A DNA stretch of 64,000 bases, taken from the NCBI RefSeq assembly GCF_002240415.1, contig NZ_CP020028.1, forward strand, positions 1,032,001-1,096,000, given 5' to 3'. This DNA comes from Paenibacillus kribbensis (GTDB lineage Bacteria > Bacillota > Bacilli > Paenibacillales > Paenibacillaceae). Both the position numbers and the translations under genes were made by a program. Positions 1 to 64,000 of the stretch are shown piece after piece. Positions within the stretch are counted from its first letter, which is position 1; the number at the start of each line of letters is the position of its first letter. The notes under the pieces were generated by a model. The model saw nothing but the letters and a program-made list of their open reading frames with translations, did no database searches and was not told the DNA's origin.

Positions 1-2031
1 AATGAAGAGAACGAAGAGACACAAATAAAGCAGACGACCTTGCGAACGAACCTTGTTTTTTTCAGTGCTTTTGTGCTGTTTGCCCTTATCATTACCAGAC
101 TGGCTATACTGCAGTTTGTGCAATCCGAGGAGTTGAAGGGGCTACAGCAGTCTGTAAATACCAAAAATATCCCGTTAGTTCCGAATCGTGGGACGATTTA
201 TGACTCTACGGGTACGGTCAAGCTGGCGTATTCGACTCCGGTACAATCTCTGTATGTGACCTTGTCACAGGATTATAGCAAGCGTGCAGAGAAAGGCCGT
301 AAGCCTGGAGAAAAGCTGCTTCCTGAACTGAATGCGTTTGCTGATAAACTTGCTGCCAAATTAAATAAATTGGGGTATCAAGAGGGAGAAAAGCTTGATG
401 CAGCGGAAATTAAGAAGCGTTTGGACCCGGACTATAATCAATATAGGGGCTTCACCCCACGTCTGATCAAATCCGATCTAAGCCGGGAGGAAATCGCATA
501 TTTTCTGGAGCACAAAAAGGAATTTCCCGGCGTGGAGATCGTAGAAGAGAGTGTCCGTCATTATGACCCGGATCGGGTAGCGGTCCAAGCGATTGGATAT
601 ATGTACAAGTTCAAAGGTGCCCGTGCGAACCGGCCCAAATATAAAGAGCTGTTCCAAGCCAATTCGGAGGTTCTAAGACCGGAACAGGTTTACCTGGAAA
701 GTGAAACGGTCGGATATGATGGCTTGGAGCTACAGTATCAGGACGAGCTGAGAGGAAAAAACGGCTATAAAACGGTGGAAGTCAATCCGCGCAGCATGCC
801 GGAAGGAGTAGAATCGATTACTCCTCCGAAAAAAGGACATCATCTCTATTCCACCATCAACAAGGAAATTCAGCAAAAAACCGAGCAAGCGATTATGGAT
901 CAGCTTGACTGGCTTCATACGCATACGGTATCCGGGAAGCTCCACCAAGATGCCACTACGGGCTTTGCTGTAGCGATGGAGGTCGAGACAGGAAATATCG
1001 TAGCGATGGCCAGTATGCCGGATTATGATCCTAATGTATGGAAAACCGGTAGTACGTCGCCTACGGTATATAACGAAATTCAGCATAAAATGGGGAACGG
1101 AACGATTAAGTCTGTACCGAGTGGAAAATCGGGTCCGCACCCGGAGTCCTCCGTGCTGCTGGGTTCAACCATTAAGCCCCTCACGGTGCTGATCGGGTTG
1201 AAGGAAAACTTGCTTTCACCCGGACAAACTTATTTGGATACAGGGAGCGCGTATTATGGTAAAAACCAATCCAGCCGGGTCGGTAATTCGGGCGGACATG
1301 TGTATGGTAGTTTGACCCCGGACAAAGCCATTGAGTTCTCATCCAATACGTTTATGGTGGATATGGTGGGCAAGCCATTGTATGACAAGTACGGAAGTAA
1401 TGTAGGCGTGCATCAGGGTATTGATGTTTGGGACAAGTATATGAAGGAATTCGGATTAGGCGTGCCGACTGAAGTAGATTTGCCGGGGGAATGGGCGGGC
1501 AGACTTGAGTATATGAGCAAGCAGGAAAGTGCGCTGACGCGCTTGGTGCAGGCGTCCTTCGGTCAGCAAGGGAAATACACGACGATGCAGCTCGCCCAGT
1601 ATACGACTGTACTGGCAACAAAGGGCAAGCGTATGCAGCCACATTTGGTCAGTAAGATTGTGGATGATCAAGGGAATATCGTGCGTGAATGGAAGCCTAA
1701 GGTGCTGAATGAGGTTGCTTTTTCCGAAACGTACTGGAATACGATCATTCGCGGCATGGCTACGGATGTTAAAGCATTTAATGGATTTCCGTATGATTAT
1801 GCCCGGAAAACAGGGACTTCTGAGCAGATAGTGGGACGTGCGGTTAAAGATAACGGGGTGTTCATCGCTTTTGCACCGCGGCAAAATCCGAAGCTGGCCG
1901 TAGCAGTCATTATTCCCGAAGGGGGCTTTGGCGCGACGAGCGCAGGACCGGTGGCGCGTAAAATATTTGATGCATATGACGAGGTGTACGGGCTGGACGG
2001 TATCCCAAAAAAGCCGCAGACATCGAAGTAA
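1..2031 (+). CDS. class B penicillin-binding protein (transpeptidase), 5' end outside window
   Basis: Peptidoglycan transpeptidase anchored in the membrane with its catalytic domain outside the cell. The reading frame is open to base 1 with no stop upstream of the TTG at 40, so the true start lies left of the window. A single membrane segment near the start is followed by a PBP dimer-type region and the transpeptidase domain. The three active-site motifs are visible: STIK (Ser codon at 1165), SSN (about 1339) and KTGT (Lys codon at 1807). The C-terminus (GPVARKIFDAYDEVYG) is typical of PBP2/PBP3-type proteins. No PASTA repeats are seen. Which cell-wall machine it serves (elongation, division or sporulation) cannot be told from this sequence. 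Confidence 0.9.
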   Translation, partial: NEENEETQIKQTTLRTNLVFFSAFVLFALIITRLAILQFVQSEELKGLQQSVNTKNIPLVPNRGTIYDSTGTVKLAYSTPVQSLYVTLSQDYSKRAEKGRKPGEKLLPELNAFADKLAAKLNKLGYQEGEKLDAAEIKKRLDPDYNQYRGFTPRLIKSDLSREEIAYFLEHKKEFPGVEIVEESVRHYDPDRVAVQAIGYMYKFKGARANRPKYKELFQANSEVLRPEQVYLESETVGYDGLELQYQDELRGKNGYKTVEVNPRSMPEGVESITPPKKGHHLYSTINKEIQQKTEQAIMDQLDWLHTHTVSGKLHQDATTGFAVAMEVETGNIVAMASMPDYDPNVWKTGSTSPTVYNEIQHKMGNGTIKSVPSGKSGPHPESSVLLGSTIKPLTVLIGLKENLLSPGQTYLDTGSAYYGKNQSSRVGNSGGHVYGSLTPDKAIEFSSNTFMVDMVGKPLYDKYGSNVGVHQGIDVWDKYMKEFGLGVPTEVDLPGEWAGRLEYMSKQESALTRLVQASFGQQGKYTTMQLAQYTTVLATKGKRMQPHLVSKIVDDQGNIVREWKPKVLNEVAFSETYWNTIIRGMATDVKAFNGFPYDYARKTGTSEQIVGRAVKDNGVFIAFAPRQNPKLAVAVIIPEGGFGATSAGPVARKIFDAYDEVYGLDGIPKKPQTSK

Positions 2032-2113
2032 GGGCTTGAATTTTTTTGTGGGCTTCTCTTTTTCATGGTAAAATGTCGTTGGACATATGGGACATACAGG
2101 AGGAAGAGAAACC

Positions 2114-2866
2114 ATGGGAGAGAAACATTATAAATACAAACTGCTTGCGCTCGATATGGATGGAACTTTGCTGAACGACAATCATGAGATTACCCTGGAT
2201 ACGATTAACTGGATTAACAAGGCGATTCAGGAAGGGATTCACGTATGCTTGTCCACTGGACGGGCGGCGATGCATGCTCTGCCCTATGGTCAGCAGCTCG
2301 GCTTGGAAACGCCAATGGTAACGGTAAACGGCAGTGAGGTATGGAAATCACCTCATGAGCTGTGGCGCCGTTATTTGCTTGATCGGGAGCTTATTCGTAA
2401 GATGCACCAGATTGCTGTAGAAACAGACTCCTGGTTTTGGGCCTACTCAACGGAGGAATTATATAACAGAGACCGTTGGCCAGATACATTAGATACACAG
2501 GAATGGCTCAAATTCGGTTATAATACGGAAAATGACGAGATTCGCCAGCAAATTTTGCTCAAGCTTCAGGATATGGGGGGACTTGAAATTTCCAACTCCT
2601 CGATGACGAATCTGGAAATTAACCCGGCTGGCATATCCAAAGCCAGTGGAATCGCTGAAGTGTGCGATCTGCTGGGAATTACCATGGAACAGGTGGTTGC
2701 CGTTGGCGACAGTCTGAATGACCTGGCTGTCATTCAAGCGGCTGGACTGGGCGTAGCGATGGGCAATGCTCAGGATACGGTAAAAGAAGCGGCTGACCTG
2801 GTCGTGGCTTCCAACAATGAAGACGGTATCGCAGAAGTGATCCGCGATTATATACTTGTTGAATAG
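2114..2866 (+). CDS. HAD-superfamily (Cof-type, IIB) phosphatase
   Basis: Predicted cytoplasmic sugar-phosphate or nucleotide phosphatase of 250 residues, the usual length for Cof-type HAD hydrolases. Motif I DMDGTLL carries the nucleophile Asp14 and Asp16. Motif II is the Thr of STGR, a conserved Lys lies in the GISKASG stretch, and motif IV is GDSLND near residue 200. The large cap between motifs II and III fits subclass IIB. An in-frame ATG exists at 2087, but AGGAGGA at about 2099-2105 sits inside that extension and 9 bases before the ATG at 2114, so 2114 is preferred. The substrate cannot be inferred. Confidence 0.88.
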   Translation: MGEKHYKYKLLALDMDGTLLNDNHEITLDTINWINKAIQEGIHVCLSTGRAAMHALPYGQQLGLETPMVTVNGSEVWKSPHELWRRYLLDRELIRKMHQIAVETDSWFWAYSTEELYNRDRWPDTLDTQEWLKFGYNTENDEIRQQILLKLQDMGGLEISNSSMTNLEINPAGISKASGIAEVCDLLGITMEQVVAVGDSLNDLAVIQAAGLGVAMGNAQDTVKEAADLVVASNNEDGIAEVIRDYILVE

Positions 2867-2914
2867 AACGCATGAGGCTGCATACAGGATGAATGGACAA
2901 GAAGGAGGAGGCCC

Positions 2915-3394
2915 ATGGACGTTATAGGCTGGATTGTGATTGTCGCGCTGTTCATTGTTGGCATGGCTGGGGCGGTATATCCCGTATTGCCGGGGGCGCT
3001 CGCCATCTATTTTGCTTTTTTTGTATACGGTTGGTTTTTCTCGTTTGCTCCATATAATGCATTGTTTTGGATTATACAAACACTGATCGTTGTTGCACTT
3101 TTTGTTGCGGACTATGCTGTTAATGCGTGGGGAGTCAAGCGATTTGGCGGCTCGCGTCTGTCGGCGATCCTTAGCACCGTCGGGATTATTATTGGTCCCT
3201 TCGTTATTCCGGCATTCGGCCTGATTTTGGGGCCATTTATCGGTGCTGTGCTGGGTGAGCTGATAGGCAAAGCCCCGCTGGACAAAGCTGTAAAAGTGGG
3301 CTTTGGCTCTGTACTGGGGCTGTTTACCAGTACTGCCATGAAAGTGATTTTGCAGCTTGCTATGATTATAGTATTCTTGATTTGGGTGTTATAA
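2915..3394 (+). CDS. DUF456 family membrane protein
   Basis: Very hydrophobic 159-residue protein with about four or five membrane segments and Gly-rich turns (GLILGPFIGAVLGELIGK). It matches the DUF456 family in length and pattern; its function is unknown. It starts 48 bases after the HAD gene behind AAGGAGGAGG, so the two are probably co-transcribed. A hairpin followed by a short T run lies downstream at 3440-3488 and probably ends this transcript. Confidence 0.75.
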   Translation: MDVIGWIVIVALFIVGMAGAVYPVLPGALAIYFAFFVYGWFFSFAPYNALFWIIQTLIVVALFVADYAVNAWGVKRFGGSRLSAILSTVGIIIGPFVIPAFGLILGPFIGAVLGELIGKAPLDKAVKVGFGSVLGLFTSTAMKVILQLAMIIVFLIWVL

Positions 3395-3439
3395 CGGATA
3401 GCTCGTTATTATGATTTGCAGAGACAGAATCGACATGCG

Positions 3440-3488
3440 GCTCCGCACCGGTGATGGCTCAGGCCATGACTGTTTTTGCGGAGCTTTT
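3440..3488 (+). terminator. intrinsic terminator after the DUF456 gene
   Basis: The 8-bp arms GCTCCGCA (3440-3447) and TGCGGAGC (3477-3484) pair perfectly, with an inner ATGGC/GCCAT stem, and TTTT follows. It lies inside the longest possible frame of the next gene, which supports a later start for that gene. Confidence 0.6.
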
Positions 3489-3525
3489 GCATGCATGTGA
3501 ACAGCAAGAAAGAAGGGAACACATT

Positions 3526-5160
3526 TTGTCCAATAAAGAAACATTCCTTAAAGGCACGCTTATTTTAGCCGCTGCTGCCCTGGTGGCCAGAGTGCTTGGT
3601 CTGGTACAGCGTGTTCCATTGGAGCATTTGCTCGGTTCCGTGGGGAACGCCTCGTTTACCATTGCGAACAACGCTTATTTGATGCTGCTCACAGTGGCTA
3701 CAGCCGGCATTCCCAGTACATTAAGCAAAATGGTGTCAGAACGCTATGCGCTGAATCGACCTTCGGAAGCGCGACGTGTATATCATGCAGCTTTGCTATT
3801 CGCGGCCGCGGCGGGCATTATCATCACGGTGGTGCTGTATTTTGGAGCGCCTTATTTTGCAGAGCATGTAGCAGGGGTTCCGCAGTCTGCTTTGGCTATT
3901 CAGGCTTTGGCACCAGCCTTGCTGCTGTTTCCTGCCATTGCCATGATGCGCGGGTACTTCCAGGGGCGGGGTAATATGACCGCAGGCGGTATATCACAAA
4001 TTGTGGAGCAGGTTGCACGCGTGGCGACCGCTATTTTACTCGCTTTTATTATTTTGAAGCTGGGTTATGGAGACCGTGAGGTTGCGGCCGGGGCATCCTT
4101 TGGGGGAGTCATGGGAAGTATTGGCGCTCTGGCGGTCATGCTGTACTATACGGTGAAATTGCGTCGTCAGGATCGCCAGGATCGACAAGAGCAATTCCAG
4201 GAGGAAAGCTCTCCGTTGCCGATGCTGCGCATTTACAAAGACATTTTCACGCTGTCCATTCCCATTGTATTGTCATCCCTGACCGTTCCGGCGGTCAATT
4301 TTATTGATACGTCGATTGTGGTTAGATTGCTGTCCGGCCAAATTGGATTGGATATGGCTACTACCCAATTGGGTTATCTAGGGTCGCGGGCGCAAAGTGT
4401 AGCGGGAATTCCCCCGATTTTGGCCATTGCGCTCAGCCAATCGCTCATTCCAATCATTTCGGCGGCTTTTGCCCGCAAGGATGAACGCCATTTGCAAAAT
4501 CAGATGACGCTGGCCCTGCGTATCTCGATTTTGACTGGAATGCCGATTGTGCTGGCTTTATGTGTAACCGCCTATTCCATTAATGGCTTGCTGTTCAGCT
4601 CGCTTGGAGGCAGCGGGATTATCGCTGTTTTGACACTCGGAACGATATTCCAGATTACAATGATGACGTCCAACTCTATTTTGATCGGTATGGGCAAGCC
4701 GCGTATCTCCATGGTTAATGTCATGGTCGGTATCGTGGTTAAATTTGTGGCGAGCTGGCTGCTGGCTGGCTGGCTTGGAATTTACGGTATCATTGGCGCG
4801 ACCGGATTATGTTTCCTCGTGATTACACTGTTGAATTTGCGTGTACTCAAAGGGATTGTTTCCTTCTCCATCATGGGCCGTCGCTGGGCAGGCTTTTTGA
4901 CCGCAGTCGTCGTCTCGGGAGCTATCGGATATGGTGTAAATGAAGCTTGCATTCTGCTGGTGCAGCTTATGCCTGCACGGGTGGCCTTCTTCATCGCATG
5001 CTGTATTGCGGGAGCGGTTGTGCTGGTATGCTATCTGGTGCTGCTGGTAGTCCTGGGCGTGCTTCGCAGGGACGAGCTGGGCAATTATCCGCGTATATTG
5101 CAAAAAGTACTGCGTCCGCTGATGCGTCTACAGCGTCAGTCTTCAGGACAACAAGGCTAA
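3526..5160 (+). CDS. polysaccharide/lipid II flippase-like protein (SpoVB/MurJ-type, MOP superfamily)
   Basis: Integral membrane protein of about 544 residues with some 14 predicted hydrophobic segments; family Polysacc_synt, the group of SpoVB, YtgP and MurJ-like lipid-linked precursor flippases. The N-terminus (FLKGTLILAAAALVARVLGLVQRVPLEHLLG) is typical of SpoVB/YtgP. A longer frame opens at 3451, but the stretch before 3526 contains a terminator hairpin. The TTG at 3526 has AAGAAGGG 10 bases upstream, so it is chosen. The PBP gene three loci upstream suits a cell-wall role, but direct evidence for the substrate (lipid II or a spore-specific lipid) is absent. Confidence 0.85.
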   Translation: MSNKETFLKGTLILAAAALVARVLGLVQRVPLEHLLGSVGNASFTIANNAYLMLLTVATAGIPSTLSKMVSERYALNRPSEARRVYHAALLFAAAAGIIITVVLYFGAPYFAEHVAGVPQSALAIQALAPALLLFPAIAMMRGYFQGRGNMTAGGISQIVEQVARVATAILLAFIILKLGYGDREVAAGASFGGVMGSIGALAVMLYYTVKLRRQDRQDRQEQFQEESSPLPMLRIYKDIFTLSIPIVLSSLTVPAVNFIDTSIVVRLLSGQIGLDMATTQLGYLGSRAQSVAGIPPILAIALSQSLIPIISAAFARKDERHLQNQMTLALRISILTGMPIVLALCVTAYSINGLLFSSLGGSGIIAVLTLGTIFQITMMTSNSILIGMGKPRISMVNVMVGIVVKFVASWLLAGWLGIYGIIGATGLCFLVITLLNLRVLKGIVSFSIMGRRWAGFLTAVVVSGAIGYGVNEACILLVQLMPARVAFFIACCIAGAVVLVCYLVLLVVLGVLRRDELGNYPRILQKVLRPLMRLQRQSSGQQG

Positions 5161-5186
5161 AGAAGCATAGATAGCTTTCAGCTTTC

Positions 5187-6476
5187 TCAGTGAAAAGGCC
5201 GCAGGCTGGCATGGGTGTCGTGGGCCATGGCTGTTTTTTGGATGCCGTGGCGATGCTCATGCCGCATCGCAAATAACAGCGGCCGCCTTGGCTCGCTCAG
5301 ATGCCCGAGCGTGGAGCCGTCCTGAAACCAGTCATAACGGGGAATCGGATCATAAGCCGTATCCGACCAGACGGCATTCAGTTCGGGGCTGTACAGACGT
5401 TTTCCCGGCGGCAGCCATTCATGTGCTAAAAGCGTTGCGTTCTCTTGAAGAGAGCGCAGCGCTTTTTGTTCATACGAGGTGAACAGTCCAGGCCAATAGT
5501 CGCTGCGTGAACCGGTATGCGGCACGCTGGTCACGAAGGCTGACACTTGATCCAGCACCTGCTGGTGGCCAAACAGCATGGCATAGAGGCTTTTACCAAA
5601 GCCGATCCGTTCGCCCAGATGACCAAAACGTTCCATCACCAGTCCGGCGAGCCCGCCATTCAATCCCAGCGGAAATATAATCTGGTTGAGCTGAAGCCAA
5701 TCATGCAAATAAAAGCCAGGCTTGTGCATCACAAATTTTTGAAAATACGGGTCTTTCACAACACGGCCCTCAATATAGTTCTGTTCGTTAATAATGAGGG
5801 CGACGGTCAACAGAGAGCTATCCCGCCAAGCCCAGAAGCGTTCCCAAAAGGGTTTCATGAAAGGCGATACGTGAAAATAGGGCAATAAATGAAAGCAGCT
5901 CCGTCCCAAACGGCGGCTGTGCATGTACAGTTGGAGCTGCGGATACGCGTCCTGAAAAATGAGCGCGTTACAGCGCTCCAGCAGCCGATACAGCCACTCC
6001 TTTTCCTGTTCGCCGAACAGGTTGCCAATCAGGCCGCCTTTGAGATCGGTCATATTGTAACCGCCGTTGCGGGAAACGAGATGAGCCAGCAGGGCCCAAT
6101 GCAATTCCGGATAGCCGCGATAGCAGTCGAGGTAAGCGGCAGTCCGTGTGATATTGCTGCGATTCTGCTGTGCGGTATCGTTCTTGATCCGCTCCAGCAG
6201 CTCACAATCTGTTTCACATAAAGGCATATTCAACGAAGAGGGCCGCGTAGCCGGTCCGTTCGTCAGCATGAGTGCTTCGGCTTCATCCACTGCAGCCTGC
6301 GCGGCTTGATTATCCCACGGCAGCTCACGCAATGGATAACGCAGCTTGCGGGATTCGGTCCAGGCTGCCCGTTTGCCCTCCCAAGCCTCCTCCGCAACAC
6401 GCGGAACAGTACCGAGCAGCTTTAGCCCGTCTTGAAGCTGCTTTGTTGCTATATGAAACCATTCGGTGAGAGACAT
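5187..6476 (-). CDS. DUF2515 family protein (YppC-like)
   Basis: Predicted soluble protein of 429 residues rich in Trp, Tyr and His, resembling the DUF2515 family that includes Bacillus YppC. Its function is unknown. Recognisable blocks are NRSNITRTAAYLDCYRGYPELHWALLAH near residue 105 and NGGYNMTDLKGG near residue 136. It converges on the flippase gene with only 26 bases between them. AAAGGAAG lies about 12 bases before the ATG. It is not obviously part of an operon. Confidence 0.7.
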   Translation of the reverse strand: MSLTEWFHIATKQLQDGLKLLGTVPRVAEEAWEGKRAAWTESRKLRYPLRELPWDNQAAQAAVDEAEALMLTNGPATRPSSLNMPLCETDCELLERIKNDTAQQNRSNITRTAAYLDCYRGYPELHWALLAHLVSRNGGYNMTDLKGGLIGNLFGEQEKEWLYRLLERCNALIFQDAYPQLQLYMHSRRLGRSCFHLLPYFHVSPFMKPFWERFWAWRDSSLLTVALIINEQNYIEGRVVKDPYFQKFVMHKPGFYLHDWLQLNQIIFPLGLNGGLAGLVMERFGHLGERIGFGKSLYAMLFGHQQVLDQVSAFVTSVPHTGSRSDYWPGLFTSYEQKALRSLQENATLLAHEWLPPGKRLYSPELNAVWSDTAYDPIPRYDWFQDGSTLGHLSEPRRPLLFAMRHEHRHGIQKTAMAHDTHASLRPFH

Positions 6477-6600
6477 TGTTTTGATTACTTCCTTTCACAG
6501 TATTCAGATGCATTCCCTTATAGCTCTAGTATGCCTTAATGGCAGATATTCCAATCTATGATGGGGAATCGAATCCTTTTCTGTTCATGAACCATGAATG

Positions 6601-6700
6601 TATAGTTATATATATCAAGGTATATCTATATATATCAGAGTATATCTATATATATCAAGATATATCTATATATATCAAGGTATAGCTATATATATCATTG
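6601..6700. repeat. five tandem 20-bp AT-rich repeats upstream of the importer operon
   Basis: Five head-to-tail 20-base units fill 6601-6700 exactly; the consensus is TATATCTATATATATCAAGG. Units 1 and 5 differ at the fifth to sixth bases and the ends diverge slightly. The block lies 100 bases before the substrate-binding protein gene in a 324-base gene-free stretch (6477-6800). The spacing of about two helical turns puts each unit on nearly the same DNA face, as expected for an operator array. A frame of 68 codons runs through it but is low-complexity Tyr/Ile and is not believed. Confidence 0.85.
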
Positions 6701-6800
6701 AACTATCGTTCTTCCTGTTTTATAATCCTGTGTTAGTGTGTGCTAGAAATAGAGAACTCACTTTACATCATGTGTTTTATAAACTGGGAGGAAAAATTGA

Positions 6801-7919
6801 ATGAAAAACCGTCGAGTCGTCTTAGTCATGCTTCTGTGTGTGTTTTTACTGGCGTTGCCCCTGTATGGATGTGGAAATCAAACCAAACCAGCCAGTGAAA
6901 CTCAATCTGGCAGTCAGGCCACCACTGCTGACAAACAAACCTATACTATTGTCGATCAATTAGGCAGAACGGTTGAAATTCCGAAAAATGTAAAAAGAAT
7001 CGTAGCTCTCCAACACCACACGTTGGATATCATGCTTGAACTACATGCTCAGGACAAGCTGGTAGGTGTACTGAGCGACTGGGAAAGTTTGCTTGGAAGC
7101 TATACTGCCGATGTTTTTCCAGGAATCCGAAATTTGGCAACTCCGGGGACGATCTCGGAATTAAATGTAGAAGCCGTCGCTGATTTAAAGCCGGACGTGG
7201 TGTTTGTATCCAACAAGGTTCCCAAAGAATCCATTGCCAAACTTGAACAACTGGGCATCCCCGTCGTGGGCATCACTTTATATGTAGCAGACAAAGAGCA
7301 GGCATCCACGATCCATCCTGATCTTGTCAATCCAGATGAAGCCTATACGGAAGGGCTTAAACAAGCGATCAACCTGATTGGTCAAATTACGGATAAAAAA
7401 GCACAAGCAACTGAATTATGGGACTATGTTGCTAAAAATCGGGCTATTGTAGCCAAACACCTGAATGAAGTTCCTGAGAATAGCCGGATCAAAGTGTATA
7501 TGGCCAATGAAAAAATGTATACATACGGGACAGGTAAATATGTGGGTGTAGCCATGGCCAAAGCCGGCGCTCGTAATGTTGCCGAAACCATCAAGGGATA
7601 CAAGCAAGTTAGCGTTGAGCAGGTAGCTCAATGGAATCCTGAAGTGATTTTTGTCCAAAGCCGCTACAAATCTGTACTGGATGACATCAAAAAGGATAAA
7701 GCCTGGGCAGCTATTGACGCCGTGAAAAACAACAAGCTGATTATCGCACCAGACTATACAAAACCATGGGGTAATCCTACACCGGAATCTATGGCACTGG
7801 GAGAAATCTGGCTGGCAAAAACCTTGTATCCGGAAGCGTTCAAGGAAGTTGATCTGGACGCGATGGTTCAATCTTTCTACCAAAAATTCTATGGCATCGC
7901 TTATAAAGAACAAGAATAA
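6801..7919 (+). CDS. ABC transporter substrate-binding lipoprotein (FecB/BtuF type)
   Basis: Extracytoplasmic binding protein for a metal chelate or related ligand, family Peripla_BP_2, 372 residues. It has a lipoprotein signal with the lipobox LYGC near residue 27, a Ser/Thr/Gln linker, then two lobes joined by a long helix. GGGAGGAAAAATT precedes the ATG. The C-terminal motif PWGNPTPESMALGEIWLAKTLYP recalls the FecB-type subgroup that binds metal chelates or oxyanions, as in the MolA-like proteins; this is family memory, not proof of ligand. It is the first gene of an operon with permease, ATPase and methyltransferase, and is separated from them by a hairpin at 7929-7957. Confidence 0.88.
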   Translation: MKNRRVVLVMLLCVFLLALPLYGCGNQTKPASETQSGSQATTADKQTYTIVDQLGRTVEIPKNVKRIVALQHHTLDIMLELHAQDKLVGVLSDWESLLGSYTADVFPGIRNLATPGTISELNVEAVADLKPDVVFVSNKVPKESIAKLEQLGIPVVGITLYVADKEQASTIHPDLVNPDEAYTEGLKQAINLIGQITDKKAQATELWDYVAKNRAIVAKHLNEVPENSRIKVYMANEKMYTYGTGKYVGVAMAKAGARNVAETIKGYKQVSVEQVAQWNPEVIFVQSRYKSVLDDIKKDKAWAAIDAVKNNKLIIAPDYTKPWGNPTPESMALGEIWLAKTLYPEAFKEVDLDAMVQSFYQKFYGIAYKEQE

Positions 7920-7928
7920 CTGCCCTCC

Positions 7929-7957
7929 AATCACTGCTAATGCAGTGATTGTTTTTT
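7929..7957 (+). terminator. intra-operon hairpin/attenuator between binding protein and permease
   Basis: Perfect 9-bp stem AATCACTGC (7929-7937) with GCAGTGATT (7942-7950), loop TAAT, then GTTTTTT. It looks like a partial terminator that would yield more binding protein than permease. It could also stabilise the 3' end of the upstream message. Confidence 0.7.
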
Positions 7958-7981
7958 ACAGTGCAGAAAGGATTAGTCTGG

Positions 7982-9019
7982 ATGCGTGCGATTTCAAAAC
8001 ATTATGAGAAGATCAAACCTATAATTCCTCACGTGATTTGGGTCCTTCTGGTCATTTTCCCTGTTGTTGTATTCGTTCTATCTCTCATGATGGGCAAATT
8101 CCATGTAACAACAACAGAGGTGTGCCGAATTCTCTTGAGCAAACTGATTCCTTATGATCAGACCTGGACGGCTTTGGCTGAGAACATCGTTGTACAGGTG
8201 CGGCTGCCGAGGGCCATTGCTGCAATGCTGGTTGGTGCCGGGTTAGCAGTATCAGGTGCTGTTTTCCAGGGATTATTTCGCAACCCCTTGGCATCGCCCT
8301 ACACCTTGGGAGTTTCCAACGGCGCCGGATTTGGAGCCGCATTGGCTATTCTGTTGCTGAATAACTCATTTGCTATTCAGGTATCTGCGATGATTTTTAG
8401 TCTGGTTGCCGTAGGTCTAACATTTCTGTTTAGTCTGCGAGCCAAAAATTCAACCATTACAATGGTCTTGGGCGGTGTCATTGTCGGCTCGTTGTTTTCG
8501 GCACTTGTTTCACTGATTAAATTTGTTGCAGACCCTTTCGAGAAACTTCCTGCCATTGTATTCTGGCTGATGGGCAGCTTGTCTGCTGTCAACACAACAT
8601 TGCTGTTGACCGCGCTGCCACTGTTTGTAATTTTTATCACTGTCATCTGGTTGTTTCGCTGGAGGCTGAATGTATTGAGCCTGGGCGATGAAGAAGCAAA
8701 GTCATATGGAGTCGATGTCAGACGCGACCGGATTATCATTATTGTTTGTTGCAGTATTTTAACAGCCGCTGCGGTCAGTATATCAGGCGTGATTGGCTGG
8801 GTAGGACTGGTCATTCCTCACTTGGGCAGAATGCTGGTTGGGCCTGATTTCCGGAAATTATTACCTGCCTGCATTTGCCTTGGTGCTTCTTATCTCTTGC
8901 TTATTGATGATTTATGCCGAACGCTGACGGCAGAAGAAATCCCTCTGGGAGTCATTACAGCGATTGTCGGCACACCTTTATTTGCCTACTTCATGTTCAG
9001 AGAGAAGGTGAACTGGTAA
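7982..9019 (+). CDS. FecCD-family ABC transporter permease
   Basis: Membrane permease of 345 residues in the BtuC/FecCD family with about ten hydrophobic segments. The signature VRLPRAIAAMLVGAGLAVSG lies near residue 75, followed by FQGLFRNPLASPYTLGVSNGAG, and GVIGWVGLVIPHLGRMLVG lies near residue 270. The frame can open at 7949, but that TTG lies in the terminator hairpin. AAAGGA at 7967-7972 supports the ATG at 7982. The stop overlaps the ATPase start by one base, so translation is probably coupled. It works with the binding protein at 6801 and the ATPase at 9019. Confidence 0.9.
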   Translation: MRAISKHYEKIKPIIPHVIWVLLVIFPVVVFVLSLMMGKFHVTTTEVCRILLSKLIPYDQTWTALAENIVVQVRLPRAIAAMLVGAGLAVSGAVFQGLFRNPLASPYTLGVSNGAGFGAALAILLLNNSFAIQVSAMIFSLVAVGLTFLFSLRAKNSTITMVLGGVIVGSLFSALVSLIKFVADPFEKLPAIVFWLMGSLSAVNTTLLLTALPLFVIFITVIWLFRWRLNVLSLGDEEAKSYGVDVRRDRIIIIVCCSILTAAAVSISGVIGWVGLVIPHLGRMLVGPDFRKLLPACICLGASYLLLIDDLCRTLTAEEIPLGVITAIVGTPLFAYFMFREKVNW

Positions 9020-9816
9020 TGGAAATTACGGCAGAAAACCTGGCTTTTCACTATAAAAACGGGCGGGAAATCTTTCACAATATTTCATTTGAGGTCACTT
9101 CTCCAAACGTGCTTTGCATTCTAGGACCCAATGGCACAGGCAAAAGTACACTGTTAAAATGCCTGGTCAACCAGCACAACCCCAGCAAAGGACAGGTATA
9201 CTTGGATGACAGACCCATCCAAAGCTACAGTACCAAAACATTGGCTTCTTGTATGGCATATATTCCGCAAATGCACACGCCAACATTTCCTTTTACCGTT
9301 CTGGATGTGGTCACGATGGGGAGAACTGCCCGCCTGGGCTATCTCTCAGCACCGGGAAAAAAAGACAAGCTGGTCGCGCTGGACAACTTGTCTTTTTTGG
9401 GCATCGAACATTTGGCCGGGAAGATTTACACCAATATCTCGGGCGGTGAGCGCCAACTCGTGATGATGGCTGCCGCTTTAACCCAGGAACCGCAAATCTT
9501 GCTGCTGGATGAACCTACTTCTCATCTGGATTTTGGAAATCAGTTTCGTTTCCTGCAAATCGTCAAGAGCTTGAAGCAAAAAGGAGTTGGCATCATTATG
9601 ACATCTCACTATCCTGACCATGCTTTGGAGGTTGCCGATTATACGGCAGTGCTGAAAAATGGCTGTTTTGTTCATTTCGGAGAGCCAGATGAAGTGGTCA
9701 CGGAGAAAAACATGGAAGAACTGTATGGTATTCCGGTTACGATGGTTTCGATAGCCGGTACCAAAAAAAGAAGCTGTATCGCGGGAGGAGTAGAGGCAGA
9801 TGCAAGAACGGATTAA
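9019..9816 (+). CDS. FecE-type ABC transporter ATP-binding protein
   Basis: Cytoplasmic ATPase of 265 residues that powers the FecCD-type permease. Walker A GPNGTGKST lies near residue 38, the Q-loop at YIPQMH, signature ISGGERQ near residue 139, and Walker B ILLLDEPTSHLD near residue 160. The switch His is in TSHYPDH. A longer frame exists from 8914 inside the permease gene, but the ATG at 9019 overlaps the permease stop and begins the standard N-terminus MEITAENLAF. It overlaps the following methyltransferase gene by 17 bases. Confidence 0.93.
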   Translation: MEITAENLAFHYKNGREIFHNISFEVTSPNVLCILGPNGTGKSTLLKCLVNQHNPSKGQVYLDDRPIQSYSTKTLASCMAYIPQMHTPTFPFTVLDVVTMGRTARLGYLSAPGKKDKLVALDNLSFLGIEHLAGKIYTNISGGERQLVMMAAALTQEPQILLLDEPTSHLDFGNQFRFLQIVKSLKQKGVGIIMTSHYPDHALEVADYTAVLKNGCFVHFGEPDEVVTEKNMEELYGIPVTMVSIAGTKKRSCIAGGVEADARTD

Positions 9817-10537
9817 TGACTACTGGACAGAACGAGCGGATGAATTCAGCGGACTGCGGATGCATGACTTTGAAGGCGGGTTACGCCAGATCTATACGAA
9901 GATAATCCAAGAGCATATGCCTGCATCCCGCCCCTTGAAGGTCCTTGATCTAGGCACAGGCGCCGGCTTTTTCGCTTTCATTATGCGTGACTTGGACTGT
10001 GAAGTTACAGGTATTGATTATTCTCACGCCATGTTGATGAACGCGGAGTCCAATGCAAGAAATCTTGGCTATACTGGCATAACCTTTCGGCAAATGGATG
10101 CGCAACAGCTTGATTTCCCTGACGCCAGCTTCAATTTCATTATTACCCGAAATGTGACATGGACGTTGCCTGATCCGCAAAAAGCCTACAGCGAAATGTA
10201 CCGTGTACTTGCGCCTGGCGGAACCCTCTTGAATTTTGACGCCAACTACGGTCAGGCATTCAAACAGGCTGACGAAAGAGGAGAAAAGCCTTCTCATCCG
10301 ACACAAACCCAACAACAGCTGAGAGAACGGAATGCCATCGCCAAATCACTATACATCTGCAAAAAGAAACGCCCTCAGTGGGATGTGGAAGTTCTGCTCT
10401 CACTTGGAATGAAACAAATTGTACTGGATCTGGATATCGAAAAGCGAATCTATGATGAAAAGAACAAGCTTATTGATTATTCCACTGTTTGGACCAGTTC
10501 AACGTCCCCGCTGTTTATGGTATGTGCGAGGAAATAA
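9800..10537 (+). CDS. class I SAM-dependent methyltransferase of the importer operon
   Basis: Cytoplasmic methyltransferase of 245 residues (Methyltransf_11/UbiE-like). SAM-binding motif I VLDLGTGAGFFAF lies near residue 49, followed by GIDYS (acidic residue after strand 2) and APGGTLLNFD (post-motif region). It overlaps the ATPase gene by 17 bases, so it is co-translated with the importer. This linkage suggests that it modifies the imported ligand or the chelator, for example to release metal or to methylate a corrinoid or metallophore. That is inference; nothing in the sequence names the substrate. Confidence 0.85.
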   Translation: MQERINDYWTERADEFSGLRMHDFEGGLRQIYTKIIQEHMPASRPLKVLDLGTGAGFFAFIMRDLDCEVTGIDYSHAMLMNAESNARNLGYTGITFRQMDAQQLDFPDASFNFIITRNVTWTLPDPQKAYSEMYRVLAPGGTLLNFDANYGQAFKQADERGEKPSHPTQTQQQLRERNAIAKSLYICKKKRPQWDVEVLLSLGMKQIVLDLDIEKRIYDEKNKLIDYSTVWTSSTSPLFMVCARK

Positions 10538-10657
10538 CGGTATTTTGATGCGGATTGCCCTGGCCAAGATCGGCCTTGTCTTATCAAAAGTACAATTTGG
10601 CGTTACAATAGAAGCAGCAAGTTCTTTTTACAACCGAAATTAGAGGAGGAATAAGGA

Positions 10658-11002
10658 ATGCAAAAAATCGTCTCTCATGAAGACTTTAATAACGCAATAT
10701 CAACTCCCGGCGTAACGGTAGCTGTGTTTAAGGCGGACTGGTGTGGGGATTGCCATTTTATTGATCCGTTTATGCCTGAGGTGGAGCAACAATATGCAGA
10801 CAAGCTTACATTGATTGAAATTGATGTAGAGCAGGCCGAAAGCGTCAGCCAGGAGCAGAATGTGTTGGGTATTCCCAGCTTTATCGCTTACAGTGAAGGG
10901 CGCGAACTGGTGCGTCTGGTAAACAAACTGCGCAAATCCCGTGAGGAAATCGAGCAATTTTTGGACCGGGCAGTAGAAGTACATGCTAATCTGGCAAAAT
11001 AA
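10658..11002 (+). CDS. thioredoxin-like protein with CGDC motif (YtpP-like)
   Basis: Small cytoplasmic thioredoxin-fold protein of 114 residues. The redox motif is WCGDC (Cys29 and Cys32) rather than the WCGPC of TrxA, and the cis-Pro is in GIPSF. It resembles Bacillus YtpP. AGAGGAGGAATAAGG precedes the ATG. It may be monocistronic, with a weak promoter-like TTATCA-17-TACAAT upstream and a strong terminator at 11059-11094. The Asp between the cysteines should change the redox potential relative to TrxA; its partner is unknown. Confidence 0.85.
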   Translation: MQKIVSHEDFNNAISTPGVTVAVFKADWCGDCHFIDPFMPEVEQQYADKLTLIEIDVEQAESVSQEQNVLGIPSFIAYSEGRELVRLVNKLRKSREEIEQFLDRAVEVHANLAK

Positions 11003-11058
11003 TAGATGCTGTACATGTATGATGGCTCCGAAGGGAACCTTTAGACATCAGGACAAAC

Positions 11059-11094
11059 AGAAAGCCGCTTCCTGCCAAAGGAGGCGGCTTTCTT
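11059..11094 (+). terminator. terminator after the CGDC thioredoxin-like gene
   Basis: A 14-bp stem from 11059-11072 (AGAAAGCCGCTTCC) to 11080-11093 has one G-T pair and loop TGCCAAA. The T-rich tail is short. Confidence 0.7.
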
Positions 11095-11219
11095 ACGGAC
11101 ACGTTCACATTTTGTCAACAAAACGCGTATGTCAAGGAACAATATATCAGTTATAATTACTTTAAGTGATTATTTCACAACACATGAAGTGAATAAATAT
11201 TATATTTGGAAGGATACGG

Positions 11220-12152
11220 GTGAGTTCTTTGAATAACAAAATCAGAATATTAAAGTGGCTGGCACTCGTAACATGTATTGTCATGTTTTTGGCTACCTTC
11301 GGTGGAGGCGTCGTGACACGGACAGATTCGGGTCTCGGCTGTGGACGGGAATTCCCGCTTTGTAACGGCAAGCTGGTTCCGGCACATACAATCGCATCCA
11401 TTATTGAGTTCTCTCACCGCTCTGTTAGCGCTATGGCCGGTCTGCTTTCTGTCGCCTCCTTTGTCGGCTTTTTGCTGTTTATGAAGCATCGGAAGGATTT
11501 ACAGTTATTCTCGCTGTTAACGCTCATGTTTGTCATCATACAGGGAGCGATGGGGGCATTGGCTGTAATATTTTCCCAATCGGCTGCAGTCATGGGACTG
11601 CATTTTGGCTTTGCGCTTATCGCTTTTGCCAGTGCGACCATGATGACGCTGGGGGTGTGGAAGGAGCATTCGGATTCACGTTATACTCCGCGATTGGTCG
11701 CTGAACCTGTCAGCCGGGGCTATCGCAACTTTATATGGCTATCGACGATTTATACGTATATTGCTGTCTATTCGGGTGCGCTTCTCAGTCATTCCGTCAT
11801 CCAGAAGGTTGTAAATCTCGGCGGCATTATATCTCCGCTGCTTCTGCATCAGATTACAGCCGGTCTGCTGTTCGTCATTATTTTGGCCGTAGGCCACTAC
11901 TCATACCGTTATCACCCGAAGCACCGGGATATTCGTGTATTGGGTGTTGTTTCGGTATTGTTAATAGCACTTCAGGTCATTATTGGAATTAGCTTGCTGT
12001 ATTTCACCAGACCTGAAATTTACATGTTTGTTGTATTGGGACATATGCTCGTGATTGCCACATTGTTCTCCATTTTGTGTTATTTGAGCTATCGTGTATG
12101 GCAATTGTCGCCGGATCGCAAGCTTGTTCCGACCCAAGCACAACGTACCTAA
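11220..12152 (+). CDS. ctaA: heme A synthase CtaA
   Basis: Membrane enzyme of 310 residues (COX15/CtaA family) that oxidises the C8 methyl of heme O to give heme A for aa3-type oxidases. Eight membrane helices are expected and seen. Conserved features include Glu63 and His66 in IIEFSHR, His127 in LHFGF, a third His in LLHQITAG and a fourth in VLGHM. The Bacillus-type cysteine pair is present at Cys41 and Cys48 (GLGCGREFPLC). A GTG start follows GGAAGGATACG. No ctaB lies beside it here, unlike in Bacillus, where the two are divergent neighbours. Confidence 0.93.
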   Translation: MSSLNNKIRILKWLALVTCIVMFLATFGGGVVTRTDSGLGCGREFPLCNGKLVPAHTIASIIEFSHRSVSAMAGLLSVASFVGFLLFMKHRKDLQLFSLLTLMFVIIQGAMGALAVIFSQSAAVMGLHFGFALIAFASATMMTLGVWKEHSDSRYTPRLVAEPVSRGYRNFIWLSTIYTYIAVYSGALLSHSVIQKVVNLGGIISPLLLHQITAGLLFVIILAVGHYSYRYHPKHRDIRVLGVVSVLLIALQVIIGISLLYFTRPEIYMFVVLGHMLVIATLFSILCYLSYRVWQLSPDRKLVPTQAQRT

Positions 12153-12222
12153 GTATTTCATAGATTATGTAAAGCTGATATTTTGCCCAAGAGGGGTTCA
12201 AACACGTATAATAGCATATAAG

Positions 12223-12265
12223 AAACAAACCAGGCCCACGAGTTTCTCGAGGGCTTGATTTGCTT
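12223..12265 (+). promoter_or_regulatory. imperfect leader hairpin before the UbiD-type gene
   Basis: Left arm 12223-12242 pairs with 12246-12265 around a TTT loop: 20 positions, three mismatches and one G-T pair, core GGCCCACGAG/CTCGAGGGCTT. It lies between a TATAAT-like -10 (about 12208) and AGGAGGAG. There is no T run, so it is more likely an mRNA leader structure than a terminator. Confidence 0.4.
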
Positions 12266-12281
12266 AGGAGGAGTCGTCCAG

Positions 12282-14048
12282 TTGATCTACCAGAATTTGC
12301 GCCAATTTATTGAAGCGCTGCGTAAAGAAAATCATCTTAAAATTATAGAAGCGCCTGTCGATCCTTATTTGGAACTGGCCGAGATCCATCGGAGAGTCAT
12401 TGAGGAAGAAGGACCGGCACTGCTGTTCACGAATGTAAAAGGAACCCCGTTTCCTGTTGCCAGTAATCTGTTTGGTACGAATCGACGTGTAGATATGGCT
12501 TTTGGTCCTCGTCCGGAGCAGCTGATGGATGCGATTGTAGGAGCGACCAAAACCTTGCTTCCTCCTACCCCCAAAGCATTATGGAATGAACGTGGCCTGA
12601 TTAAGGACATGCTAAAAGTAGGGCTGAAAACGGTATCCCATGGCGAGGCTCCTGTATTGGGTGTTCGGCGGACAGATGCTCCGCTGGCTCCACTGCCTAG
12701 AGTGACGAGCTGGCATGAGGATGGGGGGCCGTTCATTACGCTTCCGCTCGTATACACCGAGAAGCCGGGGCATGCCAAGGATCATAACCTGGGGATGTAC
12801 CGTATTCAGATTTATGATGATCAAACGACAGGAATTCACTGGCAAATTCATAAAGGCGGCGGCTTTCATTATCATGAAGCCGAGCTGCGCAATGAGCCAT
12901 TGCCCACGACGATAATCATCGGTGGCCCGCCCGCTCTGATTGCATCTGCGATTGCTCCAGCACCGGAGAATTTGCCTGAACTGTTGCTCGCTTCGCTCAT
13001 TATGGGAGGCAAACTGCCAATGACAGAAGACCCGCTCGGTGGTCATCGCATTCCGGCAGAGGCCGAATTTGCGATCAGCGGCTATGTACCGCCTCATGAA
13101 CGCCGTCCGGAAGGGCCGTTTGGCGATCATTTTGGCTACTACTCATTACAGCATGATTTTCCAGTATTTCATGTCAAGCATATGTATCACCGCAAGGATG
13201 CCATTTATCCGGCAACGATTGTAGGTAAACCACGCCAGGAGGATTACTATCTCGGCGAATTTTTACAGCGTCTGCTGTCGCCTGCCTATCCGCTTGTGAT
13301 GCCTTCCGTCAAGTCCCTGTGGGCTTATGCGGAAACGGGCGTACACGCGCTGGCAGCAGCCGTCGTACGTGAAAGCTACTCTCGTGAAGCGCTGGTATCC
13401 GGCTTTACCATTTTGGGTCAAGGTCAATTGTCATTAACCAAATTCCTGATGTTGACGGACCGGGTCATTGATTTATCTGATTTTAACCTGCTGCTGGAAA
13501 CGATTCTGGAGCGGTTCAATCCAGCAAGGGATTTGTTCATATTCAATCATACGTCCCACGATACGCTCGATTATACAGGCCGCAAGCTGAATCATGGCAG
13601 TAAAGCGATCTTGATGGGTGTAGGAGAGCCAATACGTGAATTGCCTCGTACCTATGAGGGAGGAGACCTGCCAGGTATCCGCGAAATTAAGCCGTATTGC
13701 GGAGGCTGCCTCGTTGTATCAGGGGCGACTTTTGAGCAAGAGCCTGAACTGGCGGCGCGTGTATTGGAACGACTGGCTGCGAGTGAGCAAGAATGGCCCC
13801 TCGTCTTTATCGTGGATGATGCCACGGAAGTTGTTCGCTCACAAGCCTCGTTCCTGTGGACGGTATTTACGCGTTTTAACCCGGCTACAGATATGTATGC
13901 CGACAGCGAGGTCCGTTTGCATCATCTGAACTACAAGCTGCCGATTGTAGTGGATGCTCGCATGAAGCCGGGCTACCCGGATGAAGTGCTGCCGCGTGAG
14001 GATATTGTTAAGCTTGTGGATCAACGGTGGACGAGTTATTTCGCTTGA
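12282..14048 (+). CDS. UbiD-family decarboxylase, probable menaquinone (futalosine route) enzyme
   Basis: Prenylated-FMN-dependent decarboxylase of 588 residues, the length class of the menaquinone decarboxylases used with the futalosine pathway rather than the roughly 490-residue E. coli UbiD. Typical UbiD blocks are FPVASNLFGTNRRVDMAFG near residue 58 and PFGDHFGYYS near residue 278 (the conserved E-R/E acidic region precedes it). The TTG at 12282 has AGGAGGAG 9 bases upstream; the alternative opening at 12255 lies in a hairpin. Its link to menaquinone is supported by mqnE, mqnD and mqnB elsewhere in this window. No UbiX partner is visible here. Confidence 0.82.
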   Translation: MIYQNLRQFIEALRKENHLKIIEAPVDPYLELAEIHRRVIEEEGPALLFTNVKGTPFPVASNLFGTNRRVDMAFGPRPEQLMDAIVGATKTLLPPTPKALWNERGLIKDMLKVGLKTVSHGEAPVLGVRRTDAPLAPLPRVTSWHEDGGPFITLPLVYTEKPGHAKDHNLGMYRIQIYDDQTTGIHWQIHKGGGFHYHEAELRNEPLPTTIIIGGPPALIASAIAPAPENLPELLLASLIMGGKLPMTEDPLGGHRIPAEAEFAISGYVPPHERRPEGPFGDHFGYYSLQHDFPVFHVKHMYHRKDAIYPATIVGKPRQEDYYLGEFLQRLLSPAYPLVMPSVKSLWAYAETGVHALAAAVVRESYSREALVSGFTILGQGQLSLTKFLMLTDRVIDLSDFNLLLETILERFNPARDLFIFNHTSHDTLDYTGRKLNHGSKAILMGVGEPIRELPRTYEGGDLPGIREIKPYCGGCLVVSGATFEQEPELAARVLERLAASEQEWPLVFIVDDATEVVRSQASFLWTVFTRFNPATDMYADSEVRLHHLNYKLPIVVDARMKPGYPDEVLPREDIVKLVDQRWTSYFA

Positions 14049-14099
14049 CGCCTTAATGAATTGAACAACCGGATTTTACAGTCATAAGGAGGCGTGGGC

Positions 14100-14819
14100 A
14101 TGATACGCAAGCTGCTGGGCGAGCCGCCACGTGTGAGCAAGGGCGTCCTGCTGGATGCCATGAATAGCATGTCAGATATGTTGAACCTGCTGGAGCGGCA
14201 AATTCAGGCCAGTGGTGATCCGACCCACGCTTTTCGTAAGGCGGATATTTTGACACGCGGTCTGATGTCCTCTCTGGATGAGCTGGAGCAGAGCCATCAT
14301 GCTGCCGCTTTTTTCCGCATGAAAGTGAAGGCCGGATACGCTGAGGATATGAGCGAGGATGAAAAATCCGATTATGCATTGTATGTTTTCTTTTATAAGG
14401 ATGGATTTGTGCGAGTATTCTCCATTCTGGATAAGCTGGGCAACTGGCTGAATGATCTGTATGATTTAAAAACAGGGGAGTATAAGGCCCATTATTCGTA
14501 TTTTACCGTGTTGCGGCAGCTCAAGTATCTCAAAATGCATCCTGTATTGACCGATAACTTGAATGATATTAAAAACACATATACTGATGCCATCAATCGG
14601 CTGCGTAAGCGGCGAAATACGGAAATACACTATATGAATACGGAAATGCAGGATGATCTCTGGCAAAGACATCGTGCTCTGTACGGCAAGATACATCTCG
14701 AAGATCTGGATCATCATCTGGAGGATTTGCAGCAGGGCCTGGAAATGGTGTGCAGATCGCTGTCCAACGTTTTTTCTTATACTGCGAAACATTGGGAGAA
14801 CCGGGCAGTGCGTCCATAA
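14100..14819 (+). CDS. HEPN-domain protein (Cthe_2314-like)
   Basis: All-helical soluble protein of 239 residues. Residues 172-177 read RNTEIH, an exact match to the HEPN motif R-N/D/H-x3-H used by HEPN ribonucleases and nucleotide-binding HEPN proteins. The overall length and Tyr-rich helices resemble the Cthe_2314-like HEPN family. No MNT antitoxin gene is next to it, so a toxin role is not indicated. The ATG at 14100 follows AAGGAGG by 7 bases; the GTG at 14094 is too close. It starts 51 bases after the UbiD gene and may share its transcript. Confidence 0.65.
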   Translation: MIRKLLGEPPRVSKGVLLDAMNSMSDMLNLLERQIQASGDPTHAFRKADILTRGLMSSLDELEQSHHAAAFFRMKVKAGYAEDMSEDEKSDYALYVFFYKDGFVRVFSILDKLGNWLNDLYDLKTGEYKAHYSYFTVLRQLKYLKMHPVLTDNLNDIKNTYTDAINRLRKRRNTEIHYMNTEMQDDLWQRHRALYGKIHLEDLDHHLEDLQQGLEMVCRSLSNVFSYTAKHWENRAVRP

Positions 14820-14838
14820 TTATATTAGAAAATATCCT

Positions 14839-14867
14839 TTGACAAAGCTATGTAAACTATCTATACT
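14839..14867 (+). promoter_or_regulatory. sigma-A promoter of the metNIQ operon
   Basis: TTGACA at 14839-14844, 17-base spacer, TATACT at 14862-14867. Transcription would start near 14874 and run about 80 bases into the S-box element. Confidence 0.65.
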
Positions 14868-14951
14868 GAAATCTAGTTTCAGAAAAATGCTTGAATTATG
14901 ATTTTAATATAAACTTAACGGACAGCTAAAGCTGGAGTTTAATATATTTTT

Positions 14952-15137
14952 CTTATCCAGAGAGGTGGAGGGACTGGCCCGATGAAGCCCGGCAACCCGT
15001 TCTTTCCCGGTGTAATACACCGGGAGGGGACATGATGGTGCTAATTCCTACAAAACCGCTAGAGTTTTAGCGGTTTTGGCAGATGAGAAAAGGTTCGCAT
15101 GCGGGGCCCTTTTCATTCTGTGAAAGGGGCTCTTTTT
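14952..15137 (+). promoter_or_regulatory. SAM-I riboswitch (S-box) with terminator, controlling metNIQ
   Basis: The conserved S-box core is clear: AGAGGTGGAGGGACTGGCCC at 14960-14979, then GATGAA, CCGGCAACC, GGTGCTAATTCC and a closing GATGAG that pairs with CTTATC at 14952. The aptamer covers about 14952-15087. The expression platform ends with stem GCCCTTTTCA (15106-15115)/TGAAAGGGGC (15121-15130) and TCTTTTT. GAAAAGG at about 15086-15092 can pair with CCCTTTTC as the anti-terminator. Established behaviour of this class: SAM binding terminates transcription, so the methionine importer is made when SAM is low. Confidence 0.95.
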
Positions 15138-15179
15138 GCCGATTAAAAGGGTAAGGAAAGTGAAGGGGGTCGCAGCACG

Positions 15180-16202
15180 TTGATAGAGCTTAAGCAGTTA
15201 ACCAAGTATTATGGCAAAGGGAACCGACGCGTTAGTGCGCTGTCCGGGTTGAACCTTTCGATAGAGCGTGGAGAAATATTTGGAGTTATTGGTCACTCCG
15301 GAGCGGGAAAAAGCACGTTAATCCGCTGTATTAATTTATTGGAACGGCCCACTTCAGGCGAAGTATGGGTAGACGGTGTGAATCTCACCACCGTGAGTCA
15401 AGCCCAGCTACAGAAGCAGCGCCGTAAAATCGGAATGATTTTTCAGCATTTTAATTTGTTATCGTCGGCGACGGTATATGACAATATCGCATTTCCATTG
15501 CGCCTGGTGAACACGCCCAAGCAGCAGGTGGACAAGAAAGTTCGAGAATTGCTGGAGCTGGTGGGTCTGGAAGAACACAGTGGGAAATATCCATCACAGC
15601 TCTCAGGGGGGCAGAAGCAGCGTGTAGGCATTGCGCGGGCGCTTGCCAGTGATCCTCATGTGTTGCTGTGCGACGAGGCTACCTCGGCGCTTGATCCGCA
15701 GACCACAGGGTCGATTCTGAAATTGCTATTGGATATTAACCAGCGCTTTAATCTGACCATCGTATTGATTACGCATGAAATGCATGTCATTCAAAGCATA
15801 TGTGATCGAGTTGGCGTGATTCATCAGGGCGACATTGTGGAGCAGGGGCCGGTGGCGGAAGTGTTCTTGAAGCCGCAGCACCAGGTAACCAAGGACTTTA
15901 TCCAGCGGGAGTCTGAGCATGCCGAGGAGCTGCAAGCAGCAATTGCGGCCTCAGGTGGCGGTGAATCGGCGCAGGTGGTGCGGATTTCCTTCTTGGGCAG
16001 CAAAACATATGATGCGATTCTATCGCGTACGGCCCGTCATACCGGCGTTGATTTTGCAATTTTGCAGGGAACGATCTCCACCATCAAAAACGTACCGTAT
16101 GGACAGCTCATCGTTCGTTTTGAAGGAAATCAGGAGGATATTGAGCATACGTTGCGCGAAGTGTCCGGGCAAGGACTTGATGTGGAGGTGATCGGACAAT
16201 GA
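15180..16202 (+). CDS. metN: methionine ABC transporter ATP-binding protein MetN
   Basis: ATPase of the methionine importer, 340 residues. Walker A GHSGAGKST covers residues 38-46, signature LSGGQKQRVGIARAL lies near residue 142, and Walker B VLLCDEATSALD lies near residue 161. A C-terminal NIL (ACT-like) domain, residues about 265-340, binds methionine for trans-inhibition in this family. A TTG start follows GAAGGGGGT. The 3' end overlaps metI by four bases (ATGA). It is regulated by the S-box upstream. Confidence 0.96.
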   Translation: MIELKQLTKYYGKGNRRVSALSGLNLSIERGEIFGVIGHSGAGKSTLIRCINLLERPTSGEVWVDGVNLTTVSQAQLQKQRRKIGMIFQHFNLLSSATVYDNIAFPLRLVNTPKQQVDKKVRELLELVGLEEHSGKYPSQLSGGQKQRVGIARALASDPHVLLCDEATSALDPQTTGSILKLLLDINQRFNLTIVLITHEMHVIQSICDRVGVIHQGDIVEQGPVAEVFLKPQHQVTKDFIQRESEHAEELQAAIAASGGGESAQVVRISFLGSKTYDAILSRTARHTGVDFAILQGTISTIKNVPYGQLIVRFEGNQEDIEHTLREVSGQGLDVEVIGQ

Positions 16203-16867
16203 GCGAACTTGATTTTTCGCAAGTGAGTTGGGAAGAACTATGGAATTCTACGGTGGAGACCCTTCAGATGCTTGGGGCATCCGCGCTGTTCACCCTGATT
16301 ATTGGCTTGCCGCTCGGCGTATTATTGTTCCTGGCGAGCCGCTCCTCGCTGACTCTGATGAAAGTGATATACATTGTACTATCCTTCATCGTTAACATTT
16401 TGCGTTCCGTACCGTTTATCATTCTGATCGTTGCACTTATTCCTTTTACACGATCGTTGGTAGGTACCTCTACCGGGGTGCTGGGTACGATTCCGCCATT
16501 GGTAATCGGGGCTGCCCCTTTCTTCGCACGTCTTGTCGAAACGTCTCTGCGTGAAGTGGACAAGGGTGTCATTGAGGCCGCGCAAGCGATGGGCGCTTCA
16601 ACTGGGCAAATCATCCGTCGGGTGCTGTTGCGTGAGGCACTGCCGGGACTGCTCGCCGCATTAACCATTACTGTCGTTACACTCGTATCCTATACGGCAA
16701 TGTCCGGTATGATCGGGGGCGGTGGTCTGGGGACGCTGGCTATCAACTACGGTTACTACCGTTATGAAACGGCTGTCATGATCGTTGCCGTCGTGCTCAT
16801 GGTCGTACTGGTACAACTGCTGCAAATGGCAGGGGACCGTCTGGTACGGCATTATACTCGAAAATAG
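16199..16867 (+). CDS. metI: methionine ABC transporter permease MetI
   Basis: Membrane subunit of 222 residues with five hydrophobic segments and the EAA loop (EAAQAMGASTGQIIRRVLLREALPG) near residue 122 that docks on MetN. The ATG overlaps the metN stop, indicating translational coupling. It forms the importer with metN and the lipoprotein metQ. Confidence 0.96.
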   Translation: MSELDFSQVSWEELWNSTVETLQMLGASALFTLIIGLPLGVLLFLASRSSLTLMKVIYIVLSFIVNILRSVPFIILIVALIPFTRSLVGTSTGVLGTIPPLVIGAAPFFARLVETSLREVDKGVIEAAQAMGASTGQIIRRVLLREALPGLLAALTITVVTLVSYTAMSGMIGGGGLGTLAINYGYYRYETAVMIVAVVLMVVLVQLLQMAGDRLVRHYTRK

Positions 16868-16941
16868 GGAAACCATATAGATATCCTTATTGATCAGGCA
16901 TCTGAATCCTGAACATTACAAATTATTGGAGGGGTAATAAC

Positions 16942-17784
16942 ATGAAGAAATGGGTATTGGCCGTATTAAGCTTGACATTAATTGCGGTGCTGGCTGCTTG
17001 CGGCACGAAGAGCACGACATCCGATGCATCAAAAACGACTGGAAATACGGGCGGCGCACCACGCGAAGTTGAGCTGAAAGTGGGCGCTTCCCCTGTGCCA
17101 CATGCGGAAATTTTGGAAGCGATCAAGCCTCAACTGGAAAAAGAGGGTATTCGTCTTCAAGTCGTTCAGTTCAACGATTATGTTCAACCCAACGTACAAT
17201 TGTTCGACAAGCAGCTGGATGCTAACTTCTATCAACATGTACCTTACCTGAATGTAATGAACAAAGAGCGCAAAATGGATCTGGTATCTGTGGGTGCAGT
17301 TCATCTGGAGCCATTCGGTATCTACTCCCAAAAATATAAAAAGCTTGATGAAATTCCAGATGGCGCAACAGTAGCTATTCCGAACGATGCAACCAATGGA
17401 GGTCGTGCATTGCTGTTGTTAGCTAAGCAAGGTCTGATCAAGCTTAAAGACGAAAGCAACATCGAAGCTACAGTAAAAGATATTACTGAAAATAAGAAAA
17501 ACCTGAAATTCAAAGAGCTGGAAGCGGCAATGCTGCCACGTCAGTTGCCTGAAGTGGACATTGCGTTGATCAATACGAACTATGCTCTGGAAGCGAAGCT
17601 GAACCCGACCAAGGATGCATTGGCCTTGGAAGATAAGGATTCCCCATATGCTAACGTGTTGGTCGCACGTCCTGATAATAAAGATTCCGAAGCCATTCAA
17701 AAGCTGATGAAAGCTTTGCAATCTCCGGAAGTTAAAAAATTCATTGAAGACAAATACCAAGGCGCAATTGTCCCGGCATTTTAA
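16942..17784 (+). CDS. metQ: methionine-binding lipoprotein MetQ
   Basis: Binding protein of 280 residues (NlpA/lipoprotein_9 family) that delivers methionine to MetNI. The signal peptide ends in lipobox LAAC (Cys near residue 20) followed by a Ser/Thr linker. Family blocks include VGASPVPHAEILEAIKP, NYALEAKLNP and KLMKALQSPEVKKFI. GGAGGGGTAATAAC precedes the ATG. It is the last gene of the S-box operon and is followed by a strong terminator. Confidence 0.95.
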   Translation: MKKWVLAVLSLTLIAVLAACGTKSTTSDASKTTGNTGGAPREVELKVGASPVPHAEILEAIKPQLEKEGIRLQVVQFNDYVQPNVQLFDKQLDANFYQHVPYLNVMNKERKMDLVSVGAVHLEPFGIYSQKYKKLDEIPDGATVAIPNDATNGGRALLLLAKQGLIKLKDESNIEATVKDITENKKNLKFKELEAAMLPRQLPEVDIALINTNYALEAKLNPTKDALALEDKDSPYANVLVARPDNKDSEAIQKLMKALQSPEVKKFIEDKYQGAIVPAF

Positions 17785-17810
17785 GTAGGGAACGAAAATG
17801 CGTTGACTGC

Positions 17811-17853
17811 AAACCCCGGATTCTCTTGAACAAGAGGACTGGGGTTTCTTTTT
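17811..17853 (+). terminator. terminator of the metNIQ operon
   Basis: AAACCCC (17811-17817) pairs with GGGGTTT (17841-17847), with an inner TCTCTTG/CAAGAGGA stem, then CTTTTT. Confidence 0.85.
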
Positions 17854-17927
17854 GCCTGGAGTTGTAGGCGAAGCCTAAATATTTTATACTTGGGGGTGAC
17901 CGTTCTCTGTGAAGAGGAGGAAAACTG

Positions 17928-18692
17928 TTGAGAGACAAAGTCGCACTCATAACAGGCAGTGCCAAGGGATTAGGCAAAATGACCGCTCTGCGTCTGGCCG
18001 ATGAAGGCTGTGATATTGCGCTGAATTATGTGCATAGCCAAGCTGAAGCCGAGGAGCTGAAGCGTGTCATCGAGTCTAAAGGAGTACGCTGCCTTTCTTT
18101 ACAAGGAGATATCTCCATGCAAGAGGATATCACGAGGCTGATCGGCGAAGTCGAGGATCGGCTGGGCGGTGTAGATATTATGGTGAACAATGCCGGACCG
18201 TTCATCCGCGAGCGTCGTCTGTTTGCGGATTACAGCGTAGCCGAGATTCATACCATGATACAGGGGAATCTGGTTGGCACCATGCTGCTGGATCATCTGG
18301 TATTGCCTCATATGCGGAGCCAGCAATGGGGACGTATTATTCATTTTGGCTTTGGTCATGCTGGAGAAGCGAGGGCTTGGCCGCATCGCGCTGTCTATGC
18401 AGCCGCCAAGGTGGGGCTGGTGTCTTTTACGAAGTCACTGGCTGTGGAGGAAGCACCATATGGCATTACGGTGAATATGATTTGTCCCGGAGATATTCGA
18501 GGAGCGAATAAGGAAATGTCTATTGCCGACGTCATCGGCTTGCAGGATCAAGAGACACCACGTGGGCGTCCGGGAAGTGGGGAGGACATTGCGCGAGTGA
18601 TCGCTTATTTGTGTGAGGAGCATTCGGATTTTATAACAGGCAATATTATGGATGTGTCGGGCGGGTTGGACCCAATTCGGCCCACCATTTAA
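17928..18692 (+). CDS. short-chain dehydrogenase/reductase with atypical catalytic Ser position
   Basis: Rossmann-fold NAD(P)-dependent oxidoreductase of 254 residues. TGSAKGLG (residues 9-16) binds the cofactor, NNAG is at 87-90, and Tyr157/Lys161 form the YxxxK pair. The place 13 residues before the Tyr, normally the catalytic Ser, is His144 inside HFGFGHAGEA; no Ser occurs in that stretch. The C-terminal block NMICPGDIRG and the TGNIMDVSGGLDP ending resemble FabG-like SDRs. A TTG start follows GAGGAGGAAAACTG. The substrate is unknown; the lost Ser suggests altered or absent activity. Confidence 0.85.
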   Translation: MRDKVALITGSAKGLGKMTALRLADEGCDIALNYVHSQAEAEELKRVIESKGVRCLSLQGDISMQEDITRLIGEVEDRLGGVDIMVNNAGPFIRERRLFADYSVAEIHTMIQGNLVGTMLLDHLVLPHMRSQQWGRIIHFGFGHAGEARAWPHRAVYAAAKVGLVSFTKSLAVEEAPYGITVNMICPGDIRGANKEMSIADVIGLQDQETPRGRPGSGEDIARVIAYLCEEHSDFITGNIMDVSGGLDPIRPTI

Positions 18693-18720
18693 GCGCTAGA
18701 TTCCGGTAGACGCATCACAT

Positions 18721-18759
18721 AAAAAGAGTCTTGAGCTTCATTACTGAAGCCAAGACTCT
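18721..18759 (-). terminator. terminator of the NifU-like gene
   Basis: On the minus strand AGAGTCTTGGCTTCA pairs with TGAAGCTCAAGACTCT around a TTAC-type loop and is followed by five T residues (plus-strand A tract 18721-18725). Confidence 0.8.
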
Positions 18760-18781
18760 CATGATCATTATGCAACAAGCA

Positions 18782-19027
18782 TTAGAATACTTGTACCACT
18801 TCTTGGACGCCTTCGACTTCTTCGAGAAGAGCGCGTTCAATCCCTGCTTTCAGCGTGATTGTGGAGCTTGGGCAACTACCGCAAGCGCCCATCAGCTTCA
18901 GCTTAACGATGCCGTCTTCAACGTCAACCAGCTCAACGTCGCCGCCATCGCGTTGCAGGAACGGACGGAGCTTATCCAGTACATCTGCTACTTCATCATA
19001 CATTTGAACGCTTTGTGCTTCGCTCAT
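18782..19027 (-). CDS. NifU C-terminal-domain Fe-S scaffold (YutI/Nfu-like)
   Basis: Small 81-residue Nfu-type iron-sulfur carrier. The cluster ligands are Cys49 and Cys52 in GACGSCPSS, which bridge a [4Fe-4S] cluster between two subunits in this family. AAAGGAG lies 9 bases before the ATG. It is divergent from the YuzB-like gene and near an IscA-like gene (22204), as in the Bacillus yut/yum cluster. Confidence 0.92.
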
Positions 19028-19113
19028 TAGACTTCAACTCCTTTCCTATACCTTATCATTATATTACAAAGCGGGCCAAATTAAAATGCCCGCCATCCAA
19101 AGCAGGTGAAAAA

Positions 19114-19371
19114 ATGTTAAGACCTATCATCGAATTTTGCACCAGCAATATGCATTTTGGCACCGATGAAATTATGTCCAGGCTGGAGCAAAATCCGGAT
19201 TATGATGTAATCGAATACGGCTGTCTTAGCAATTGTGGTCAGTGCAACGCCGAGCCCTATGCGATGGTCAACGGTGAGATTGTTTCTGCGGATTCAGCAG
19301 AGCTGCTGTATGAAGTGATTATAAGCAAGATCAAGGAAGCTGAGGCATGGGATCAGCTTGATTTGGATTGA
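19114..19371 (+). CDS. DUF1450 protein (YuzB-like)
   Basis: Protein of 85 residues resembling Bacillus YuzB. It contains EFC near residue 8 and YGCLSNCGQC near residue 40, a ferredoxin-like cysteine pattern, then a PYAMVNGEIV strand. Function is not established; the context (Nfu, NADH dehydrogenase, IscA-like) suggests a redox or Fe-S role. The frame opens earlier at 19015 but AGGTGA and the ATG at 19114 fit the family start. Confidence 0.8.
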   Translation: MLRPIIEFCTSNMHFGTDEIMSRLEQNPDYDVIEYGCLSNCGQCNAEPYAMVNGEIVSADSAELLYEVIISKIKEAEAWDQLDLD

Positions 19372-19372
19372 G

Positions 19373-19420
19373 AAACACAAGAAGAAGACCTGCTCTGGAA
19401 AGCGGGTCTTCTTGTGTTTT
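19373..19420. terminator. bidirectional terminator between YuzB-like and NADH dehydrogenase genes
   Basis: AAGAAGACCTGCT pairs with AGCGGGTCTTCTT around CTGGAA, extended by AAACAC/GTGTTT; T-rich on both strands. It serves two convergent genes. Confidence 0.8.
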
Positions 19421-19434
19421 ATATAGCCAATCGC

Positions 19435-20502
19435 TCAGCCAAAATGGCGTTTGGACTTCCAGAGCACACCGCTTTTAAGCAGGCGAGGTACTCGTCCACG
19501 CAACGAGGTGCTGCCCATAAAGCCATAGCCGAAGCCCGCTTTCTTGCCCAGTGCGCCTAATGTGCCGCGCAGCTTCAGAGGATGGGGGTGAGGCGTTTGG
19601 CCCTTCCACAGGTCGCGTACAATGTGTGCGATCTGCTCCCCTTGCACCTCTGCCGCCTGGGCGCTTGGCGAATAAGGAAGACTGGCACAGTCCCCGACCA
19701 CGTACACCTCGGGGTGATCCGGTATTTGATAATATTCGTTGAGCACGATGCGGCCCTGAGGGTCTTTAGGAACAGCCAAATCCTGCACCATTTTTACCGG
19801 TTGAATCCCGGCTGTCCATACCACCGCATCCGTTACAATCTGCTCGTTATGATTGTAGATAGCGCCCGGTTCAATACGGCAAACCGCAGCATGATTCAGT
19901 ACATGAACCTGATGCTCCTTGAACCAGGCATGTACATAGGCAGACAAACGTTGCGGAAATGCCGACAGTACCCGCTCGCCCCGATCCATAATGGTAATAT
20001 TTAAATCCGAACGACTTTCACGCAGCTCCGCAGCAATTTCAACACCACTCAGACCGCCGCCTACAATATGAACGTGCCCATAAGGCTTGATTTCATTCAA
20101 GCGCAGATACGTTTGACGGGTATGGTTAAAAGACTGGATCGTGCAGCTATACTCTTCAGCCCCCGGCGTATTGTGAAAACGGTCCGTGCAGCCTAGCGCA
20201 ATCACAAGCTGATCATAGAGCAAAGGCTCGCCATCCTGAAAATGGACGATTTTATTCTCCAGATCCATCGAGGTGACTTCTCCGTATTTGCGGATCAGGC
20301 GTTGCTCATTGGGAAAATGCACCCGCAAATCAAAATCAGATACCGTCCCTGCTGCGAGAGCGTAGTATTCTGTTTTCAAGCCTTGAAAGGGCATCCGGTC
20401 CACTAAAATAACTTGAACATCGTCGGGAATATGTTTGTCCAGCAATTCTTTGGCAATGGTAAGGCCGCCGTAGCCGCCCCCCAGAATAACGAAATTTTTC
20501 AT
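19435..20502 (-). CDS. type II NADH dehydrogenase-like FAD oxidoreductase (YutJ-like)
   Basis: Two-dinucleotide-binding flavoprotein of 355 residues expected to pass electrons from NAD(P)H to menaquinone at the inner membrane face. FAD motif GGGYGG lies at about residue 8, the NAD motif GGGLSGVEIAAEL near residue 155, and the second FAD motif VYVVGDCASLP near residue 279. The following AQAAEVQGEQIA is typical of NDH-2. The frame opens upstream to 20628, but the family N-terminus MKNFVILGGG starts at 20502; its AAAGGA site is rather distant (about 15 bases). This is one of two NDH-2-like genes in the window. Confidence 0.88.
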   Translation of the reverse strand: MKNFVILGGGYGGLTIAKELLDKHIPDDVQVILVDRMPFQGLKTEYYALAAGTVSDFDLRVHFPNEQRLIRKYGEVTSMDLENKIVHFQDGEPLLYDQLVIALGCTDRFHNTPGAEEYSCTIQSFNHTRQTYLRLNEIKPYGHVHIVGGGLSGVEIAAELRESRSDLNITIMDRGERVLSAFPQRLSAYVHAWFKEHQVHVLNHAAVCRIEPGAIYNHNEQIVTDAVVWTAGIQPVKMVQDLAVPKDPQGRIVLNEYYQIPDHPEVYVVGDCASLPYSPSAQAAEVQGEQIAHIVRDLWKGQTPHPHPLKLRGTLGALGKKAGFGYGFMGSTSLRGRVPRLLKSGVLWKSKRHFG

Positions 20503-20720
20503 CAAAAATCCGCCGTCCTTTCGCTGCCGTGTCCCCGGCAAATGGTCTGGAGCCTGGTTTATAATACCCGGAGTCCGGTCTGCTGTGGCAGGCAGGCCGG
20601 AGTATTCCGAGGCAACTTGTCGCTGCATAGTGTGAGTAATGGGGAAAAAATGCTCGCGGGAAATCTGAATCCGAAATAAATTTGTTTCGTTGAGTTTGTT
20701 AAATTCGTCGAGAGACTCGA

Positions 20721-21827
20721 TTAGTCGAAAACTTCGATTTCGTTATAGAAGGTGTCCCGTTCTACCGGGATACGTCCTGCACCTTTAACTAGCCAAATCA
20801 GCTCTTTACGGGTCAAACCGGCTGGAGTTAAAGCACCTGCGGCATGGCTAATCTGCTCGCGCACAATCGTGCCATGGACGTCCGAGGCGCCGAACGTAAG
20901 CGCGACCTGCGTCAATTGCGGGCCAATATTAATGAAGTAAGCCTTGACATGCTTGATATTGTCCAGCATCAGGCGGCTGATCGCAATCGTTTTGAGATCC
21001 TCATAAGCGGAATTGCGGCGCATAATGCTGGCATTTTTGCTTTTTGGCTGCATGGACAGTGGAATGAATACCATAAATCCGTTCGTTTCATCCTGCAATT
21101 CACGAATTTGCAGCATATGTTCAATACGATCCTGGTACGATTCGACCGAACCGTACAGCATGGTCGTATGAGTTTTCATGCCGAGATTGTGAGCCGTGCG
21201 ATGTACTTCAAGATAGCGATCCACATTGGCCTTGGAAACACGCATTTTCTTGCGATATTCGTCGGACAAAATCTCTGCGCCACCGCCTGTCAGAGTTTGA
21301 AGTCCAGCCTTTTGCAGCTCCTGAAGCACTTCTTTGATGCTCAAGCCGCTAATGCGTGTAAAAAAGTCAATTTCTGCTGCAGTATAGGCTTTCAGTGTAA
21401 CGTTGGGATACTTTTCATTCAGCGCCTTCAATGAGTCTACATAGTATTGGAAAGGCACATGATTATTATGACCGCCAACAATATGGAATTCTCTTACCCC
21501 AGGATGGATATGCTGCTCAACATAATCAATCATTTCCTGTCCCGACAATGTATAAGAGCCGTCCTCCCCCTGGTCCTTGCGGAAGTTACAGAACGCGCAG
21601 CGCGCTTCGCATACATTAGTGAAGTACAGGCTCATATTTTCGATAAAATAAACCTTTTTTCCATTTTTACGTAAATTAGCTTCGTTAGCCAACTGACCCA
21701 GTGTGAGAATATCGTCAGTTTCATATAAATATATACCGTCTTCAAGGCTCAAACGAATACCGTTCTGAACCTTTTCTACAATCTCCGCCATTCTGCGGTC
21801 TGTAAAAGGTGTAACTAATGTGGACAT
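20721..21827 (-). CDS. mqnE: aminofutalosine synthase MqnE (radical SAM)
   Basis: Radical SAM enzyme of 368 residues that joins SAM to the enolpyruvyl benzoate made by MqnA, giving aminofutalosine in menaquinone synthesis. Cys73, Cys77 and Cys80 (CEARCAFC) bind the [4Fe-4S] cluster. The C-terminal block TQVALTFGASDVHGTIV and GAGRIPVERDTFYN fits MqnE rather than MqnC. The frame extends to 22343, but the ATG at 21827 has AGGAGGA 7 bases upstream and matches the family N-terminus. It is transcribed from a promoter about 220 bases upstream. Confidence 0.9.
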   Translation of the reverse strand: MSTLVTPFTDRRMAEIVEKVQNGIRLSLEDGIYLYETDDILTLGQLANEANLRKNGKKVYFIENMSLYFTNVCEARCAFCNFRKDQGEDGSYTLSGQEMIDYVEQHIHPGVREFHIVGGHNNHVPFQYYVDSLKALNEKYPNVTLKAYTAAEIDFFTRISGLSIKEVLQELQKAGLQTLTGGGAEILSDEYRKKMRVSKANVDRYLEVHRTAHNLGMKTHTTMLYGSVESYQDRIEHMLQIRELQDETNGFMVFIPLSMQPKSKNASIMRRNSAYEDLKTIAISRLMLDNIKHVKAYFINIGPQLTQVALTFGASDVHGTIVREQISHAAGALTPAGLTRKELIWLVKGAGRIPVERDTFYNEIEVFD

Positions 21828-22053
21828 GCCCATTCCTCCTTCAAGTTGCTCTGTGCGAGGCTTTCCGCTATGATCTGCGGTCCAAGCGCTTGATGCACAC
21901 AGGATGTCCCGTTCCGTCGGTGCGAACCCGGCAGCGCGGATGTAGAATATGTGAAAAATATTACAATGCCAGGCTACAACAATGACGGATGTCTTAAAAC
22001 AACGCCATTTAATTGACAATTTTCCGACAGTTTCTTTTACACACTCTTCATCT

Positions 22054-22082
22054 ATTATAAACCTCACCACACAGGTGATCAA
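22054..22082 (-). promoter_or_regulatory. predicted mqnE promoter with a long leader
   Basis: Minus-strand TTGATC (22077-22082), 17-base spacer, TATAAT (22054-22059). Transcription would begin near 22046 and give a leader of roughly 220 bases before the mqnE start. I recognise no known riboswitch in that leader. Confidence 0.55.
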
Positions 22083-22138
22083 TACAAATGAGTGTAAAAT
22101 CAGGTCTTTTACCCCGTAAGGCATGGACATTCCATGAC

Positions 22139-22167
22139 TTGAGCACGTGCCAATAGTGGAGTATACT
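22139..22167 (+). promoter_or_regulatory. predicted promoter of the IscA-like gene
   Basis: TTGAGC (22139-22144), 17-base spacer, TATACT (22162-22167), about 37 bases before the start codon. It is divergent from the mqnE promoter in the 376-base gene-free stretch 21828-22203. Confidence 0.55.
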
Positions 22168-22203
22168 GAAGGGGAACATGAAGTAAAAGAGGAGGATGGA
22201 GCC

Positions 22204-22563
22204 ATGATTAACATTACCGATTCCGCTGCTGAACGCTTGAAGGAAATGCTGGAGCAGCAGGAAACGCCGAATATGTTTTTGCGTCTGGGTGTTACGCCGG
22301 GCGGTTGTACCGGATTTTCGTACGCCATGGGTTTTGACGACAATGAGACAGATCAGGATATATATATGAACGTACAGGATATGAAAGTCGTAGTGGAGAA
22401 AGAAAGCATCCGCTATCTGGACGGTCTGGAAATCGACTTTGAAGAGTCTGGCATGTCAGGCGGCTTCACGATTCATAACCCGAATGCCGTAGCTACATGC
22501 GGCTGTGGTTCAAGCTTCCGTACGCGTGATGATGCAGGGAAGCCAAGCGAAGAGCCTTGTTAA
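22204..22563 (+). CDS. IscA/ErpA-type iron-sulfur assembly protein (YutM-like)
   Basis: A-type Fe-S carrier of 119 residues. The three ligands are Cys35 (GGCTGFSY), Cys99 and Cys101 (TCGCGSSF), at the spacing expected for HesB/IscA. AGAGGAGGATGGAGCC precedes the ATG at 22204; the earlier opening at 22147 contains that ribosome-binding site. The C-terminal tail RTRDDAGKPSEEPC is extended with an extra Cys. Proximity to Nfu suggests a shared Fe-S delivery role, possibly to MqnE or other radical SAM enzymes (inference). Confidence 0.93.
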   Translation: MINITDSAAERLKEMLEQQETPNMFLRLGVTPGGCTGFSYAMGFDDNETDQDIYMNVQDMKVVVEKESIRYLDGLEIDFEESGMSGGFTIHNPNAVATCGCGSSFRTRDDAGKPSEEPC

Positions 22564-22586
22564 TATATGAGTAAAAGTAACAATCC

Positions 22587-22640
22587 AATCCTTTTGAAAC
22601 TATGTGTAATACCAAACATAGTTTCAAAAGGATTTTTATT
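22587..22640 (+). terminator. terminator after the IscA-like gene
   Basis: Perfect 18-bp stem AATCCTTTTGAAACTATG (22587-22604) with 22617-22634, then TTTATTTT. Confidence 0.9.
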
Positions 22641-22698
22641 TTGTTAAATTTGCAGTCCATATATGATAGTGAGATGACGCCCATGCTGGGCGTACGAA

Positions 22699-22730
22699 CA
22701 AAAAGCCAGAGAGAATTTTTCTCTCTGGCT
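22699..22730 (-). terminator. terminator of the LPMO gene
   Basis: AGCCAGAGAGAA/TTCTCTCTGGCT hairpin (22704-22730) with the A tract at 22700-22704 giving a T run on the minus strand. It lies 75 bases past the LPMO stop. Confidence 0.75.
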
Positions 22731-22805
22731 CTCGCGGGATATGTCTGAGGGTTTAAACTTGACTCGACAACCGCCTCTTCGTTTTTGAATAAAATATGTC
22801 CGCCC

Positions 22806-23669
22806 TTATGCGCTGCCCAATTCTGTGCTGCCTTCCTCATCGGGCGGCACATCGCCGATCAGCTTCCACGGACCCCACTGTCCTGTCGTTCCCGGTTCCT
22901 GTCCACGGGTCCACCACAGAGCTTGCCACAATTGCCCGTTGTGCAGAACGATTTCACCTTCGGTATAAACCCTGATGGTATTCCAGACGAGGTACTTTCC
23001 GAAACGGTTGGGATCTCCCGGGAAACCCTTGTCGGGCGTGGTCGGTGCCGACGGGTTGATGCTGAGCTTAACATCCATCGCTTGGTAGAAGGCATTCTCC
23101 GTATCTGCGATATCCCAAACGCCAACGATAACGTGATATCCTTCCCGGTCATTCGGAACAAAGCAATCGTTATAAGTGTCGATTGGCGGAATCGCACCGT
23201 CATCTATATAACGGCAGAATAACTCAAGATCCTCTCGTTTTAACGGGGAATTGGGGTCCCAGTCTTTTTTCGTAATAAAATAATCCCATGTATTCGTGCT
23301 GTGATTGGCTGTAAGCTTCCAATGAAACGTATGCTCCCCGCCTACCATATCTACCTTGGTCCAGCGATCCGCCGTTTGCTCGTCGAGTTCCAAAAATTTC
23401 GCGCCGCTGGCGATCTTGCCGTCAGGAACGCCGAATTCAGGGAAATCCCCTCGCCCTTCCACACTAAAAGGCTCCCATCTCACTGGCCCGCAATTGGTGT
23501 TTTGGCCCGTGGAACATAGATGAGCGCGGCTATCCGTCAAATACCCATGAGCGGAAGCGCTTTCCGCAAAAACAAACGAACCCGCCAGCATTAGGAACAG
23601 GGCTCCTATCGAGAAAATAAACCATTTCATAGATAACTTACGATGATTCACAAAAGTCTGGTTTGTCAT
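22806..23669 (-). CDS. secreted AA10 lytic polysaccharide monooxygenase with CBM5/12
   Basis: Copper-dependent oxidative chitin (or cellulose) cleaving enzyme, 287 residues. The signal peptide ends SASA, leaving His41 as the mature N-terminus; His41 and His123 (TANHSTNTW) form the copper histidine brace. The catalytic domain runs to about residue 210. A C-terminal Trp-rich module (residues about 228-275, VYTEGEIVLHNGQLWQALWW) is a CBM5/12-type chitin-binding domain. AAGGAGGAG precedes the ATG. A matching cre site lies about 60 bases upstream, so catabolite repression by CcpA is likely. Confidence 0.92.
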   Translation of the reverse strand: MTNQTFVNHRKLSMKWFIFSIGALFLMLAGSFVFAESASAHGYLTDSRAHLCSTGQNTNCGPVRWEPFSVEGRGDFPEFGVPDGKIASGAKFLELDEQTADRWTKVDMVGGEHTFHWKLTANHSTNTWDYFITKKDWDPNSPLKREDLELFCRYIDDGAIPPIDTYNDCFVPNDREGYHVIVGVWDIADTENAFYQAMDVKLSINPSAPTTPDKGFPGDPNRFGKYLVWNTIRVYTEGEIVLHNGQLWQALWWTRGQEPGTTGQWGPWKLIGDVPPDEEGSTELGSA

Positions 23670-23726
23670 GTTACTACTCCTCCTTGCATTTTTTAATAGG
23701 ATCTTTCAGGGGGTTCTAGTCTAGTC

Positions 23727-23742
23727 TTGATAACGCTTTCAA
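23727..23742. promoter_or_regulatory. cre site (CcpA operator) upstream of the LPMO
   Basis: TTGATAACGCTTTCAA fits the Bacillus cre consensus WTGNNARCGNWWWCAW at every position. It lies 58-73 bases before the LPMO start codon, a position suited to repression. No binding data are available here. Confidence 0.65.
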
Positions 23743-24346
23743 TAGTTTGAGACGTCATCATCAAGCGGCTTTATGGATTCCTCCTTCCGAAAAGTTATTA
23801 TGAATCCATTCCAAAGAGGCCTGTCCATGCTTAGATGAGAATAAATAAGCAGCAACGGCTTCCCGGAAATTGATCCCAAATAATAAATAATTCAAGAAAA
23901 AATGTATTTATTTTCTATACAATACATTGAGATTAGATAGTTGTCAATATTTTCAATGGAATATATCAATAAATATTGGATATATATGAGAAAATATGTC
24001 GAAATTCAAAACATTTTTAGCGTTGATTCTTTCAAAAATGCGTAACTTCACTAAGTAGACATCAGGCATCCGTTAGAGCGAGAAAATATTAAAAAACAAA
24101 GCTGTTTTTACTTAAGAGAGTTTATGGTTTAGCGTTTTGTCCTTAAAGAGAATATACGCCAGATCATTTTTAATGACTTTATTAGTATTTGTAGACAAAA
24201 TGGTTTAAGTATAAAATCATTCCTGTCAATTCTTTAATTTTGAAGTAGAATATTTTGAAGGTTTCACAGGAGGGACAAAATCTGTTGGTGCGTGGAATGG
24301 TGCTGTACAAGCGAAGCGGTCGCTTTAAATCAATATTAAGTTGAAA
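23743..24346. other. gene-poor AT-rich stretch
   Basis: About 600 bases between the LPMO promoter and the XRE regulator terminator. I find no convincing gene. It holds many T/A runs, a good AGGAGGGA site at about 24269 followed by only 19 codons from a TTG (24284), and at 24294-24326 a 33-base fragment identical to part of the interspersed element at 60900-61101. It looks like decayed sequence. Confidence 0.5.
24294..24326 (+). repeat. fragment of the interspersed palindromic element (copy F)
   Basis: Thirty-three bases starting GGAATGGTGCTGTACAAGCG are the exact reverse complement of 61023-61055 inside copy E. The rest of the element is missing, so this is a remnant. Confidence 0.8.
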
Positions 24347-24385
24347 AGAAAGAGCGCTATCCCTAAACGGATTAGCGCTCTTTCT
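24347..24385 (-). terminator. terminator overlapping the XRE gene 3' end
   Basis: 13-bp perfect stem AGAAAGAGCGCTA (24347-24359) with 24373-24385; the minus strand continues into TTTC-rich sequence. The stop codon at 24372-24374 lies in the stem. Confidence 0.75.
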
Positions 24386-24608
24386 CTTTATCTAATGGTT
24401 GTTCTTTTATAAATTCAACAACCTCTTCAACTTTACAATCCAACTCCTCACAAATCCGTGCAATGACACTCATGGCTACAAATTCCCCATTAGACATTTT
24501 CGCCAAAGTCGATGGTGATATTCCTAATTGAGTACGAAGGTAAGTTCGTGTCTTATCTCGTTTAATTAGAGTGATTTCCATTGGTTTATAACTTGGTTTC
24601 AATCCCAT
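24372..24608 (-). CDS. small XRE/Cro-type DNA-binding protein
   Basis: Helix-turn-helix protein of 78 residues, Cro/C1 family (HTH_26/YozG-like). The helix-turn-helix is TRTYLRTQLGISPSTLAKMSNGEFVAMSVIARICEELDC, residues about 20-60, with a charged tail. The ATG at 24608 has GAGGGGGA 6 bases upstream; a TTG at 24614 abuts that site. It is divergent from an unknown gene at 24821, and both promoters carry the same 14-base sequence in inverted orientation, suggesting autoregulation and control of the neighbour. Confidence 0.85.
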   Translation of the reverse strand: MGLKPSYKPMEITLIKRDKTRTYLRTQLGISPSTLAKMSNGEFVAMSVIARICEELDCKVEEVVEFIKEQPLDKEKER

Positions 24609-24628
24609 GAGCAATCCCCCTCTACTTA

Positions 24629-24760
24629 TTATATGTACTTAAATATTAGTGAAGTCAAACCTGAATTACAATAATGCGTACATTTTGTTCGATAAGTATT
24701 GAATGATTAAATGTGAAGATGTATTATATATATAAGAAGTCGTACATTAAGTACATATAA
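24629..24760. promoter_or_regulatory. shared inverted 14-mer in divergent promoters
   Basis: TTAAGTACATATAA occurs exactly at 24747-24760 (plus) and 24629-24642 (minus), each next to a TATAAT-like -10 of one of the two divergent genes. It is the best candidate operator for the XRE protein at 24372. Confidence 0.55.
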
Positions 24761-24820
24761 ATATAATAGCTTGGTCTTTATTTAACAAAAAAATTAATGA
24801 ATCCAAAGGAGAGGGATTAT

Positions 24821-25183
24821 ATGACCAAATCGGTTGAATTGAAAAGAGCTACCATGGTATATGGACCTGATGATGATCCTTATATCTATGAATTATTTGA
24901 GGGGGTCCTGTTTGATCGTAGCTATTTCTTTTATCTGGAAAATGGGATGTTGTGTCTGCGACATGTACGAAAGATAGACCAACTGGATCATCCACATCTT
25001 TATGTGGATGGAGACAGTGGCGGCCTTCAACTAGCGAAGAATGTGCAACGTGAGATTGTGGAAGTCGTTACAGAGGTGATTGAGCGTTTGCGCAGTAAGG
25101 ATGGCTTGACATTTTTACTAGACGAACTGCTATGGTTGCACGGTCGAACCCATATCGAGCTTAACCTTGTAAACACAAAGTGA
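24821..25183 (+). CDS. hypothetical protein, 120 aa
   Basis: I do not recognise a family. It is acidic, soluble and probably alpha/beta: a strand-rich first half (MVYGPDDDPYIYELFEGVLFDRSYFFYLENGMLCLRHV) followed by a long helix (AKNVQREIVEVVTEVIERLRS). The ATG follows AAAGGAGAGGGATTAT. It is divergent from the XRE regulator and shares its putative operator, so the two may form a regulated pair. No toxin or antitoxin motif is evident. Confidence 0.7.
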   Translation: MTKSVELKRATMVYGPDDDPYIYELFEGVLFDRSYFFYLENGMLCLRHVRKIDQLDHPHLYVDGDSGGLQLAKNVQREIVEVVTEVIERLRSKDGLTFLLDELLWLHGRTHIELNLVNTK

Positions 25184-25243
25184 CACCACACATCTAGTAG
25201 TTCTTCTCACTATTCCTACTCTATATTCCAATTTTCCCAATTA

Positions 25244-25252
25244 TGCTATAAT
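25244..25252 (+). promoter_or_regulatory. extended -10 promoter of the small-peptide locus
   Basis: TGCTATAAT is a perfect extended -10 element. Transcription would begin near 25259, about 56 bases before the peptide start. Confidence 0.6.
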
Positions 25253-25314
25253 GATTTGGACAAATTAACCGGTGGGGAAGATGCGGCGAAGCTAGCCCGA
25301 GAGGGGGTGACGCC

Positions 25315-25443
25315 GTGTCATTTGATCTAATCGTGAAGATTCTTGACGTTGTGCTAAAGTTGGTCAGTATAACTACTGGTCTAAAGACTTTGGTCCAAGC
25401 CTGGAAACAATCACGTAAAGACAAGAAAAACCACCGGGAATAG
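25315..25443 (+). CDS. 42-residue hydrophobic-basic peptide (candidate type I toxin-like)
   Basis: GTG start behind GAGGGGGTGA; the product is 42 residues. Residues 2-29 are an amphipathic or membrane-spanning segment (IVKILDVVLKLVSITTGL, then KTLVQAW) and the tail is strongly basic (KQSRKDKKNHRE). This resembles the layout of small membrane toxins of type I systems (Fst, TxpA, Hol_Tox), but I cannot match a named family. The stop codon lies inside a terminator-like hairpin (25431-25470), as is common for such loci. An antisense frame of 95 codons also exists but lacks a ribosome-binding site. It could instead be a leader peptide. Confidence 0.6.
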   Translation: MSFDLIVKILDVVLKLVSITTGLKTLVQAWKQSRKDKKNHRE

Positions 25444-25471
25444 GTTGGCCGCCTAGCTATCCGGTGATTTT
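25431..25471 (+). terminator. hairpin overlapping the peptide stop, with alternative pairing
   Basis: CACCGG (25432-25437) pairs with CCGGTG (25461-25466), extended by ATAG/CTAT, then ATTTTT. The left arm can also pair with the transcript leader CCGGTGG (25269-25275), which would prevent this hairpin. Confidence 0.6.
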
Positions 25472-25522
25472 TCGTACCTAGTATGAAATTCTCGCCGTGG
25501 TCGCCCACCGGCCTTTGTCAGA

Positions 25523-25560
25523 TAGTCGCGATGGTGGAACATCGCGGCTATACTTATTTT
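25523..25560 (+). terminator. second hairpin downstream of the peptide locus
   Basis: TAGTCGCGATG (25523-25533) pairs with CATCGCGGCTA (25540-25550), followed by TACTTATTTT. It probably ends read-through transcripts that contain the 3' segment complementary to the leader. Confidence 0.6.
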
Positions 25561-25680
25561 ACCCACATGTCATAGGCTATATGACACATAGTACATGATA
25601 CAGTATTCTTAATACAGTATAGCATAGGGCTGTTCCCTTTTCTACAAATGGTTATGCCTTCCATACGCTAATTTTTTATA

Positions 25681-26559
25681 TTAAGTCTCCACATCCACAA
25701 ACAACTCCTTAGCGGTGCGGATAAATAACTGTACAGCCGGAGAAGCATCGGGCAGGGATGGCACAGCGATACCAATCTCGCGTGTAATCAATGGCATGGT
25801 TTCCTTGACAGTCAGATCATGGGGGAATGTGGACAAGGAGAGTGAGGAAACGATCCCCATACCCAGCCCTTGCCGGACCATGCTGACCAGAGTACTGACA
25901 TTGTGAGTGATGAATTGTGCTTTCAGTTGGCTCTGTTCGCGTTCAAAGCCTTCCATAATGGCAACCTCATGTCCACCCTTACAAAAGATCATATCTTGTT
26001 GATTCAAGTCTCGAATGGCGATTTTGTCGCGCGTTTGCATGGGATGACCGTCCGGCAGGAGGATGACCATATTATCCTGGCATAAAGGGATGACATCCAC
26101 TTGTGGATCAGGCAGCAGGATGATGCCCGCTTCGATTTCCCGGGTATGCACCCATTCCTTGACCTCATTCGTGGAGCCTTCGCGCAGATCAAAAACCAGG
26201 TTCGGATAATGCTGGCGAATATGATGGATGATGGGAGGCAGAAAATAGGCTGAGGCCGAGGGAAAGGCACCGATGGTGACCGTGCCAACATCCAGCCCTT
26301 TTTCAGCGGCTACCTGCTGCTGTACCTTTTCCATGCTTTGCAGCATCATGCGAAATTGCAGCAGTACTTTGTGCCCGATATGGGTTAGGAGTACGCCTTT
26401 TTTGCGATCCCGCAGTAATAGCTGGACATCCAGTTCGTTTTCGATACTGGCGATCGCATGGCTGACAGCGGGCTGCGTCATATGCAGTTCATGAGCAGTT
26501 TGGGTAAAGCTTAGCGTTTCAGCTACGCGGACGAAGATCATGATCTGGGTAATCGTCAT
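25681..26559 (-). CDS. LysR-family transcriptional regulator
   Basis: LTTR of 292 residues: N-terminal winged helix (TITQIMIFVRVAETLSFTQTAHELHMTQPAVSHAIASIENEL) and a C-terminal ligand-binding domain from about residue 90. The frame extends to 26595, but AAGGGAG (about 14 bases upstream) and the family N-terminus favour the ATG at 26559; the upstream ATG has no ribosome-binding site. It is divergent from the EamA transporter at 26709 and probably regulates it, as is usual for such pairs. The effector is unknown. Confidence 0.9.
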   Translation of the reverse strand: MTITQIMIFVRVAETLSFTQTAHELHMTQPAVSHAIASIENELDVQLLLRDRKKGVLLTHIGHKVLLQFRMMLQSMEKVQQQVAAEKGLDVGTVTIGAFPSASAYFLPPIIHHIRQHYPNLVFDLREGSTNEVKEWVHTREIEAGIILLPDPQVDVIPLCQDNMVILLPDGHPMQTRDKIAIRDLNQQDMIFCKGGHEVAIMEGFEREQSQLKAQFITHNVSTLVSMVRQGLGMGIVSSLSLSTFPHDLTVKETMPLITREIGIAVPSLPDASPAVQLFIRTAKELFVDVET

Positions 26560-26708
26560 AAGTGAAAAGTTATCTCCCTTATCGAAAACATTCATTTTAT
26601 TTATTAGTGATCACAGTATACGCTAGTAAAGCGAAGCTTTGCAAACGGGCTTGATATCTATAACCGTAAGCAAAGAACGATGAAAATGCCAGAGGAGAGA
26701 AGACATCT

Positions 26709-27638
26709 ATGAAAAAGTTAACACCAAAAGCCACGCTGTGGCTTGTATTGATATTAGTCATGGTGTGGGGGATCAACTGGCCGTTGACCAAGCTGGCTTT
26801 GCCAGATACGCCCCCGCTATTCTTTTCGGGAATGCGCACCTTGCTGGGCGGTTTGATTTTGCTATTATTCGCTTTGCGTCACCGGAAAACCTTGCGTTTT
26901 AGACAGAATGCATGGACGTACCTCGTTCTGGCGATATTTAATATTGCAGGCTACTATGGTTTGCAGACGATAGGATTGCGCTATTTGCCTGCCGGGTTAT
27001 TTTCCACTTTAGTATTTCTCCAGCCCATCTTATTGGGATTGTTCTCCTGGTTATGGCTGGGTGAGCGTATGTTTCCAATGAAGGTTATCGGACTGGTGCT
27101 TGGATTTGGCGGGGTGATCGTGATTAGCTCTGGCGGCATGGCAGGCCATTTGTCCGTATTGGGGATTGTGCTGGGGCTGGCCTCGGGACTGTGCTGGGCG
27201 CTGGGAACCATTTATATGAAGAAAAAAAGCAAGCAGTTGGACTCCATTTGGGCGGTCACTATGCAGCTCATATTGGGAGGCATCATGCTTAACGGGGTTG
27301 GATTTGCGACAGAGAAATGGAGCGATATCCACTGGACAGCTTCTTTTATTGCAATCTTATCGTTTATTTCGATCTTCGTGATTGCCATGGGCTGGATGAT
27401 TTATTTTAAACTGATCGATAATGGAGATGCAGGAACCGTTGGCTCATACACGTTTTTGATCCCGGTGCTGTCTACGATCTTTAGTATGGTGATGCTGAAG
27501 GAATCTCTTACCCTGACTTTTGTTGCGGGCTTGGTGCTGATTGCAGGCAGCGTGTATCTGGTAAATACGGCTTCGCCGAGAAAACAAGGGTGCCGAACGG
27601 CCAAGGCTGATGAAACGCAATCCTGTACCCAGGCATAG
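26709..27638 (+). CDS. EamA/DMT-family transporter
   Basis: Inner-membrane permease of 309 residues with ten hydrophobic segments and two EamA repeats (residues about 12-140 and 152-290). AGAGGAGAGAAGACATCT precedes the ATG. DMT proteins export or import small metabolites; the substrate cannot be inferred. The neighbouring divergent LysR gene is its likely regulator. Confidence 0.9.
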   Translation: MKKLTPKATLWLVLILVMVWGINWPLTKLALPDTPPLFFSGMRTLLGGLILLLFALRHRKTLRFRQNAWTYLVLAIFNIAGYYGLQTIGLRYLPAGLFSTLVFLQPILLGLFSWLWLGERMFPMKVIGLVLGFGGVIVISSGGMAGHLSVLGIVLGLASGLCWALGTIYMKKKSKQLDSIWAVTMQLILGGIMLNGVGFATEKWSDIHWTASFIAILSFISIFVIAMGWMIYFKLIDNGDAGTVGSYTFLIPVLSTIFSMVMLKESLTLTFVAGLVLIAGSVYLVNTASPRKQGCRTAKADETQSCTQA

Positions 27639-27767
27639 AAATACAGAATCAGGAATAATATGCTAGTTTATCAAATAAAATATGACGATTCTTTTTGCGC
27701 AAGGTTTTGTAGAAGGTCTGAGGAAAGGTTATAATGAGCATTATTAGGTCAGGGAGGTAGCAGAGTA

Positions 27768-28058
27768 TTGAGCGTCATTATTTCACAGCAGATCACAGCA
27801 ACGGGCGTGAAGGAATATACGAAGGTGATGAAAACATTCGATTCCCGGTTTACCCCTTTGGTTGGACAGAAAATCAGAGATACGGCATTTGGAGATATGC
27901 AATATTATGACGTCGAGGATGTATTTATCGATTTGGCGGAAAATGAGTATTGGGTCATTTTACCTGCCGTTTTGCTGCATACTGATGATATTGAGGATCT
28001 ACGAGATGCCGTGCGTGAGTATCGTTCACACGGTTGGGAATGCACGAAACCTCTGTGA
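27768..28058 (+). CDS. hypothetical protein, 96 aa
   Basis: Unrecognised acidic small protein with Trp and Tyr in the C-terminal half (YYDVEDVFIDLAENEYWVILPAVLLHTDDIEDLRDAVREYRSHGWEC). TTG start behind GGGAGGTAGC. A clear promoter precedes it: TTGTAG, 17-base spacer, TATAAT at about 27731-27736. A terminator lies at 28085-28128, so it is probably transcribed alone. Confidence 0.7.
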   Translation: MSVIISQQITATGVKEYTKVMKTFDSRFTPLVGQKIRDTAFGDMQYYDVEDVFIDLAENEYWVILPAVLLHTDDIEDLRDAVREYRSHGWECTKPL

Positions 28059-28084
28059 GGCATGCTATATAAGCTCTTTATGTG

Positions 28085-28128
28085 GAAACGTCTTTCTATT
28101 GCAAGATAGGCGTTTTCTTGTATTTTTT
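28085..28128 (+). terminator. terminator after the 96-aa hypothetical gene
   Basis: GGAAACGTCTTTCT pairs with AGATAGGCGTTTTC (one mismatch, G-T pairs), then a T-rich tail ending TATTTTTTTG. The rest of the gap to 28371 shows only AT-rich promoter-like sequence and a leader of unknown function. Confidence 0.65.
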
Positions 28129-28371
28129 TGTTTGATTTTCTACTAATAATTGGAATGAAAAGTAATGATTCATGCTGAAAATGCGCAAAAAGTATCATTT
28201 TTTATCATAAAACGACAAGTTGGGAAATGAAAACAGACTTAATGTGTTATACTTAGTATATCAAAGGACAAGAGTCTAAAACGATCGGTAAGGCCCTTTC
28301 TTTGAAGAGCCGCTGTACGGTTCAACGTTTATCCAAAATAAATGGTCAAAAGGAAAAGGGGAAATGCTAAC

Positions 28372-28692
28372 GTGAGAGTGAATTTAAAATTTACGAACAA
28401 AGGGCAAGTTGCTGTTGAGAATTTCAACAATGAGGAGCTTATCGAAATCTTTAGCCGCTACATTAAAACGTTAAGCAAGAAGTATGACATCTCGGTTACG
28501 GTACCTGAAGAACTGAATGAGCAGATTTTGGCAGAGGGCACCGTGAAGGTTGTGTTGGATAAGATTAATTGTGACATGGACGCTTTTTTCAAGGAACTGA
28601 GTCGGGATATCAAGGTGCCGCTGGTGAAAAGATTGGGCACCAAGCTGGATAATGTATTTAAGACCGAGGTCGTGGAGCAAGAACAGAACTAA
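28372..28692 (+). CDS. hypothetical protein, 106 aa
   Basis: Not assigned to a family. The product is a charged, helical, soluble protein (VRVNLKFTNKGQVAVENFNNEELIEIFSRYIKTLSKKYD) ending in acidic residues. AAAGGGG lies 10 bases before the GTG at 28372; an in-frame ATG at 28342 lacks a site. It is followed by a bidirectional terminator. No context clue to function. Confidence 0.7.
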   Translation: MRVNLKFTNKGQVAVENFNNEELIEIFSRYIKTLSKKYDISVTVPEELNEQILAEGTVKVVLDKINCDMDAFFKELSRDIKVPLVKRLGTKLDNVFKTEVVEQEQN

Positions 28693-28741
28693 AGACAGGA
28701 TTCAGAGAGTCTAAAATGAGAATTTACTATACGAAGAAATG

Positions 28742-28798
28742 ATAAAACCTCCCGAACTGGACGCATGGTTAGGCATGTGCTCGTTCGGGAGGTTTTAT
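28742..28798. terminator. bidirectional terminator between the 106-aa gene and mqnD
   Basis: ATAAAACCTCCCGAAC (28742-28756) and GTTCGGGAGGTTTTAT (28783-28798) pair perfectly; T-rich on both strands. Confidence 0.9.
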
Positions 28799-28803
28799 AG
28801 GTT

Positions 28804-29658
28804 TTAGCGGATTGTGGAGGCAAGGCGCAGCTTGGCCAAATCAAACGAAGGCACCAGCCCTTCCTGTGCGGCACGTCCGAGCAAGGCTTCGATAGCGGCA
28901 TAACCGCTGTCGCCCAGATTGGCGGTAAAATCGTTCACGTACAGGTCGATATGTGACTGGGCTACATCCGGTGACAGCTCCTGTGCATGAGACAATACAT
29001 ACTCGCGGGAAGCTTCAGGGTGCTTCCACGCGTACTCGACAGAGGCGCGTATCCAGTCTGTGATCGCATCCAGATCCAGATTTCGACGGGCAATAATCGC
29101 TCCGAGCGGGATCGGGAGTCCTGTATCTTCTTCCCACCAGTTGCCCAGATCGACTTGCTTGCGGAGTCCGTAGGACGGATATGTAAAGCGTGCTTCATGA
29201 ATAACCAGTCCGGCATCTATATGACCGTCACGGACAGCAGGCATGATTTGGTCAAACGGCATGACGACGATCTCGCCTACACCTCCAGGCACATGCTTGG
29301 CTGCCCACAGGCGGAACAGCAGGTAGGCGGTTGAACGTTCACTTGGTACGGCTACACGCTTGCCAGACAAGGCTTTCGGGCCTTCCACCGTGGAGCCTTC
29401 TTTGGTCAGCACGAGCGGCCCACAACCCCGGCCCAGTGCGCCACCACAAGGCAGCAGAGCATATTCATCCAGCACCCAAGGGAGCGCGGCATACGAGATT
29501 TTCATAATATCCAGTCCGTCTGGTGTGATCGCCAGATTGTTGGTGATGTCGATATCGGCAAAGGTAATATCCAGCGCGGGCGCGCCCGGAATCAAACCAT
29601 GCGCCAGGGCATGAAAGACAAAGGTGTCATTGGGACAAGGTGAAAAAGCAATTTGCAT
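28804..29658 (-). CDS. mqnD: 1,4-dihydroxy-6-naphthoate synthase MqnD
   Basis: Enzyme of the futalosine menaquinone route that converts cyclic dehypoxanthine futalosine to 1,4-dihydroxy-6-naphthoate. It is 284 residues with a periplasmic-binding-protein-like fold; the N-terminus IAFSPCPNDTFVFHALAHG is diagnostic. GGAGG lies 8 bases before the ATG. The start codon abuts the mqnB stop (TAG ATG), so the two are co-translated from one operon. Confidence 0.93.
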   Translation of the reverse strand: MQIAFSPCPNDTFVFHALAHGLIPGAPALDITFADIDITNNLAITPDGLDIMKISYAALPWVLDEYALLPCGGALGRGCGPLVLTKEGSTVEGPKALSGKRVAVPSERSTAYLLFRLWAAKHVPGGVGEIVVMPFDQIMPAVRDGHIDAGLVIHEARFTYPSYGLRKQVDLGNWWEEDTGLPIPLGAIIARRNLDLDAITDWIRASVEYAWKHPEASREYVLSHAQELSPDVAQSHIDLYVNDFTANLGDSGYAAIEALLGRAAQEGLVPSFDLAKLRLASTIR

Positions 29659-30318
29659 CTATATAACCTCCGTTAATGTAGAAAATGCGGCTTCCAACGC
29701 TTGCAAAGCCTCTTTGATCCGCCAGGCTGCACGGTCACGTGGACCGACGGCATTGGAAATCGTGCGGATTTCCATCACAGGCAGCTCCAGCTTGTTCGCT
29801 GCCACGGCTACGCCGTAGCCCTCCATTGCTTCGGCAGCGGCTCCGGGAACACGGTTAGCCAGCTGTTCCGCGGTTGACGACGTGCCTGTGGCCGTTGTCA
29901 CGGTCAGGATCGGCCCGGCGACAGCTGTCTGTCCGGCGGCGCGCAAGGCCTGAACAATCCGCTGGCTGGCGCCAGTGTTCACGGCGATTCGGCTGGAGCC
30001 GAAGCCCAGCTCGTCCACACTGCTAAAGCCGTTTGCCGTCTCGGCCCCGAGGTCGGCGGCGATGATCGCGTCAGCGACGACGACGCTCTCCAGCGCGGCG
30101 GTCTCGATGAAGCCGCCGCCAATCCCGGCGCTGATGACCAGGCGGAAGCCGCCAGCAGCCAGCGCCAGCGCGGTTGAAGCCGCTGCGGATGGAGCGCCCA
30201 CACCTGCCAGCTCAACCTTAAAGCGAGTATCGCCTTTCAGGCCGCGCAGCACGGCCTCCCGTTCGCCTTCAACCGCGGTCATGACCAGGATGCGTCCATC
30301 TGATGTTATGTGCTCCAT
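29659..30318 (-). CDS. mqnB: futalosine hydrolase MqnB
   Basis: Nucleosidase-fold enzyme of 219 residues that removes hypoxanthine from futalosine. Family blocks: ILVMTAVEGEREAVLRGL at the start, VISAGIGGGF near residue 78, and AEAMEGYGVA near residue 166, the substrate-binding ME region of PNP/MTA nucleosidases. The frame runs to 30465, but AAGGGGAA and the ATG at 30318 match the family. The central part (about 29830-30200) is clearly more GC-rich than its neighbours. Confidence 0.92.
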   Translation of the reverse strand: MEHITSDGRILVMTAVEGEREAVLRGLKGDTRFKVELAGVGAPSAAASTALALAAGGFRLVISAGIGGGFIETAALESVVVADAIIAADLGAETANGFSSVDELGFGSSRIAVNTGASQRIVQALRAAGQTAVAGPILTVTTATGTSSTAEQLANRVPGAAAEAMEGYGVAVAANKLELPVMEIRTISNAVGPRDRAAWRIKEALQALEAAFSTLTEVI

Positions 30319-30399
30319 CGGTTGATTCCCCTTTAAATGTAGGTAATATGCTCCCTTATCATACTGCTTTTTGAAACGATGTTCAAAAAAAGTCGACAA

Positions 30400-30423
30400 A
30401 AAAAGCGCTCTATGGCGCTTTTT
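30400..30423. terminator. terminator between the 81-aa hypothetical gene and mqnB
   Basis: AAAAAGCGC (30400-30408) and GCGCTTTTT (30415-30423) pair perfectly around TCTATG, with a long T run on the minus strand. Confidence 0.75.
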
Positions 30424-30558
30424 AAGTAAAATTTCCAGCTTTGGCAGATATAAAGCCAGTAGCACAGCTGGTTAAAGGATTGGTCTGCGAACATGCATTA
30501 TCTTTAAGATAAAAACAATTCTAATCTGGAAGAACAGCATAGGCATAGCATATAATAA

Positions 30559-30804
30559 TTATATCGGTTGATCCTTCGTGATCAACTGAAACATGGTAAT
30601 GTTGCGGTCATAATGGCTTGGGGTCCCATCCTGATTGCGCACTCGAATCATTTCGCTGCTGAACAACTCGATATATCCACAGCCGATCTCACAGTATACG
30701 CCCGTAGGGTCCTCTTGCCAGACTGAAACGAGGTGTTGAGACAGCGCTGCGGTAAAAAATTCGATGTTTTTTTGCAGTACGCGTGGCGTTTTCTTGGGTT
30801 CCAT
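30559..30804 (-). CDS. hypothetical protein, 81 aa
   Basis: Unrecognised soluble protein (ALSQHLVSVWQEDPTGVYCEIGCGYIELFSSEMIRVRNQDG). AGGGAGGATTTTCGTT precedes the ATG at 30804; the longer frame to 30879 has no site. It sits between mqnBD and the divergent ppk gene and ends at its own terminator. Function unknown. Confidence 0.65.
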   Translation of the reverse strand: MEPKKTPRVLQKNIEFFTAALSQHLVSVWQEDPTGVYCEIGCGYIELFSSEMIRVRNQDGTPSHYDRNITMFQLITKDQPI

Positions 30805-30967
30805 AACGAAAATCCTCCCTATAGGATGCCATTTAAAAATCAGCAATTGAGTGTGGTTGAAAAAGGTGCATTTTATCATTCTACTCTATGAAACAGACGT
30901 AAACACTGTACCCTATTAATGCTATTTTTGTAAAGCATCCGATTGACCTTTTCAACATCCAGCTGCG

Positions 30968-30995
30968 TTTACACACATTTTACATTGCGTTTACA
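30968..30995 (+). promoter_or_regulatory. Pho box: three TTTACA repeats with 11-bp period
   Basis: TTTACA occurs at 30968, 30979 and 30990, each 11 bases apart, the arrangement of PhoP-binding repeats in Bacillus. A TACAAT -10-like hexamer follows near 31029. The array lies about 75-105 bases before the ppk start, predicting phosphate-starvation control of polyphosphate synthesis. Confidence 0.65.
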
Positions 30996-31071
30996 CAGCC
31001 GTGATGCTAGTGCATTTCATCTAATAGTACAATAAAAGGATAACTATACTGCATGAATTGATGGAGGCCAT

Positions 31072-33180
31072 ATGTTGATAGAGAGTCAGAAAAAGGATAA
31101 AGCCGGGTCAGAACGTTATTTTAACCGGGATTTAAGCTGGATTGAATTTAACCGCCGTGTGCTTCAGGAAGCTCAGGATGCAGATACACCGTTGCTGGAA
31201 AGAGCCAAATTTTTGGCGATTGTGTCTAGTAATTTGGATGAGTTTATGGCCGTCCGGGTAGCAGAGACGAGAGAGAAGATCAAGGCTGGTTTTATGCAAA
31301 AGGATTTTACCGGGTATACTCCCTCCGGTTTGTACAAACGCCTGATGAAGCGCACCGTCTCGATGGTATCCGAACAATATCGGACCTATCGCGATATTTC
31401 TCGCCTCTTGACGAAAAAAGGACTCTTATTGCTTGAATATGGAGATTTAAATACGACACAGCGCAAGTCGCTGGATGCTTATTTCCATGACATTATATTT
31501 CCGGTGCTAACGCCGATGGCGGTTGATCAAAGCCGTCCTTTTCCATTGGTTCACAATAAATACGTATATCTAGCAGTCGTCTTGAAACGTCCGGGGGACA
31601 CCGAGGAGGATAAGCCGCTTTTTGCCATTGTGCAGGTGCCTTCCAATATTCCGCGTGTTGTTACAGTGCCGCTGCGTTCAAACAGTAAGAAGAAATCATT
31701 TATTTTAATTGAAGAGCTTATTAAGCATCATATACAAACGCTTTTCACGGGATATGTTCCGGAGGCGGTTCATGCCTTTCGTGTTACGCGTAATTCCGAT
31801 TTGTCCATTAATGAAGAAGAGATCGAAGATTTGCTCGAAGAGATTGAAAAAGAGCTGCGTCGAAGAAGACGCGGTGCGCCGGTAAGACTGGAAGTGGAAA
31901 AAGGGATTCATCCCTTTGCTCTAACGGAGCTTCAACGTGAATTTAAGCTGTTCGATCATGTGTTCGAGATGGACGGGCCACTCGATTTGACGTTTTTATC
32001 GTCTTTTGCCGATCACTTGGAGGGGCATTCGCATCTGAAATTTCCGCCAATCAAACCGTTGTATCCGGAAGAGCTGCCCCCGCAAGAGGATATTTTCAGC
32101 GTACTTCGCAAGCGGGACGTGCTGGTATATCATCCGTATGAATCATTCGATGCAGTGACGGATTTTATTATTGAAGCGTCAGAGGACCCCGATGTGATGG
32201 CCATCAAAATGACCCTGTACCGGGTCAACGGGGAATCCAGGCTGATTCCGGCACTGGCACGTGCGGCCGAATCAGGCAAGCAGGTCACGGTGGTGGTGGA
32301 GCTGAAAGCCCGTTTTGATGAGGAGCGTAATATTGCCTGGGCGCGTACGCTTGAGAAAGCAGGCTGTCATGTGGTGTACGGACTGGTCGGTTTGAAGACA
32401 CACGCCAAAATCATCCTCGTGGTACGTCACGAGCGTAACGCGCTCAAACGATACGTGCATGTGGGAACTGGCAACTACAATGAAAGTACGGCTCGTGTAT
32501 ATACGGATATCGGGTTATTCACGTCAGATCCGGTGTTGGGCGAGGATGCCTCTGATCTGTTCAATGAAATTACGGGCTTCTCTGCACTCAAGACCCTGCA
32601 AGCTTTCACGGTAGCTCCAACGGGAATGAAAAATAAGCTGTTCGAGTTAATCCGCAGGGAAGCGGAGCAAGCACTTGCAGGCAAGCCGGCCCGTATCATT
32701 GCCAAAATCAATTCTTTATCCAATCAGGAAATGATCGATGAACTATATGCGGCTTCTCAAGCAGGTGTAAAGATTGATTTAATCATTCGAGGGGTCTGCT
32801 GTTTGCGTCCCGGGGTGGAGGGCTTTAGCGAGAACATTCGGGTTATCAGTATTGTCGACCGTTTCCTGGAGCATTCCAGGCTGTTCTACTTTGAAAATGC
32901 AGGTCATTCGGAGCTTTTCCTGTCCAGTGCGGATTGGATGACTCGCAATCTGACTCGCCGAATTGAGTTGATGTGTCCGATTTATGATGAACGAATCAAA
33001 GAAATGCTGGCGGATATTTTACGTTTATCCTTGAACGATAATGTGAAGGCGCGGCAGCTTCTGCCTAATGGCAGCTATCAATTTGTAGCAAGAAACGACG
33101 AAGAGGCTCCCATCAGGAGCCAATTCGAAGCGATGAAGGTTAAAAACTGGAAGAAGGAAGAATGGACCACGACAATGTAA
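31072..33180 (+). CDS. ppk: polyphosphate kinase Ppk1
   Basis: Enzyme of 702 residues that polymerises ATP gamma-phosphate into polyphosphate. The N-terminal block RYFNRDLSWIEFNRRVLQEA near residue 13 is typical, and the two phospholipase-D-like catalytic domains follow. The phosphorylated His is in GLKTHAKIILVVRHE near residue 445. GGAGG lies before the ATG. A PhoP-type repeat array precedes it. Its last 41 bases overlap the 3' end of the convergent exopolyphosphatase gene. Confidence 0.95.
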   Translation: MLIESQKKDKAGSERYFNRDLSWIEFNRRVLQEAQDADTPLLERAKFLAIVSSNLDEFMAVRVAETREKIKAGFMQKDFTGYTPSGLYKRLMKRTVSMVSEQYRTYRDISRLLTKKGLLLLEYGDLNTTQRKSLDAYFHDIIFPVLTPMAVDQSRPFPLVHNKYVYLAVVLKRPGDTEEDKPLFAIVQVPSNIPRVVTVPLRSNSKKKSFILIEELIKHHIQTLFTGYVPEAVHAFRVTRNSDLSINEEEIEDLLEEIEKELRRRRRGAPVRLEVEKGIHPFALTELQREFKLFDHVFEMDGPLDLTFLSSFADHLEGHSHLKFPPIKPLYPEELPPQEDIFSVLRKRDVLVYHPYESFDAVTDFIIEASEDPDVMAIKMTLYRVNGESRLIPALARAAESGKQVTVVVELKARFDEERNIAWARTLEKAGCHVVYGLVGLKTHAKIILVVRHERNALKRYVHVGTGNYNESTARVYTDIGLFTSDPVLGEDASDLFNEITGFSALKTLQAFTVAPTGMKNKLFELIRREAEQALAGKPARIIAKINSLSNQEMIDELYAASQAGVKIDLIIRGVCCLRPGVEGFSENIRVISIVDRFLEHSRLFYFENAGHSELFLSSADWMTRNLTRRIELMCPIYDERIKEMLADILRLSLNDNVKARQLLPNGSYQFVARNDEEAPIRSQFEAMKVKNWKKEEWTTTM

Positions 33181-34675
33181 GATTCCAGGCCTTTTGAAAA
33201 TCTTTAGCGACAGCTACCAGCTCCCGTTGTTCCAGAATCGGTTCACTCTTGCTTTCCAGGCGAATATGCAGTGCATCCTCTCCTGTCGTGGGATGGATGC
33301 TGGTAATGATGCCGGATTCGCTCCGATCCATGCCGATGGCGAGCTGAAGCAGGGAACCGAGCCGATGCACGCGATCTTCGTCCGAGGGCTCCAGAATGTC
33401 GGTATGTGTACGCAACAGTCGAGGCGTCCGATTTTTGGGATGGTAATCAGCGATCAGTGCAGCCAGTACCGTTTCCCGGTGAGTTAAACCGCCTATGCCT
33501 GCATGCAGGATCCAGAACACGGAATGCTGGCGGAAATGGTAATAATTCAAGGCAGCTCCCGTCTTGTAAAGGGTAGCCGCGGTCAGCAGCAAGCGCTTGT
33601 CCATTGCTATGGATGCTGTGTCGGTCAATGCGTCATAAAGCAGCACAGCGTACTCATGAACACGTCGGATATGTGCCTCGCTAACTGGGACACCGAACGA
33701 CAGGATATTGCGTATGGAGGTGATGAGCGGATTAGCTACCACAGGTTGGTCGGTATTCACCAGCTCATGAAACAGACCGTCCCGCAGGCCCGCTCCACTG
33801 ATCAAATACGCGATGCCTTGAGCAGCATCGAATATTGTTTTTAATATAATGAGTCCAGGTACAATGATGTCGGCTCTGTCTTTGGACAGGCCGGCTGTTT
33901 TTTTTCGTTTTTCATAAGGGAGATGGGGCAGAGTTTCATAAAAATAATTGACGTCTGCTGCCGTCATTTCGTAATGGTGCGTGACAGGCAGCGAGTAATC
34001 CTGCTGTTTTTGATTGATTTTAGCCAAGGTGCGCAGGGTGCCGCCCAGACCGATGAATGGCAGGCCCGGATTGGAAAATATCCAATCATGGTTTTGCAGT
34101 GAAGAACGAACAAAGCTCTCCATTTCCTCGATCTGCTGAGGAGACCATTCCCCATTCTTGACTTCCCGTCCAAAACGCCAATTCATATTGACCGCACCAA
34201 AGGGAAACGAAACGGTATGCAGCCGCTTCCGCTCACGGAACAGTGTAATTTCAGTACTTCCGCCCCCGATGTCAATAATAATGCCGTCGTTTATATTCAT
34301 TGTATTGACCACACCCAGAAAACCGGCATAGCCCTCCTGTTCTCCGCTTAATATTTCCAACGTTAAGCCTGTTTCCTCCGCAATCCATTGAACAATTTCG
34401 TCCGAATTGACCGCATTGCGGATTGCGGCTGTCGCGGCTGCACGCATACGAACTACTTCGTGCATACGGCATACCGTCATGAATTGGCGCAGTAGTGGAG
34501 CGATGCTTCGAATCGCTTCCCGTTCCATGCGGCCGCCTGCCCCAACCTTTTCACTTAGTCGGGCAGCCTCTTTGCATTCCTGGACAATCCGGTAGGCTCC
34601 TGTCTCTGTCATTTCATAGATCACCAGACGTATGGAGTTGGAGCCAATGTCCATGATGCCAATTTTGCTGTTCAT
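33140..34675 (-). CDS. ppx: exopolyphosphatase (Ppx/GppA family)
   Basis: Hydrolase of 511 residues in the ASKHA fold that removes terminal phosphates from polyphosphate or converts pppGpp to ppGpp. The N-terminal phosphate loop GIMDIGSNSIRLVIYEM and the second loop IDIGGGSTEI near residue 142 are clear. Residues beyond about 310 form the HD-like C-terminal domain. It is convergent with ppk and overlaps its last 41 bases, so the two opposing activities are encoded tail to tail and share an antisense overlap. Confidence 0.92.
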   Translation of the reverse strand: MNSKIGIMDIGSNSIRLVIYEMTETGAYRIVQECKEAARLSEKVGAGGRMEREAIRSIAPLLRQFMTVCRMHEVVRMRAAATAAIRNAVNSDEIVQWIAEETGLTLEILSGEQEGYAGFLGVVNTMNINDGIIIDIGGGSTEITLFRERKRLHTVSFPFGAVNMNWRFGREVKNGEWSPQQIEEMESFVRSSLQNHDWIFSNPGLPFIGLGGTLRTLAKINQKQQDYSLPVTHHYEMTAADVNYFYETLPHLPYEKRKKTAGLSKDRADIIVPGLIILKTIFDAAQGIAYLISGAGLRDGLFHELVNTDQPVVANPLITSIRNILSFGVPVSEAHIRRVHEYAVLLYDALTDTASIAMDKRLLLTAATLYKTGAALNYYHFRQHSVFWILHAGIGGLTHRETVLAALIADYHPKNRTPRLLRTHTDILEPSDEDRVHRLGSLLQLAIGMDRSESGIITSIHPTTGEDALHIRLESKSEPILEQRELVAVAKDFQKAWNLTLSWSILPSSSF

Positions 34676-34895
34676 GCGTTAACCTCCTTGTTGAAAAAAA
34701 CAATTTGCAGGTAAAATCCGCTGCTCCGGGCAAATAGTAGTCAGATTATTGTCATTGTACCAGTGATCTCCGGTGCATGCTACCGTCTGCAGTGATCTTG
34801 TCGAAATGCTATGCGTCTGGAGACAATCATCCAAGAATAGCGTATCCCTGTTGAGTATGTATAAGTATAGCTGATGGCGAAAGGAGAGAGGATTG

Positions 34896-35552
34896 ATGAG
34901 ACAGCTTGCAAGCAAGTGGTTAAAGACGAAGGCGCTGCTCCGCCATCCATATACCGCCGTTTATATACCGGAAACGTGTCTATATAGTGAGGAGCAGCTG
35001 CGCATGATGTTGCGGCGACATGCTTTTGTATTCATAAAGCCCGTGAAGGGAGGCGGAGGAAACGGGGTTATGCGCGTTGCAAAGGAGCGTAGGGAATATA
35101 CATGCACGCGTATGGAGAACACATATCGTTTCAATCATTTTAAAGCACTTGTGGACGGAATCAGCAGACTTCGAATCCAGCGGCCGTATCTCATTCAGCA
35201 AGGCATCCAATTGGCAAGCATTCAAGGTCGACCTGTCGACTATCGGGTCAAGGTGGCCAAGGAAGGAGAAAAGTGGATTTTCCGTGCAGTGGTTGCACGT
35301 CATGCCCGCCCTGGTTTGGTTATTACGAACCTGTGCAAAGGTGGAACCCTATTAAAGGGAAGAGAGGCGCTTCGGATGATATATCCCCAGCGGCTGGCTA
35401 TCAAGAAGCGGCGGGAAATCGTGGATCTCACCCGGCACTGTATTCCGGTACTTGAGAGAAGATTTCCAGGGATCGGGCAATTGGGGTTTGATTATGGACT
35501 TGATCCCAATGGACGGGTATGGATTTTGGAGGTAAACACAAGGCCCCAATAA
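34896..35552 (+). CDS. YheC/YheD-family ATP-grasp protein
   Basis: ATP-grasp domain protein of 218 residues, a short member of the endospore coat-associated YheC/YheD family. ATP-grasp features: FVFIKPVKGGGGNGVMRV (Gly-rich loop) near residue 45, IQQGIQLA, and the metal-binding GQLGFDYGLDPNGRVWILEVNTRP at the end. It stops right after EVNTRPQ, earlier than larger family members. AAGGAGAG is 7 bases before the ATG. The ligated substrate is unknown; expression in sporulation is likely from family knowledge. Confidence 0.85.
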   Translation: MRQLASKWLKTKALLRHPYTAVYIPETCLYSEEQLRMMLRRHAFVFIKPVKGGGGNGVMRVAKERREYTCTRMENTYRFNHFKALVDGISRLRIQRPYLIQQGIQLASIQGRPVDYRVKVAKEGEKWIFRAVVARHARPGLVITNLCKGGTLLKGREALRMIYPQRLAIKKRREIVDLTRHCIPVLERRFPGIGQLGFDYGLDPNGRVWILEVNTRPQ

Positions 35553-35631
35553 GATGCCTTGACATGACGTCAAATATAATAAATTTGTACAAACTATGAA
35601 AATATTTTTTTGCATTTAGGCGTCAAAATTC

Positions 35632-35731
35632 TGTGTATAAGTATTGTCCACATTATCCCCTGTCACATACATGGGTTAACGACACTTACCAACAATTTAT
35701 ACACAGGATTTCCACAATTGACTGTGGATAA
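35632..35731. promoter_or_regulatory. DnaA-box cluster upstream of sda
   Basis: Three perfect 9-mers fit TTATNCACA: 35632-35640 (reverse), 35697-35705 (forward, TTATACACA) and 35723-35731 (reverse, TGTGGATAA). A one-mismatch site TTGTCCACA lies at 35644-35652. The last box ends 8 bases before the -35 of the sda promoter. In B. subtilis sda transcription is activated through DnaA sites in the same position. Confidence 0.85.
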
Positions 35732-35739
35732 CAGAACGC

Positions 35740-35768
35740 TTGTTCCGTTTTTAGTATTTTGATAGAAT
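35740..35768 (+). promoter_or_regulatory. sda promoter
   Basis: TTGTTC (35740-35745), 17-base spacer, TAGAAT (35763-35768), directly downstream of the DnaA boxes. Confidence 0.65.
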
Positions 35769-35802
35769 AGATTTTGAAATAAAAGGAAAGGTTGTGTCGA
35801 GG

Positions 35803-35946
35803 ATGGCTATGCTGACGGATGAAATGCTTTTGGATTCCTATCAGATGGCAATCGAGCTTAAACTTGAATGTGACTTCATTGCACTGTTGCTGGCTGAAAT
35901 TCACAAAAGAAAACTAGAGATGAATACAGCCGTAGTCCTTCATTAG
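35803..35946 (+). CDS. sda: sporulation checkpoint inhibitor Sda
   Basis: Protein of 47 residues: LTDEMLLDSYQMAIELKLEC followed by DFIALLLAEIHKRKL. It aligns with B. subtilis Sda (LSDELLIESY.. then DFIELIENEIKRR) over its whole antiparallel helical hairpin. Sda binds the sporulation kinase KinA and blocks phosphorelay entry while replication initiation is active or disturbed. The start is ambiguous: GTG 35794, ATG 35803 or ATG 35809; 35803 matches the family length. The DnaA boxes and promoter upstream and a terminator at 36036 support a monocistronic, DnaA-controlled gene. Confidence 0.9.
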   Translation: MAMLTDEMLLDSYQMAIELKLECDFIALLLAEIHKRKLEMNTAVVLH

Positions 35947-35970
35947 ACCGGACAAGCTCTCGTACTGCGA

Positions 35971-36005
35971 CTGTAAAGCCGTTCAGGGTTCGGATGACTT
36001 TACAG
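35971..36005. repeat. 8-bp inverted repeat downstream of sda
   Basis: CTGTAAAG (35971-35978) and CTTTACAG (35998-36005) pair perfectly, with an inner CCG/CGG. Role unknown; possibly mRNA 3' structure. Confidence 0.5.
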
Positions 36006-36035
36006 ACAATCACTGCAACGAATAGGCACACCGTG

Positions 36036-36088
36036 AAAAAGGGTATTTCACTCCAACGATTCAAATTTGGAGTAAAATACCCTTTTTT
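36036..36088. terminator. bidirectional terminator between sda and the ferredoxin reductase gene
   Basis: AAAAAGGGTATTTCACTCCAA pairs with TTGGAGTAAAATACCCTTTTT with one mismatch; T-rich ends on both strands. Confidence 0.85.
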
Positions 36089-36106
36089 GTCATAGTCTAA
36101 AATAAA

Positions 36107-37111
36107 CTACAATTTCATGTTACTGCTGTGACCCGGTGACAGCTTGGCGTCCGGATCTACATAGACCTTGGCGTTGTTGACTGCCGTAGGTGCTTCACCA
36201 AAGCCAACGGCAATCAGCTTGAGCTTCCCTGGGTAAGTCGTGATATCCCCTGCGGCGAAAATGCCGGGAATATTGGTTTCCTGGCGGGAATCGACCACGA
36301 TGGAGTTATTTTCGATCTCAATTCCCCATTCAGCAATCGGGCCAAGTGTGGACACAAATCCAAAGTTAACGATGACATCGTCTACTTCGATTTCCTGAGT
36401 CTCTTTGGTTTTTACATGTGCGAGCGTGACCTTGGTAATGGTATCTTCCCCATGCAGTTCTGTAATTTCTGTTGGTGTAATGACATTTACCTTGGAAGCG
36501 AGAAGGTTTTCTACACTGTGTTCATGCGCACGGAATTTATCACGGCGGTGAATCAATGTAACCTGTTCTGCAATCGGTTCCAGCATAAGTGCCCAGTCGA
36601 CTGCAGAGTCGCCGCCACCGCTGATGAGCACTTTTCGGCCTGCAAATTTGTTCAGATCGCTGACAAAGTAATGCAGGTTCGTTTTTTCAAAATGATCTGC
36701 GCCAGGCAGTTCCAGTCTGCGTGGTTCAAAGGCACCCACACCAGCGGTAATGATAACCGCTTTACCATGATACTCGCCGCCTTTGTCTGTTTTAATGATA
36801 AAGTGGCGTTCATCCTTTTTCTCTAACGATACGACTTTCTCCTCCAGTCGTACGTCTGGATTGAAGTGATTCATTTGCTGGACCAAATTGTTGACCAGCT
36901 CCTGTGCGGTCACTTTAGGAAAGCCGGCAACGTCATAAATATATTTTTCTGGATAAAGGGCTGCAAGCTGGCCGCCCAGTTGGGGCATACTTTCAATTAA
37001 GGTGACGGATGTCTGACGCATTCCCCCGTAGAAAGCAGCGAATATACCGGCTGGACCACCGCCAATAATAATCAGGTCGCGTAATTCCGCGCCTGTAGAT
37101 TGAGCTGTCAC
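36107..37111 (-). CDS. ferredoxin/flavodoxin-NADP reductase, thioredoxin-reductase-like (YumC-type)
   Basis: Flavoprotein of 334 residues that reduces ferredoxin or flavodoxin with NADPH. FAD motif [12 protein letters not shown] near residue 16, NAD(P) motif [12 protein letters not shown] near residue 164, and the second FAD motif [16 protein letters not shown] near residue 277. The CxxC redox site of thioredoxin reductase is absent, as expected for YumC. A GTG at 37111 has GGAGGTG 9 bases upstream; the longer frame to 37204 lacks a site. It could feed electrons to the radical SAM enzymes of the cell. Confidence 0.9.
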
Positions 37112-37348
37112 TCTAAAAACACCTCCGAAAGGGATTATGGTATGAATTATGGATATTGAATCAGTCATATAGAGGTTTAAATAGCCATCGAATGCATGAT
37201 TCATTGCTTCTTATTATAAACTGCCGGATTCCACTTGCAAAGGTAAAGCAATTAATATTTAGTGAACACTTCATGGGCGTAGAAAATACCATTTCAAGAG
37301 AAAAGCTGTGAATATGTAATGATTATGTACCGGAAGGGGTATAGGCAT

Positions 37349-38539
37349 ATGGGCAATATTCCTAAAATTGTGATTGTTGGAGCAGGATATGGTGGCATAT
37401 TGACGGCCCAGCAATTGCAAAAAGAGCTCAAGCACAATGAGGCGAGCGTCACACTGATTAATCGACATGATTACCACTATATTACGACACATCTTCATAT
37501 GCCAGCAGCCGGCACGGATACGATTGAACATTCACGGATTCCGATTGCGCAGCTGATTGATGAGTTCAAGGTCGATTTAGTCAAAGGAACGGTGAAGGAA
37601 ATCATTCCAAAGGAGAAAAAAATCGTACTGGAGGATGGCTCGTTGTCCTATGATTACCTGGTGATCGGGCTGGGTGGGGAGCCGGAAACATTTGGGATTC
37701 CAGGAATGGATAAGTTCGCACTGACGATCCGCAGTATTAACTCTGTTCGCCTGATTCGTGAACATATTGAATACCAGTTGGCTCTCTATAAAAATGACGG
37801 TAAACCAGGCAGACTAAACTTTGTTGTAGGTGGCGCTGGCTTCAGCGGCATTGAGTTCGTTGCGGAACTGGCAGATCGTCTGCCACAGCTGGCCAAAGCT
37901 TATGACATCGATTTTAACCGAATTCAAATCATTAACGTCGAGGCGGCCCCTACGGCATTGCCGGGATTTGACCCTGAGCTGGTGGAATATGCAATGGATG
38001 TTCTTAAGCGCAAGGGGGTTAACTTCCGCATCGGTATTCCGATTAAGGAATGCCTGGAGGATGGCGTAATCGTGGGTGAGGGTGAGAAAATCGAAGCCTG
38101 CACGGTGGTCTGGACGGGGGGTATCCGTGGAAACGGATTGATTGAGAAGGCCGGATTCGAAGTGATGCGTGGCAGGGTGAAAATCGACGATTTTCTACGT
38201 GCGCCGGATCACGATGACATTTTCATTATCGGGGACAGCTCCCTGATGTTAAATCCTGAAGGTCGCCCCTACCCGCCTACTGCGCAAATTGCAATGCAGC
38301 AAGGGGTGATCTGTGCCAAGAATCTGGTCGCTACCCTCCGTAATAAAGAGCTTAACAAGTTCGTATTTTCCAATAAAGGGACGGTTGCCTCGCTTGGAAA
38401 AGGTGAGGCTGTTGCGGTGGTGGGCAAACGCAAAATAAAAGGCTGGGTCGCAGCACAGTTGAAAAAAATCGTTGATCTCCGCTATCTGTTTATCATTGGC
38501 GGGATTCCGCTAGTACTAAAAAAGGGACGGTTTTTCTAA
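37349..38539 (+). CDS. type II NADH dehydrogenase (YumB-like)
   Basis: Membrane-associated NADH:menaquinone oxidoreductase of 396 residues. FAD motif VGAGYGGI near residue 9, NAD motif VVGGAGFSGIEFVAEL near residue 160, and IFIIGDSSLM near residue 291. The C-terminal helix ending VDLRYLFIIGGIPLVLKKG is the membrane anchor of NDH-2. AAGGGG precedes the ATG at 37349; the opening at 37319 is less likely. It is divergent from the ferredoxin reductase gene, matching the Bacillus yum cluster, and is followed by a terminator. Confidence 0.92.
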   Translation: MGNIPKIVIVGAGYGGILTAQQLQKELKHNEASVTLINRHDYHYITTHLHMPAAGTDTIEHSRIPIAQLIDEFKVDLVKGTVKEIIPKEKKIVLEDGSLSYDYLVIGLGGEPETFGIPGMDKFALTIRSINSVRLIREHIEYQLALYKNDGKPGRLNFVVGGAGFSGIEFVAELADRLPQLAKAYDIDFNRIQIINVEAAPTALPGFDPELVEYAMDVLKRKGVNFRIGIPIKECLEDGVIVGEGEKIEACTVVWTGGIRGNGLIEKAGFEVMRGRVKIDDFLRAPDHDDIFIIGDSSLMLNPEGRPYPPTAQIAMQQGVICAKNLVATLRNKELNKFVFSNKGTVASLGKGEAVAVVGKRKIKGWVAAQLKKIVDLRYLFIIGGIPLVLKKGRFF

Positions 38540-38543
38540 AAAT

Positions 38544-38592
38544 AAAAAATCCTGTGCAATCTTGAAGGCTTGACGGATGCACAGGATTTTTT
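38544..38592 (+). terminator. terminator after the YumB-like gene
   Basis: AAAAAATCCTGTGCA (38544-38558) pairs with TGCACAGGATTTTTT (38578-38592). Confidence 0.9.
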
Positions 38593-38615
38593 GGTATGGT
38601 TGCAGAAAATACGTA

Positions 38616-38645
38616 TTGACACATAACTATACGGCATCGTATAGT
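38616..38645 (+). promoter_or_regulatory. promoter and palindromic operator of the marR efflux operon
   Basis: TTGACA (38616-38621), 18-base spacer, TATAGT (38640-38645). A perfect palindrome ACTATACG-gcat-CGTATAGT spans 38626-38645, covering the spacer and -10. This is the expected position for MarR autorepression. Confidence 0.75.
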
Positions 38646-38677
38646 ATGTTTACTAATTACAGAAGGGGACCTTGACA

Positions 38678-39184
38678 TTGAATTCGGAGTTTAATATTAA
38701 ACACGATCCCAATAGAATAAAGTTATTAACAGAAAAATTTCCGCAATTGAACCCGCAATGTTTGAGCACGTTAATTCTTTTTGTACAGACAGCTCATGAG
38801 GTTTACAATGGTGTATGCTCCAGATTGTCCGAATACGGCCTTTCGATCGGAAATCTGAAAATTCTCATGCCTTTGTTTTTGCATGACCGCTCGTTTACTC
38901 CGTCGGAGTTGGCTGATCATTCCGGGGTTACACGTTCGACGGTTACCAGTGTAATCGACAAGCTGGAACGTGACGGTATCATTCAGAGGAGTACGCTCAA
39001 AGACCGTCGCATGACCGCCATTCATCTTACCGAAGCGGGAAAGCAGTTCATGACGGACAGAGTCCCTTTGCTTATCCAAATTTTTTCAAATTTACTATCT
39101 GAATTTGCAGATGAGGATCATGCCCGCTTGGCCGAACTGTTACAGAAGCTTTCTATGGGTGTGGAACGCGTAAAAAGGGAATAA
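38678..39184 (+). CDS. MarR-family transcriptional regulator
   Basis: Winged-helix dimeric regulator of 168 residues. DNA-binding domain: LKILMPLFLHDRSFTPSELADHSGVTRSTVTSVIDKLERDGIIQRSTLKDRRMTAIHLTEAG, residues about 60-122. The TTG at 38678 lies 9 bases after AGAAGGGG; a TTG at 38672 is too close. It is the first gene of a probable operon or regulon with HlyD-like and ABC-2 genes, and the palindrome in its own promoter indicates autorepression relieved by a ligand. Confidence 0.9.
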   Translation: MNSEFNIKHDPNRIKLLTEKFPQLNPQCLSTLILFVQTAHEVYNGVCSRLSEYGLSIGNLKILMPLFLHDRSFTPSELADHSGVTRSTVTSVIDKLERDGIIQRSTLKDRRMTAIHLTEAGKQFMTDRVPLLIQIFSNLLSEFADEDHARLAELLQKLSMGVERVKRE

Positions 39185-39203
39185 TGTTTTTCCTGACACA
39201 AAT

Positions 39204-39223
39204 AGTTAGACGCCGTACTATAA
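39204..39223. promoter_or_regulatory. possible second operator before the HlyD-like gene
   Basis: ATAGT-N10-ACTAT (TAGTTAGACGCCGTACTA core) resembles the half-sites of the palindrome at 38626-38645. It sits 60-80 bases before the HlyD-like start. Confidence 0.35.
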
Positions 39224-39282
39224 GATGGCTAATTTGTTTTTGACATAATGTGCTAAATCCATCATGAAGGAGATTCATTTCC

Positions 39283-40620
39283 ATGAATAAAAAGCTTATT
39301 CCATACGCTTTACTTGTACTTGCACTCGGTACTGGAGGTACGATGATGGCGATGAGCGGCAAAGATGCCGTTAGTATGGCGGCCCAACAAAAAAACACGC
39401 TGCTTACAGCAGATACCGTAAATGTTTCCTTTCAAGGAGTAGGTGGAAGGGTTAAGTCTATTGAAGTCAAGGAGGAGCAGCAGGTGAAAAAAGGCGATGT
39501 CCTCATGACGCTTGATCCTGTTGATCTTGATCTGCAAATTGAAAAATTAAAAACCGATATCACCCAGTCCGATGTGAAAATCAAGCAAGCCAAGGAGGGG
39601 CTGCAAAATCAGTCGGACAAAATTACGGCTTCGGAAAAGCAGGGGGAACTGGATATTCAGGCTGCGCAGGCAGGAGAATCCTTATTGAATCAGGGCACAC
39701 GTGTGGAGGATATTCAAAGGCAAAAGCTGGCTGTTGAAGCGGCGCAGCAATCGGCGGATGCTGCCCAGACAGGGGTGGAGACGGCTAAAAGCAACGCAGA
39801 GATAGCGCAAAAAACAGTGGCCTCCAGACAACAGGCGCTGGATTTGGCCAAGGTCAATTACAAGCGGGTTCAAGCGCTGTATGATGCCGGGGCCAGTACC
39901 AAAGCGGAGCTGGATAATGCCAAAAATCAAATGGACACGGCCCAGGTTGCCCTAGATACAGCCCGGGATCAGATAGAGATTGCGAATAATCAGATTAAAG
40001 CAGCCGGCAAACAAGCCGAAATTGCTAAAAATGGGGTCGAGCAGCAGCAGACCGCGCTAGAGAAAATGCAGGCAGGGGCAACAGCCGAGGAGCGCCAGCA
40101 AGCCCGCATCAAAACAGAAAAGGCCAAGGAAGCATTAACCCAAACGGCCCAGACACGGAAAGATGTCAAAAACAGTGAATACAATGTCGACCTGCTCGTT
40201 CAACAAAAGCAGGCCTTGGCGGTTCAGCTCAAAACACTGGAACTGCAACGTGGACGCATGGTGTTGAAGGCAACGACTGACGGCAAGGTCACACGTGTCG
40301 TACCGAAACTGGGTGAGATCGTCTCCACGGGGGCAACAGGTGCAGTTATTGAAACAAACCAGCTATACTATGATATTTATGTGGATGAGGCTTCCTTGAC
40401 CAAGTTTAAAGCAGGAGGCAATGTTACTTCCCATGTCGTTGCTTTAGATAAAGATATCCAAGGCACGGTAAGATACATCACCTCTGCTCCACAGTACACG
40501 AATATGAGAATGAGCCGCGATAAAGGTCTGGCGGATATCAGTTCTTTCCAGGTGCGTGTCAATGTAGAGCGGACTCCTGAATTGTTGCCTGGCATGACAG
40601 TGGAGGTTAAAACACGATGA
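39283..40620 (+). CDS. HlyD-family membrane fusion/adaptor protein
   Basis: Protein of 445 residues with an N-terminal membrane segment, a biotinyl-lipoyl half domain (VNVSFQGVGGRVKSIEVKEEQQVKKGDVLMTLD), a very long Gln/Ala-rich coiled coil (residues about 85-320), the second lipoyl half (LKATTDGKVTRVVPKLGEIVSTG) and a C-terminal beta-barrel. AAGGAGATTCATTTCC precedes the ATG. It overlaps the ABC-2 permease gene by four bases (ATGA). It probably links the permease to the outside in export of a toxic compound. Confidence 0.9.
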   Translation: MNKKLIPYALLVLALGTGGTMMAMSGKDAVSMAAQQKNTLLTADTVNVSFQGVGGRVKSIEVKEEQQVKKGDVLMTLDPVDLDLQIEKLKTDITQSDVKIKQAKEGLQNQSDKITASEKQGELDIQAAQAGESLLNQGTRVEDIQRQKLAVEAAQQSADAAQTGVETAKSNAEIAQKTVASRQQALDLAKVNYKRVQALYDAGASTKAELDNAKNQMDTAQVALDTARDQIEIANNQIKAAGKQAEIAKNGVEQQQTALEKMQAGATAEERQQARIKTEKAKEALTQTAQTRKDVKNSEYNVDLLVQQKQALAVQLKTLELQRGRMVLKATTDGKVTRVVPKLGEIVSTGATGAVIETNQLYYDIYVDEASLTKFKAGGNVTSHVVALDKDIQGTVRYITSAPQYTNMRMSRDKGLADISSFQVRVNVERTPELLPGMTVEVKTR

Positions 40621-41789
40621 GAGCATTCGCTGATGAATGGAAGCATTTGTTCAACGGCAAGATGGTTTACATTATCCTGTTCGTTCCTATTGTTGTCGCT
40701 GCTATGTTCGGTTATGTCTTTAAAAATAATCAGATCAACGATGCTTCAATAGCCGTAGTGGATCTGGACCATAGCAATTACAGCCGGCAGCTTATTAATA
40801 AATTGGACGCATCCCAATATATCGATGTTCGTTATGTGCAGGAAAATGAGGCCGATCCGAATTTGTTTTTATATAATGAAAAGTTTTTTGCGGTGATCTA
40901 TCTTCCGGCTGGCCTGGAGGAAAATCGGCTCAAAGGAATTCAGAGCAATATTGGCTTTTATGTAGATAACACGATGGGGGCGGCAACAGGGAATCTGCGC
41001 TCAGCCGTGGCTGAAGTGATTTCGACGGAAAATGCGACGCTGGCTGGCGGGAGTCTCAAGGCTATGGGGTTAAGCGACAGCCAGCTGACGGGGATGACCA
41101 CCAATATGCTGCTCCAGCAACGCCTCTTATATAATCCGACAAACTCGACACTTATGACCTCGGTTATAGGCTTTGTCAATACGGTCATGATTTCATTAAT
41201 TGGCTCTGCTGCTCTGACGATCGTTCCCCGTTTGCGGGTGAACGGGAAATTGGAGGGGGAATTGGAGCATTGGAGCAATCTGCTGATGCGAGTGCTGCCT
41301 TATGCTTTGGTGGGATGCGCAGCCTTCTATTTGAGTCTTGGTGTACTCAAGCAGGTTGGCGGGCTTCGTTTTGAGGCCAATGTGTGGGAAATCAGTATTC
41401 CATTTTTATTGTTCACCACTACCCTTAGTCTTTTGGGGATGGCCCTGGGATGGACGGCGGCAACCCCGGACAAAGCCTCTTCTCGTATCATGCTGATCAT
41501 GCTCCCATCTTTTTTGCTTAGCGGGGCTCAATTGCCTACAGTCATGCTTCCAGGACCACTGCAAACGATTGGCAACATCCTTCCGCTCACCTGGCAATTC
41601 AAATTTTTGAGGGGAATGGGGTTCAAAGGGGGAGGCTTGCAATATTTTATTCCAGAGCTTGGCGGGTTCTTACTCCTGTTAACCGGCTTATTGCTGGTGA
41701 TCTTTATTTTGATGGCACGGGAGAAAAGAAAATGGGCCAAATCTGTTAATACGCAAGATACGCAAGCAGCTCAGCCAGCCACACCATAA
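40617..41789 (+). CDS. ABC-2 type transporter permease
   Basis: Membrane protein of 390 residues: one N-terminal helix, a large extracytoplasmic domain (residues about 40-180) and five C-terminal helices, as in the ABC2_membrane_3 / YhgE-Pip group. It overlaps the HlyD-like gene and is last in the MarR-controlled set, ending at a terminator. No ABC ATPase gene is present in the operon, so the partner must be encoded elsewhere or the system works without one. Confidence 0.85.
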   Translation: MRAFADEWKHLFNGKMVYIILFVPIVVAAMFGYVFKNNQINDASIAVVDLDHSNYSRQLINKLDASQYIDVRYVQENEADPNLFLYNEKFFAVIYLPAGLEENRLKGIQSNIGFYVDNTMGAATGNLRSAVAEVISTENATLAGGSLKAMGLSDSQLTGMTTNMLLQQRLLYNPTNSTLMTSVIGFVNTVMISLIGSAALTIVPRLRVNGKLEGELEHWSNLLMRVLPYALVGCAAFYLSLGVLKQVGGLRFEANVWEISIPFLLFTTTLSLLGMALGWTAATPDKASSRIMLIMLPSFLLSGAQLPTVMLPGPLQTIGNILPLTWQFKFLRGMGFKGGGLQYFIPELGGFLLLLTGLLLVIFILMAREKRKWAKSVNTQDTQAAQPATP

Positions 41790-41809
41790 AATAAGCTAAT
41801 TCAGGATTC

Positions 41810-41840
41810 GGGCGCCGATCGAGGTGCCCTTTCTTTTTTT
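41810..41840 (+). terminator. terminator of the MarR-HlyD-ABC2 operon
   Basis: GGGCGCC (41810-41816) pairs with GGTGCCC (41823-41829), followed by TTTCTTTTTTT. Confidence 0.85.
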
Positions 41841-41911
41841 ATATTTTCAGGTCATAAGCTCATACTCCCAATGCGTTGTATAATGAAAGAGCAGGCGGAG
41901 ATCAAAATCAA

Positions 41912-41957
41912 ATAAGGATTCCGTAGTCCCCTGAGCGGGAAGTACGAAATCCTCATT
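41912..41957 (-). terminator. probable terminator of hemQ
   Basis: Imperfect hairpin with AGGATT..CGTA arms on either side of a CTGAGC loop, followed on the minus strand by TATTTG. It lies 37 bases past the hemQ stop. Confidence 0.45.
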
Positions 41958-41993
41958 TTCTTGTTCTTGTATAGCTGTTACACCTTTCCCATT

Positions 41994-42773
41994 TTACAGC
42001 TTCAGCATGTCTTCGAATGTTTCTTCATTCAACACGCTGCCGACATAGAAGGAGCCGAATTCACCGTAACGGGCACTCACTTCGTCAAAACGCATTTCGT
42101 AGATGAGCTTCTTGAATTGCAGGGCATCATCGGAGAACAGCGTTACGCCCCATTCCCAATCGTCAAAGCCAACGGAGCCGGAAATGATTTGCTTCACTTT
42201 GCCGGCGTAGCTGCGTCCGATCAAACCGTGGCTGCGCATCAGGGTACGGCGCTCGTCCATCGAAAGCATGTACCAGTTGTCGTCCAGATCACGTTTTTTG
42301 TTCATCGGATAGAAACAAATATAACGGGCCTTGTTCAAAACAGGCTTCAAGCGAGCGACGATTTGCGGATTTTGCATTGGATCTTCATCCTTGCTCAAAT
42401 AGTTGCTCAGCTCCACCACGCTCACATAAGAGTAGGTTTTAGTTGTATATTTGGCGAAGGTTGTCTTGTTGAAATCATTTTCCAGCTTATTGAGATCTTC
42501 CAGCGTTTCACGCAGGTGCAGCATAACGAAATCAGCCTTTTGTCCAACGATCGTATAGACAGCAGAGCTGCCCAGACCCGCTTCCTCGGTAGCGCTCCAT
42601 TCCTTCATAAATTCTTGAAGCTCGTCCAACGCTCCGGCGCGCTCCTCATCGTCTGCCGTTTTCCATGCCGTCCAGTTGATGGACCGGAAATCGTGAAGCG
42701 CATACCAGCCCTCCAGTGTGGAGGCTACTTCGTTGGGTGTTGCCGGGTGTTGTTGAGGTTGATGTTGATTCAC
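41994..42773 (-). CDS. hemQ: coproheme decarboxylase HemQ/ChdC
   Basis: Last enzyme of the coproporphyrin-dependent heme pathway of Gram-positives; it oxidatively decarboxylates coproheme to heme b. It is 259 residues. Catalytic Tyr155 (YPMNKKR), Lys159 and the heme-ligand His182 (RSHGLIGR) are present, each offset by 10 from the well-studied Geobacillus enzyme. GTG start 9 bases after AAAGGAG. It supplies heme for CtaA, SdhC and other cytochromes encoded in the window. Confidence 0.95.
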
Positions 42774-43119
42774 GATCTACACTCCTTTGCAATCTGTAAA
42801 TGATAATCGGCACAGCCGAAATGATGTGTACTTCAATCTATCTACTTTGCATTCAATCCGTGATGCTTAACCATTATATTGTAGCTCAAAGTAAAACTTT
42901 TCACCAATGAAAGAAGTGTGAAGAATTTTATTTTTGCCGTGATGCAGGTCACAAAGTCATAAAATAGTTAGTATTCGCGAAAAAAGGAGAACACAGACGA
43001 ATACGGCTGCCAAAATGGAGAACAATTGCCCTTATTTTGTTCGTCCCAGCAGAGGGCAAGTATGATAGAATAGAAAAACATCTTGGAGACCGTTATGTCA
43101 GGAAAGGAAGAATGTTGGG
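42774..43119. other. hemQ-dnaB intergenic region
   Basis: 346 bases with no gene. It holds divergent promoters and, at 42938-42953, CGTGATGCAGGTCACA, one mismatch from the Fnr/Crp-type consensus TGTGA-N6-TCACA. A -10-like TAGAAT lies at about 43069 before dnaB. Nothing else is recognised. Confidence 0.4.
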
Positions 43120-44637
43120 ATGCGGATGAAAAACCTGCTGCACTATACTGAGAACCACCGCTACTGCGTTTATCGGGAATTTGGCTTGAGCGCATTGGAT
43201 GAATTGATGCTGGGAAGCGTCTATCAGCCGATGGTAGGTGCATTTGCGGTCAGTCTATATCGACTGTTGTTCCAGCATGTGCCAGTCGGACAGATTGGGT
43301 ATTCGCCGCTGGAACAGCAGCGTCGACTTTTTTTGACACTGGGACTGGAGCCGAGTGAGAAGGGACGCAAGTATTTGATTGAACAGACCTCCAAGCTGGA
43401 GGCTGTTGGTCTGTTGCAGACGTCCAGGCTGTATGCGCCCGAAACGGACGATTACATGTATGAATATGAGCTGCAGCCGCCGCTCTCACCTGCCGAATTT
43501 TTCAGAACGCAGCATCTCACCCTTTTGCTCAGAGACAAAATCGGCAAGTTTGCGGTGCTTTCTCTGAGAGAATCGTTGTGGAGCAGGGAATCTAGCGAAT
43601 GGTCGCAATCTTCCTATAATAAAGAGAATATTTCGGTTCCGTTTTATGAGCTGTTTGAGCTGAACACCCATGTTATAGATTATGAGCTGGAGCAGGCGCT
43701 GTCCGAAGTGTCCACAGGCCGTCAGACTGGGGCATTAACGTCAGAGTCGGAGGAAGCGCTGAACTATGCAGACATCATTCTCCGTTTTCCGCGTGAATCC
43801 GTCAATCGCAAGCATGTGGAGCGTCTGCGTTTTGATCATGAGCAGTTAGGCATGGTGAATTACGTTGTCCGCAAATTTGATCTATCTGTACAGGACATCA
43901 GCCGTCTGCTGGATGAGGACGGTATTTTTACCGAAGCAGGCGATTTGCTGCTCGACGAGCTTCAGCTTCGCGCTAGCCAGCAATCCAGGCAGGATCGGAA
44001 GCGTCAGGAGGAACAGCAGGTGCAGGCCGCCAAGGTGGTTGCTTTACGCCAGAGGGAAGCTTCTCCATCTGAAGAGCCGCCCGTAGAGCAAGCGGTAGAA
44101 ATGGAATTTTATGTAGAGGTGCCACCACAGTTCACAGCCAAGTGTGACATTCACCAATATAATATGATGTTACGCAACGAGCCTTATCGCCGTTTGCTGC
44201 AAACCTTTTTCCCCGGCACGGTTCCCGGTAACCTGCTGGATATATTCGAAAAAATTGATATCAGCTACAAGCTGCAGGGTGAAGTCATCAACGTTCTTAT
44301 CCATTACTTGATGTCGCTGCTCGTGTCGGGGAGTGATCAACGGATCAACCGCAATTTTGTCGAGGCCGTTGCTTCCAACATGCTGCTTAAGCAGGTAAAT
44401 ACTTATGAAAAGGCCGTTCAATATATACGGGATCAAGCCAAGGTAAAGGGAAAACAGTCTTCTGCTTCTTCTACCGGCGGCCGCTCCCGCTCGTATGCCA
44501 AAAATAATGGCTCTGCCAAGCCATCCATTCCGATCGTACAAGACCAGCCTTCCGAGGAATCCGTATCCGAGGAAGAACTGGACGAACTGCTGCGCCTGGC
44601 CGAGCGTATGCAATCGGGTAAACAGAAAAAGGTGTAG
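43120..44637 (+). CDS. dnaB: replication initiation/membrane attachment protein DnaB (Bacillus type)
   Basis: Helicase-loading cofactor of 505 residues that works with DnaD and DnaI to place the replicative helicase at oriC and restart sites. The N-terminal winged-helix part (YGLSALDE-type block FGLSALDELMLGSVYQPMVGAFAVSLYRLL near residue 21) and the C-terminal DnaB_2/DnaD-like domain (residues about 345-460, VNVLIHYLMSLLVSG) are evident. GGAAAGGAAG precedes the ATG. The Bacillus gene directly adjoins dnaI; here a 258-base gap with an interspersed element separates them. Confidence 0.9.
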   Translation: MRMKNLLHYTENHRYCVYREFGLSALDELMLGSVYQPMVGAFAVSLYRLLFQHVPVGQIGYSPLEQQRRLFLTLGLEPSEKGRKYLIEQTSKLEAVGLLQTSRLYAPETDDYMYEYELQPPLSPAEFFRTQHLTLLLRDKIGKFAVLSLRESLWSRESSEWSQSSYNKENISVPFYELFELNTHVIDYELEQALSEVSTGRQTGALTSESEEALNYADIILRFPRESVNRKHVERLRFDHEQLGMVNYVVRKFDLSVQDISRLLDEDGIFTEAGDLLLDELQLRASQQSRQDRKRQEEQQVQAAKVVALRQREASPSEEPPVEQAVEMEFYVEVPPQFTAKCDIHQYNMMLRNEPYRRLLQTFFPGTVPGNLLDIFEKIDISYKLQGEVINVLIHYLMSLLVSGSDQRINRNFVEAVASNMLLKQVNTYEKAVQYIRDQAKVKGKQSSASSTGGRSRSYAKNNGSAKPSIPIVQDQPSEESVSEEELDELLRLAERMQSGKQKKV

Positions 44638-44707
44638 ATAGATTTTAAGGTGTCAAGTTTTTAGTCCTTAACTTATTAAGCGAAGCCAATTCAATAATGT
44701 GTCGACT

Positions 44708-44865
44708 TTATGGCGGTCGGTAGCGAAGCGGATGGAATCGTTCTGGAGAAGCGATAGCGTTCGCCTTTGCCACCGGATTTTTACCATTGAAACTTAATCC
44801 AAAAAGTCCGGTGGCAACAGCGATCGTAAGAATGATCCATCCGCGAAGCGTCTCTCCCCCCATAA
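44708..44865 (+). repeat. interspersed palindromic element, copy A (between dnaB and dnaI)
   Basis: Long imperfect hairpin. Outer arms TTATGG (44708)/CCATAA (44860-44865), then GCGGATGG...TCGTTCT with AGAATGATCCATCCGC, then GCCACCGGA with TCCGGTGGC. Conserved core words are TCTGGAGAAGCG, AGCGTTCGCCTTTGC on the left and GCAACAGCGATCGTAAGA on the right, shared with copies B and C. The whole 258-base gap 44638-44895 holds only this element and the dnaI ribosome-binding site. Confidence 0.85.
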
Positions 44866-44895
44866 CTCTGCACATTTTAGAAAGGAGGAGTGTTC

Positions 44896-45843
44896 TTGGA
44901 ATCACTGGGCGATTTGCTACAGCAGATGCAGAACCCTTCGTTCCGCCAGCGCACGCGCAATGTGGCCGATCAGGTACTCAATGATCCGCTGGTGCAGGAA
45001 TTTTGCACTGCGCATCCTGATGTGGACGAAGCGCAATTGCGACTCAATATGAGCATGCTCTTTCAGTATGCCCGGGATCGTCGAAATTGTGACAATTGCC
45101 CGGGGCTGGAACGGTGTCCTAACGATTTTCAGGGCCATTTTTGCAAGCTGGGCGTGGAATATCCGAATGGAACAGCGGAAATCGTGGACATTCGGACCCC
45201 GTGCGCCAAGCTGGTTGCTGCCCAACATGAACAACGGGTGCGTCAGCGAATTAAAAGCTTTTATGTAGATGAGCGCGCGCTGCTGGAAGGATATAATGCC
45301 GTTGAAATTGCGCGCAAGGACTTGCAGCGGGTACCCGCAGTTAATCAGGTATTCCGCTATATTGAAGAAACCAAAAGCCAGGGTTTGTTAAAAAAAGGAC
45401 TGTATCTGGAAGGTACATTTGGTACGGGAAAAACCTTTTTAATGGGATACTTGCTGCACGAGCTGGCCTTGTATGGGCTGAACGGTGTGATCGTGTATAT
45501 GCCTGATTTTGTAGAGGACTTAAAGTCCATGATTCAGGATGGGCAGAAATTGAAGGAAACGACCGAAATGCTAAAAAATTGTGACCTGCTCGTATTTGAC
45601 GATATTGGGGCCGAAAATTTAAGCCCCTGGGTACGGGATCATGTGATGGGCTCTATTTTGAATTACCGAATGAACCGCAAGCCCACCTTTTATACCTCCA
45701 ATTACACGTTGGATGGGCTGGAGAAGCATCTCAGCTTTACGAGCAAGGATGGGGAGGAATTGTACAAGGGACAACGTTTGATGGACCGGATTCGTCCTTT
45801 TGTTGATATCATTACTGTGAAGGGGAAAAACCAGCGGGGGTAA
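44896..45843 (+). CDS. dnaI: primosomal AAA+ helicase loader DnaI
   Basis: ATPase of 315 residues that loads the replicative helicase. N-terminal DnaI domain with zinc ligands CDNCPGLERCPNDFQGHFC (residues about 58-76), then an AAA+ core: Walker A GTFGTGKTF near residue 176, Walker B LLVFDDIGAE near residue 234, and an Arg-finger-like RLMDRIRP near the end. The TTG at 44896 is 6 bases after AAAGGAGGAG; the GTG at 44890 overlaps that site. It partners DnaB encoded upstream. Confidence 0.93.
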   Translation: MESLGDLLQQMQNPSFRQRTRNVADQVLNDPLVQEFCTAHPDVDEAQLRLNMSMLFQYARDRRNCDNCPGLERCPNDFQGHFCKLGVEYPNGTAEIVDIRTPCAKLVAAQHEQRVRQRIKSFYVDERALLEGYNAVEIARKDLQRVPAVNQVFRYIEETKSQGLLKKGLYLEGTFGTGKTFLMGYLLHELALYGLNGVIVYMPDFVEDLKSMIQDGQKLKETTEMLKNCDLLVFDDIGAENLSPWVRDHVMGSILNYRMNRKPTFYTSNYTLDGLEKHLSFTSKDGEELYKGQRLMDRIRPFVDIITVKGKNQRG

Positions 45844-45871
45844 AGGGGCACCCGTCTGCTATTTTGATATC

Positions 45872-45900
45872 TTACAATTAAAAAACTATTGTGATATAAT
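45872..45900 (+). promoter_or_regulatory. trxA promoter
   Basis: TTACAA (45872-45877), 17-base spacer, extended -10 TGATATAAT ending at 45900. Confidence 0.65.
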
Positions 45901-45968
45901 TAATAGGTGTCGAAAAAGACATTACAGGTTATAATAATCTTGACTTTTCTATAAAGGAGGAACATACA

Positions 45969-46286
45969 ATGGCAATTGTTAACGTGTCCGATCAATCCTT
46001 CAACGCAGAAGTCGAAGGCACAGGAACCGTTTTGGTTGATTTTTGGGCGCCATGGTGCGGTCCTTGCAAAATGATCGCTCCTATTCTGGAGGATCTGTCC
46101 ACAGAGGTGGGCGACAGCGTCAAAATCGCGAAAGTAAACGTGGATGAAAATCCAGAGTCTGCTTCTCGTTTCGGCGTTATGAGCATTCCTACTCTGATCG
46201 TCTTCAAAGACGGACAGCCTGTTGATAAAGTGGTAGGTTTGAACTCAAAAGAAGCACTGAAAAACATGCTTACCAAACACCAATAA
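45969..46286 (+). CDS. trxA: thioredoxin TrxA
   Basis: Canonical 105-residue thioredoxin, the general cytoplasmic disulfide reductant. WCGPC gives Cys30 and Cys33; cis-Pro lies in MSIPTLIVF, and GLNSKEAL is conserved near the end. AAAGGAGGAACATACA precedes the ATG. Its own promoter and a terminator at 46345 make it monocistronic. Confidence 0.97.
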   Translation: MAIVNVSDQSFNAEVEGTGTVLVDFWAPWCGPCKMIAPILEDLSTEVGDSVKIAKVNVDENPESASRFGVMSIPTLIVFKDGQPVDKVVGLNSKEALKNMLTKHQ

Positions 46287-46344
46287 TCATTGCATGTGAC
46301 CCATGCTCCTGCGGGGGTCTGGGGAGCGGCCGTGATTGGTCAAT

Positions 46345-46376
46345 GCCTCCGGTTGTATATACCGGGGGCGTTTTTT
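46345..46376 (+). terminator. trxA terminator
   Basis: GCCTCCGGT (46345-46353) pairs with ACCGGGGGC (46361-46369), followed by GTTTTTT. Confidence 0.9.
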
Positions 46377-46444
46377 GCGTATTATTCCTATATATTATAT
46401 CGTAGTTAAGCAGTCATTTAAGAATGGAAGGGGGAACCGGGCGG

Positions 46445-48424
46445 ATGAAATCTTTTACGGAGGACTTGCACGATCAGGAGAAGGCGCTGGAGAACATACG
46501 GCATAAATTAGCGTTACTGCCGGATGCATCAGGTTGTTATCTGATGAAGAATGGCGAAGGCACCATTATTTATGTCGGCAAGGCCAAAGTGTTGAAAAAC
46601 CGGGTCCGTTCCTATTTTACAGGCAGCCATAATGGCAAGACGCAGCGACTGGTTGCCGATATTCGTGATTTTGAATATATCGTAACAGCCAGTAATATGG
46701 AGGCGCTCATTCTGGAGTGCAACCTGATCAAAAAGTATCAGCCGCGCTATAACGTGCTGTTGAAGGATGATAAAACCTTTCCGTATTTGAAAATTACGAA
46801 CGAGGCCCACCCCAAGCTGGAGGTGACCCGGCGCGTTCTGAAAGATAAAGCAAAATATTTTGGGCCTTATCCCAACTCCTACGCGGCACATCAGACGAAG
46901 AAGCTGTTGGATCGCATGTATCCGCTGCGCAAGTGCGGTGTGATGCCCAAGGAAGTATGCCTGTATTATCACATGCATCAATGTTTGGGACCCTGTGTAA
47001 AAGAAGTTGATCAGGAAACGTATGACCAGATTGGTCAGGAGATTGCTTCTTTTTTGAGCGGGGGACATGAGGAAATTAAAAAAGATCTCCAGCGTAAAAT
47101 GCAGGAGGCCGCAGAGGAGCTGTATTTTGAGCGTGCCAAGGAGCTGCGGGATCAGATTATCAGTATTGACGCCATGATGGAAAAGCAGAAAATCACAACC
47201 TCTGATGCCAAGGACCGAGATGTGTTCGGGTTTTCGGTAGACAAGGGCTGGATGTGTGTGCAAATCCTATATGTTCGCAAGGGTAAAATGATCGAGCGGC
47301 ATATGTCGACTTTTCCTTTCTACGGAGAGGCTTACAGCGATTTTATGTCCTATGTGACGCAATATTACAGTGACAACCCGGCAGTACCGCAGGAAATTTT
47401 GCTGCCCGATACATCCAAGCTGGTAAAGCAGACGGAACAGGATGGGCAGAGTGTAGAACCTGCTTCAGAACGTCCTGCTGATACACTTCTGGTGGCTGAG
47501 GAACGAGCTTCTTATGCGGAGTCAGCACATCCAGAAACAGAAGCCCAGCTCTCCGGCGGGCTGGAGGAACCGGCTACAGCAGCCCTTGCTCTGGCTGAAT
47601 GGCTGGATGTAAAGGTGTTTGTACCACAGCGTGGTCTGAAAAAACAAATGACCGAGATGGCAACGGAAAATGCACGTGTCGCTTTGGATGAGAAGTTTAA
47701 GCTGATCGAGCGGGACGAGGAGCGGACATCCAAGGCTGCGAGCAATCTGGGGCATGCAATTGGACTGGATCGCTTGCATCGGGTGGAGGCGTTTGATAAT
47801 TCCAACATACAAGGCTCTGACCCTGTATCAGCCATGATTGTGTTCATTGACGGCAAGCCTGCCAAAAAGGAGTATCGGAAATATAAAATCCGTTCTGTGC
47901 AGGGGCCAGATGACTATGAAACGATGCGTGAGGTTATTCGGCGCCGATATGAGCGTGTGCTGAAGGAAAATCTGGAGCGACCCGATCTGATTGTTGTCGA
48001 TGGTGGGCGTGGGCAAATTAAGGCGGCGACTGATGTACTGGAAAATGAGCTTGGTTTATTCATTCCGGTGTGTGGTCTCGTGAAGGATGCCAAACACAGA
48101 ACTTCCCAGCTACTGGTGGGAGAATCCAGTGAGGCTGTGAAATTGGCTCGTAATAGCGAAGAATTTTATCTGCTGCAACGAATTCAGGACGAGGTTCACC
48201 GTTTTGCGATTACCTTCCACCGGGAGCAACGCGGCAAGTCCATGATAACGTCCCGTCTGGATTCCATTCCGGGCATTGGCGAGAAGCGGCGCAAGCTGCT
48301 GCTTAAGCATTTTGGGTCCCTCAGAAAAATAAGAGAGGCCAGCGTCGAAGACTTCCGGCCTCTCTCTATTGGTGATAAGCTTGCGCGTCAGATTATAGCT
48401 GCCCTTCGGGAGGAGGAGTCGTAG
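46445..48424 (+). CDS. uvrC: excinuclease ABC subunit UvrC, with a long internal insert
   Basis: Nucleotide-excision repair nuclease of 659 residues that makes the 3' and 5' cuts in the UvrB-DNA complex. GIY-YIG domain ([29 protein letters not shown]) near residues 30-58, UVR motif ([13 protein letters not shown]) near residue 225, RNase H-like endonuclease domain ([36 protein letters not shown]), and C-terminal helix-hairpin-helix motifs. Residues about 325-380 are an Ala/Glu/Ser-rich insert absent from typical UvrC. The ATG at 46445 has AAGGGGG 9 bases upstream; the opening at 46424 overlaps it. The 3' end overlaps the convergent CPBP gene by 32 bases. Confidence 0.94.
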
Positions 48425-50123
48425 TATACGGCTCCTCTTTTTTAATAGGCTCAAACATGATTCGATTAGGCTTTTTTGGACTAAACCAGTAAAAAACGTA
48501 ACCCACAATGGCTGGAAGTAAGATCCAGAACAAACCTGCGCTCAGGTTCACGGTATCTCCCAAACTCATCACACTAAAGCCCATGAGAATGCTGTCAAAA
48601 ATAACGTGGCTGAACATGGCAGCGATAAAGCCGTAACGCAGGAACACAAAGCTGAACAGCAATCCGAGGAAGGTCAGCTCAATAGGTCTGGAAATCACCG
48701 GATAGATCGGATACAGTGTGTGCCCCAGTGCCCATATAAGCGTGGTGATCAGGCAAGCGACAAAAGTGTTCCTCACTATTTTTTTCACCATCGGAATACC
48801 GAACAGACGGTATACGGCCTCCTCCCCAATACCAGCCATCCAGGCCATAATCGGCAATAACCATGGATAAGCCATATTGTAAGGAGATTGCGTGGCATCT
48901 GTTGTGGAGAACGTATTGAAGGTACGTTCCAGTACAAAGAACAAAATGGATTGTACTCCAAGTAAAATAAAGGCCCACAGGTAACCAACATACATACTGC
49001 GAAGCACATACAGCCCGTAGCCCGGCTCTTTGGCACGTGGCCATGCATTCAGTCCAACCTGACGCATAAGCCCGTCACCGCCGACCAGGGAGAAATAGAG
49101 TGCTACGGTCATAGCGAAGGAAACACCAACCTGGAAAACCATGAGAAATATAAGCATTCCCCGGCTGCCTGCTTCTGCTTGCAGTAAAGGCAGCATGTTC
49201 AAGGTCCCTGCCATAGTAGCAACAAAATACACAACGGACAAAACAATGCCGCGTACAAAGGAAGTGTGGCGTCGTGTGAGAGACGCGTAGACAATCGCGA
49301 GTACGGCCAATACGAAGGTAAACAAGGCATAACCCGCATAGGTCATCCAGTTGGCCCAGTAGGTTTGCTTTTTGACATAATCGGTATAGGACGATGGGGC
49401 AGAAAAGCTCTGTGTAAACGAGCGAACATCCCCATCTTCAAAAGTAAACGCCAGTGTAAGTACCGAGGAGCCGATTTGTTTTCCGTCCACGGTATACTTT
49501 AATCCACCCTCCCCTTCGTTGGTCACGAGCTTCAAGTCCGACGGCTTAAAGCCAAAGCGCTTGACCCATACAGAGGCTGCCTGCTCTTTTGCTTCAAGCG
49601 TCATGTCGCCCTCAGCCGCACGAACAAGCCTGCTGCGCGCTTGCTCATCCGTAGAAATATCGGCTTGTGCGTAATTGGTACTGGAGGTCATTCGTTTAAA
49701 GCTAACGACTTTGCCAGTCGATAAATCCACATGAATTTGCAATTTTCCCTTCGTGGAAGGATCTGGGATATCGACCCGAAAAGTTTCGTAAGGGTAGCTT
49801 TTTTTCCATGTACGGTCGTACTGTTGAAGCAGTTTTTCTCTGGATAAATAACCGTACAAATCCGTTTCAGCCTGATAGGTGACGACAGGCATTTCTGGCG
49901 GTGATTCTGTATAGCCCAGCTCGGAGCGAGCGAAGTCTAATGCGTGGTTAACCGCTTCTTGTTTGCTGATCGTCGCTGTGCTCATCAATGATTCTGGACT
50001 TGGATTGCTAAGCGAGGGAATCAGCAATTGAAAGATAAAAAAGCAAATCAGGCCAATCCCGCCCAACAAGCCTAATCTTTTGAAGTTGGCCGAGAGCACG
50101 ACCGGTTTCCCGATAGGATTCAT
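48393..50123 (-). CDS. CPBP-family intramembrane metalloprotease with extracytoplasmic N-terminal half
   Basis: Membrane protein of 576 residues. One helix near residue 25, an extracytoplasmic domain (residues about 40-260, PepSY-like strands), then about eight helices. CPBP (Abi) motifs are complete: EEAVYR near residue 432, HTLYP about 40 residues later, and HVIFD. These form the metal site of Rce1-type proteases. AAGGAGG lies 7 bases before the ATG at 50123; the frame open to 50228 lacks a site. The function is unknown; related proteins process peptides or act in immunity. Confidence 0.85.
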
Positions 50124-50374
50124 GAGTTTCCTCCTTAATCTGTAAATAAGTGCATCCATTAAAGATATCATACTGCACAGGTTCCCGCCAACACAGCTGT
50201 GATATTCATGAAAATGGAGTGAAAGCACCCTAAAGTTTCAATAAAATAAGATAAACTGCGATTAAACGCTGCCTATTCGCAAAATAAAGCCAAATTAACG
50301 TTTTTTAGACAAAATCGGTTTTGTGATCTGGATACAGAAGGATTATAATCTTGAGGCAATGCCTATAAAATCAA

Positions 50375-50520
50375 TAGGTAACGCCATACATTTGAGCCGA
50401 ATTTCCATAGGAAAACGGGGGAACCATTGTTACTGGGGTGAATTTTACAGCCGGTCTCGTACTGGACGTGTGAATAGGGCATACTGTGCTGCCCGAATCC
50501 GTCAGCTAACCTCGTAGGCT
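50375..50520 (+). promoter_or_regulatory. c-di-AMP riboswitch (ydaO/yuaA motif) upstream of ktrBA
   Basis: Conserved motif words are visible in order: GGTAACGCC, TTTGAGCCGAAT, CGGGGGAACC, TTACTGGGGTGAAT, GCCGGT, GCCCGAATCCGTCAGCTAACC and TCGTAGGC. In Bacillus the same class lies upstream of ktrAB, where c-di-AMP binding stops transcription so that K+ uptake falls. A terminator follows at 50538-50567. Confidence 0.92.
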
Positions 50521-50537
50521 GTGACAGGGACCCAGTC

Positions 50538-50567
50538 AGGCACTCGGTTTTCCGGTGTCTTTTTTTG
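50538..50567 (+). terminator. riboswitch terminator
   Basis: AGGCACTCGG pairs with CCGGTGTCT (one bulged C) around TTTT, followed by seven T residues. It is the expression platform of the c-di-AMP riboswitch. Confidence 0.8.
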
Positions 50568-50604
50568 TGTATAAGTGTGAAAATAAAAGTTTGCTGAGTT
50601 AAGG

Positions 50605-50672
50605 ACGCTGCGCGGTCCATTTGATCTTCCGATCGCTAACGCTTCTCCAGATTTAAATGGACCGCGTAGCGG
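50605..50672 (-). repeat. interspersed palindromic element, short copy D (ktrB leader)
   Basis: On the minus strand GCTACGCGGTCCATTTAAATCT, then the conserved GGAGAAGCG..AGCGATCGGAAGAT core, then CAAATGGACCGCGCAGC. It lacks the central arm of copies A to C. It lies between the riboswitch terminator and ktrB, so it is part of the ktrB leader RNA in reverse orientation. Confidence 0.75.
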
Positions 50673-50732
50673 GCTTACACCGTATTAAATCACTGTTTTT
50701 ATAGTTTTAAGGAGTAGGAGAAGTGATGATTC

Positions 50733-52073
50733 ATGAACCCCAATGCCGGCTGGCTTCGGCTTTCTCCACCGCGGATATTTGTTGCGGGCTTTGCCGTTAT
50801 CATACTTATAGGTAGTTTATTGTTAATGCTGCCGATTTCCAATACAACGGGGAAGCCGCTTGCGTTTATAGACGCTTTGTTTACAGCGGCTTCCGCGACC
50901 TGTGTCACAGGACTTGTCGTTAAGGACACGGGGACTTTTTTTACAACCTTCGGTCAGGTGGTGATCGCTGCGCTCATTCAGGTCGGCGGTCTCGGTTTTA
51001 TGACCATGGCAACCCTGATCGCGCTGGTGTTCAAGCGTCGCATCTCCTTGCGGGAGCGTCTCATTTTGCAGGAGGCGATGAATCAGACCTCTGTAGAGGG
51101 GATCATCGGCTTGATCCGTAAGGTGTTATTGTATTCACTGGTCATTGAGGGCGTGTGCGCTACGATATTTGCGGTTCGCTGGTCCTTTGACATGCCTGTA
51201 GGCAGGGCGATTTATTTTGGAATCTGGCATGCGATTTCCATGTTTAACAATGCTGGTTTCGATTTATTCGGTCACTTTCGCAGCCTGACAGGTTATGTAT
51301 ATGATCCCGTCGTTAATTTTACCGCTATGTTTTTGATTATCTCGGGAGGCATCGGCTTTGTGGTGATGTCGGATCTGGCAGAATATCGCAAACGTCAGAG
51401 ACTGACCTTGCATACCAAGGTGGTACTTAGCATGACGGCTGCACTGATTGTAGTCGGTAGCCTTGTCATCTTTGTTTTCGAGTTTACGAATCCAAACACA
51501 TTAGGCTCGCTCGATTGGGGAGGCAAGCTGCTGGGATCTTTATTCCAGTCGGTAACCCCTCGTACCGCTGGTGCTAATACGCTGGATATCGCAAGCCTGC
51601 GGCAGGCTACGCAGTTTTTCATCATTATACTGATGTTCATAGGGGCTTCCCCTGGCTCCACTGGTGGCGGGATTAAAACGACAACGTTCGCGCTACTCGT
51701 TGGAGCGGTGTTTTCTATGCTGCGAGGTCGGGAAGATATTGTATTGTTCAAGTATCGGCTTGCGCAAGCACGAATTTACAAGGCTTTGACCATTACTCTG
51801 TTGGGACTGTTGTTCGTGATTGGGGTAACGATGATTTTGTCTGCCACCGAAGATCATCATTTTCTGATGATTTTGTTTGAAACGGTGTCTGCCTTTGGAA
51901 CGGTGGGATTGTCGATGGGGCTTACACCTGATTTGACCGTTGTTGGCAAGCTGGTGATTACTCTGACGATGTTTGCAGGTAGACTCGGACCGCTCACGCT
52001 GGCTTATGCACTTGGCCCCAAAAAGGGTAAGGAATTATATCGGCATCCGGAAGGCAAAATGATTATAGGATAG
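50733..52073 (+). CDS. ktrB: potassium channel subunit KtrB (TrkH family)
   Basis: Membrane subunit of 446 residues of the KtrAB Na+-dependent K+ uptake system, four M1-P-M2 repeats. P-loop Gly signatures include TCVTGL near residue 60, NNAGFDLFG near residue 174, GASPGSTGGG near residue 305 and AFGTVGLSMG near residue 388. GGAG lies 12-17 bases before the ATG. Transcription is controlled by the c-di-AMP riboswitch, and ktrA follows 18 bases later. Confidence 0.94.
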   Translation: MNPNAGWLRLSPPRIFVAGFAVIILIGSLLLMLPISNTTGKPLAFIDALFTAASATCVTGLVVKDTGTFFTTFGQVVIAALIQVGGLGFMTMATLIALVFKRRISLRERLILQEAMNQTSVEGIIGLIRKVLLYSLVIEGVCATIFAVRWSFDMPVGRAIYFGIWHAISMFNNAGFDLFGHFRSLTGYVYDPVVNFTAMFLIISGGIGFVVMSDLAEYRKRQRLTLHTKVVLSMTAALIVVGSLVIFVFEFTNPNTLGSLDWGGKLLGSLFQSVTPRTAGANTLDIASLRQATQFFIIILMFIGASPGSTGGGIKTTTFALLVGAVFSMLRGREDIVLFKYRLAQARIYKALTITLLGLLFVIGVTMILSATEDHHFLMILFETVSAFGTVGLSMGLTPDLTVVGKLVITLTMFAGRLGPLTLAYALGPKKGKELYRHPEGKMIIG

Positions 52074-52091
52074 GGGAGTTTTCGAGTAGAT

Positions 52092-52769
52092 ATGAAAACG
52101 CAGCAGTTTGTAGTTATTGGCTTGGGACGGTTTGGCTCAAGCCTGGCTTTGCAATTGGTGGATATGGGGTGCGAGGTACTTGGCATCGACCGCAATGAGG
52201 ACGTTGTAGACAGCATGAGTGAGCTGCTGACGCATACTGTTGTAGCGGATGCTACCGATGAGGATTCGTTGCGGTCGCTAGGTATCCGTAATTTCGATTG
52301 CGGTATTGTTGCTATTGGGGATGACATTCAGGTAAGCATTCTAACCACCATTTTGCTGAAAGAGCTGGGTGTAAAAAAAGTCGTAGCCAAAGCGATATCT
52401 GTGCTGCACGGACGGGCATTGGAAAAGCTCGGTGTGGACCGTGTCATTTATCCTGAACGGGATATGGGAATACGGGTGGCCCATCAGCTGGTTACGCCTA
52501 ATTTGCTCGACTATTTGGAGCTATCCAAGGAATACAGCATTGTGGAACTAAATGTACCCGCATGCCTCAATGGCAAAACGTTATCAGAGCTGAATGCCCG
52601 TACCCGCTTTGGCTGCAGTATCGTGGCTCTTCATACGGCGAACGGTATTCTCATTGCGCCAACGGCTATGGATCGGCTAAAAGCGGACGATATTATGGTC
52701 ATCATCGGTTCCAATGACAATATCGCCCGCTTCGAGGATGAGGTCGTTAACGTCAATGAAGAAGGCTAA
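52092..52769 (+). CDS. ktrA: potassium uptake regulator KtrA (RCK)
   Basis: Cytoplasmic regulatory subunit of 225 residues. RCK_N Rossmann fold with VIGLGRFGSSLALQL at the start and the acidic D after strand 2 (GIDRN), binding ATP/ADP; RCK_C from about residue 138, the domain where c-di-AMP binds in homologues. It is co-transcribed with ktrB, so both transcription (riboswitch) and activity (RCK_C) may answer to c-di-AMP. Confidence 0.94.
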   Translation: MKTQQFVVIGLGRFGSSLALQLVDMGCEVLGIDRNEDVVDSMSELLTHTVVADATDEDSLRSLGIRNFDCGIVAIGDDIQVSILTTILLKELGVKKVVAKAISVLHGRALEKLGVDRVIYPERDMGIRVAHQLVTPNLLDYLELSKEYSIVELNVPACLNGKTLSELNARTRFGCSIVALHTANGILIAPTAMDRLKADDIMVIIGSNDNIARFEDEVVNVNEEG

Positions 52770-52774
52770 CCGTG

Positions 52775-53680
52775 CTACACCATACGATAGCCGGCAAACG
52801 ACGCGCGTGTTTCGCTAATCCAGCTTCGCGCTGTCGAGCTGAGATCTGCCGTCTCTGAATAAATGAGAGACGTCGTTCGGCGTGTCTCCTTCAAGTCCGG
52901 TAAGAACAGCGCAGTGAGTCCATTATCCCGCAGCAGTTCGCTGCGCAAATAGGATTTGGGCAGTAACGCAGAAGCCTTACAGGTTGGAAGCAGGCGAACA
53001 ATGGCCTCGAAGGAGTCGATTTCCATCCGGATATCGGGCATGATGCCGCTGCGCTGGAACAAATCATCTGTCAAGCTGCGATACCAGGTTCCTTTGGAGA
53101 AAATAATCATTGGCAAACCCTGCAGGTCTTTCATCGAGGCCGTTCCTGCTCTGGCTGTTAATTCATGTCCTAGCGGAACGACCAGCTCCAAATGATCGTC
53201 AAATAGCGGAATGCAACGCAGTCCGGCCTCATGAATGGCAGACCCGACAACACCGGCGTCTGCTTTTTTGTCACGTACAAAAGCGACGATTTCATGAGTT
53301 TTGCCTGTGAGTAACTTCAGCTCGGTTTGGGGATGCTTGCTCATGAAAGCTTCGACGAGGGTGGGCAGCGTCGTTTGGAGTGTCGTGAGACTTGCGCCCA
53401 GGGTGAGCATGCTTTGGGCTTCGTTTTTGTGCCGGGACAGCTTTTGCAAAAAGCGGAGCTGTCGTTGCCGTTGCTCCAGTGCGAAGGTATATACAAATCG
53501 TCCGGTTGACGTAATTTCGAGCCGTTTGCCCCGTCGATCAAAGAGCTGCACACCCAATTCTTCCTCCAGCTTGGCGATTTTACGGGACAGGGCGGGCTGG
53601 GACAGATTAAGCAGTTTGGAGGCTTTATTCAGGCTGGATTGCTCGACAATGACAGCAAAGGCATTCAAGTCCTCAAACAT
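52775..53680 (-). CDS. LysR-family regulator, divergent from sdhCAB
   Basis: LTTR of 301 residues: helix-turn-helix LNAFAVIVEQSSLNKASKLLNLSQPALSRKIAKLEEELG at the N-terminus and a substrate-binding domain from about residue 90. AGGAAGTG lies 8 bases before the ATG at 53680; a GTG at 53689 overlaps the site. It converges on ktrA (5-base gap) and is divergent from sdhC across 228 bases, so it may control the succinate dehydrogenase operon or sense a TCA metabolite (inference). Confidence 0.88.
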   Translation of the reverse strand: MFEDLNAFAVIVEQSSLNKASKLLNLSQPALSRKIAKLEEELGVQLFDRRGKRLEITSTGRFVYTFALEQRQRQLRFLQKLSRHKNEAQSMLTLGASLTTLQTTLPTLVEAFMSKHPQTELKLLTGKTHEIVAFVRDKKADAGVVGSAIHEAGLRCIPLFDDHLELVVPLGHELTARAGTASMKDLQGLPMIIFSKGTWYRSLTDDLFQRSGIMPDIRMEIDSFEAIVRLLPTCKASALLPKSYLRSELLRDNGLTALFLPDLKETRRTTSLIYSETADLSSTARSWISETRASFAGYRMV

Positions 53681-53870
53681 ATCATTCACTTCCTCTCTAT
53701 ATGCAAAAAAGACATAATAATTAATACGTATATTGCAATTCCATTATAAGCCGAAAAGGAGTAACATAAAAGCGACACAAGATGTTCACACTTTTGATTT
53801 TCCTTATAAGGGACACCTTGTTGGACATTTCCTGTCGGAAACTGTCATTTTATATGTTATATTACTAACA

Positions 53871-53886
53871 TTGAAAACGCTATTAT
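53871..53886. promoter_or_regulatory. near-cre sequence before sdhC
   Basis: TTGAAAACGCTATTAT matches the cre consensus except for one base (T for C). It lies between the likely sdhC promoter and the ribosome-binding site. Weak evidence for CcpA control. Confidence 0.3.
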
Positions 53887-53908
53887 TGGAGAAGGGAGCA
53901 TTACCTAG

Positions 53909-54583
53909 ATGAAAGGATTCTATTCCAGAAAGCTGCATTCGCTTCTTGGCGTCATCCCGCTGGCTCTTTTTTTTGTTGAGCATTTGGTGACGAACTTCAC
54001 TGCAGTGGAGGGAGGCAAGGAAGGATTCAATCGCAGTGTGGCCTTCCTGAATGGTTTGCCGCTGGTGATTGTACTTGAAACGTTATTCATCTACTTGCCA
54101 TTATTGTTCCACGGAATTTATGGCTTGTATATTGCTTACCAGGCTGATCCGAATGTCAAAAATTTTGGCTATTCGCGTAACTGGCGCTTTCTGTTCCAGC
54201 GTATTACCGGCGTCATTACGTTCGTGTTCATTATCTGGCACGTGTTCGATACACGTATTCAGGTGGCTCTGGGTAATGTAACACATGAGGAGCTGGGCGG
54301 TGTAATGCACGGCATTGTAACGAACCCAGTCTATTTTATTCTGTATTTAATCAGCGTTGTTTCGGCATCCTTTCACTTTGCTAACGGGCTATGGGCATTT
54401 ATGGTCAGTTGGGGTATCACCGTGGGACCACGTGCGCAAAAGGTATCCTCCTATATTTGCATGACCCTGTTCGTGGTGGTATCCCTCGGTTTTATCGCTT
54501 CCCTGTTTGCATTCCGCAGCGCGGAATTCCAGGAAACGGCTACCGCTTTGATACAAAGCAGCGCTATTCAACAGCTACTGTAA
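53909..54583 (+). CDS. sdhC: succinate dehydrogenase cytochrome b558 subunit SdhC
   Basis: Membrane anchor of 224 residues with five helices and two b hemes, Bacillus type. Heme-ligand histidines lie in HSLLGVIPL-type first helix (KLHSLLG), LFHGIYGLY, IIWHVFD and SASFHFANG. It passes electrons to menaquinone. AAGGGAG precedes the ATG. First gene of sdhCAB. Confidence 0.95.
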   Translation: MKGFYSRKLHSLLGVIPLALFFVEHLVTNFTAVEGGKEGFNRSVAFLNGLPLVIVLETLFIYLPLLFHGIYGLYIAYQADPNVKNFGYSRNWRFLFQRITGVITFVFIIWHVFDTRIQVALGNVTHEELGGVMHGIVTNPVYFILYLISVVSASFHFANGLWAFMVSWGITVGPRAQKVSSYICMTLFVVVSLGFIASLFAFRSAEFQETATALIQSSAIQQLL

Positions 54584-54690
54584 AAAATGAATTTACACTA
54601 TATATCGTTTGCATTACATCGTTTGCAGATTCTATTTTCAATGGGAAAAGGGGATTTGGCTAAAATCCTGAAAACAAGGAGTGAGCAGAA

Positions 54691-56436
54691 ATGGCAGCAT
54701 CCAACATTATTGTCGTGGGCGGCGGTCTGGCGGGTCTGATGGCTACGATCAAGGCGGCAGAGGCAGGAGTCCACGTTCATTTATTTTCTTTGGTTCCGGT
54801 CAAAAGATCCCACTCCGTTTGTGCTCAAGGCGGCATCAACGGGGCAGTGAATACCAAGGGCGAGGGAGACTCACCCTGGATTCATTTTGATGATTCGGTC
54901 TATGGCGGGGATTTTCTGGCCAACCAGCCTCCGGTAAAAGCAATGTGCGAAGCGGCTCCGGGGATTATCCATCTCATGGACCGCATGGGTGTTATGTTTA
55001 ACCGGACACCGGAAGGATTGCTGGATTTCCGTCGCTTTGGCGGTACCCAGCATCATCGGACAGCCTTTGCTGGAGCGACGACAGGTCAGCAGCTCCTGTA
55101 TGCTTTGGATGAGCAAGTACGGCGCTGGGAATCCGATGGCTTGGTGACCAAATATGAAAATTGGGAGTTTTTACAGGCGGTACTGGATGATGAAGGTAGC
55201 TGTCGTGGTATTTGTGCGCAGGATTTACGCACGATGGAAGTGAAAACTTTTGCAGCGGATGCCGTTATTTTGGCATCGGGTGGTCCCGGCATTATTTTTG
55301 GTAAAACCACAAATTCCGTGATTAATACCGGCACGGCTGCCGGCGCGGTGTATCAGCAGGGCGTACGCTATGCGAACGGTGAGTTTATCCAGATTCATCC
55401 GACGGCTATTCCAGGGGATGACAAGCTGCGTCTTATGTCTGAGTCGGCACGGGGAGAGGGCGGTCGTATTTGGACGTACAAAGACGGCAAGCCGTGGTAT
55501 TTCCTCGAAGAAAAATATCCGGCTTACGGAAATTTGGTTCCACGCGATATTGCGACACGTGAAATATTCAGCGTATGCGTCGATGAAGGACTTGGCATTA
55601 ATGGCGAGAATATGGTCTACCTCGATCTGTCCCACAAGGACCCGAAAGAGCTGGACGTGAAGCTGGGCGGTATTATTGAAATTTATGAAAAATTCGTCGG
55701 TGACGATCCTCGTAAAATCCCGATGAAAATTTTCCCGGCTGTGCATTATTCAATGGGTGGCATGTGGGTCGATTACAATCAGATGACGAATATACCGGGG
55801 CTGTTTGCTGCCGGGGAATGTGAATTCCAGTATCATGGAGCCAACCGTTTGGGTGCAAACTCGTTGTTGTCAGCTATTTATGGCGGGATGGTGGCTGGAC
55901 CGAAGGCTGTGGAATACATTAAGGGCTTAAAAAAATCCACCCAGGATGTAGCTTCCTCCGTGTTCGACGCAGCGGTAAAACAGCAGACGGAGAAGTACGA
56001 GCGTATTTTGCATATGAACGGAAAAGAAAATGCTTATGTTCTTCACAAAGAGCTGGGCGAATGGATGACGAACAATATGACTGTCGTTCGTTATAACGAC
56101 AAGCTGGAAGCTACGATCCAGAAGATCAAAGAGCTGAAGGAGCGTTATGCCAACATCAACATCAATGATGCTTCGCGCTGGAACAATGCGGGTGCGGCGT
56201 TTACACGCCAGCTGTGGAATATGATGGAGCTGGCTGAAGCGATGACCAAGGGGGCGCTGCTGCGCAATGAAAGCCGCGGAGCTCACTATAAGCCGGACTT
56301 CCCGGATCGTAACGATGAGGAGTTCCTGAAAACAACCATTGCAGACTGGACACCGGAAGGACCCCAAATTTCATATGAAGACGTGGACGTTTCACTGATC
56401 AAGCCGCGTATTCGAGATTATTCCAAGAACAAGTAA
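54691..56436 (+). CDS. sdhA: succinate dehydrogenase flavoprotein SdhA
   Basis: Catalytic FAD subunit of 581 residues oxidising succinate to fumarate. FAD motif VVGGGLAGLMA at the N-terminus, covalent FAD-binding His in RSHSVCAQGGINGA near residue 45, active-site QIHPTAIPGD and ARGEGGRIW with the catalytic Arg, and ANRLGANSLLSAIYGG near the end. It lies 107 bases after sdhC and 20 bases before sdhB. Confidence 0.96.
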   Translation: MAASNIIVVGGGLAGLMATIKAAEAGVHVHLFSLVPVKRSHSVCAQGGINGAVNTKGEGDSPWIHFDDSVYGGDFLANQPPVKAMCEAAPGIIHLMDRMGVMFNRTPEGLLDFRRFGGTQHHRTAFAGATTGQQLLYALDEQVRRWESDGLVTKYENWEFLQAVLDDEGSCRGICAQDLRTMEVKTFAADAVILASGGPGIIFGKTTNSVINTGTAAGAVYQQGVRYANGEFIQIHPTAIPGDDKLRLMSESARGEGGRIWTYKDGKPWYFLEEKYPAYGNLVPRDIATREIFSVCVDEGLGINGENMVYLDLSHKDPKELDVKLGGIIEIYEKFVGDDPRKIPMKIFPAVHYSMGGMWVDYNQMTNIPGLFAAGECEFQYHGANRLGANSLLSAIYGGMVAGPKAVEYIKGLKKSTQDVASSVFDAAVKQQTEKYERILHMNGKENAYVLHKELGEWMTNNMTVVRYNDKLEATIQKIKELKERYANININDASRWNNAGAAFTRQLWNMMELAEAMTKGALLRNESRGAHYKPDFPDRNDEEFLKTTIADWTPEGPQISYEDVDVSLIKPRIRDYSKNK

Positions 56437-56456
56437 TAGAAGGGAGTGTATTTTAG

Positions 56457-57224
56457 ATGTCGGAGCAAGTAGTGAAATCGAATAAAACAGTGAAGTTCGT
56501 TGTGACCCGTCAGAATGAACCGAATGCCAGTCCATATACGGAAGAATTCGAATTACCCTATCGCCCGGGCATGAATGTGATTAGCGCGCTGATGGAAATT
56601 CAGCGCAACCCGGTAGACAGCCATGGTAAAGAGACTGCCCCGGTATGCTGGGAGTCGAACTGTCTGGAGGAAGTATGCGGAGCCTGCTCGATGGTGATTA
56701 ACGGCAAGCCGCGTCAGGCCTGTGCTGCGCTTGTTGATAAGCTGGAACAGCCGATTACGATTGCACCGATGAACACATTCCCGGTTGTGCGGGATTTGAT
56801 CATCGACCGCAGCCGGATGTTTAACGCACTCAAGAAGGTCAAAGCATGGATTCCGATTGACGGCACCTACGATCTGGGCCCTGGCCCCAGAATGGCGGAG
56901 AAAAAGCGTCAATGGGCGTATGAACTGTCCAAGTGCATGACCTGCGGGGTTTGCCTGGAGGCTTGCCCAAATGTCAACGAGAAGACAACGTTCATTGGAC
57001 CTGCGGCGATATCTCAGGTTCGCCTGTTTAACAGCCACCCGACAGGGGAAATGAATCAGGAGGAGCGGCTGGATGCATTGATGACGGACGACGGGCTGGA
57101 GGGCTGTGGTAATTCGCAAAACTGCGTACGTTCTTGCCCGAAAGGCATTCCGTTGACAACCTCCATTGCCGAAATGAACAAGCAAACGACCAAGCATATG
57201 TTCAAGCGTTGGTTGACTGTATAG
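56457..57224 (+). CDS. sdhB: succinate dehydrogenase iron-sulfur subunit SdhB
   Basis: Electron-transfer subunit of 255 residues. [2Fe-2S] ligands in CWESNCLEEVCGACSM near residue 63, and the [4Fe-4S]/[3Fe-4S] ligands in CMTCGVCLEACP near residue 161 and CGNSQNCVRSCPKGIP near residue 218. GAAGGGAG precedes the ATG. Last gene of the operon, followed by a strong terminator. Confidence 0.96.
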   Translation: MSEQVVKSNKTVKFVVTRQNEPNASPYTEEFELPYRPGMNVISALMEIQRNPVDSHGKETAPVCWESNCLEEVCGACSMVINGKPRQACAALVDKLEQPITIAPMNTFPVVRDLIIDRSRMFNALKKVKAWIPIDGTYDLGPGPRMAEKKRQWAYELSKCMTCGVCLEACPNVNEKTTFIGPAAISQVRLFNSHPTGEMNQEERLDALMTDDGLEGCGNSQNCVRSCPKGIPLTTSIAEMNKQTTKHMFKRWLTV

Positions 57225-57253
57225 CACGAGCCAGCAAAGATGACATCAAAACC

Positions 57254-57291
57254 AAAACAGGCTTTTTCCAATCGGAGAAAGCCTGTTTTTT
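57254..57291 (+). terminator. sdhCAB terminator
   Basis: AAAACAGGCTTTTTCC pairs with GGAGAAAGCCTGTTTT (one G-T pair), followed by T residues. Confidence 0.9.
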
Positions 57292-57396
57292 GTGTTCATA
57301 AGAGGTGGAGGGGAACATGAGGGAGGAGAGTAATATCGCACTTATGGTATAATTATGGTATTGTGTATCGTTTTTGGAGAAAAGGAGGCAGGGCAG

Positions 57397-58206
57397 GTGA
57401 CTGTGCAACCGATAACGAATCGACCTGTCACCAGGTCGGATGTAATGAGGGGCTTACAGGAACTGGGAGTTCGGAACGGCATGACGCTGCTTGTTCACTC
57501 TTCGATGCGCAGCTTCGGGCGCTTTGTTCCAGGCGGTGCCTCCGCCATTCTTGCGGCATTAACGGAAGCGATTGGTCCGGAAGGGACGCTGGTGATGCCG
57601 ACACAGTCCCATGACTTGACTGATCCGTCGACCTGGATGAACCCACCTCTGGATGAGTCGTGGTGGGAGCTTGTGCGTGAGGAAATGCCCGCATATGATC
57701 CGGGCTGGACGCTGACCGGGGGGATGGGTGTTATTGTAGAAACATTCCGAGGTCTGCCGGGAACAGAGCGCAGCGGGCATCCGCACGTTTCCCTGGCAGC
57801 GCGTGGACCTGCCGCTTCGGGATTGCTGTCAGATCATCGGCTTGACTTTGGGCTGGGTGAGCATTCACCGCTGGGGAAGCTGTACGAGGCTGATGCTTAC
57901 GTCCTGCTGCTGGGCTGCGGACATGACAGCAATACGTCTTTGCATTTAGCGGAATATCGAGCAGCGTATAACGGACGTGAAAAAATCACGCATCAAGCTC
58001 CTATGATAGTGGATGGAGTCAAAATGTGGGTTACTTTTGAGGACTTTAATATTACCTCAGATGACTTTGAGCAGTTGGGGTATGATTTTGAACGGGATTG
58101 CCCTACGTGCTTTACGCGGGTCAACATCGGAGAGGCTTCATGCTTTTTAGCGAGGCAACGCGATTTGGTAGACTATGCGGTACCGTGGTTGTCCACTAAT
58201 CGTTAG
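57397..58206 (+). CDS. AAC(3)-family N-acetyltransferase (YokD-like)
   Basis: Acetyltransferase of 269 residues in the aminoglycoside 3-N-acetyltransferase family. Conserved blocks: TLLVHSSMRSFG near residue 30, EGTLVMPTQSHDLTDPSTW, SGHPHVSLAARGP, and LGEHSPLGKLYEADAYVLLLGCGHDSNTSLHLAEYRA near residue 155 with the catalytic His/Glu region. AAAGGAGG lies 8 bases before the GTG at 57397; the frame opens at 57355. Chromosomal members like YokD often do not confer resistance, so drug modification is possible but not shown. Confidence 0.88.
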   Translation: MTVQPITNRPVTRSDVMRGLQELGVRNGMTLLVHSSMRSFGRFVPGGASAILAALTEAIGPEGTLVMPTQSHDLTDPSTWMNPPLDESWWELVREEMPAYDPGWTLTGGMGVIVETFRGLPGTERSGHPHVSLAARGPAASGLLSDHRLDFGLGEHSPLGKLYEADAYVLLLGCGHDSNTSLHLAEYRAAYNGREKITHQAPMIVDGVKMWVTFEDFNITSDDFEQLGYDFERDCPTCFTRVNIGEASCFLARQRDLVDYAVPWLSTNR

Positions 58207-58272
58207 AGTTTCCAGGGAAGCAAGAATTACAGAATAGTGAGCTAGAGGAATAAATAGCAAGGGGACACGCAT

Positions 58273-59217
58273 ATGGAGAAAACGCCGCAAACCCGCCGCG
58301 AGAGTCAGGATGGTCCGTACAATGAGGCCGCAACCCCTCCCGGTTCTTCGCGGCGTTCCACTTCAAATGAGCCGGCCAATCCTTCCCGCCGCCGTTTTTT
58401 GAAAAAAGCGGCTTTAGCCACAGCGGGAACCGCGCTTTTGGCTGGAGGATATGCTTCCTTATGGGAGCCTAATCATTTGGAAATTACACGCTTCACCTTG
58501 TCTCTGCCCCGTCTACCGACTGCTTTTGACGGTATCAGGGTCGTACATTTCAGTGATGTACATTTGGGTTTTCATATGGATGAGCAGGATCTGCGCGATC
58601 TTGCGGACCGGATTGCAGGACTGGAGCCAGATTTGCTCTGTTTTACAGGTGATATTGTGGATGACTATGCAATATCCATGAAGGCTGCTGTTCCGGTTAT
58701 GGCTTCCATGCACGCGACTCTTGGTAAATTCGCCATCTTGGGCAATCATGATTATAGAGGCTTGCCAGCCGGAGTACAGGAATTATACCCAAAGACCGGA
58801 TTTACGCTGCTGAGGAACGAACACGTGGTTGTGGAGCGCTCGGGACAGCGTGTGGCAATGGTTGGTTTAGAGGATAACATCATGGGAAAACCTAATCCGC
58901 GGCGTGCCATTCATGGACTTCCCGCTGAGATGTGCAAGCTACTGCTGATGCATGAGCCGGATTATGCGGATGTGGCGGCGCGAATGTCCTTTGACCTTCA
59001 ACTGTCAGGGCATACGCATGGAGGACAGGTGCGTTTGCCTGTCATCGGAGCAGCGATGCCGCCTCCGGGTGGACGCAAGTACATTCAGGGATTGTTTCAT
59101 GTAGGGGCGGACCGGATGCCGCTTTATGTCAGCAGAGGGGTTGGCATGACCAAGCTGCCGATTCGTGTGCTGTGCAGACCAGAGCTTAGTGTCATTACGC
59201 TAAAATCTGGTCAATAG
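58273..59217 (+). CDS. Tat-exported metallophosphoesterase (YkuE-like)
   Basis: Calcineurin-like phosphoesterase of 314 residues. The Ser/Pro-rich N-terminus precedes a twin-arginine signal SRRRFLKKAALATAGTALLAGG (residues about 37-58). Metal-binding motifs: HFSDVHLG, FTGDIVDD, LGNHDY, LMHEPD and SGHTHGGQ. The layout matches Bacillus YkuE, a Tat substrate bound to the cell wall. A CDS two genes downstream is a second, cytoplasmic phosphoesterase of different type. Confidence 0.9.
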   Translation: MEKTPQTRRESQDGPYNEAATPPGSSRRSTSNEPANPSRRRFLKKAALATAGTALLAGGYASLWEPNHLEITRFTLSLPRLPTAFDGIRVVHFSDVHLGFHMDEQDLRDLADRIAGLEPDLLCFTGDIVDDYAISMKAAVPVMASMHATLGKFAILGNHDYRGLPAGVQELYPKTGFTLLRNEHVVVERSGQRVAMVGLEDNIMGKPNPRRAIHGLPAEMCKLLLMHEPDYADVAARMSFDLQLSGHTHGGQVRLPVIGAAMPPPGGRKYIQGLFHVGADRMPLYVSRGVGMTKLPIRVLCRPELSVITLKSGQ

Positions 59218-59320
59218 GCCATTATATTTTTATCTTTACCCGTATATGCTTGGGGCTGCACAAGGAAGGCTTGAATATAGTAAAGGATGTAGCTGTTTCG
59301 GACAAAGGAGTGAGGCTCAG

Positions 59321-60061
59321 ATGGAGCGTATTGCTGTCATTTCGGATATTCATGGCAATTGGCCTGCCTGTGAGGCGGTGCTGGAGGATATTGCTTCCCG
59401 AGGCATTGGCCGTGTGTTTTGTTTGGGGGATCTGATCGGCAAAGGGCCTAGTCCGTGTGAGGTTCTGGATGCTGTCCGTCAACGTTGTGAAGTTGTCGTG
59501 CGGGGAAATTGGGATGAACTGGTCAGCATTACCGATGATCTCAATTTTAGCTGGCAAGCCGAGCGCTTGGGTACAGAACGAGTACAGTATTTGGCACAGT
59601 TACCGTTTCATTATGATTTCAGGATGAGCGGTCGTCGTATCCGTCTGGTGCATGCTTCGCCCCAAAGCGTGTATCATCGTGTGCAGCCTTGGGATGAGCC
59701 GGAAAAAAGATTAGCCATGTTTGACCCGTTGGCTGAGGAGAATGGAAAAGATGCTTTTGCCCCGGATGTGGTGGGCTATGGAGATGTACATAATGCCTTT
59801 ATTCAGCATTTCCAGGGGAAGACGCTATTTAATGTCGGGAGTGTTGGGAATCCGCTGGACGTCACCCAGGCTTCGTACTGTATTCTGGAAGGAAACCTGG
59901 GAGAAGAGCAAGCTACCCCATTTTCCATTCATTTTGTACGCGTACCTTACGATATAGAGCTGGCAGTCAAACAAGCAGAGGAAGCCGATGTCCCTTCGTT
60001 GTCGTATTATATTCGTGAGTTGCGCACAGGCATTTACCGGGGAATTCAGGACCTGGACTAA
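59321..60061 (+). CDS. metallophosphoesterase (YfcE/Ap4A hydrolase-like)
   Basis: Cytoplasmic calcineurin-fold phosphatase of 246 residues. Motifs: ISDIHGNWPA, CLGDLIGKGPSP, RGNWDE (Asp/Asn of GNHE type), LVHASP, GYGDVHNAF (GHTH-like) and NVGSVGNPLD. AAAGGAG lies 10 bases before the ATG at 59321; the frame opens earlier at 59246. The substrate is not known; relatives act on phosphodiesters or diadenosine tetraphosphate. Confidence 0.85.
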   Translation: MERIAVISDIHGNWPACEAVLEDIASRGIGRVFCLGDLIGKGPSPCEVLDAVRQRCEVVVRGNWDELVSITDDLNFSWQAERLGTERVQYLAQLPFHYDFRMSGRRIRLVHASPQSVYHRVQPWDEPEKRLAMFDPLAEENGKDAFAPDVVGYGDVHNAFIQHFQGKTLFNVGSVGNPLDVTQASYCILEGNLGEEQATPFSIHFVRVPYDIELAVKQAEEADVPSLSYYIRELRTGIYRGIQDLD

Positions 60062-60112
60062 TGTGGAAAACATTCATTCCAGCAAGCCAATCCATCCGCA
60101 GGAGGGGTCCAT

Positions 60113-60691
60113 GTGCTGACTAAAGAAATGCTTCGTTCAGGACTGCCGGAGCTTTACACCCATCGTGTCCGATTACGCCAGCTGAGAGCGGAGGATTATC
60201 CCGCACTGGAGCGAATGCTGTCCGATCCTTTAGTCATCCGATACGTGAATCGAATTCGCAAGCCTGTTTACGCACGAATGCGGCGTCTGGTTGCCCAAAT
60301 CAAAGTAGCTGGGGATTCTTTGGATTCCTTGCACTTTGCGGTGGAATGGGATGGAAGAACTACAGGCGTTACCCCTTCACAGCTGCTCGGTATCGCTTCG
60401 TTTCAGCAATGGAATGAGGGGACAGGTGAGGCGCAACTGGGCTATATTTTAGATCGTCCATTCTGGGGACAGGGATTGGCTACAGAGATCGTGGAAGTGA
60501 TGCTGAAATTTGGTTTCGGGTCTTTGAAGCTCAAGCGAATCGAAGGTCGTTGCCAAGAGGATAATCAGGCTTCCGTGCGTGTGCTTGTCAAAAATAAGCT
60601 GCGTCTGCTCCGCATCATTCGTTCCTATGATCCTTCAGGAGAGGTGCCCAATGTATTGGTGTTTTCGATTACCCAAGGGGATTATGCGTAG
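60113..60691 (+). CDS. GNAT-family acetyltransferase (RimJ/RimL-like)
   Basis: Acetyltransferase of 192 residues (Acetyltransf_3 type). VRLRQLRAEDYPALERMLSDPLVIRYV at the N-terminus, acetyl-CoA-binding LDRPFWGQGLATEIVEVML near residue 110, and KLKRIEGRCQEDNQASVRVLVKN near residue 140. GTG start behind GGAGGGG. It follows the phosphoesterase by 51 bases and may share its transcript. A terminator lies at 60803. Confidence 0.88.
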   Translation: MLTKEMLRSGLPELYTHRVRLRQLRAEDYPALERMLSDPLVIRYVNRIRKPVYARMRRLVAQIKVAGDSLDSLHFAVEWDGRTTGVTPSQLLGIASFQQWNEGTGEAQLGYILDRPFWGQGLATEIVEVMLKFGFGSLKLKRIEGRCQEDNQASVRVLVKNKLRLLRIIRSYDPSGEVPNVLVFSITQGDYA

Positions 60692-60802
60692 AAATGGAAA
60701 AGGGATATTTTGTTACAAAGATGAAACATAACTGCAAAACAACTCTAACACAGGACGGGTACAATACAGACATGACCCCCTTTTGAATAATAAATGTTGC
60801 TG

Positions 60803-60830
60803 GGACCCGAAGCTTCGGGTCCTCTTTTTT
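60803..60830 (+). terminator. terminator after the GNAT gene
   Basis: Perfect palindrome GGACCCGAAGCTTCGGGTCC (60803-60822) followed by TCTTTTTTT. Confidence 0.9.
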
Positions 60831-60899
60831 TGTGTTTCTATTGCAGCTACTTGCGATTACAGGCGATTCCTATGATTCATATGACGTTTTAATTTTATG

Positions 60900-61101
60900 A
60901 CTATATAAGTTGAACTTGAAAGTTACTTATCGTGCCACTACGCAGACGGATGGTGCTTCCCATCGCCACCGCCCCCGGATTTCAGAAATAAGGCCTATGA
61001 TCAAGGTAGAAATCCGGGGACAAAAGCGACCGCTTCGCTTGTACAGCACCATTCCGCCTACTCCGTTTTACTTGTACATTTTTTAGTTCAACTTATATAG
61101 T
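60900..61101 (-). repeat. MITE-like interspersed element, copy E, with 17-bp terminal inverted repeats
   Basis: ACTATATAAGTTGAACT (60900-60916) is the exact inverse of 61085-61101. Inside are the arms CGGATGGTGCT/AGCACCATTCCG and CCCCGGATTTC/GAAATCCGGGG. Read on the minus strand its central part resembles copy A (AGCGA.GCGGTCGC.TTTG, CCGGATTT.TACC). The gene-free stretch 60692-61137 holds this element and the GNAT terminator. Confidence 0.85.
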
Positions 61102-61137
61102 TCCATATTAGATTATCTCCTGGCTTGAATTATGCTG

Positions 61138-61353
61138 TCAGTTCTCTTCTTCTAACTGGATTAACTCCGATAAGTCTGTGATATCCAGAGCATGAGCGAT
61201 TTTTTCAAGCATGAGTAAGTTAACTTCTTGTCGGTTGCCGCTACAAAGAGTAGATATTCTGGATTGGGGTATCCCTGTCATAGCTTCTAAGTTTTTTTGG
61301 GTGATTCCTTTTGTTTTTAAAACTTCCTTGAGTTTAATTTTGATTTTTAACAT
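61138..61353 (-). CDS. small XRE-type regulator, paralog 1
   Basis: Cro/C1 helix-turn-helix protein of 71 residues (MLKIKIKLKEVLKTKGITQKNLEAMTGIPQSRISTLCSG, then a helical tail). GGAGG precedes the ATG. The last 15 residues (DITDLSELIQLEEEN) are identical to those of the adjacent paralog at 61405, and the DNA is also closely similar, showing a recent tandem duplication. The recognition helices differ (QSRISTLCSGNR against QATISDMCRNAR), so the two may bind different sites. Confidence 0.85.
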   Translation of the reverse strand: MLKIKIKLKEVLKTKGITQKNLEAMTGIPQSRISTLCSGNRQEVNLLMLEKIAHALDITDLSELIQLEEEN

Positions 61354-61404
61354 TAAATAGATGCCTCCGAGATTTGTTGCAAATAATAGTTTTACATGAG
61401 GAAA

Positions 61405-61620
61405 TTAGTTCTCTTCTTCTAACTGGATTAATTCTGATAAGTCTGTGATCTCCAGAGCATGGGCGATTTTTTCGATTACGGGAAAGCTAATTTCCTGTCT
61501 TGCATTACGACACATGTCCGAAATCGTAGCTTGGCGGATTCCTGTTAATTGAGACAACTTTGTCTGAGTAATGCCTTTATTTTTCATAACTATATGTAGC
61601 TTCAATTTAACCTTTAGCAA
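61405..61620 (-). CDS. small XRE-type regulator, paralog 2
   Basis: Helix-turn-helix protein of 71 residues, same length and order as its neighbour. The frame opens at 61653, but GGAGG overlaps that extension; the TTG at 61620 lies 8 bases after GGAGG and gives LLKVKLKLHIVMKNKGITQ, which aligns with the paralog start. Overlapping palindromes at 61643-61664 in its promoter are likely its operator. It is divergent from the unknown gene at 61776. Confidence 0.82.
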   Translation of the reverse strand: MLKVKLKLHIVMKNKGITQTKLSQLTGIRQATISDMCRNARQEISFPVIEKIAHALEITDLSELIQLEEEN

Positions 61621-61642
61621 ACTTAAAACCTCCATTGACATT

Positions 61643-61664
61643 ATACTATCCATAGTATATACTA
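61643..61664. promoter_or_regulatory. overlapping palindromes between xre paralog 2 and the 219-aa gene
   Basis: ATACTAT-CC-ATAGTAT (61643-61658) and TAGTATATACTA (61653-61664) are both perfect palindromes. They overlap the minus-strand -10 (TATAAT) and lie just before the plus-strand TATAAT near 61672. Likely operator of one XRE protein. Confidence 0.6.
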
Positions 61665-61775
61665 AGGAACGTATAATAAATAATTTATATACTATTTATC
61701 TTAACAAGGGGATATGCATCATATCCTTGGCTTTGCTGTTGCCATTTTACCAAAAAAGAATCGGGGGAGATACAT

Positions 61776-62435
61776 ATGAGCACACTAGGAAATAAGGTCA
61801 ACAAACAACACATTCTGGACATCGCTCGCATGGAACCAGTTTGGCCACAAGAAGAGGGAAACGATGAAAAAGAGATACATTATTATCACATCACCGATGC
61901 TTTGAACCGTAAATGGCAAACGATTGGCTATAATGTCTCAGATGCTATTGAAGTATTTGAGAAAGAAAAGAATAATGTGTGGACACGAATTATAGAGCCA
62001 GCTCCGTTTAATCCCAAATTGACCACGAACGATCTCATTCAAATGTTCCATATCAGCTCCGAAGATGAGCACATCCGTAACGCTATGCAAATCATACTGA
62101 ACTCGGTTGAAAGGCGCAATGAGTTCATTGCCCGTTCTATTTATATTAACGAACAAGACATTTTTAATCTACTCTGCAACATGAAAAGTGAATATCTTCG
62201 GCATCATCGGCTTACAGACGAGGAATTTACAGAGTTGTATGCCGCAAATCCTGTTGAAGCATTATCTGTATATTTTCTGGAGTCCGTAGACATTCATCTG
62301 TATTGGGAGTGGGCAGGGGCAGGAGGTACATGTGAAAAGGCTATTCAATACAAACAGGGTGCACCTGAAATAACTTTAATCCAAGCAATTGAAAGAGCTG
62401 AGGATGAAGTCGACTGTCATATATCTGGCTATTAA
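61776..62435 (+). CDS. hypothetical protein, 219 aa
   Basis: Unrecognised, acidic, soluble protein. An N-terminal strand-rich part (HYYHITDALNRKWQTIGYNVSDAIEVFE) is followed by mostly helical sequence with many Glu, and ends VDIHLYWEWAGAGGTCEKAIQYKQGAPEITLIQAIERAEDEVDCHISGY. GGGGGAGATACAT precedes the ATG. It is divergent from the XRE pair and followed 24 bases later by a 39-residue gene. Its place in an accessory patch suggests a regulated module of unknown function. Confidence 0.7.
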   Translation: MSTLGNKVNKQHILDIARMEPVWPQEEGNDEKEIHYYHITDALNRKWQTIGYNVSDAIEVFEKEKNNVWTRIIEPAPFNPKLTTNDLIQMFHISSEDEHIRNAMQIILNSVERRNEFIARSIYINEQDIFNLLCNMKSEYLRHHRLTDEEFTELYAANPVEALSVYFLESVDIHLYWEWAGAGGTCEKAIQYKQGAPEITLIQAIERAEDEVDCHISGY

Positions 62436-62459
62436 CTGTTTTGCAAAGGAGGAGTGTGT

Positions 62460-62579
62460 ATGTATAGAACAGGAAGATTAATTGGCGGTAAACTGTTTCT
62501 AAAGACACTTGCAGGCGATTGGATCAGCCTACAGATGCTTATTGAAAATCCATTTTATAGAGGTGTGGAATATGCTTAA
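62460..62579 (+). CDS. 39-residue small protein
   Basis: ATG behind a strong AAGGAGGAGTGTGT site: MYRTGRLIGGKLFLKTLAGD, then WISLQMLIENPFYRGVEYA. It starts 24 bases after the 219-aa gene and is probably co-transcribed. Copy B of the interspersed element begins about a dozen bases after its stop, so it may be a gene shortened by that insertion or a genuine small protein. Confidence 0.55.
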   Translation: MYRTGRLIGGKLFLKTLAGDWISLQMLIENPFYRGVEYA

Positions 62580-62591
62580 GAGGGCTAAGAG

Positions 62592-62750
62592 GCGATTGGT
62601 AGCGGAGCGAAGGATTTGAATCTGGAGAAGCGTGAGCGTTCGCCTTTGCAATGGGATTCTACCCTTTAAAGGACTTATAAAATCCAGAGAATCCCGTTGC
62701 AACAGCGATCGTAAGATCAAATCATTCGCGTAGCGGTGGATCACCAACGA
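62592..62750 (+). repeat. interspersed palindromic element, copy B
   Basis: Contains TGGTAGCGGAGCGAAGGATT, TCTGGAGAAGCG, AGCGTTCGCCTTTGCAATGGGATTCT, and on the right AGAATCCCGTTGCAACAGCG with ATCGTAAGATCAAATCATT. Outer TTGGT/ACCAA arms close it. It lies just past the alarmone synthetase stop, in the same orientation as copy C on the other side. Confidence 0.85.
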
Positions 62751-62761
62751 AACCTATCCTT

Positions 62762-63502
62762 TTACTCTCCGAGAAGCTTCAAAAAATTGGCTGGCACCGC
62801 AATTTGCTGATTATTAATCATGATCTTCCGAAGCTCCTCAATGGAGTCTTCTTCGCCTCTCGCGTCTTTAATCTCCTTGATTTCACGATGCAGCCGTTCC
62901 ATTTGGAGGTCAAGCGCATTAGCAGAGTCTGCCGCATTCTTTAATTCACGTGTCAGGCTTTCGGGAACGGACTGGTTATATTTATAAAAGATTTTATGCT
63001 CCAGACTTGCCCAGAAATCCATCGCAATCGTTCGAATTTGTACCTCTACACAGACTAGCTCCTGACAATCTGACATGAATACAGGGACTTGGATCAGCAA
63101 ATGCAGGCTTTGATAGCCGTTTGGTTTGGGATTTTTGATGTAATCCTTGATTTCCAGCACTTTCAAGTCATTTTGGCTCTGAAGCATGTTGCTGACATCA
63201 TAAATATCAGAAATAAAAGAGCAGGTAATACGCAGTCCGGCGATATCCTTAATTTGATTTTTGACAGCATCGAGGGAAAGCTCGCTATTTTTCCGAAGCA
63301 TTTTATTCATAATGCTTTCAGGAGATTTGAGCCGTGATTTGGTATGCTCAATTGGGCTATAATCGTGCAGGGCCTGAAATTCCTGCTTTAATATTTCAAT
63401 CTTGGTTTCCATTTCGTCGAGTGCGAATTTATAGATTAGCATAAAACGCGTGATGTCATACTTTATTTTTTTGAGTTTGTCCATTGGATCTTCTAAATGC
63501 AT
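62762..63502 (-). CDS. small alarmone (ppGpp) synthetase, RelA/SpoT-domain
   Basis: GTP pyrophosphokinase of 246 residues of the YjbM/YwaC type. Conserved steps: RLKSPESIMNKM near residue 55, DIAGLRITCSF (G-loop region) near residue 86, PKPNGYQSLHLLI near residue 125, and EVQIRTIAMDFWASLEHKIFYK with the catalytic Glu near residue 155. GAGGAGAA lies 8 bases before the ATG. It lacks HD hydrolase, TGS and ACT domains. It is flanked by direct copies B and C of the interspersed element. Confidence 0.92.
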   Translation of the reverse strand: MHLEDPMDKLKKIKYDITRFMLIYKFALDEMETKIEILKQEFQALHDYSPIEHTKSRLKSPESIMNKMLRKNSELSLDAVKNQIKDIAGLRITCSFISDIYDVSNMLQSQNDLKVLEIKDYIKNPKPNGYQSLHLLIQVPVFMSDCQELVCVEVQIRTIAMDFWASLEHKIFYKYNQSVPESLTRELKNAADSANALDLQMERLHREIKEIKDARGEEDSIEELRKIMINNQQIAVPANFLKLLGE

Positions 63503-63563
63503 ATGTAGTTCTCCTCACACATAGATGTCGTTTATTTAAAATAGTGGAGCTGTATGTTTTAAG

Positions 63564-63714
63564 GTGGTTGGTAGCGGAGCGAAGGATTTGAATCTGGAGA
63601 AGCGCAAGCGTTCGCCTTTGCAATGGGATTCTTACTTTATAATATACAATTTCCAAGAATTCCATTGCAACAGCGATCGTAAGATCAAATGATTTGCGGA
63701 GCGGCGATTCCCAC
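63564..63714 (+). repeat. interspersed palindromic element, copy C
   Basis: Nearly identical to copy B in the core (GGTAGCGGAGCGAAGGATTT, TCTGGAGAAGCG.AAGCGTTCG, GCAACAGCGATCGTAAGATC). The loop region differs and the inner arm is GGAATTC-type rather than CCACCGG. Outer GTGG/CCAC close it. Confidence 0.85.
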
Positions 63715-63737
63715 TCTAAATAAAGCTTAAAGCGCCA

Positions 63738-64000
63738 TTAAAGCTCTACGGAAATTTTGCGTTTTTCCTTAAAATAAACCCATTCGCGGAAGCCAATATC
63801 CTTCAGCATCGCCTTCACTTCGTCCCAATCCTCACCTACACGCGAAGGCTTGTGCGCATCTGATCCAAAGGTAACCTCTACGCCAAAATGGTGCGCTCTT
63901 TCTAAAATAGATGCAGACGGGTACCATCCGCCACTCAGCTTGGTTTTACCCGAAGTGTTAATTTCAATGGCCACGCCGGATTCTGCAATCACCCGCAAGG
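63738..64000 (-). CDS. PHP-domain phosphatase (histidinol-phosphatase-like), 5' part outside window
   Basis: C-terminal 87 or so residues of a PHP-family metal-dependent phosphatase; the frame is open at the right edge. The block IEINTSGKTKLSGGWYPSASILERAHHFGVEVTFGSDAHKPSRVGEDWDEVKAMLKDIGF is typical of HisJ/HisK-type histidinol-phosphatases, with metal ligand residues in FGSDAH. Its role in histidine synthesis is not certain; other PHP hydrolases share this part. Confidence 0.85.
   Translation of the reverse strand, partial: LRVIAESGVAIEINTSGKTKLSGGWYPSASILERAHHFGVEVTFGSDAHKPSRVGEDWDEVKAMLKDIGFREWVYFKEKRKISVEL

Follow-up and report, generated by a model that had tools for sequence, protein, structure and literature searches.

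A dispersed family of hairpin repeats in Paenibacillus and related bacteria that keeps the folded shape of one strand while its letters vary

The window analysed here is a stretch of 64,000 nucleotides of the Paenibacillus kribbensis genome (contig NZ_CP020028.1, positions 1,032,001 to 1,096,000). It contains several palindromic segments whose arms differ from copy to copy and remain complementary, which raises the question of what these segments are and what keeps their fold. An earlier note, made from the letters of the window, had described six of them (A to F) as sharing two words, TCTGGAGAAGCG and CGATCGTAAGA. It had argued that changing arms with preserved pairing point to selection on the folded form or to a mechanism depending on it. 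The best explanation is that A to D, with E as a sub-type, belong to an order-wide family of hairpin elements that are non-autonomous. The copies are about 200 bases long and dispersed in Paenibacillus and related bacteria; their letters vary while the folded shape of one strand is kept. Their coordinates and the parts of copy A are listed in Table 1.

Table 1. Positions in the window of the family copies and of the structural parts of copy A.
Feature	Position	Strand	Basis and remarks
Copy A, whole, with outer stem	44696..44876	+	sequence; model match 44718-44855, 142.7 bits
A, outer stem, left strand: AATGTG, internal loop, TATGG	44696..44713	+	pairs with 44860-44876; DNA fold
A, left GC-GNA-GCG word	44723..44730	+	cross-pairs with right word, GNA/GNA internal loop
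A, stem 2, left arm, one unpaired A	44728..44744	+	helices 2 and 3; two-sided changes in 12/12 pairs
A, core word GGAGAAGCGATAGCG	44745..44759	+	contains small hairpin GC-GATA-GC, 44751-44758; hairpin pairs in 85/85 and 83/85
A, stem 3, left strand	44760..44782	+	helices 4 and 5 of covariation test
A, stem 3, right strand, terminating in AGCGATCG	44801..44826	+	covariation test
A, KA dinucleotide facing core word	44827..44828	+	85-copy alignment
A, stem 2, right arm	44829..44844	+	covariation test
A, right CGC-GNA-GC word	44842..44849	+	cross-pairs with left word; covariation alignment
A, outer stem, right strand: CCATA, internal loop, CACATT	44860..44876	+	DNA fold, sequence
Copy B, model span	62597..62740	+	154.6 bits
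Copy C, model span	63569..63708	+	134.2 bits; sister genomes lack the inner part or have another one
D, short remnant, stem 3 missing	50601..50675	-	60.4 bits; site comparison
E, type II, ends ACTATATAAGTTGAACT / AGTTCAACTTATATAGT	60900..61101	-	88.3 bits over 60931-61071
F, left-arm fragment of type II copy	24294..24326	+	sequence; below model threshold

In copies A, B and C, TCTGGAGAAGCG and CGATCGTAAGA stand where they were first placed, and the arms vary between copies and still pair as described. The sharing of words does not extend to all six segments: D matches the first word in full and departs from the second by one change, and E and F have neither. E and F are relatives nonetheless, as members of a second sub-type (type II, GGAATGGTGCTGTACAAGCGAAGCGGTCGC ... 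GGCGATGGGAAGCACC) of which F is only a left-arm fragment. As to the terminal inverted repeats that copies of a classical MITE would share, the ends are TATATAA...TTATATA-like in type II and locus-specific in type I; the type labels come from a simple word test, and the copy at 5393490, labelled type I, reads like type II. The copy ends first proposed were too narrow, copy A having an outer stem AATGTG/CACATT (44696-44701 / 44871-44876).

A covariance model was built from 21 copies without a nested insert. At E ≤ 1e-5 it finds exactly A, B, C, D and E in the window, and at E ≤ 0.01 it gives 85 matches in the window's own genome (G000, 5.78 Mb; other G numbers designate the genomes compared). 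Removal of 15 opposite-strand matches to copies already listed leaves 70 placements. Among the 39 genomes searched, G000 included, matches were found in 24/24 of the genus and in 3/15 of the others. Counts per genome within the genus range from 1 to 131 matches, the highest in G010. In an even sample of the order the model detects the family in 106 of 149 genomes and 22 of 38 genera. The earlier note had taken a genome-wide search without further copies as refuting its claim; the search yields many more. The word TCTGGAGAAGCG occurs 29 times in the own genome and AGCGATCGKAAGA 34 times, and neither is found read backwards (0 occurrences each), so their frequency exceeds chance. Copy E has matches of 200 bases in other genomes (87-90%).

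We could not match the hairpin family to a named element, and the earlier note had recognised none either. At the gathering score, Rfam 15 gave no match to the elements over the whole window, only two riboswitches elsewhere. At E ≤ 1 the five element loci gave four microRNA matches, none of them credible, as they score 22.7-24.6 bits where the thresholds are 77-84. A known RNA family is thereby ruled out for the window and the five loci as far as Rfam 15 goes, and the literature searches brought up no described Paenibacillus hairpin repeat. One of the two riboswitches is a SAM riboswitch (14950-15089, +, 78.7 bits). The other, for c-di-AMP (50385-50534, +, 89.1 bits), is followed by a terminator-like hairpin with a T run and then directly by copy D; in sister genomes elements likewise lie directly behind the T run of this riboswitch.

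The fold was analysed in an alignment of 85 copies from the own genome and other species, made with MAFFT without structure (L116, L066 and rows outside 130-150 bases were dropped). The core of about 140 bases comprises five helices. A structure of 35 pairs forms in 95.7% of 2969 cells, compared to 78.0 ± 0.4% in shuffles, and at most 47.1% of cells pair when it is slid along the alignment. Changes on both sides occur in 30 of the 35 pairs. The covariation measure is 0.534 (0.202 ± 0.006 in shuffles), and none of five structure measures is reached by any of 500 shuffles. The variation of the arms is thus compensatory, in support of the claim that the folded form is selected or needed by a mechanism. 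Type I outer arms fit their own partner better than those of other copies (0/20000 permutations, 52 copies); covariation of type II outer arms is not significant (permutation p 0.11, 13 copies). The RNA fold has a z-score of -7.3, and the DNA folds of both strands are also far from shuffles.

The stems vary, and conservation in the alignment is highest in the unpaired loop words. Pairing between the two GCGNAGC words runs across the rod (alignment columns 6-146 in 81/85 copies and 7-145 in 82/85), leaving a GNA/GNA internal loop. Their reading as two local mini-hairpins was rejected, the outer pairs forming locally in only 48/85 (columns 6-13) and 55/84. The sole mini-hairpin upheld is that of the core, GC-GN(N)A-GC, whose pairs form in 85/85 and 83/85 copies. 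Its loop was classified in 93 of 98 distinct copies (rows shorter than 120 bases and duplicates dropped) and is GNA or GNNA in 89 of the 93. Three-base loops are GNA in 46/48, and four-base loops GNNA in 43/45 with a pyrimidine at the third base in 36 of these 43. The usual tetraloop rule in RNA is GNRA. The core loops follow instead the GNA/GNNA rule of stable DNA mini-hairpins; passages of the published work describe very stable DNA mini-hairpins with GNA or GNNA loops closed by G-C pairs (PMC4686876).

Which strand folds can be read from the wobble pairs. If both strands folded alike, G·U and A·C would be equally frequent; the alignment of 85 copies has 115 G·U and 18 A·C cells, which means that one strand folds. 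That one particular strand does so adds to the earlier claim on the folded form. With rows shorter than 120 bases and duplicates dropped, the G·U to A·C counts are 92 and 12 in 61 copies of the own genome and 25:4 in far relatives; the sample of close relatives has no asymmetry (3:2). In the own genome the counts are 28:0 when both neighbouring genes lie on the strand of the element, 29:6 when the upstream gene is on the same and the downstream gene on the opposite strand, 11:1 in the reverse arrangement, and 24:5 in the 19 copies whose neighbours both lie on the opposite strand. A·C is somewhat more frequent when the downstream gene is opposite (Fisher 0.027; here as for all P values in this work, related copies are treated as independent and the values are hence too small). 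Since the asymmetry is kept in antisense copies, it is the element that sets which strand folds, and the fold is not tied to the mRNA of the host gene. The G-T wobble is tolerated also in RNA.

Gene contexts were defined from plain ORFs of at least 100 aa (at least 70 aa for the list of 70 own-genome placements). Of 60 own-genome copies, 51 have a gene closer to their 3′ end than to their 5′ end (median distance 45.5 versus 303 bases), whichever the gene strand. In a mixed sample of other species this holds for 19/29. Copy A ends 14 bases before a GTG start at 44890. Many close divergent pairs (minus then plus, about 270-540 bases apart), with each 3′ end towards a gene, were seen in the own genome (G000:C1 positions 455159/455539, 2221683/2222142, 2640040/2640310, 4295284/4295825 and 4309727/4310123). 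Copies on the strand of both neighbours and copies opposite to both are equally numerous in the own genome (19 each). Among the matches listed, G022 has 24 of the former and 3 of the latter and G016 has 18 and 5; the mixed sample of other species has 18 sense and 4 antisense to both.

The folded strand lies on the lagging-strand template in 174 of 212 copies among the matches listed for five genomes, namely the best-scoring 34 of 121 in G022, 28 of 114 in G016, 58 of 119 in G011, 34 of 75 in G020 and 58 of 114 in G023 (the genome lengths of the last two are rounded). No such bias exists in the own genome and three close relatives (73/145): the counts are 38/70 in G000 and, among the matches listed, 17/38 in G006 (best 38 of 72), 8/15 in G007 (best 15 of 50) and 10/22 in G014 (best 22 of 45). 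The origin was placed by dnaA for G000 and G006. Type I copies of G000 split 26:26, and type II copies, with 10/13, do not deviate significantly. In G016, G022 and G011 the leading strand carries about 80% of the flanking ORFs, so gene sense is confounded with the fork and could explain most of the bias. When these three genomes are pooled, among the matches listed, elements between leading-strand genes are 50 same and 4 opposite, those between lagging-strand genes 5 and 5 (Fisher 0.003), and those with mixed neighbours 13 with the fork and 2 against. The ten units between lagging-strand genes decide between fork and gene sense, and both of those in G011 favoured gene sense. On only these ten decisive units, the fork seems to matter beyond gene sense, and gene sense matters too.

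Orthologous sites show that elements and their parts are present in some species and absent or replaced in others. At site A the full element is found in G000, BJ-4, G006, G007, P. brasilensis and P. maysiensis; G014 and P. ottowii have the outer stem with a bare loop, and P. terrae lacks the element, its similarity being limited to the right-hand strand. A pattern of 29 letters from the start of the gene following A matches five Paenibacillus records only, namely P. brasilensis, P. maysiensis, P. sp. BJ-4, P. terrae and P. ottowii, and the host stands near the polymyxa group. Compared to G000, pairs changed on both sides number 4 in BJ-4, 0 in G006 and 7 each in G007, P. brasilensis and P. 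maysiensis, and the only broken pair is one in P. maysiensis. In BJ-4 stem 2 differs in both arms while stem 3 is almost the same as in G000, an unusual loop being common to both. At site C, G007 has no inner stems, G014 and P. ottowii have lost the right half between GCGAT repeats, G006 carries one more nested hairpin and BJ-4 a different hairpin. In G004, which is taken to be BJ-4, a stem-3-like hairpin alone (L085), with no outer parts, stands where others have copy C. At site D, four of five sister genomes have a pair of inverted elements or longer ones, and P. ottowii has none. D had been taken for a simple short copy; the longer and differently arranged elements of the sister genomes contradict this, and D itself reads as what is left of two inverted copies after fusion. 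Site E was excluded as an empty site because its flanks are too rearranged, and site B in G004 and G007 was likewise not usable.

Nested stems thus come and go between species. The losses lie between short direct repeats (GNAGCG, AGCG, GCGAT), so that insertion with duplication and deletion between repeats both fit; sites A, C and D have no clear target duplication. Some own-genome copies (L009, L015, L019, L024, L025 and L032) have an extra nested hairpin AAAGCTTTCC..GGAAAGCT..GCATAAGCTT in the core, which was also seen once beside a copy, reversed. Three near-identical tandem copies with a period of about 185 bases were observed at G000:C1:1150135-1150648 (L045, 1836-2349) and a similar triple at G004:C188:176124-176639. 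At G000:C1:4890854-4891103 (L031) a type I copy harbours a type II copy in its loop as a nested insertion.

Several known systems resemble the family in part. According to the parts of the literature on bcr1-bcr18 of the B. cereus group, these are dispersed, of about 100-400 bp, in tens to about 130 copies, group-restricted, mobile-like and foldable, and reportedly occur in B. cereus s.l. only, in association with TTTAT repeats (PMC6542083, PMC2267715). The hairpin family is set apart by description, occurring in 22/38 genera of another order with covarying stems and fixed loop words. REP/RAYT (GTAG) palindromes are likewise imperfect, strand-specific hairpins with alternative complementary stem bases; the pertinent passages on REPs give stems of 5-13 bp and a GTAG or CGTC foot and do not mention Firmicutes (PMC3733652). 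The present elements are instead rods of 35 or more pairs, the invariant columns of the 85-copy alignment include no GTAG or CGTC foot, and their own genome has no Y1 gene. Integron attC sites are, in the sections of the source that treat them, folded single strands whose shape is recognised; they have unpaired bases and stems that vary, and show effects of the replication strand (PMC5371416), whereas the family is dispersed singly near gene ends and not in cassette arrays. IS200/IS605 elements (IS608) share, in the pertinent part of their description, the use of the lagging-strand template and subterminal hairpins (PMC6006769); here the whole element is one hairpin, it encodes no protein, and its own genome lacks a Y1 transposase.

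That the elements are of REP/IS200 type and moved by a Y1 (HUH) transposase, or are reverse-transcribed, is very improbable, even though strand-specific hairpins and a lagging-strand bias recall IS200/IS605 behaviour as described in part in PMC6006769. Y1_Tnp (PF01797) was found in none of G000, G003, G004 and G008, and RVT_1 (PF00078) in none of G000, G003, G008, G010 and G019. Each of these genomes has at least 66 family matches, and absence from such high-copy genomes rules out both enzymes as general partners; GTAG-footed REPs with 5-13 bp stems are missing as well. Among the 29 copies of TCTGGAGAAGCG in the own genome none has a long insert between its halves and none is long and gene-bearing; one is cut by a type II copy. 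Another alternative dispenses with selection on the fold: template switching and conversion between arms or copies would homogenise long palindromes and so yield paired changes. Arm-to-arm copying could give the state of BJ-4, with stem 2 renewed in both arms and stem 3 almost unchanged, and inner stems are indeed lost between short direct repeats. We nevertheless consider this explanation weakened and unlikely, because G·T and A·C should balance if the process were strand-symmetric, where 115:18 is seen, and because the unpaired loop words, conserved more than any other part, have not been levelled into the palindrome.

A structured RNA element is a distinctly possible alternative, though we would not bet on it: the fold would work in transcripts, as a cis-acting leader, spacer or 3′ element or in small RNAs, and copies would spread by other means. 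Stems covarying with G·U tolerance on one strand and the fold z-score of -7.3 agree with it, as do the position of copy A 14 bases before a start codon and, outside the close group of the window, the predominance of copies sense to both neighbours. The 19 same-strand and 19 opposite-strand copies of the own genome, the 24:5 asymmetry kept in antisense, the avoidance of GNRA by four-base core loops and DNA folds of both strands that are likewise far from shuffles argue against it. Our best reading, a little short of an even chance and with the RNA element as a strong competitor not far behind, is a non-autonomous element acting as folded single-stranded DNA. Three findings make a single DNA strand read by shape the best fit: the asymmetry among antisense copies, the rule that the core loops follow, and the fork bias. 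Against this reading stand the lack of fork bias in the own genome and three close relatives, the share that gene sense could have in the bias elsewhere, the searches for a mobilising enzyme, which found neither Y1_Tnp nor RVT_1 in the genomes named, the lack of a clear target duplication, the missing wobble asymmetry in the sample of close relatives, and the tolerance of G-T wobble in RNA too. That DNA rather than RNA is the acting form, that mobility passes through a single strand and that a recogniser takes part is what we infer from these patterns.

The fixed strand that folds forms a long rod: an outer stem, the GC-GNA-GCG / CGC-GNA-GC internal loop, stem 2 with its unpaired A, an asymmetric core loop in which the small GC-GN(N)A-GC hairpin stands opposite KA, stem 3 and a terminal loop. 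In the proposed mechanism, its recognition would most likely occur on single-stranded DNA exposed at the fork on the lagging-strand template. Since the unpaired words are fixed and the stems drift only as pairs, a recogniser would read the shape together with the words in the loops, and a putative enzyme or host process would copy and move the element and renew its arms. A more far-reaching version, which we put forward tentatively, holds that for the cell these order-wide elements may be nothing but a folded single strand of DNA, read by shape on the lagging-strand template. Such elements would combine fixed loop words, the GNA/GNNA DNA mini-hairpins among them, with nested stems gained and lost and arms renewed in place, and would involve a recombinase or replication process so far undescribed.

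The family is large and deep (106/149 genomes), its covariation equals that of known structured RNAs in clarity, and it corresponds to no curated Rfam 15 family in the searches made. It is a natural data set on what keeps a fold while the sequence turns over. If the fold acts as RNA, the family would be a very common uncatalogued structured RNA of soil Firmicutes. If it acts as single-stranded DNA, it would represent a system, neither integron nor Y1, that is read by shape at the replication fork.
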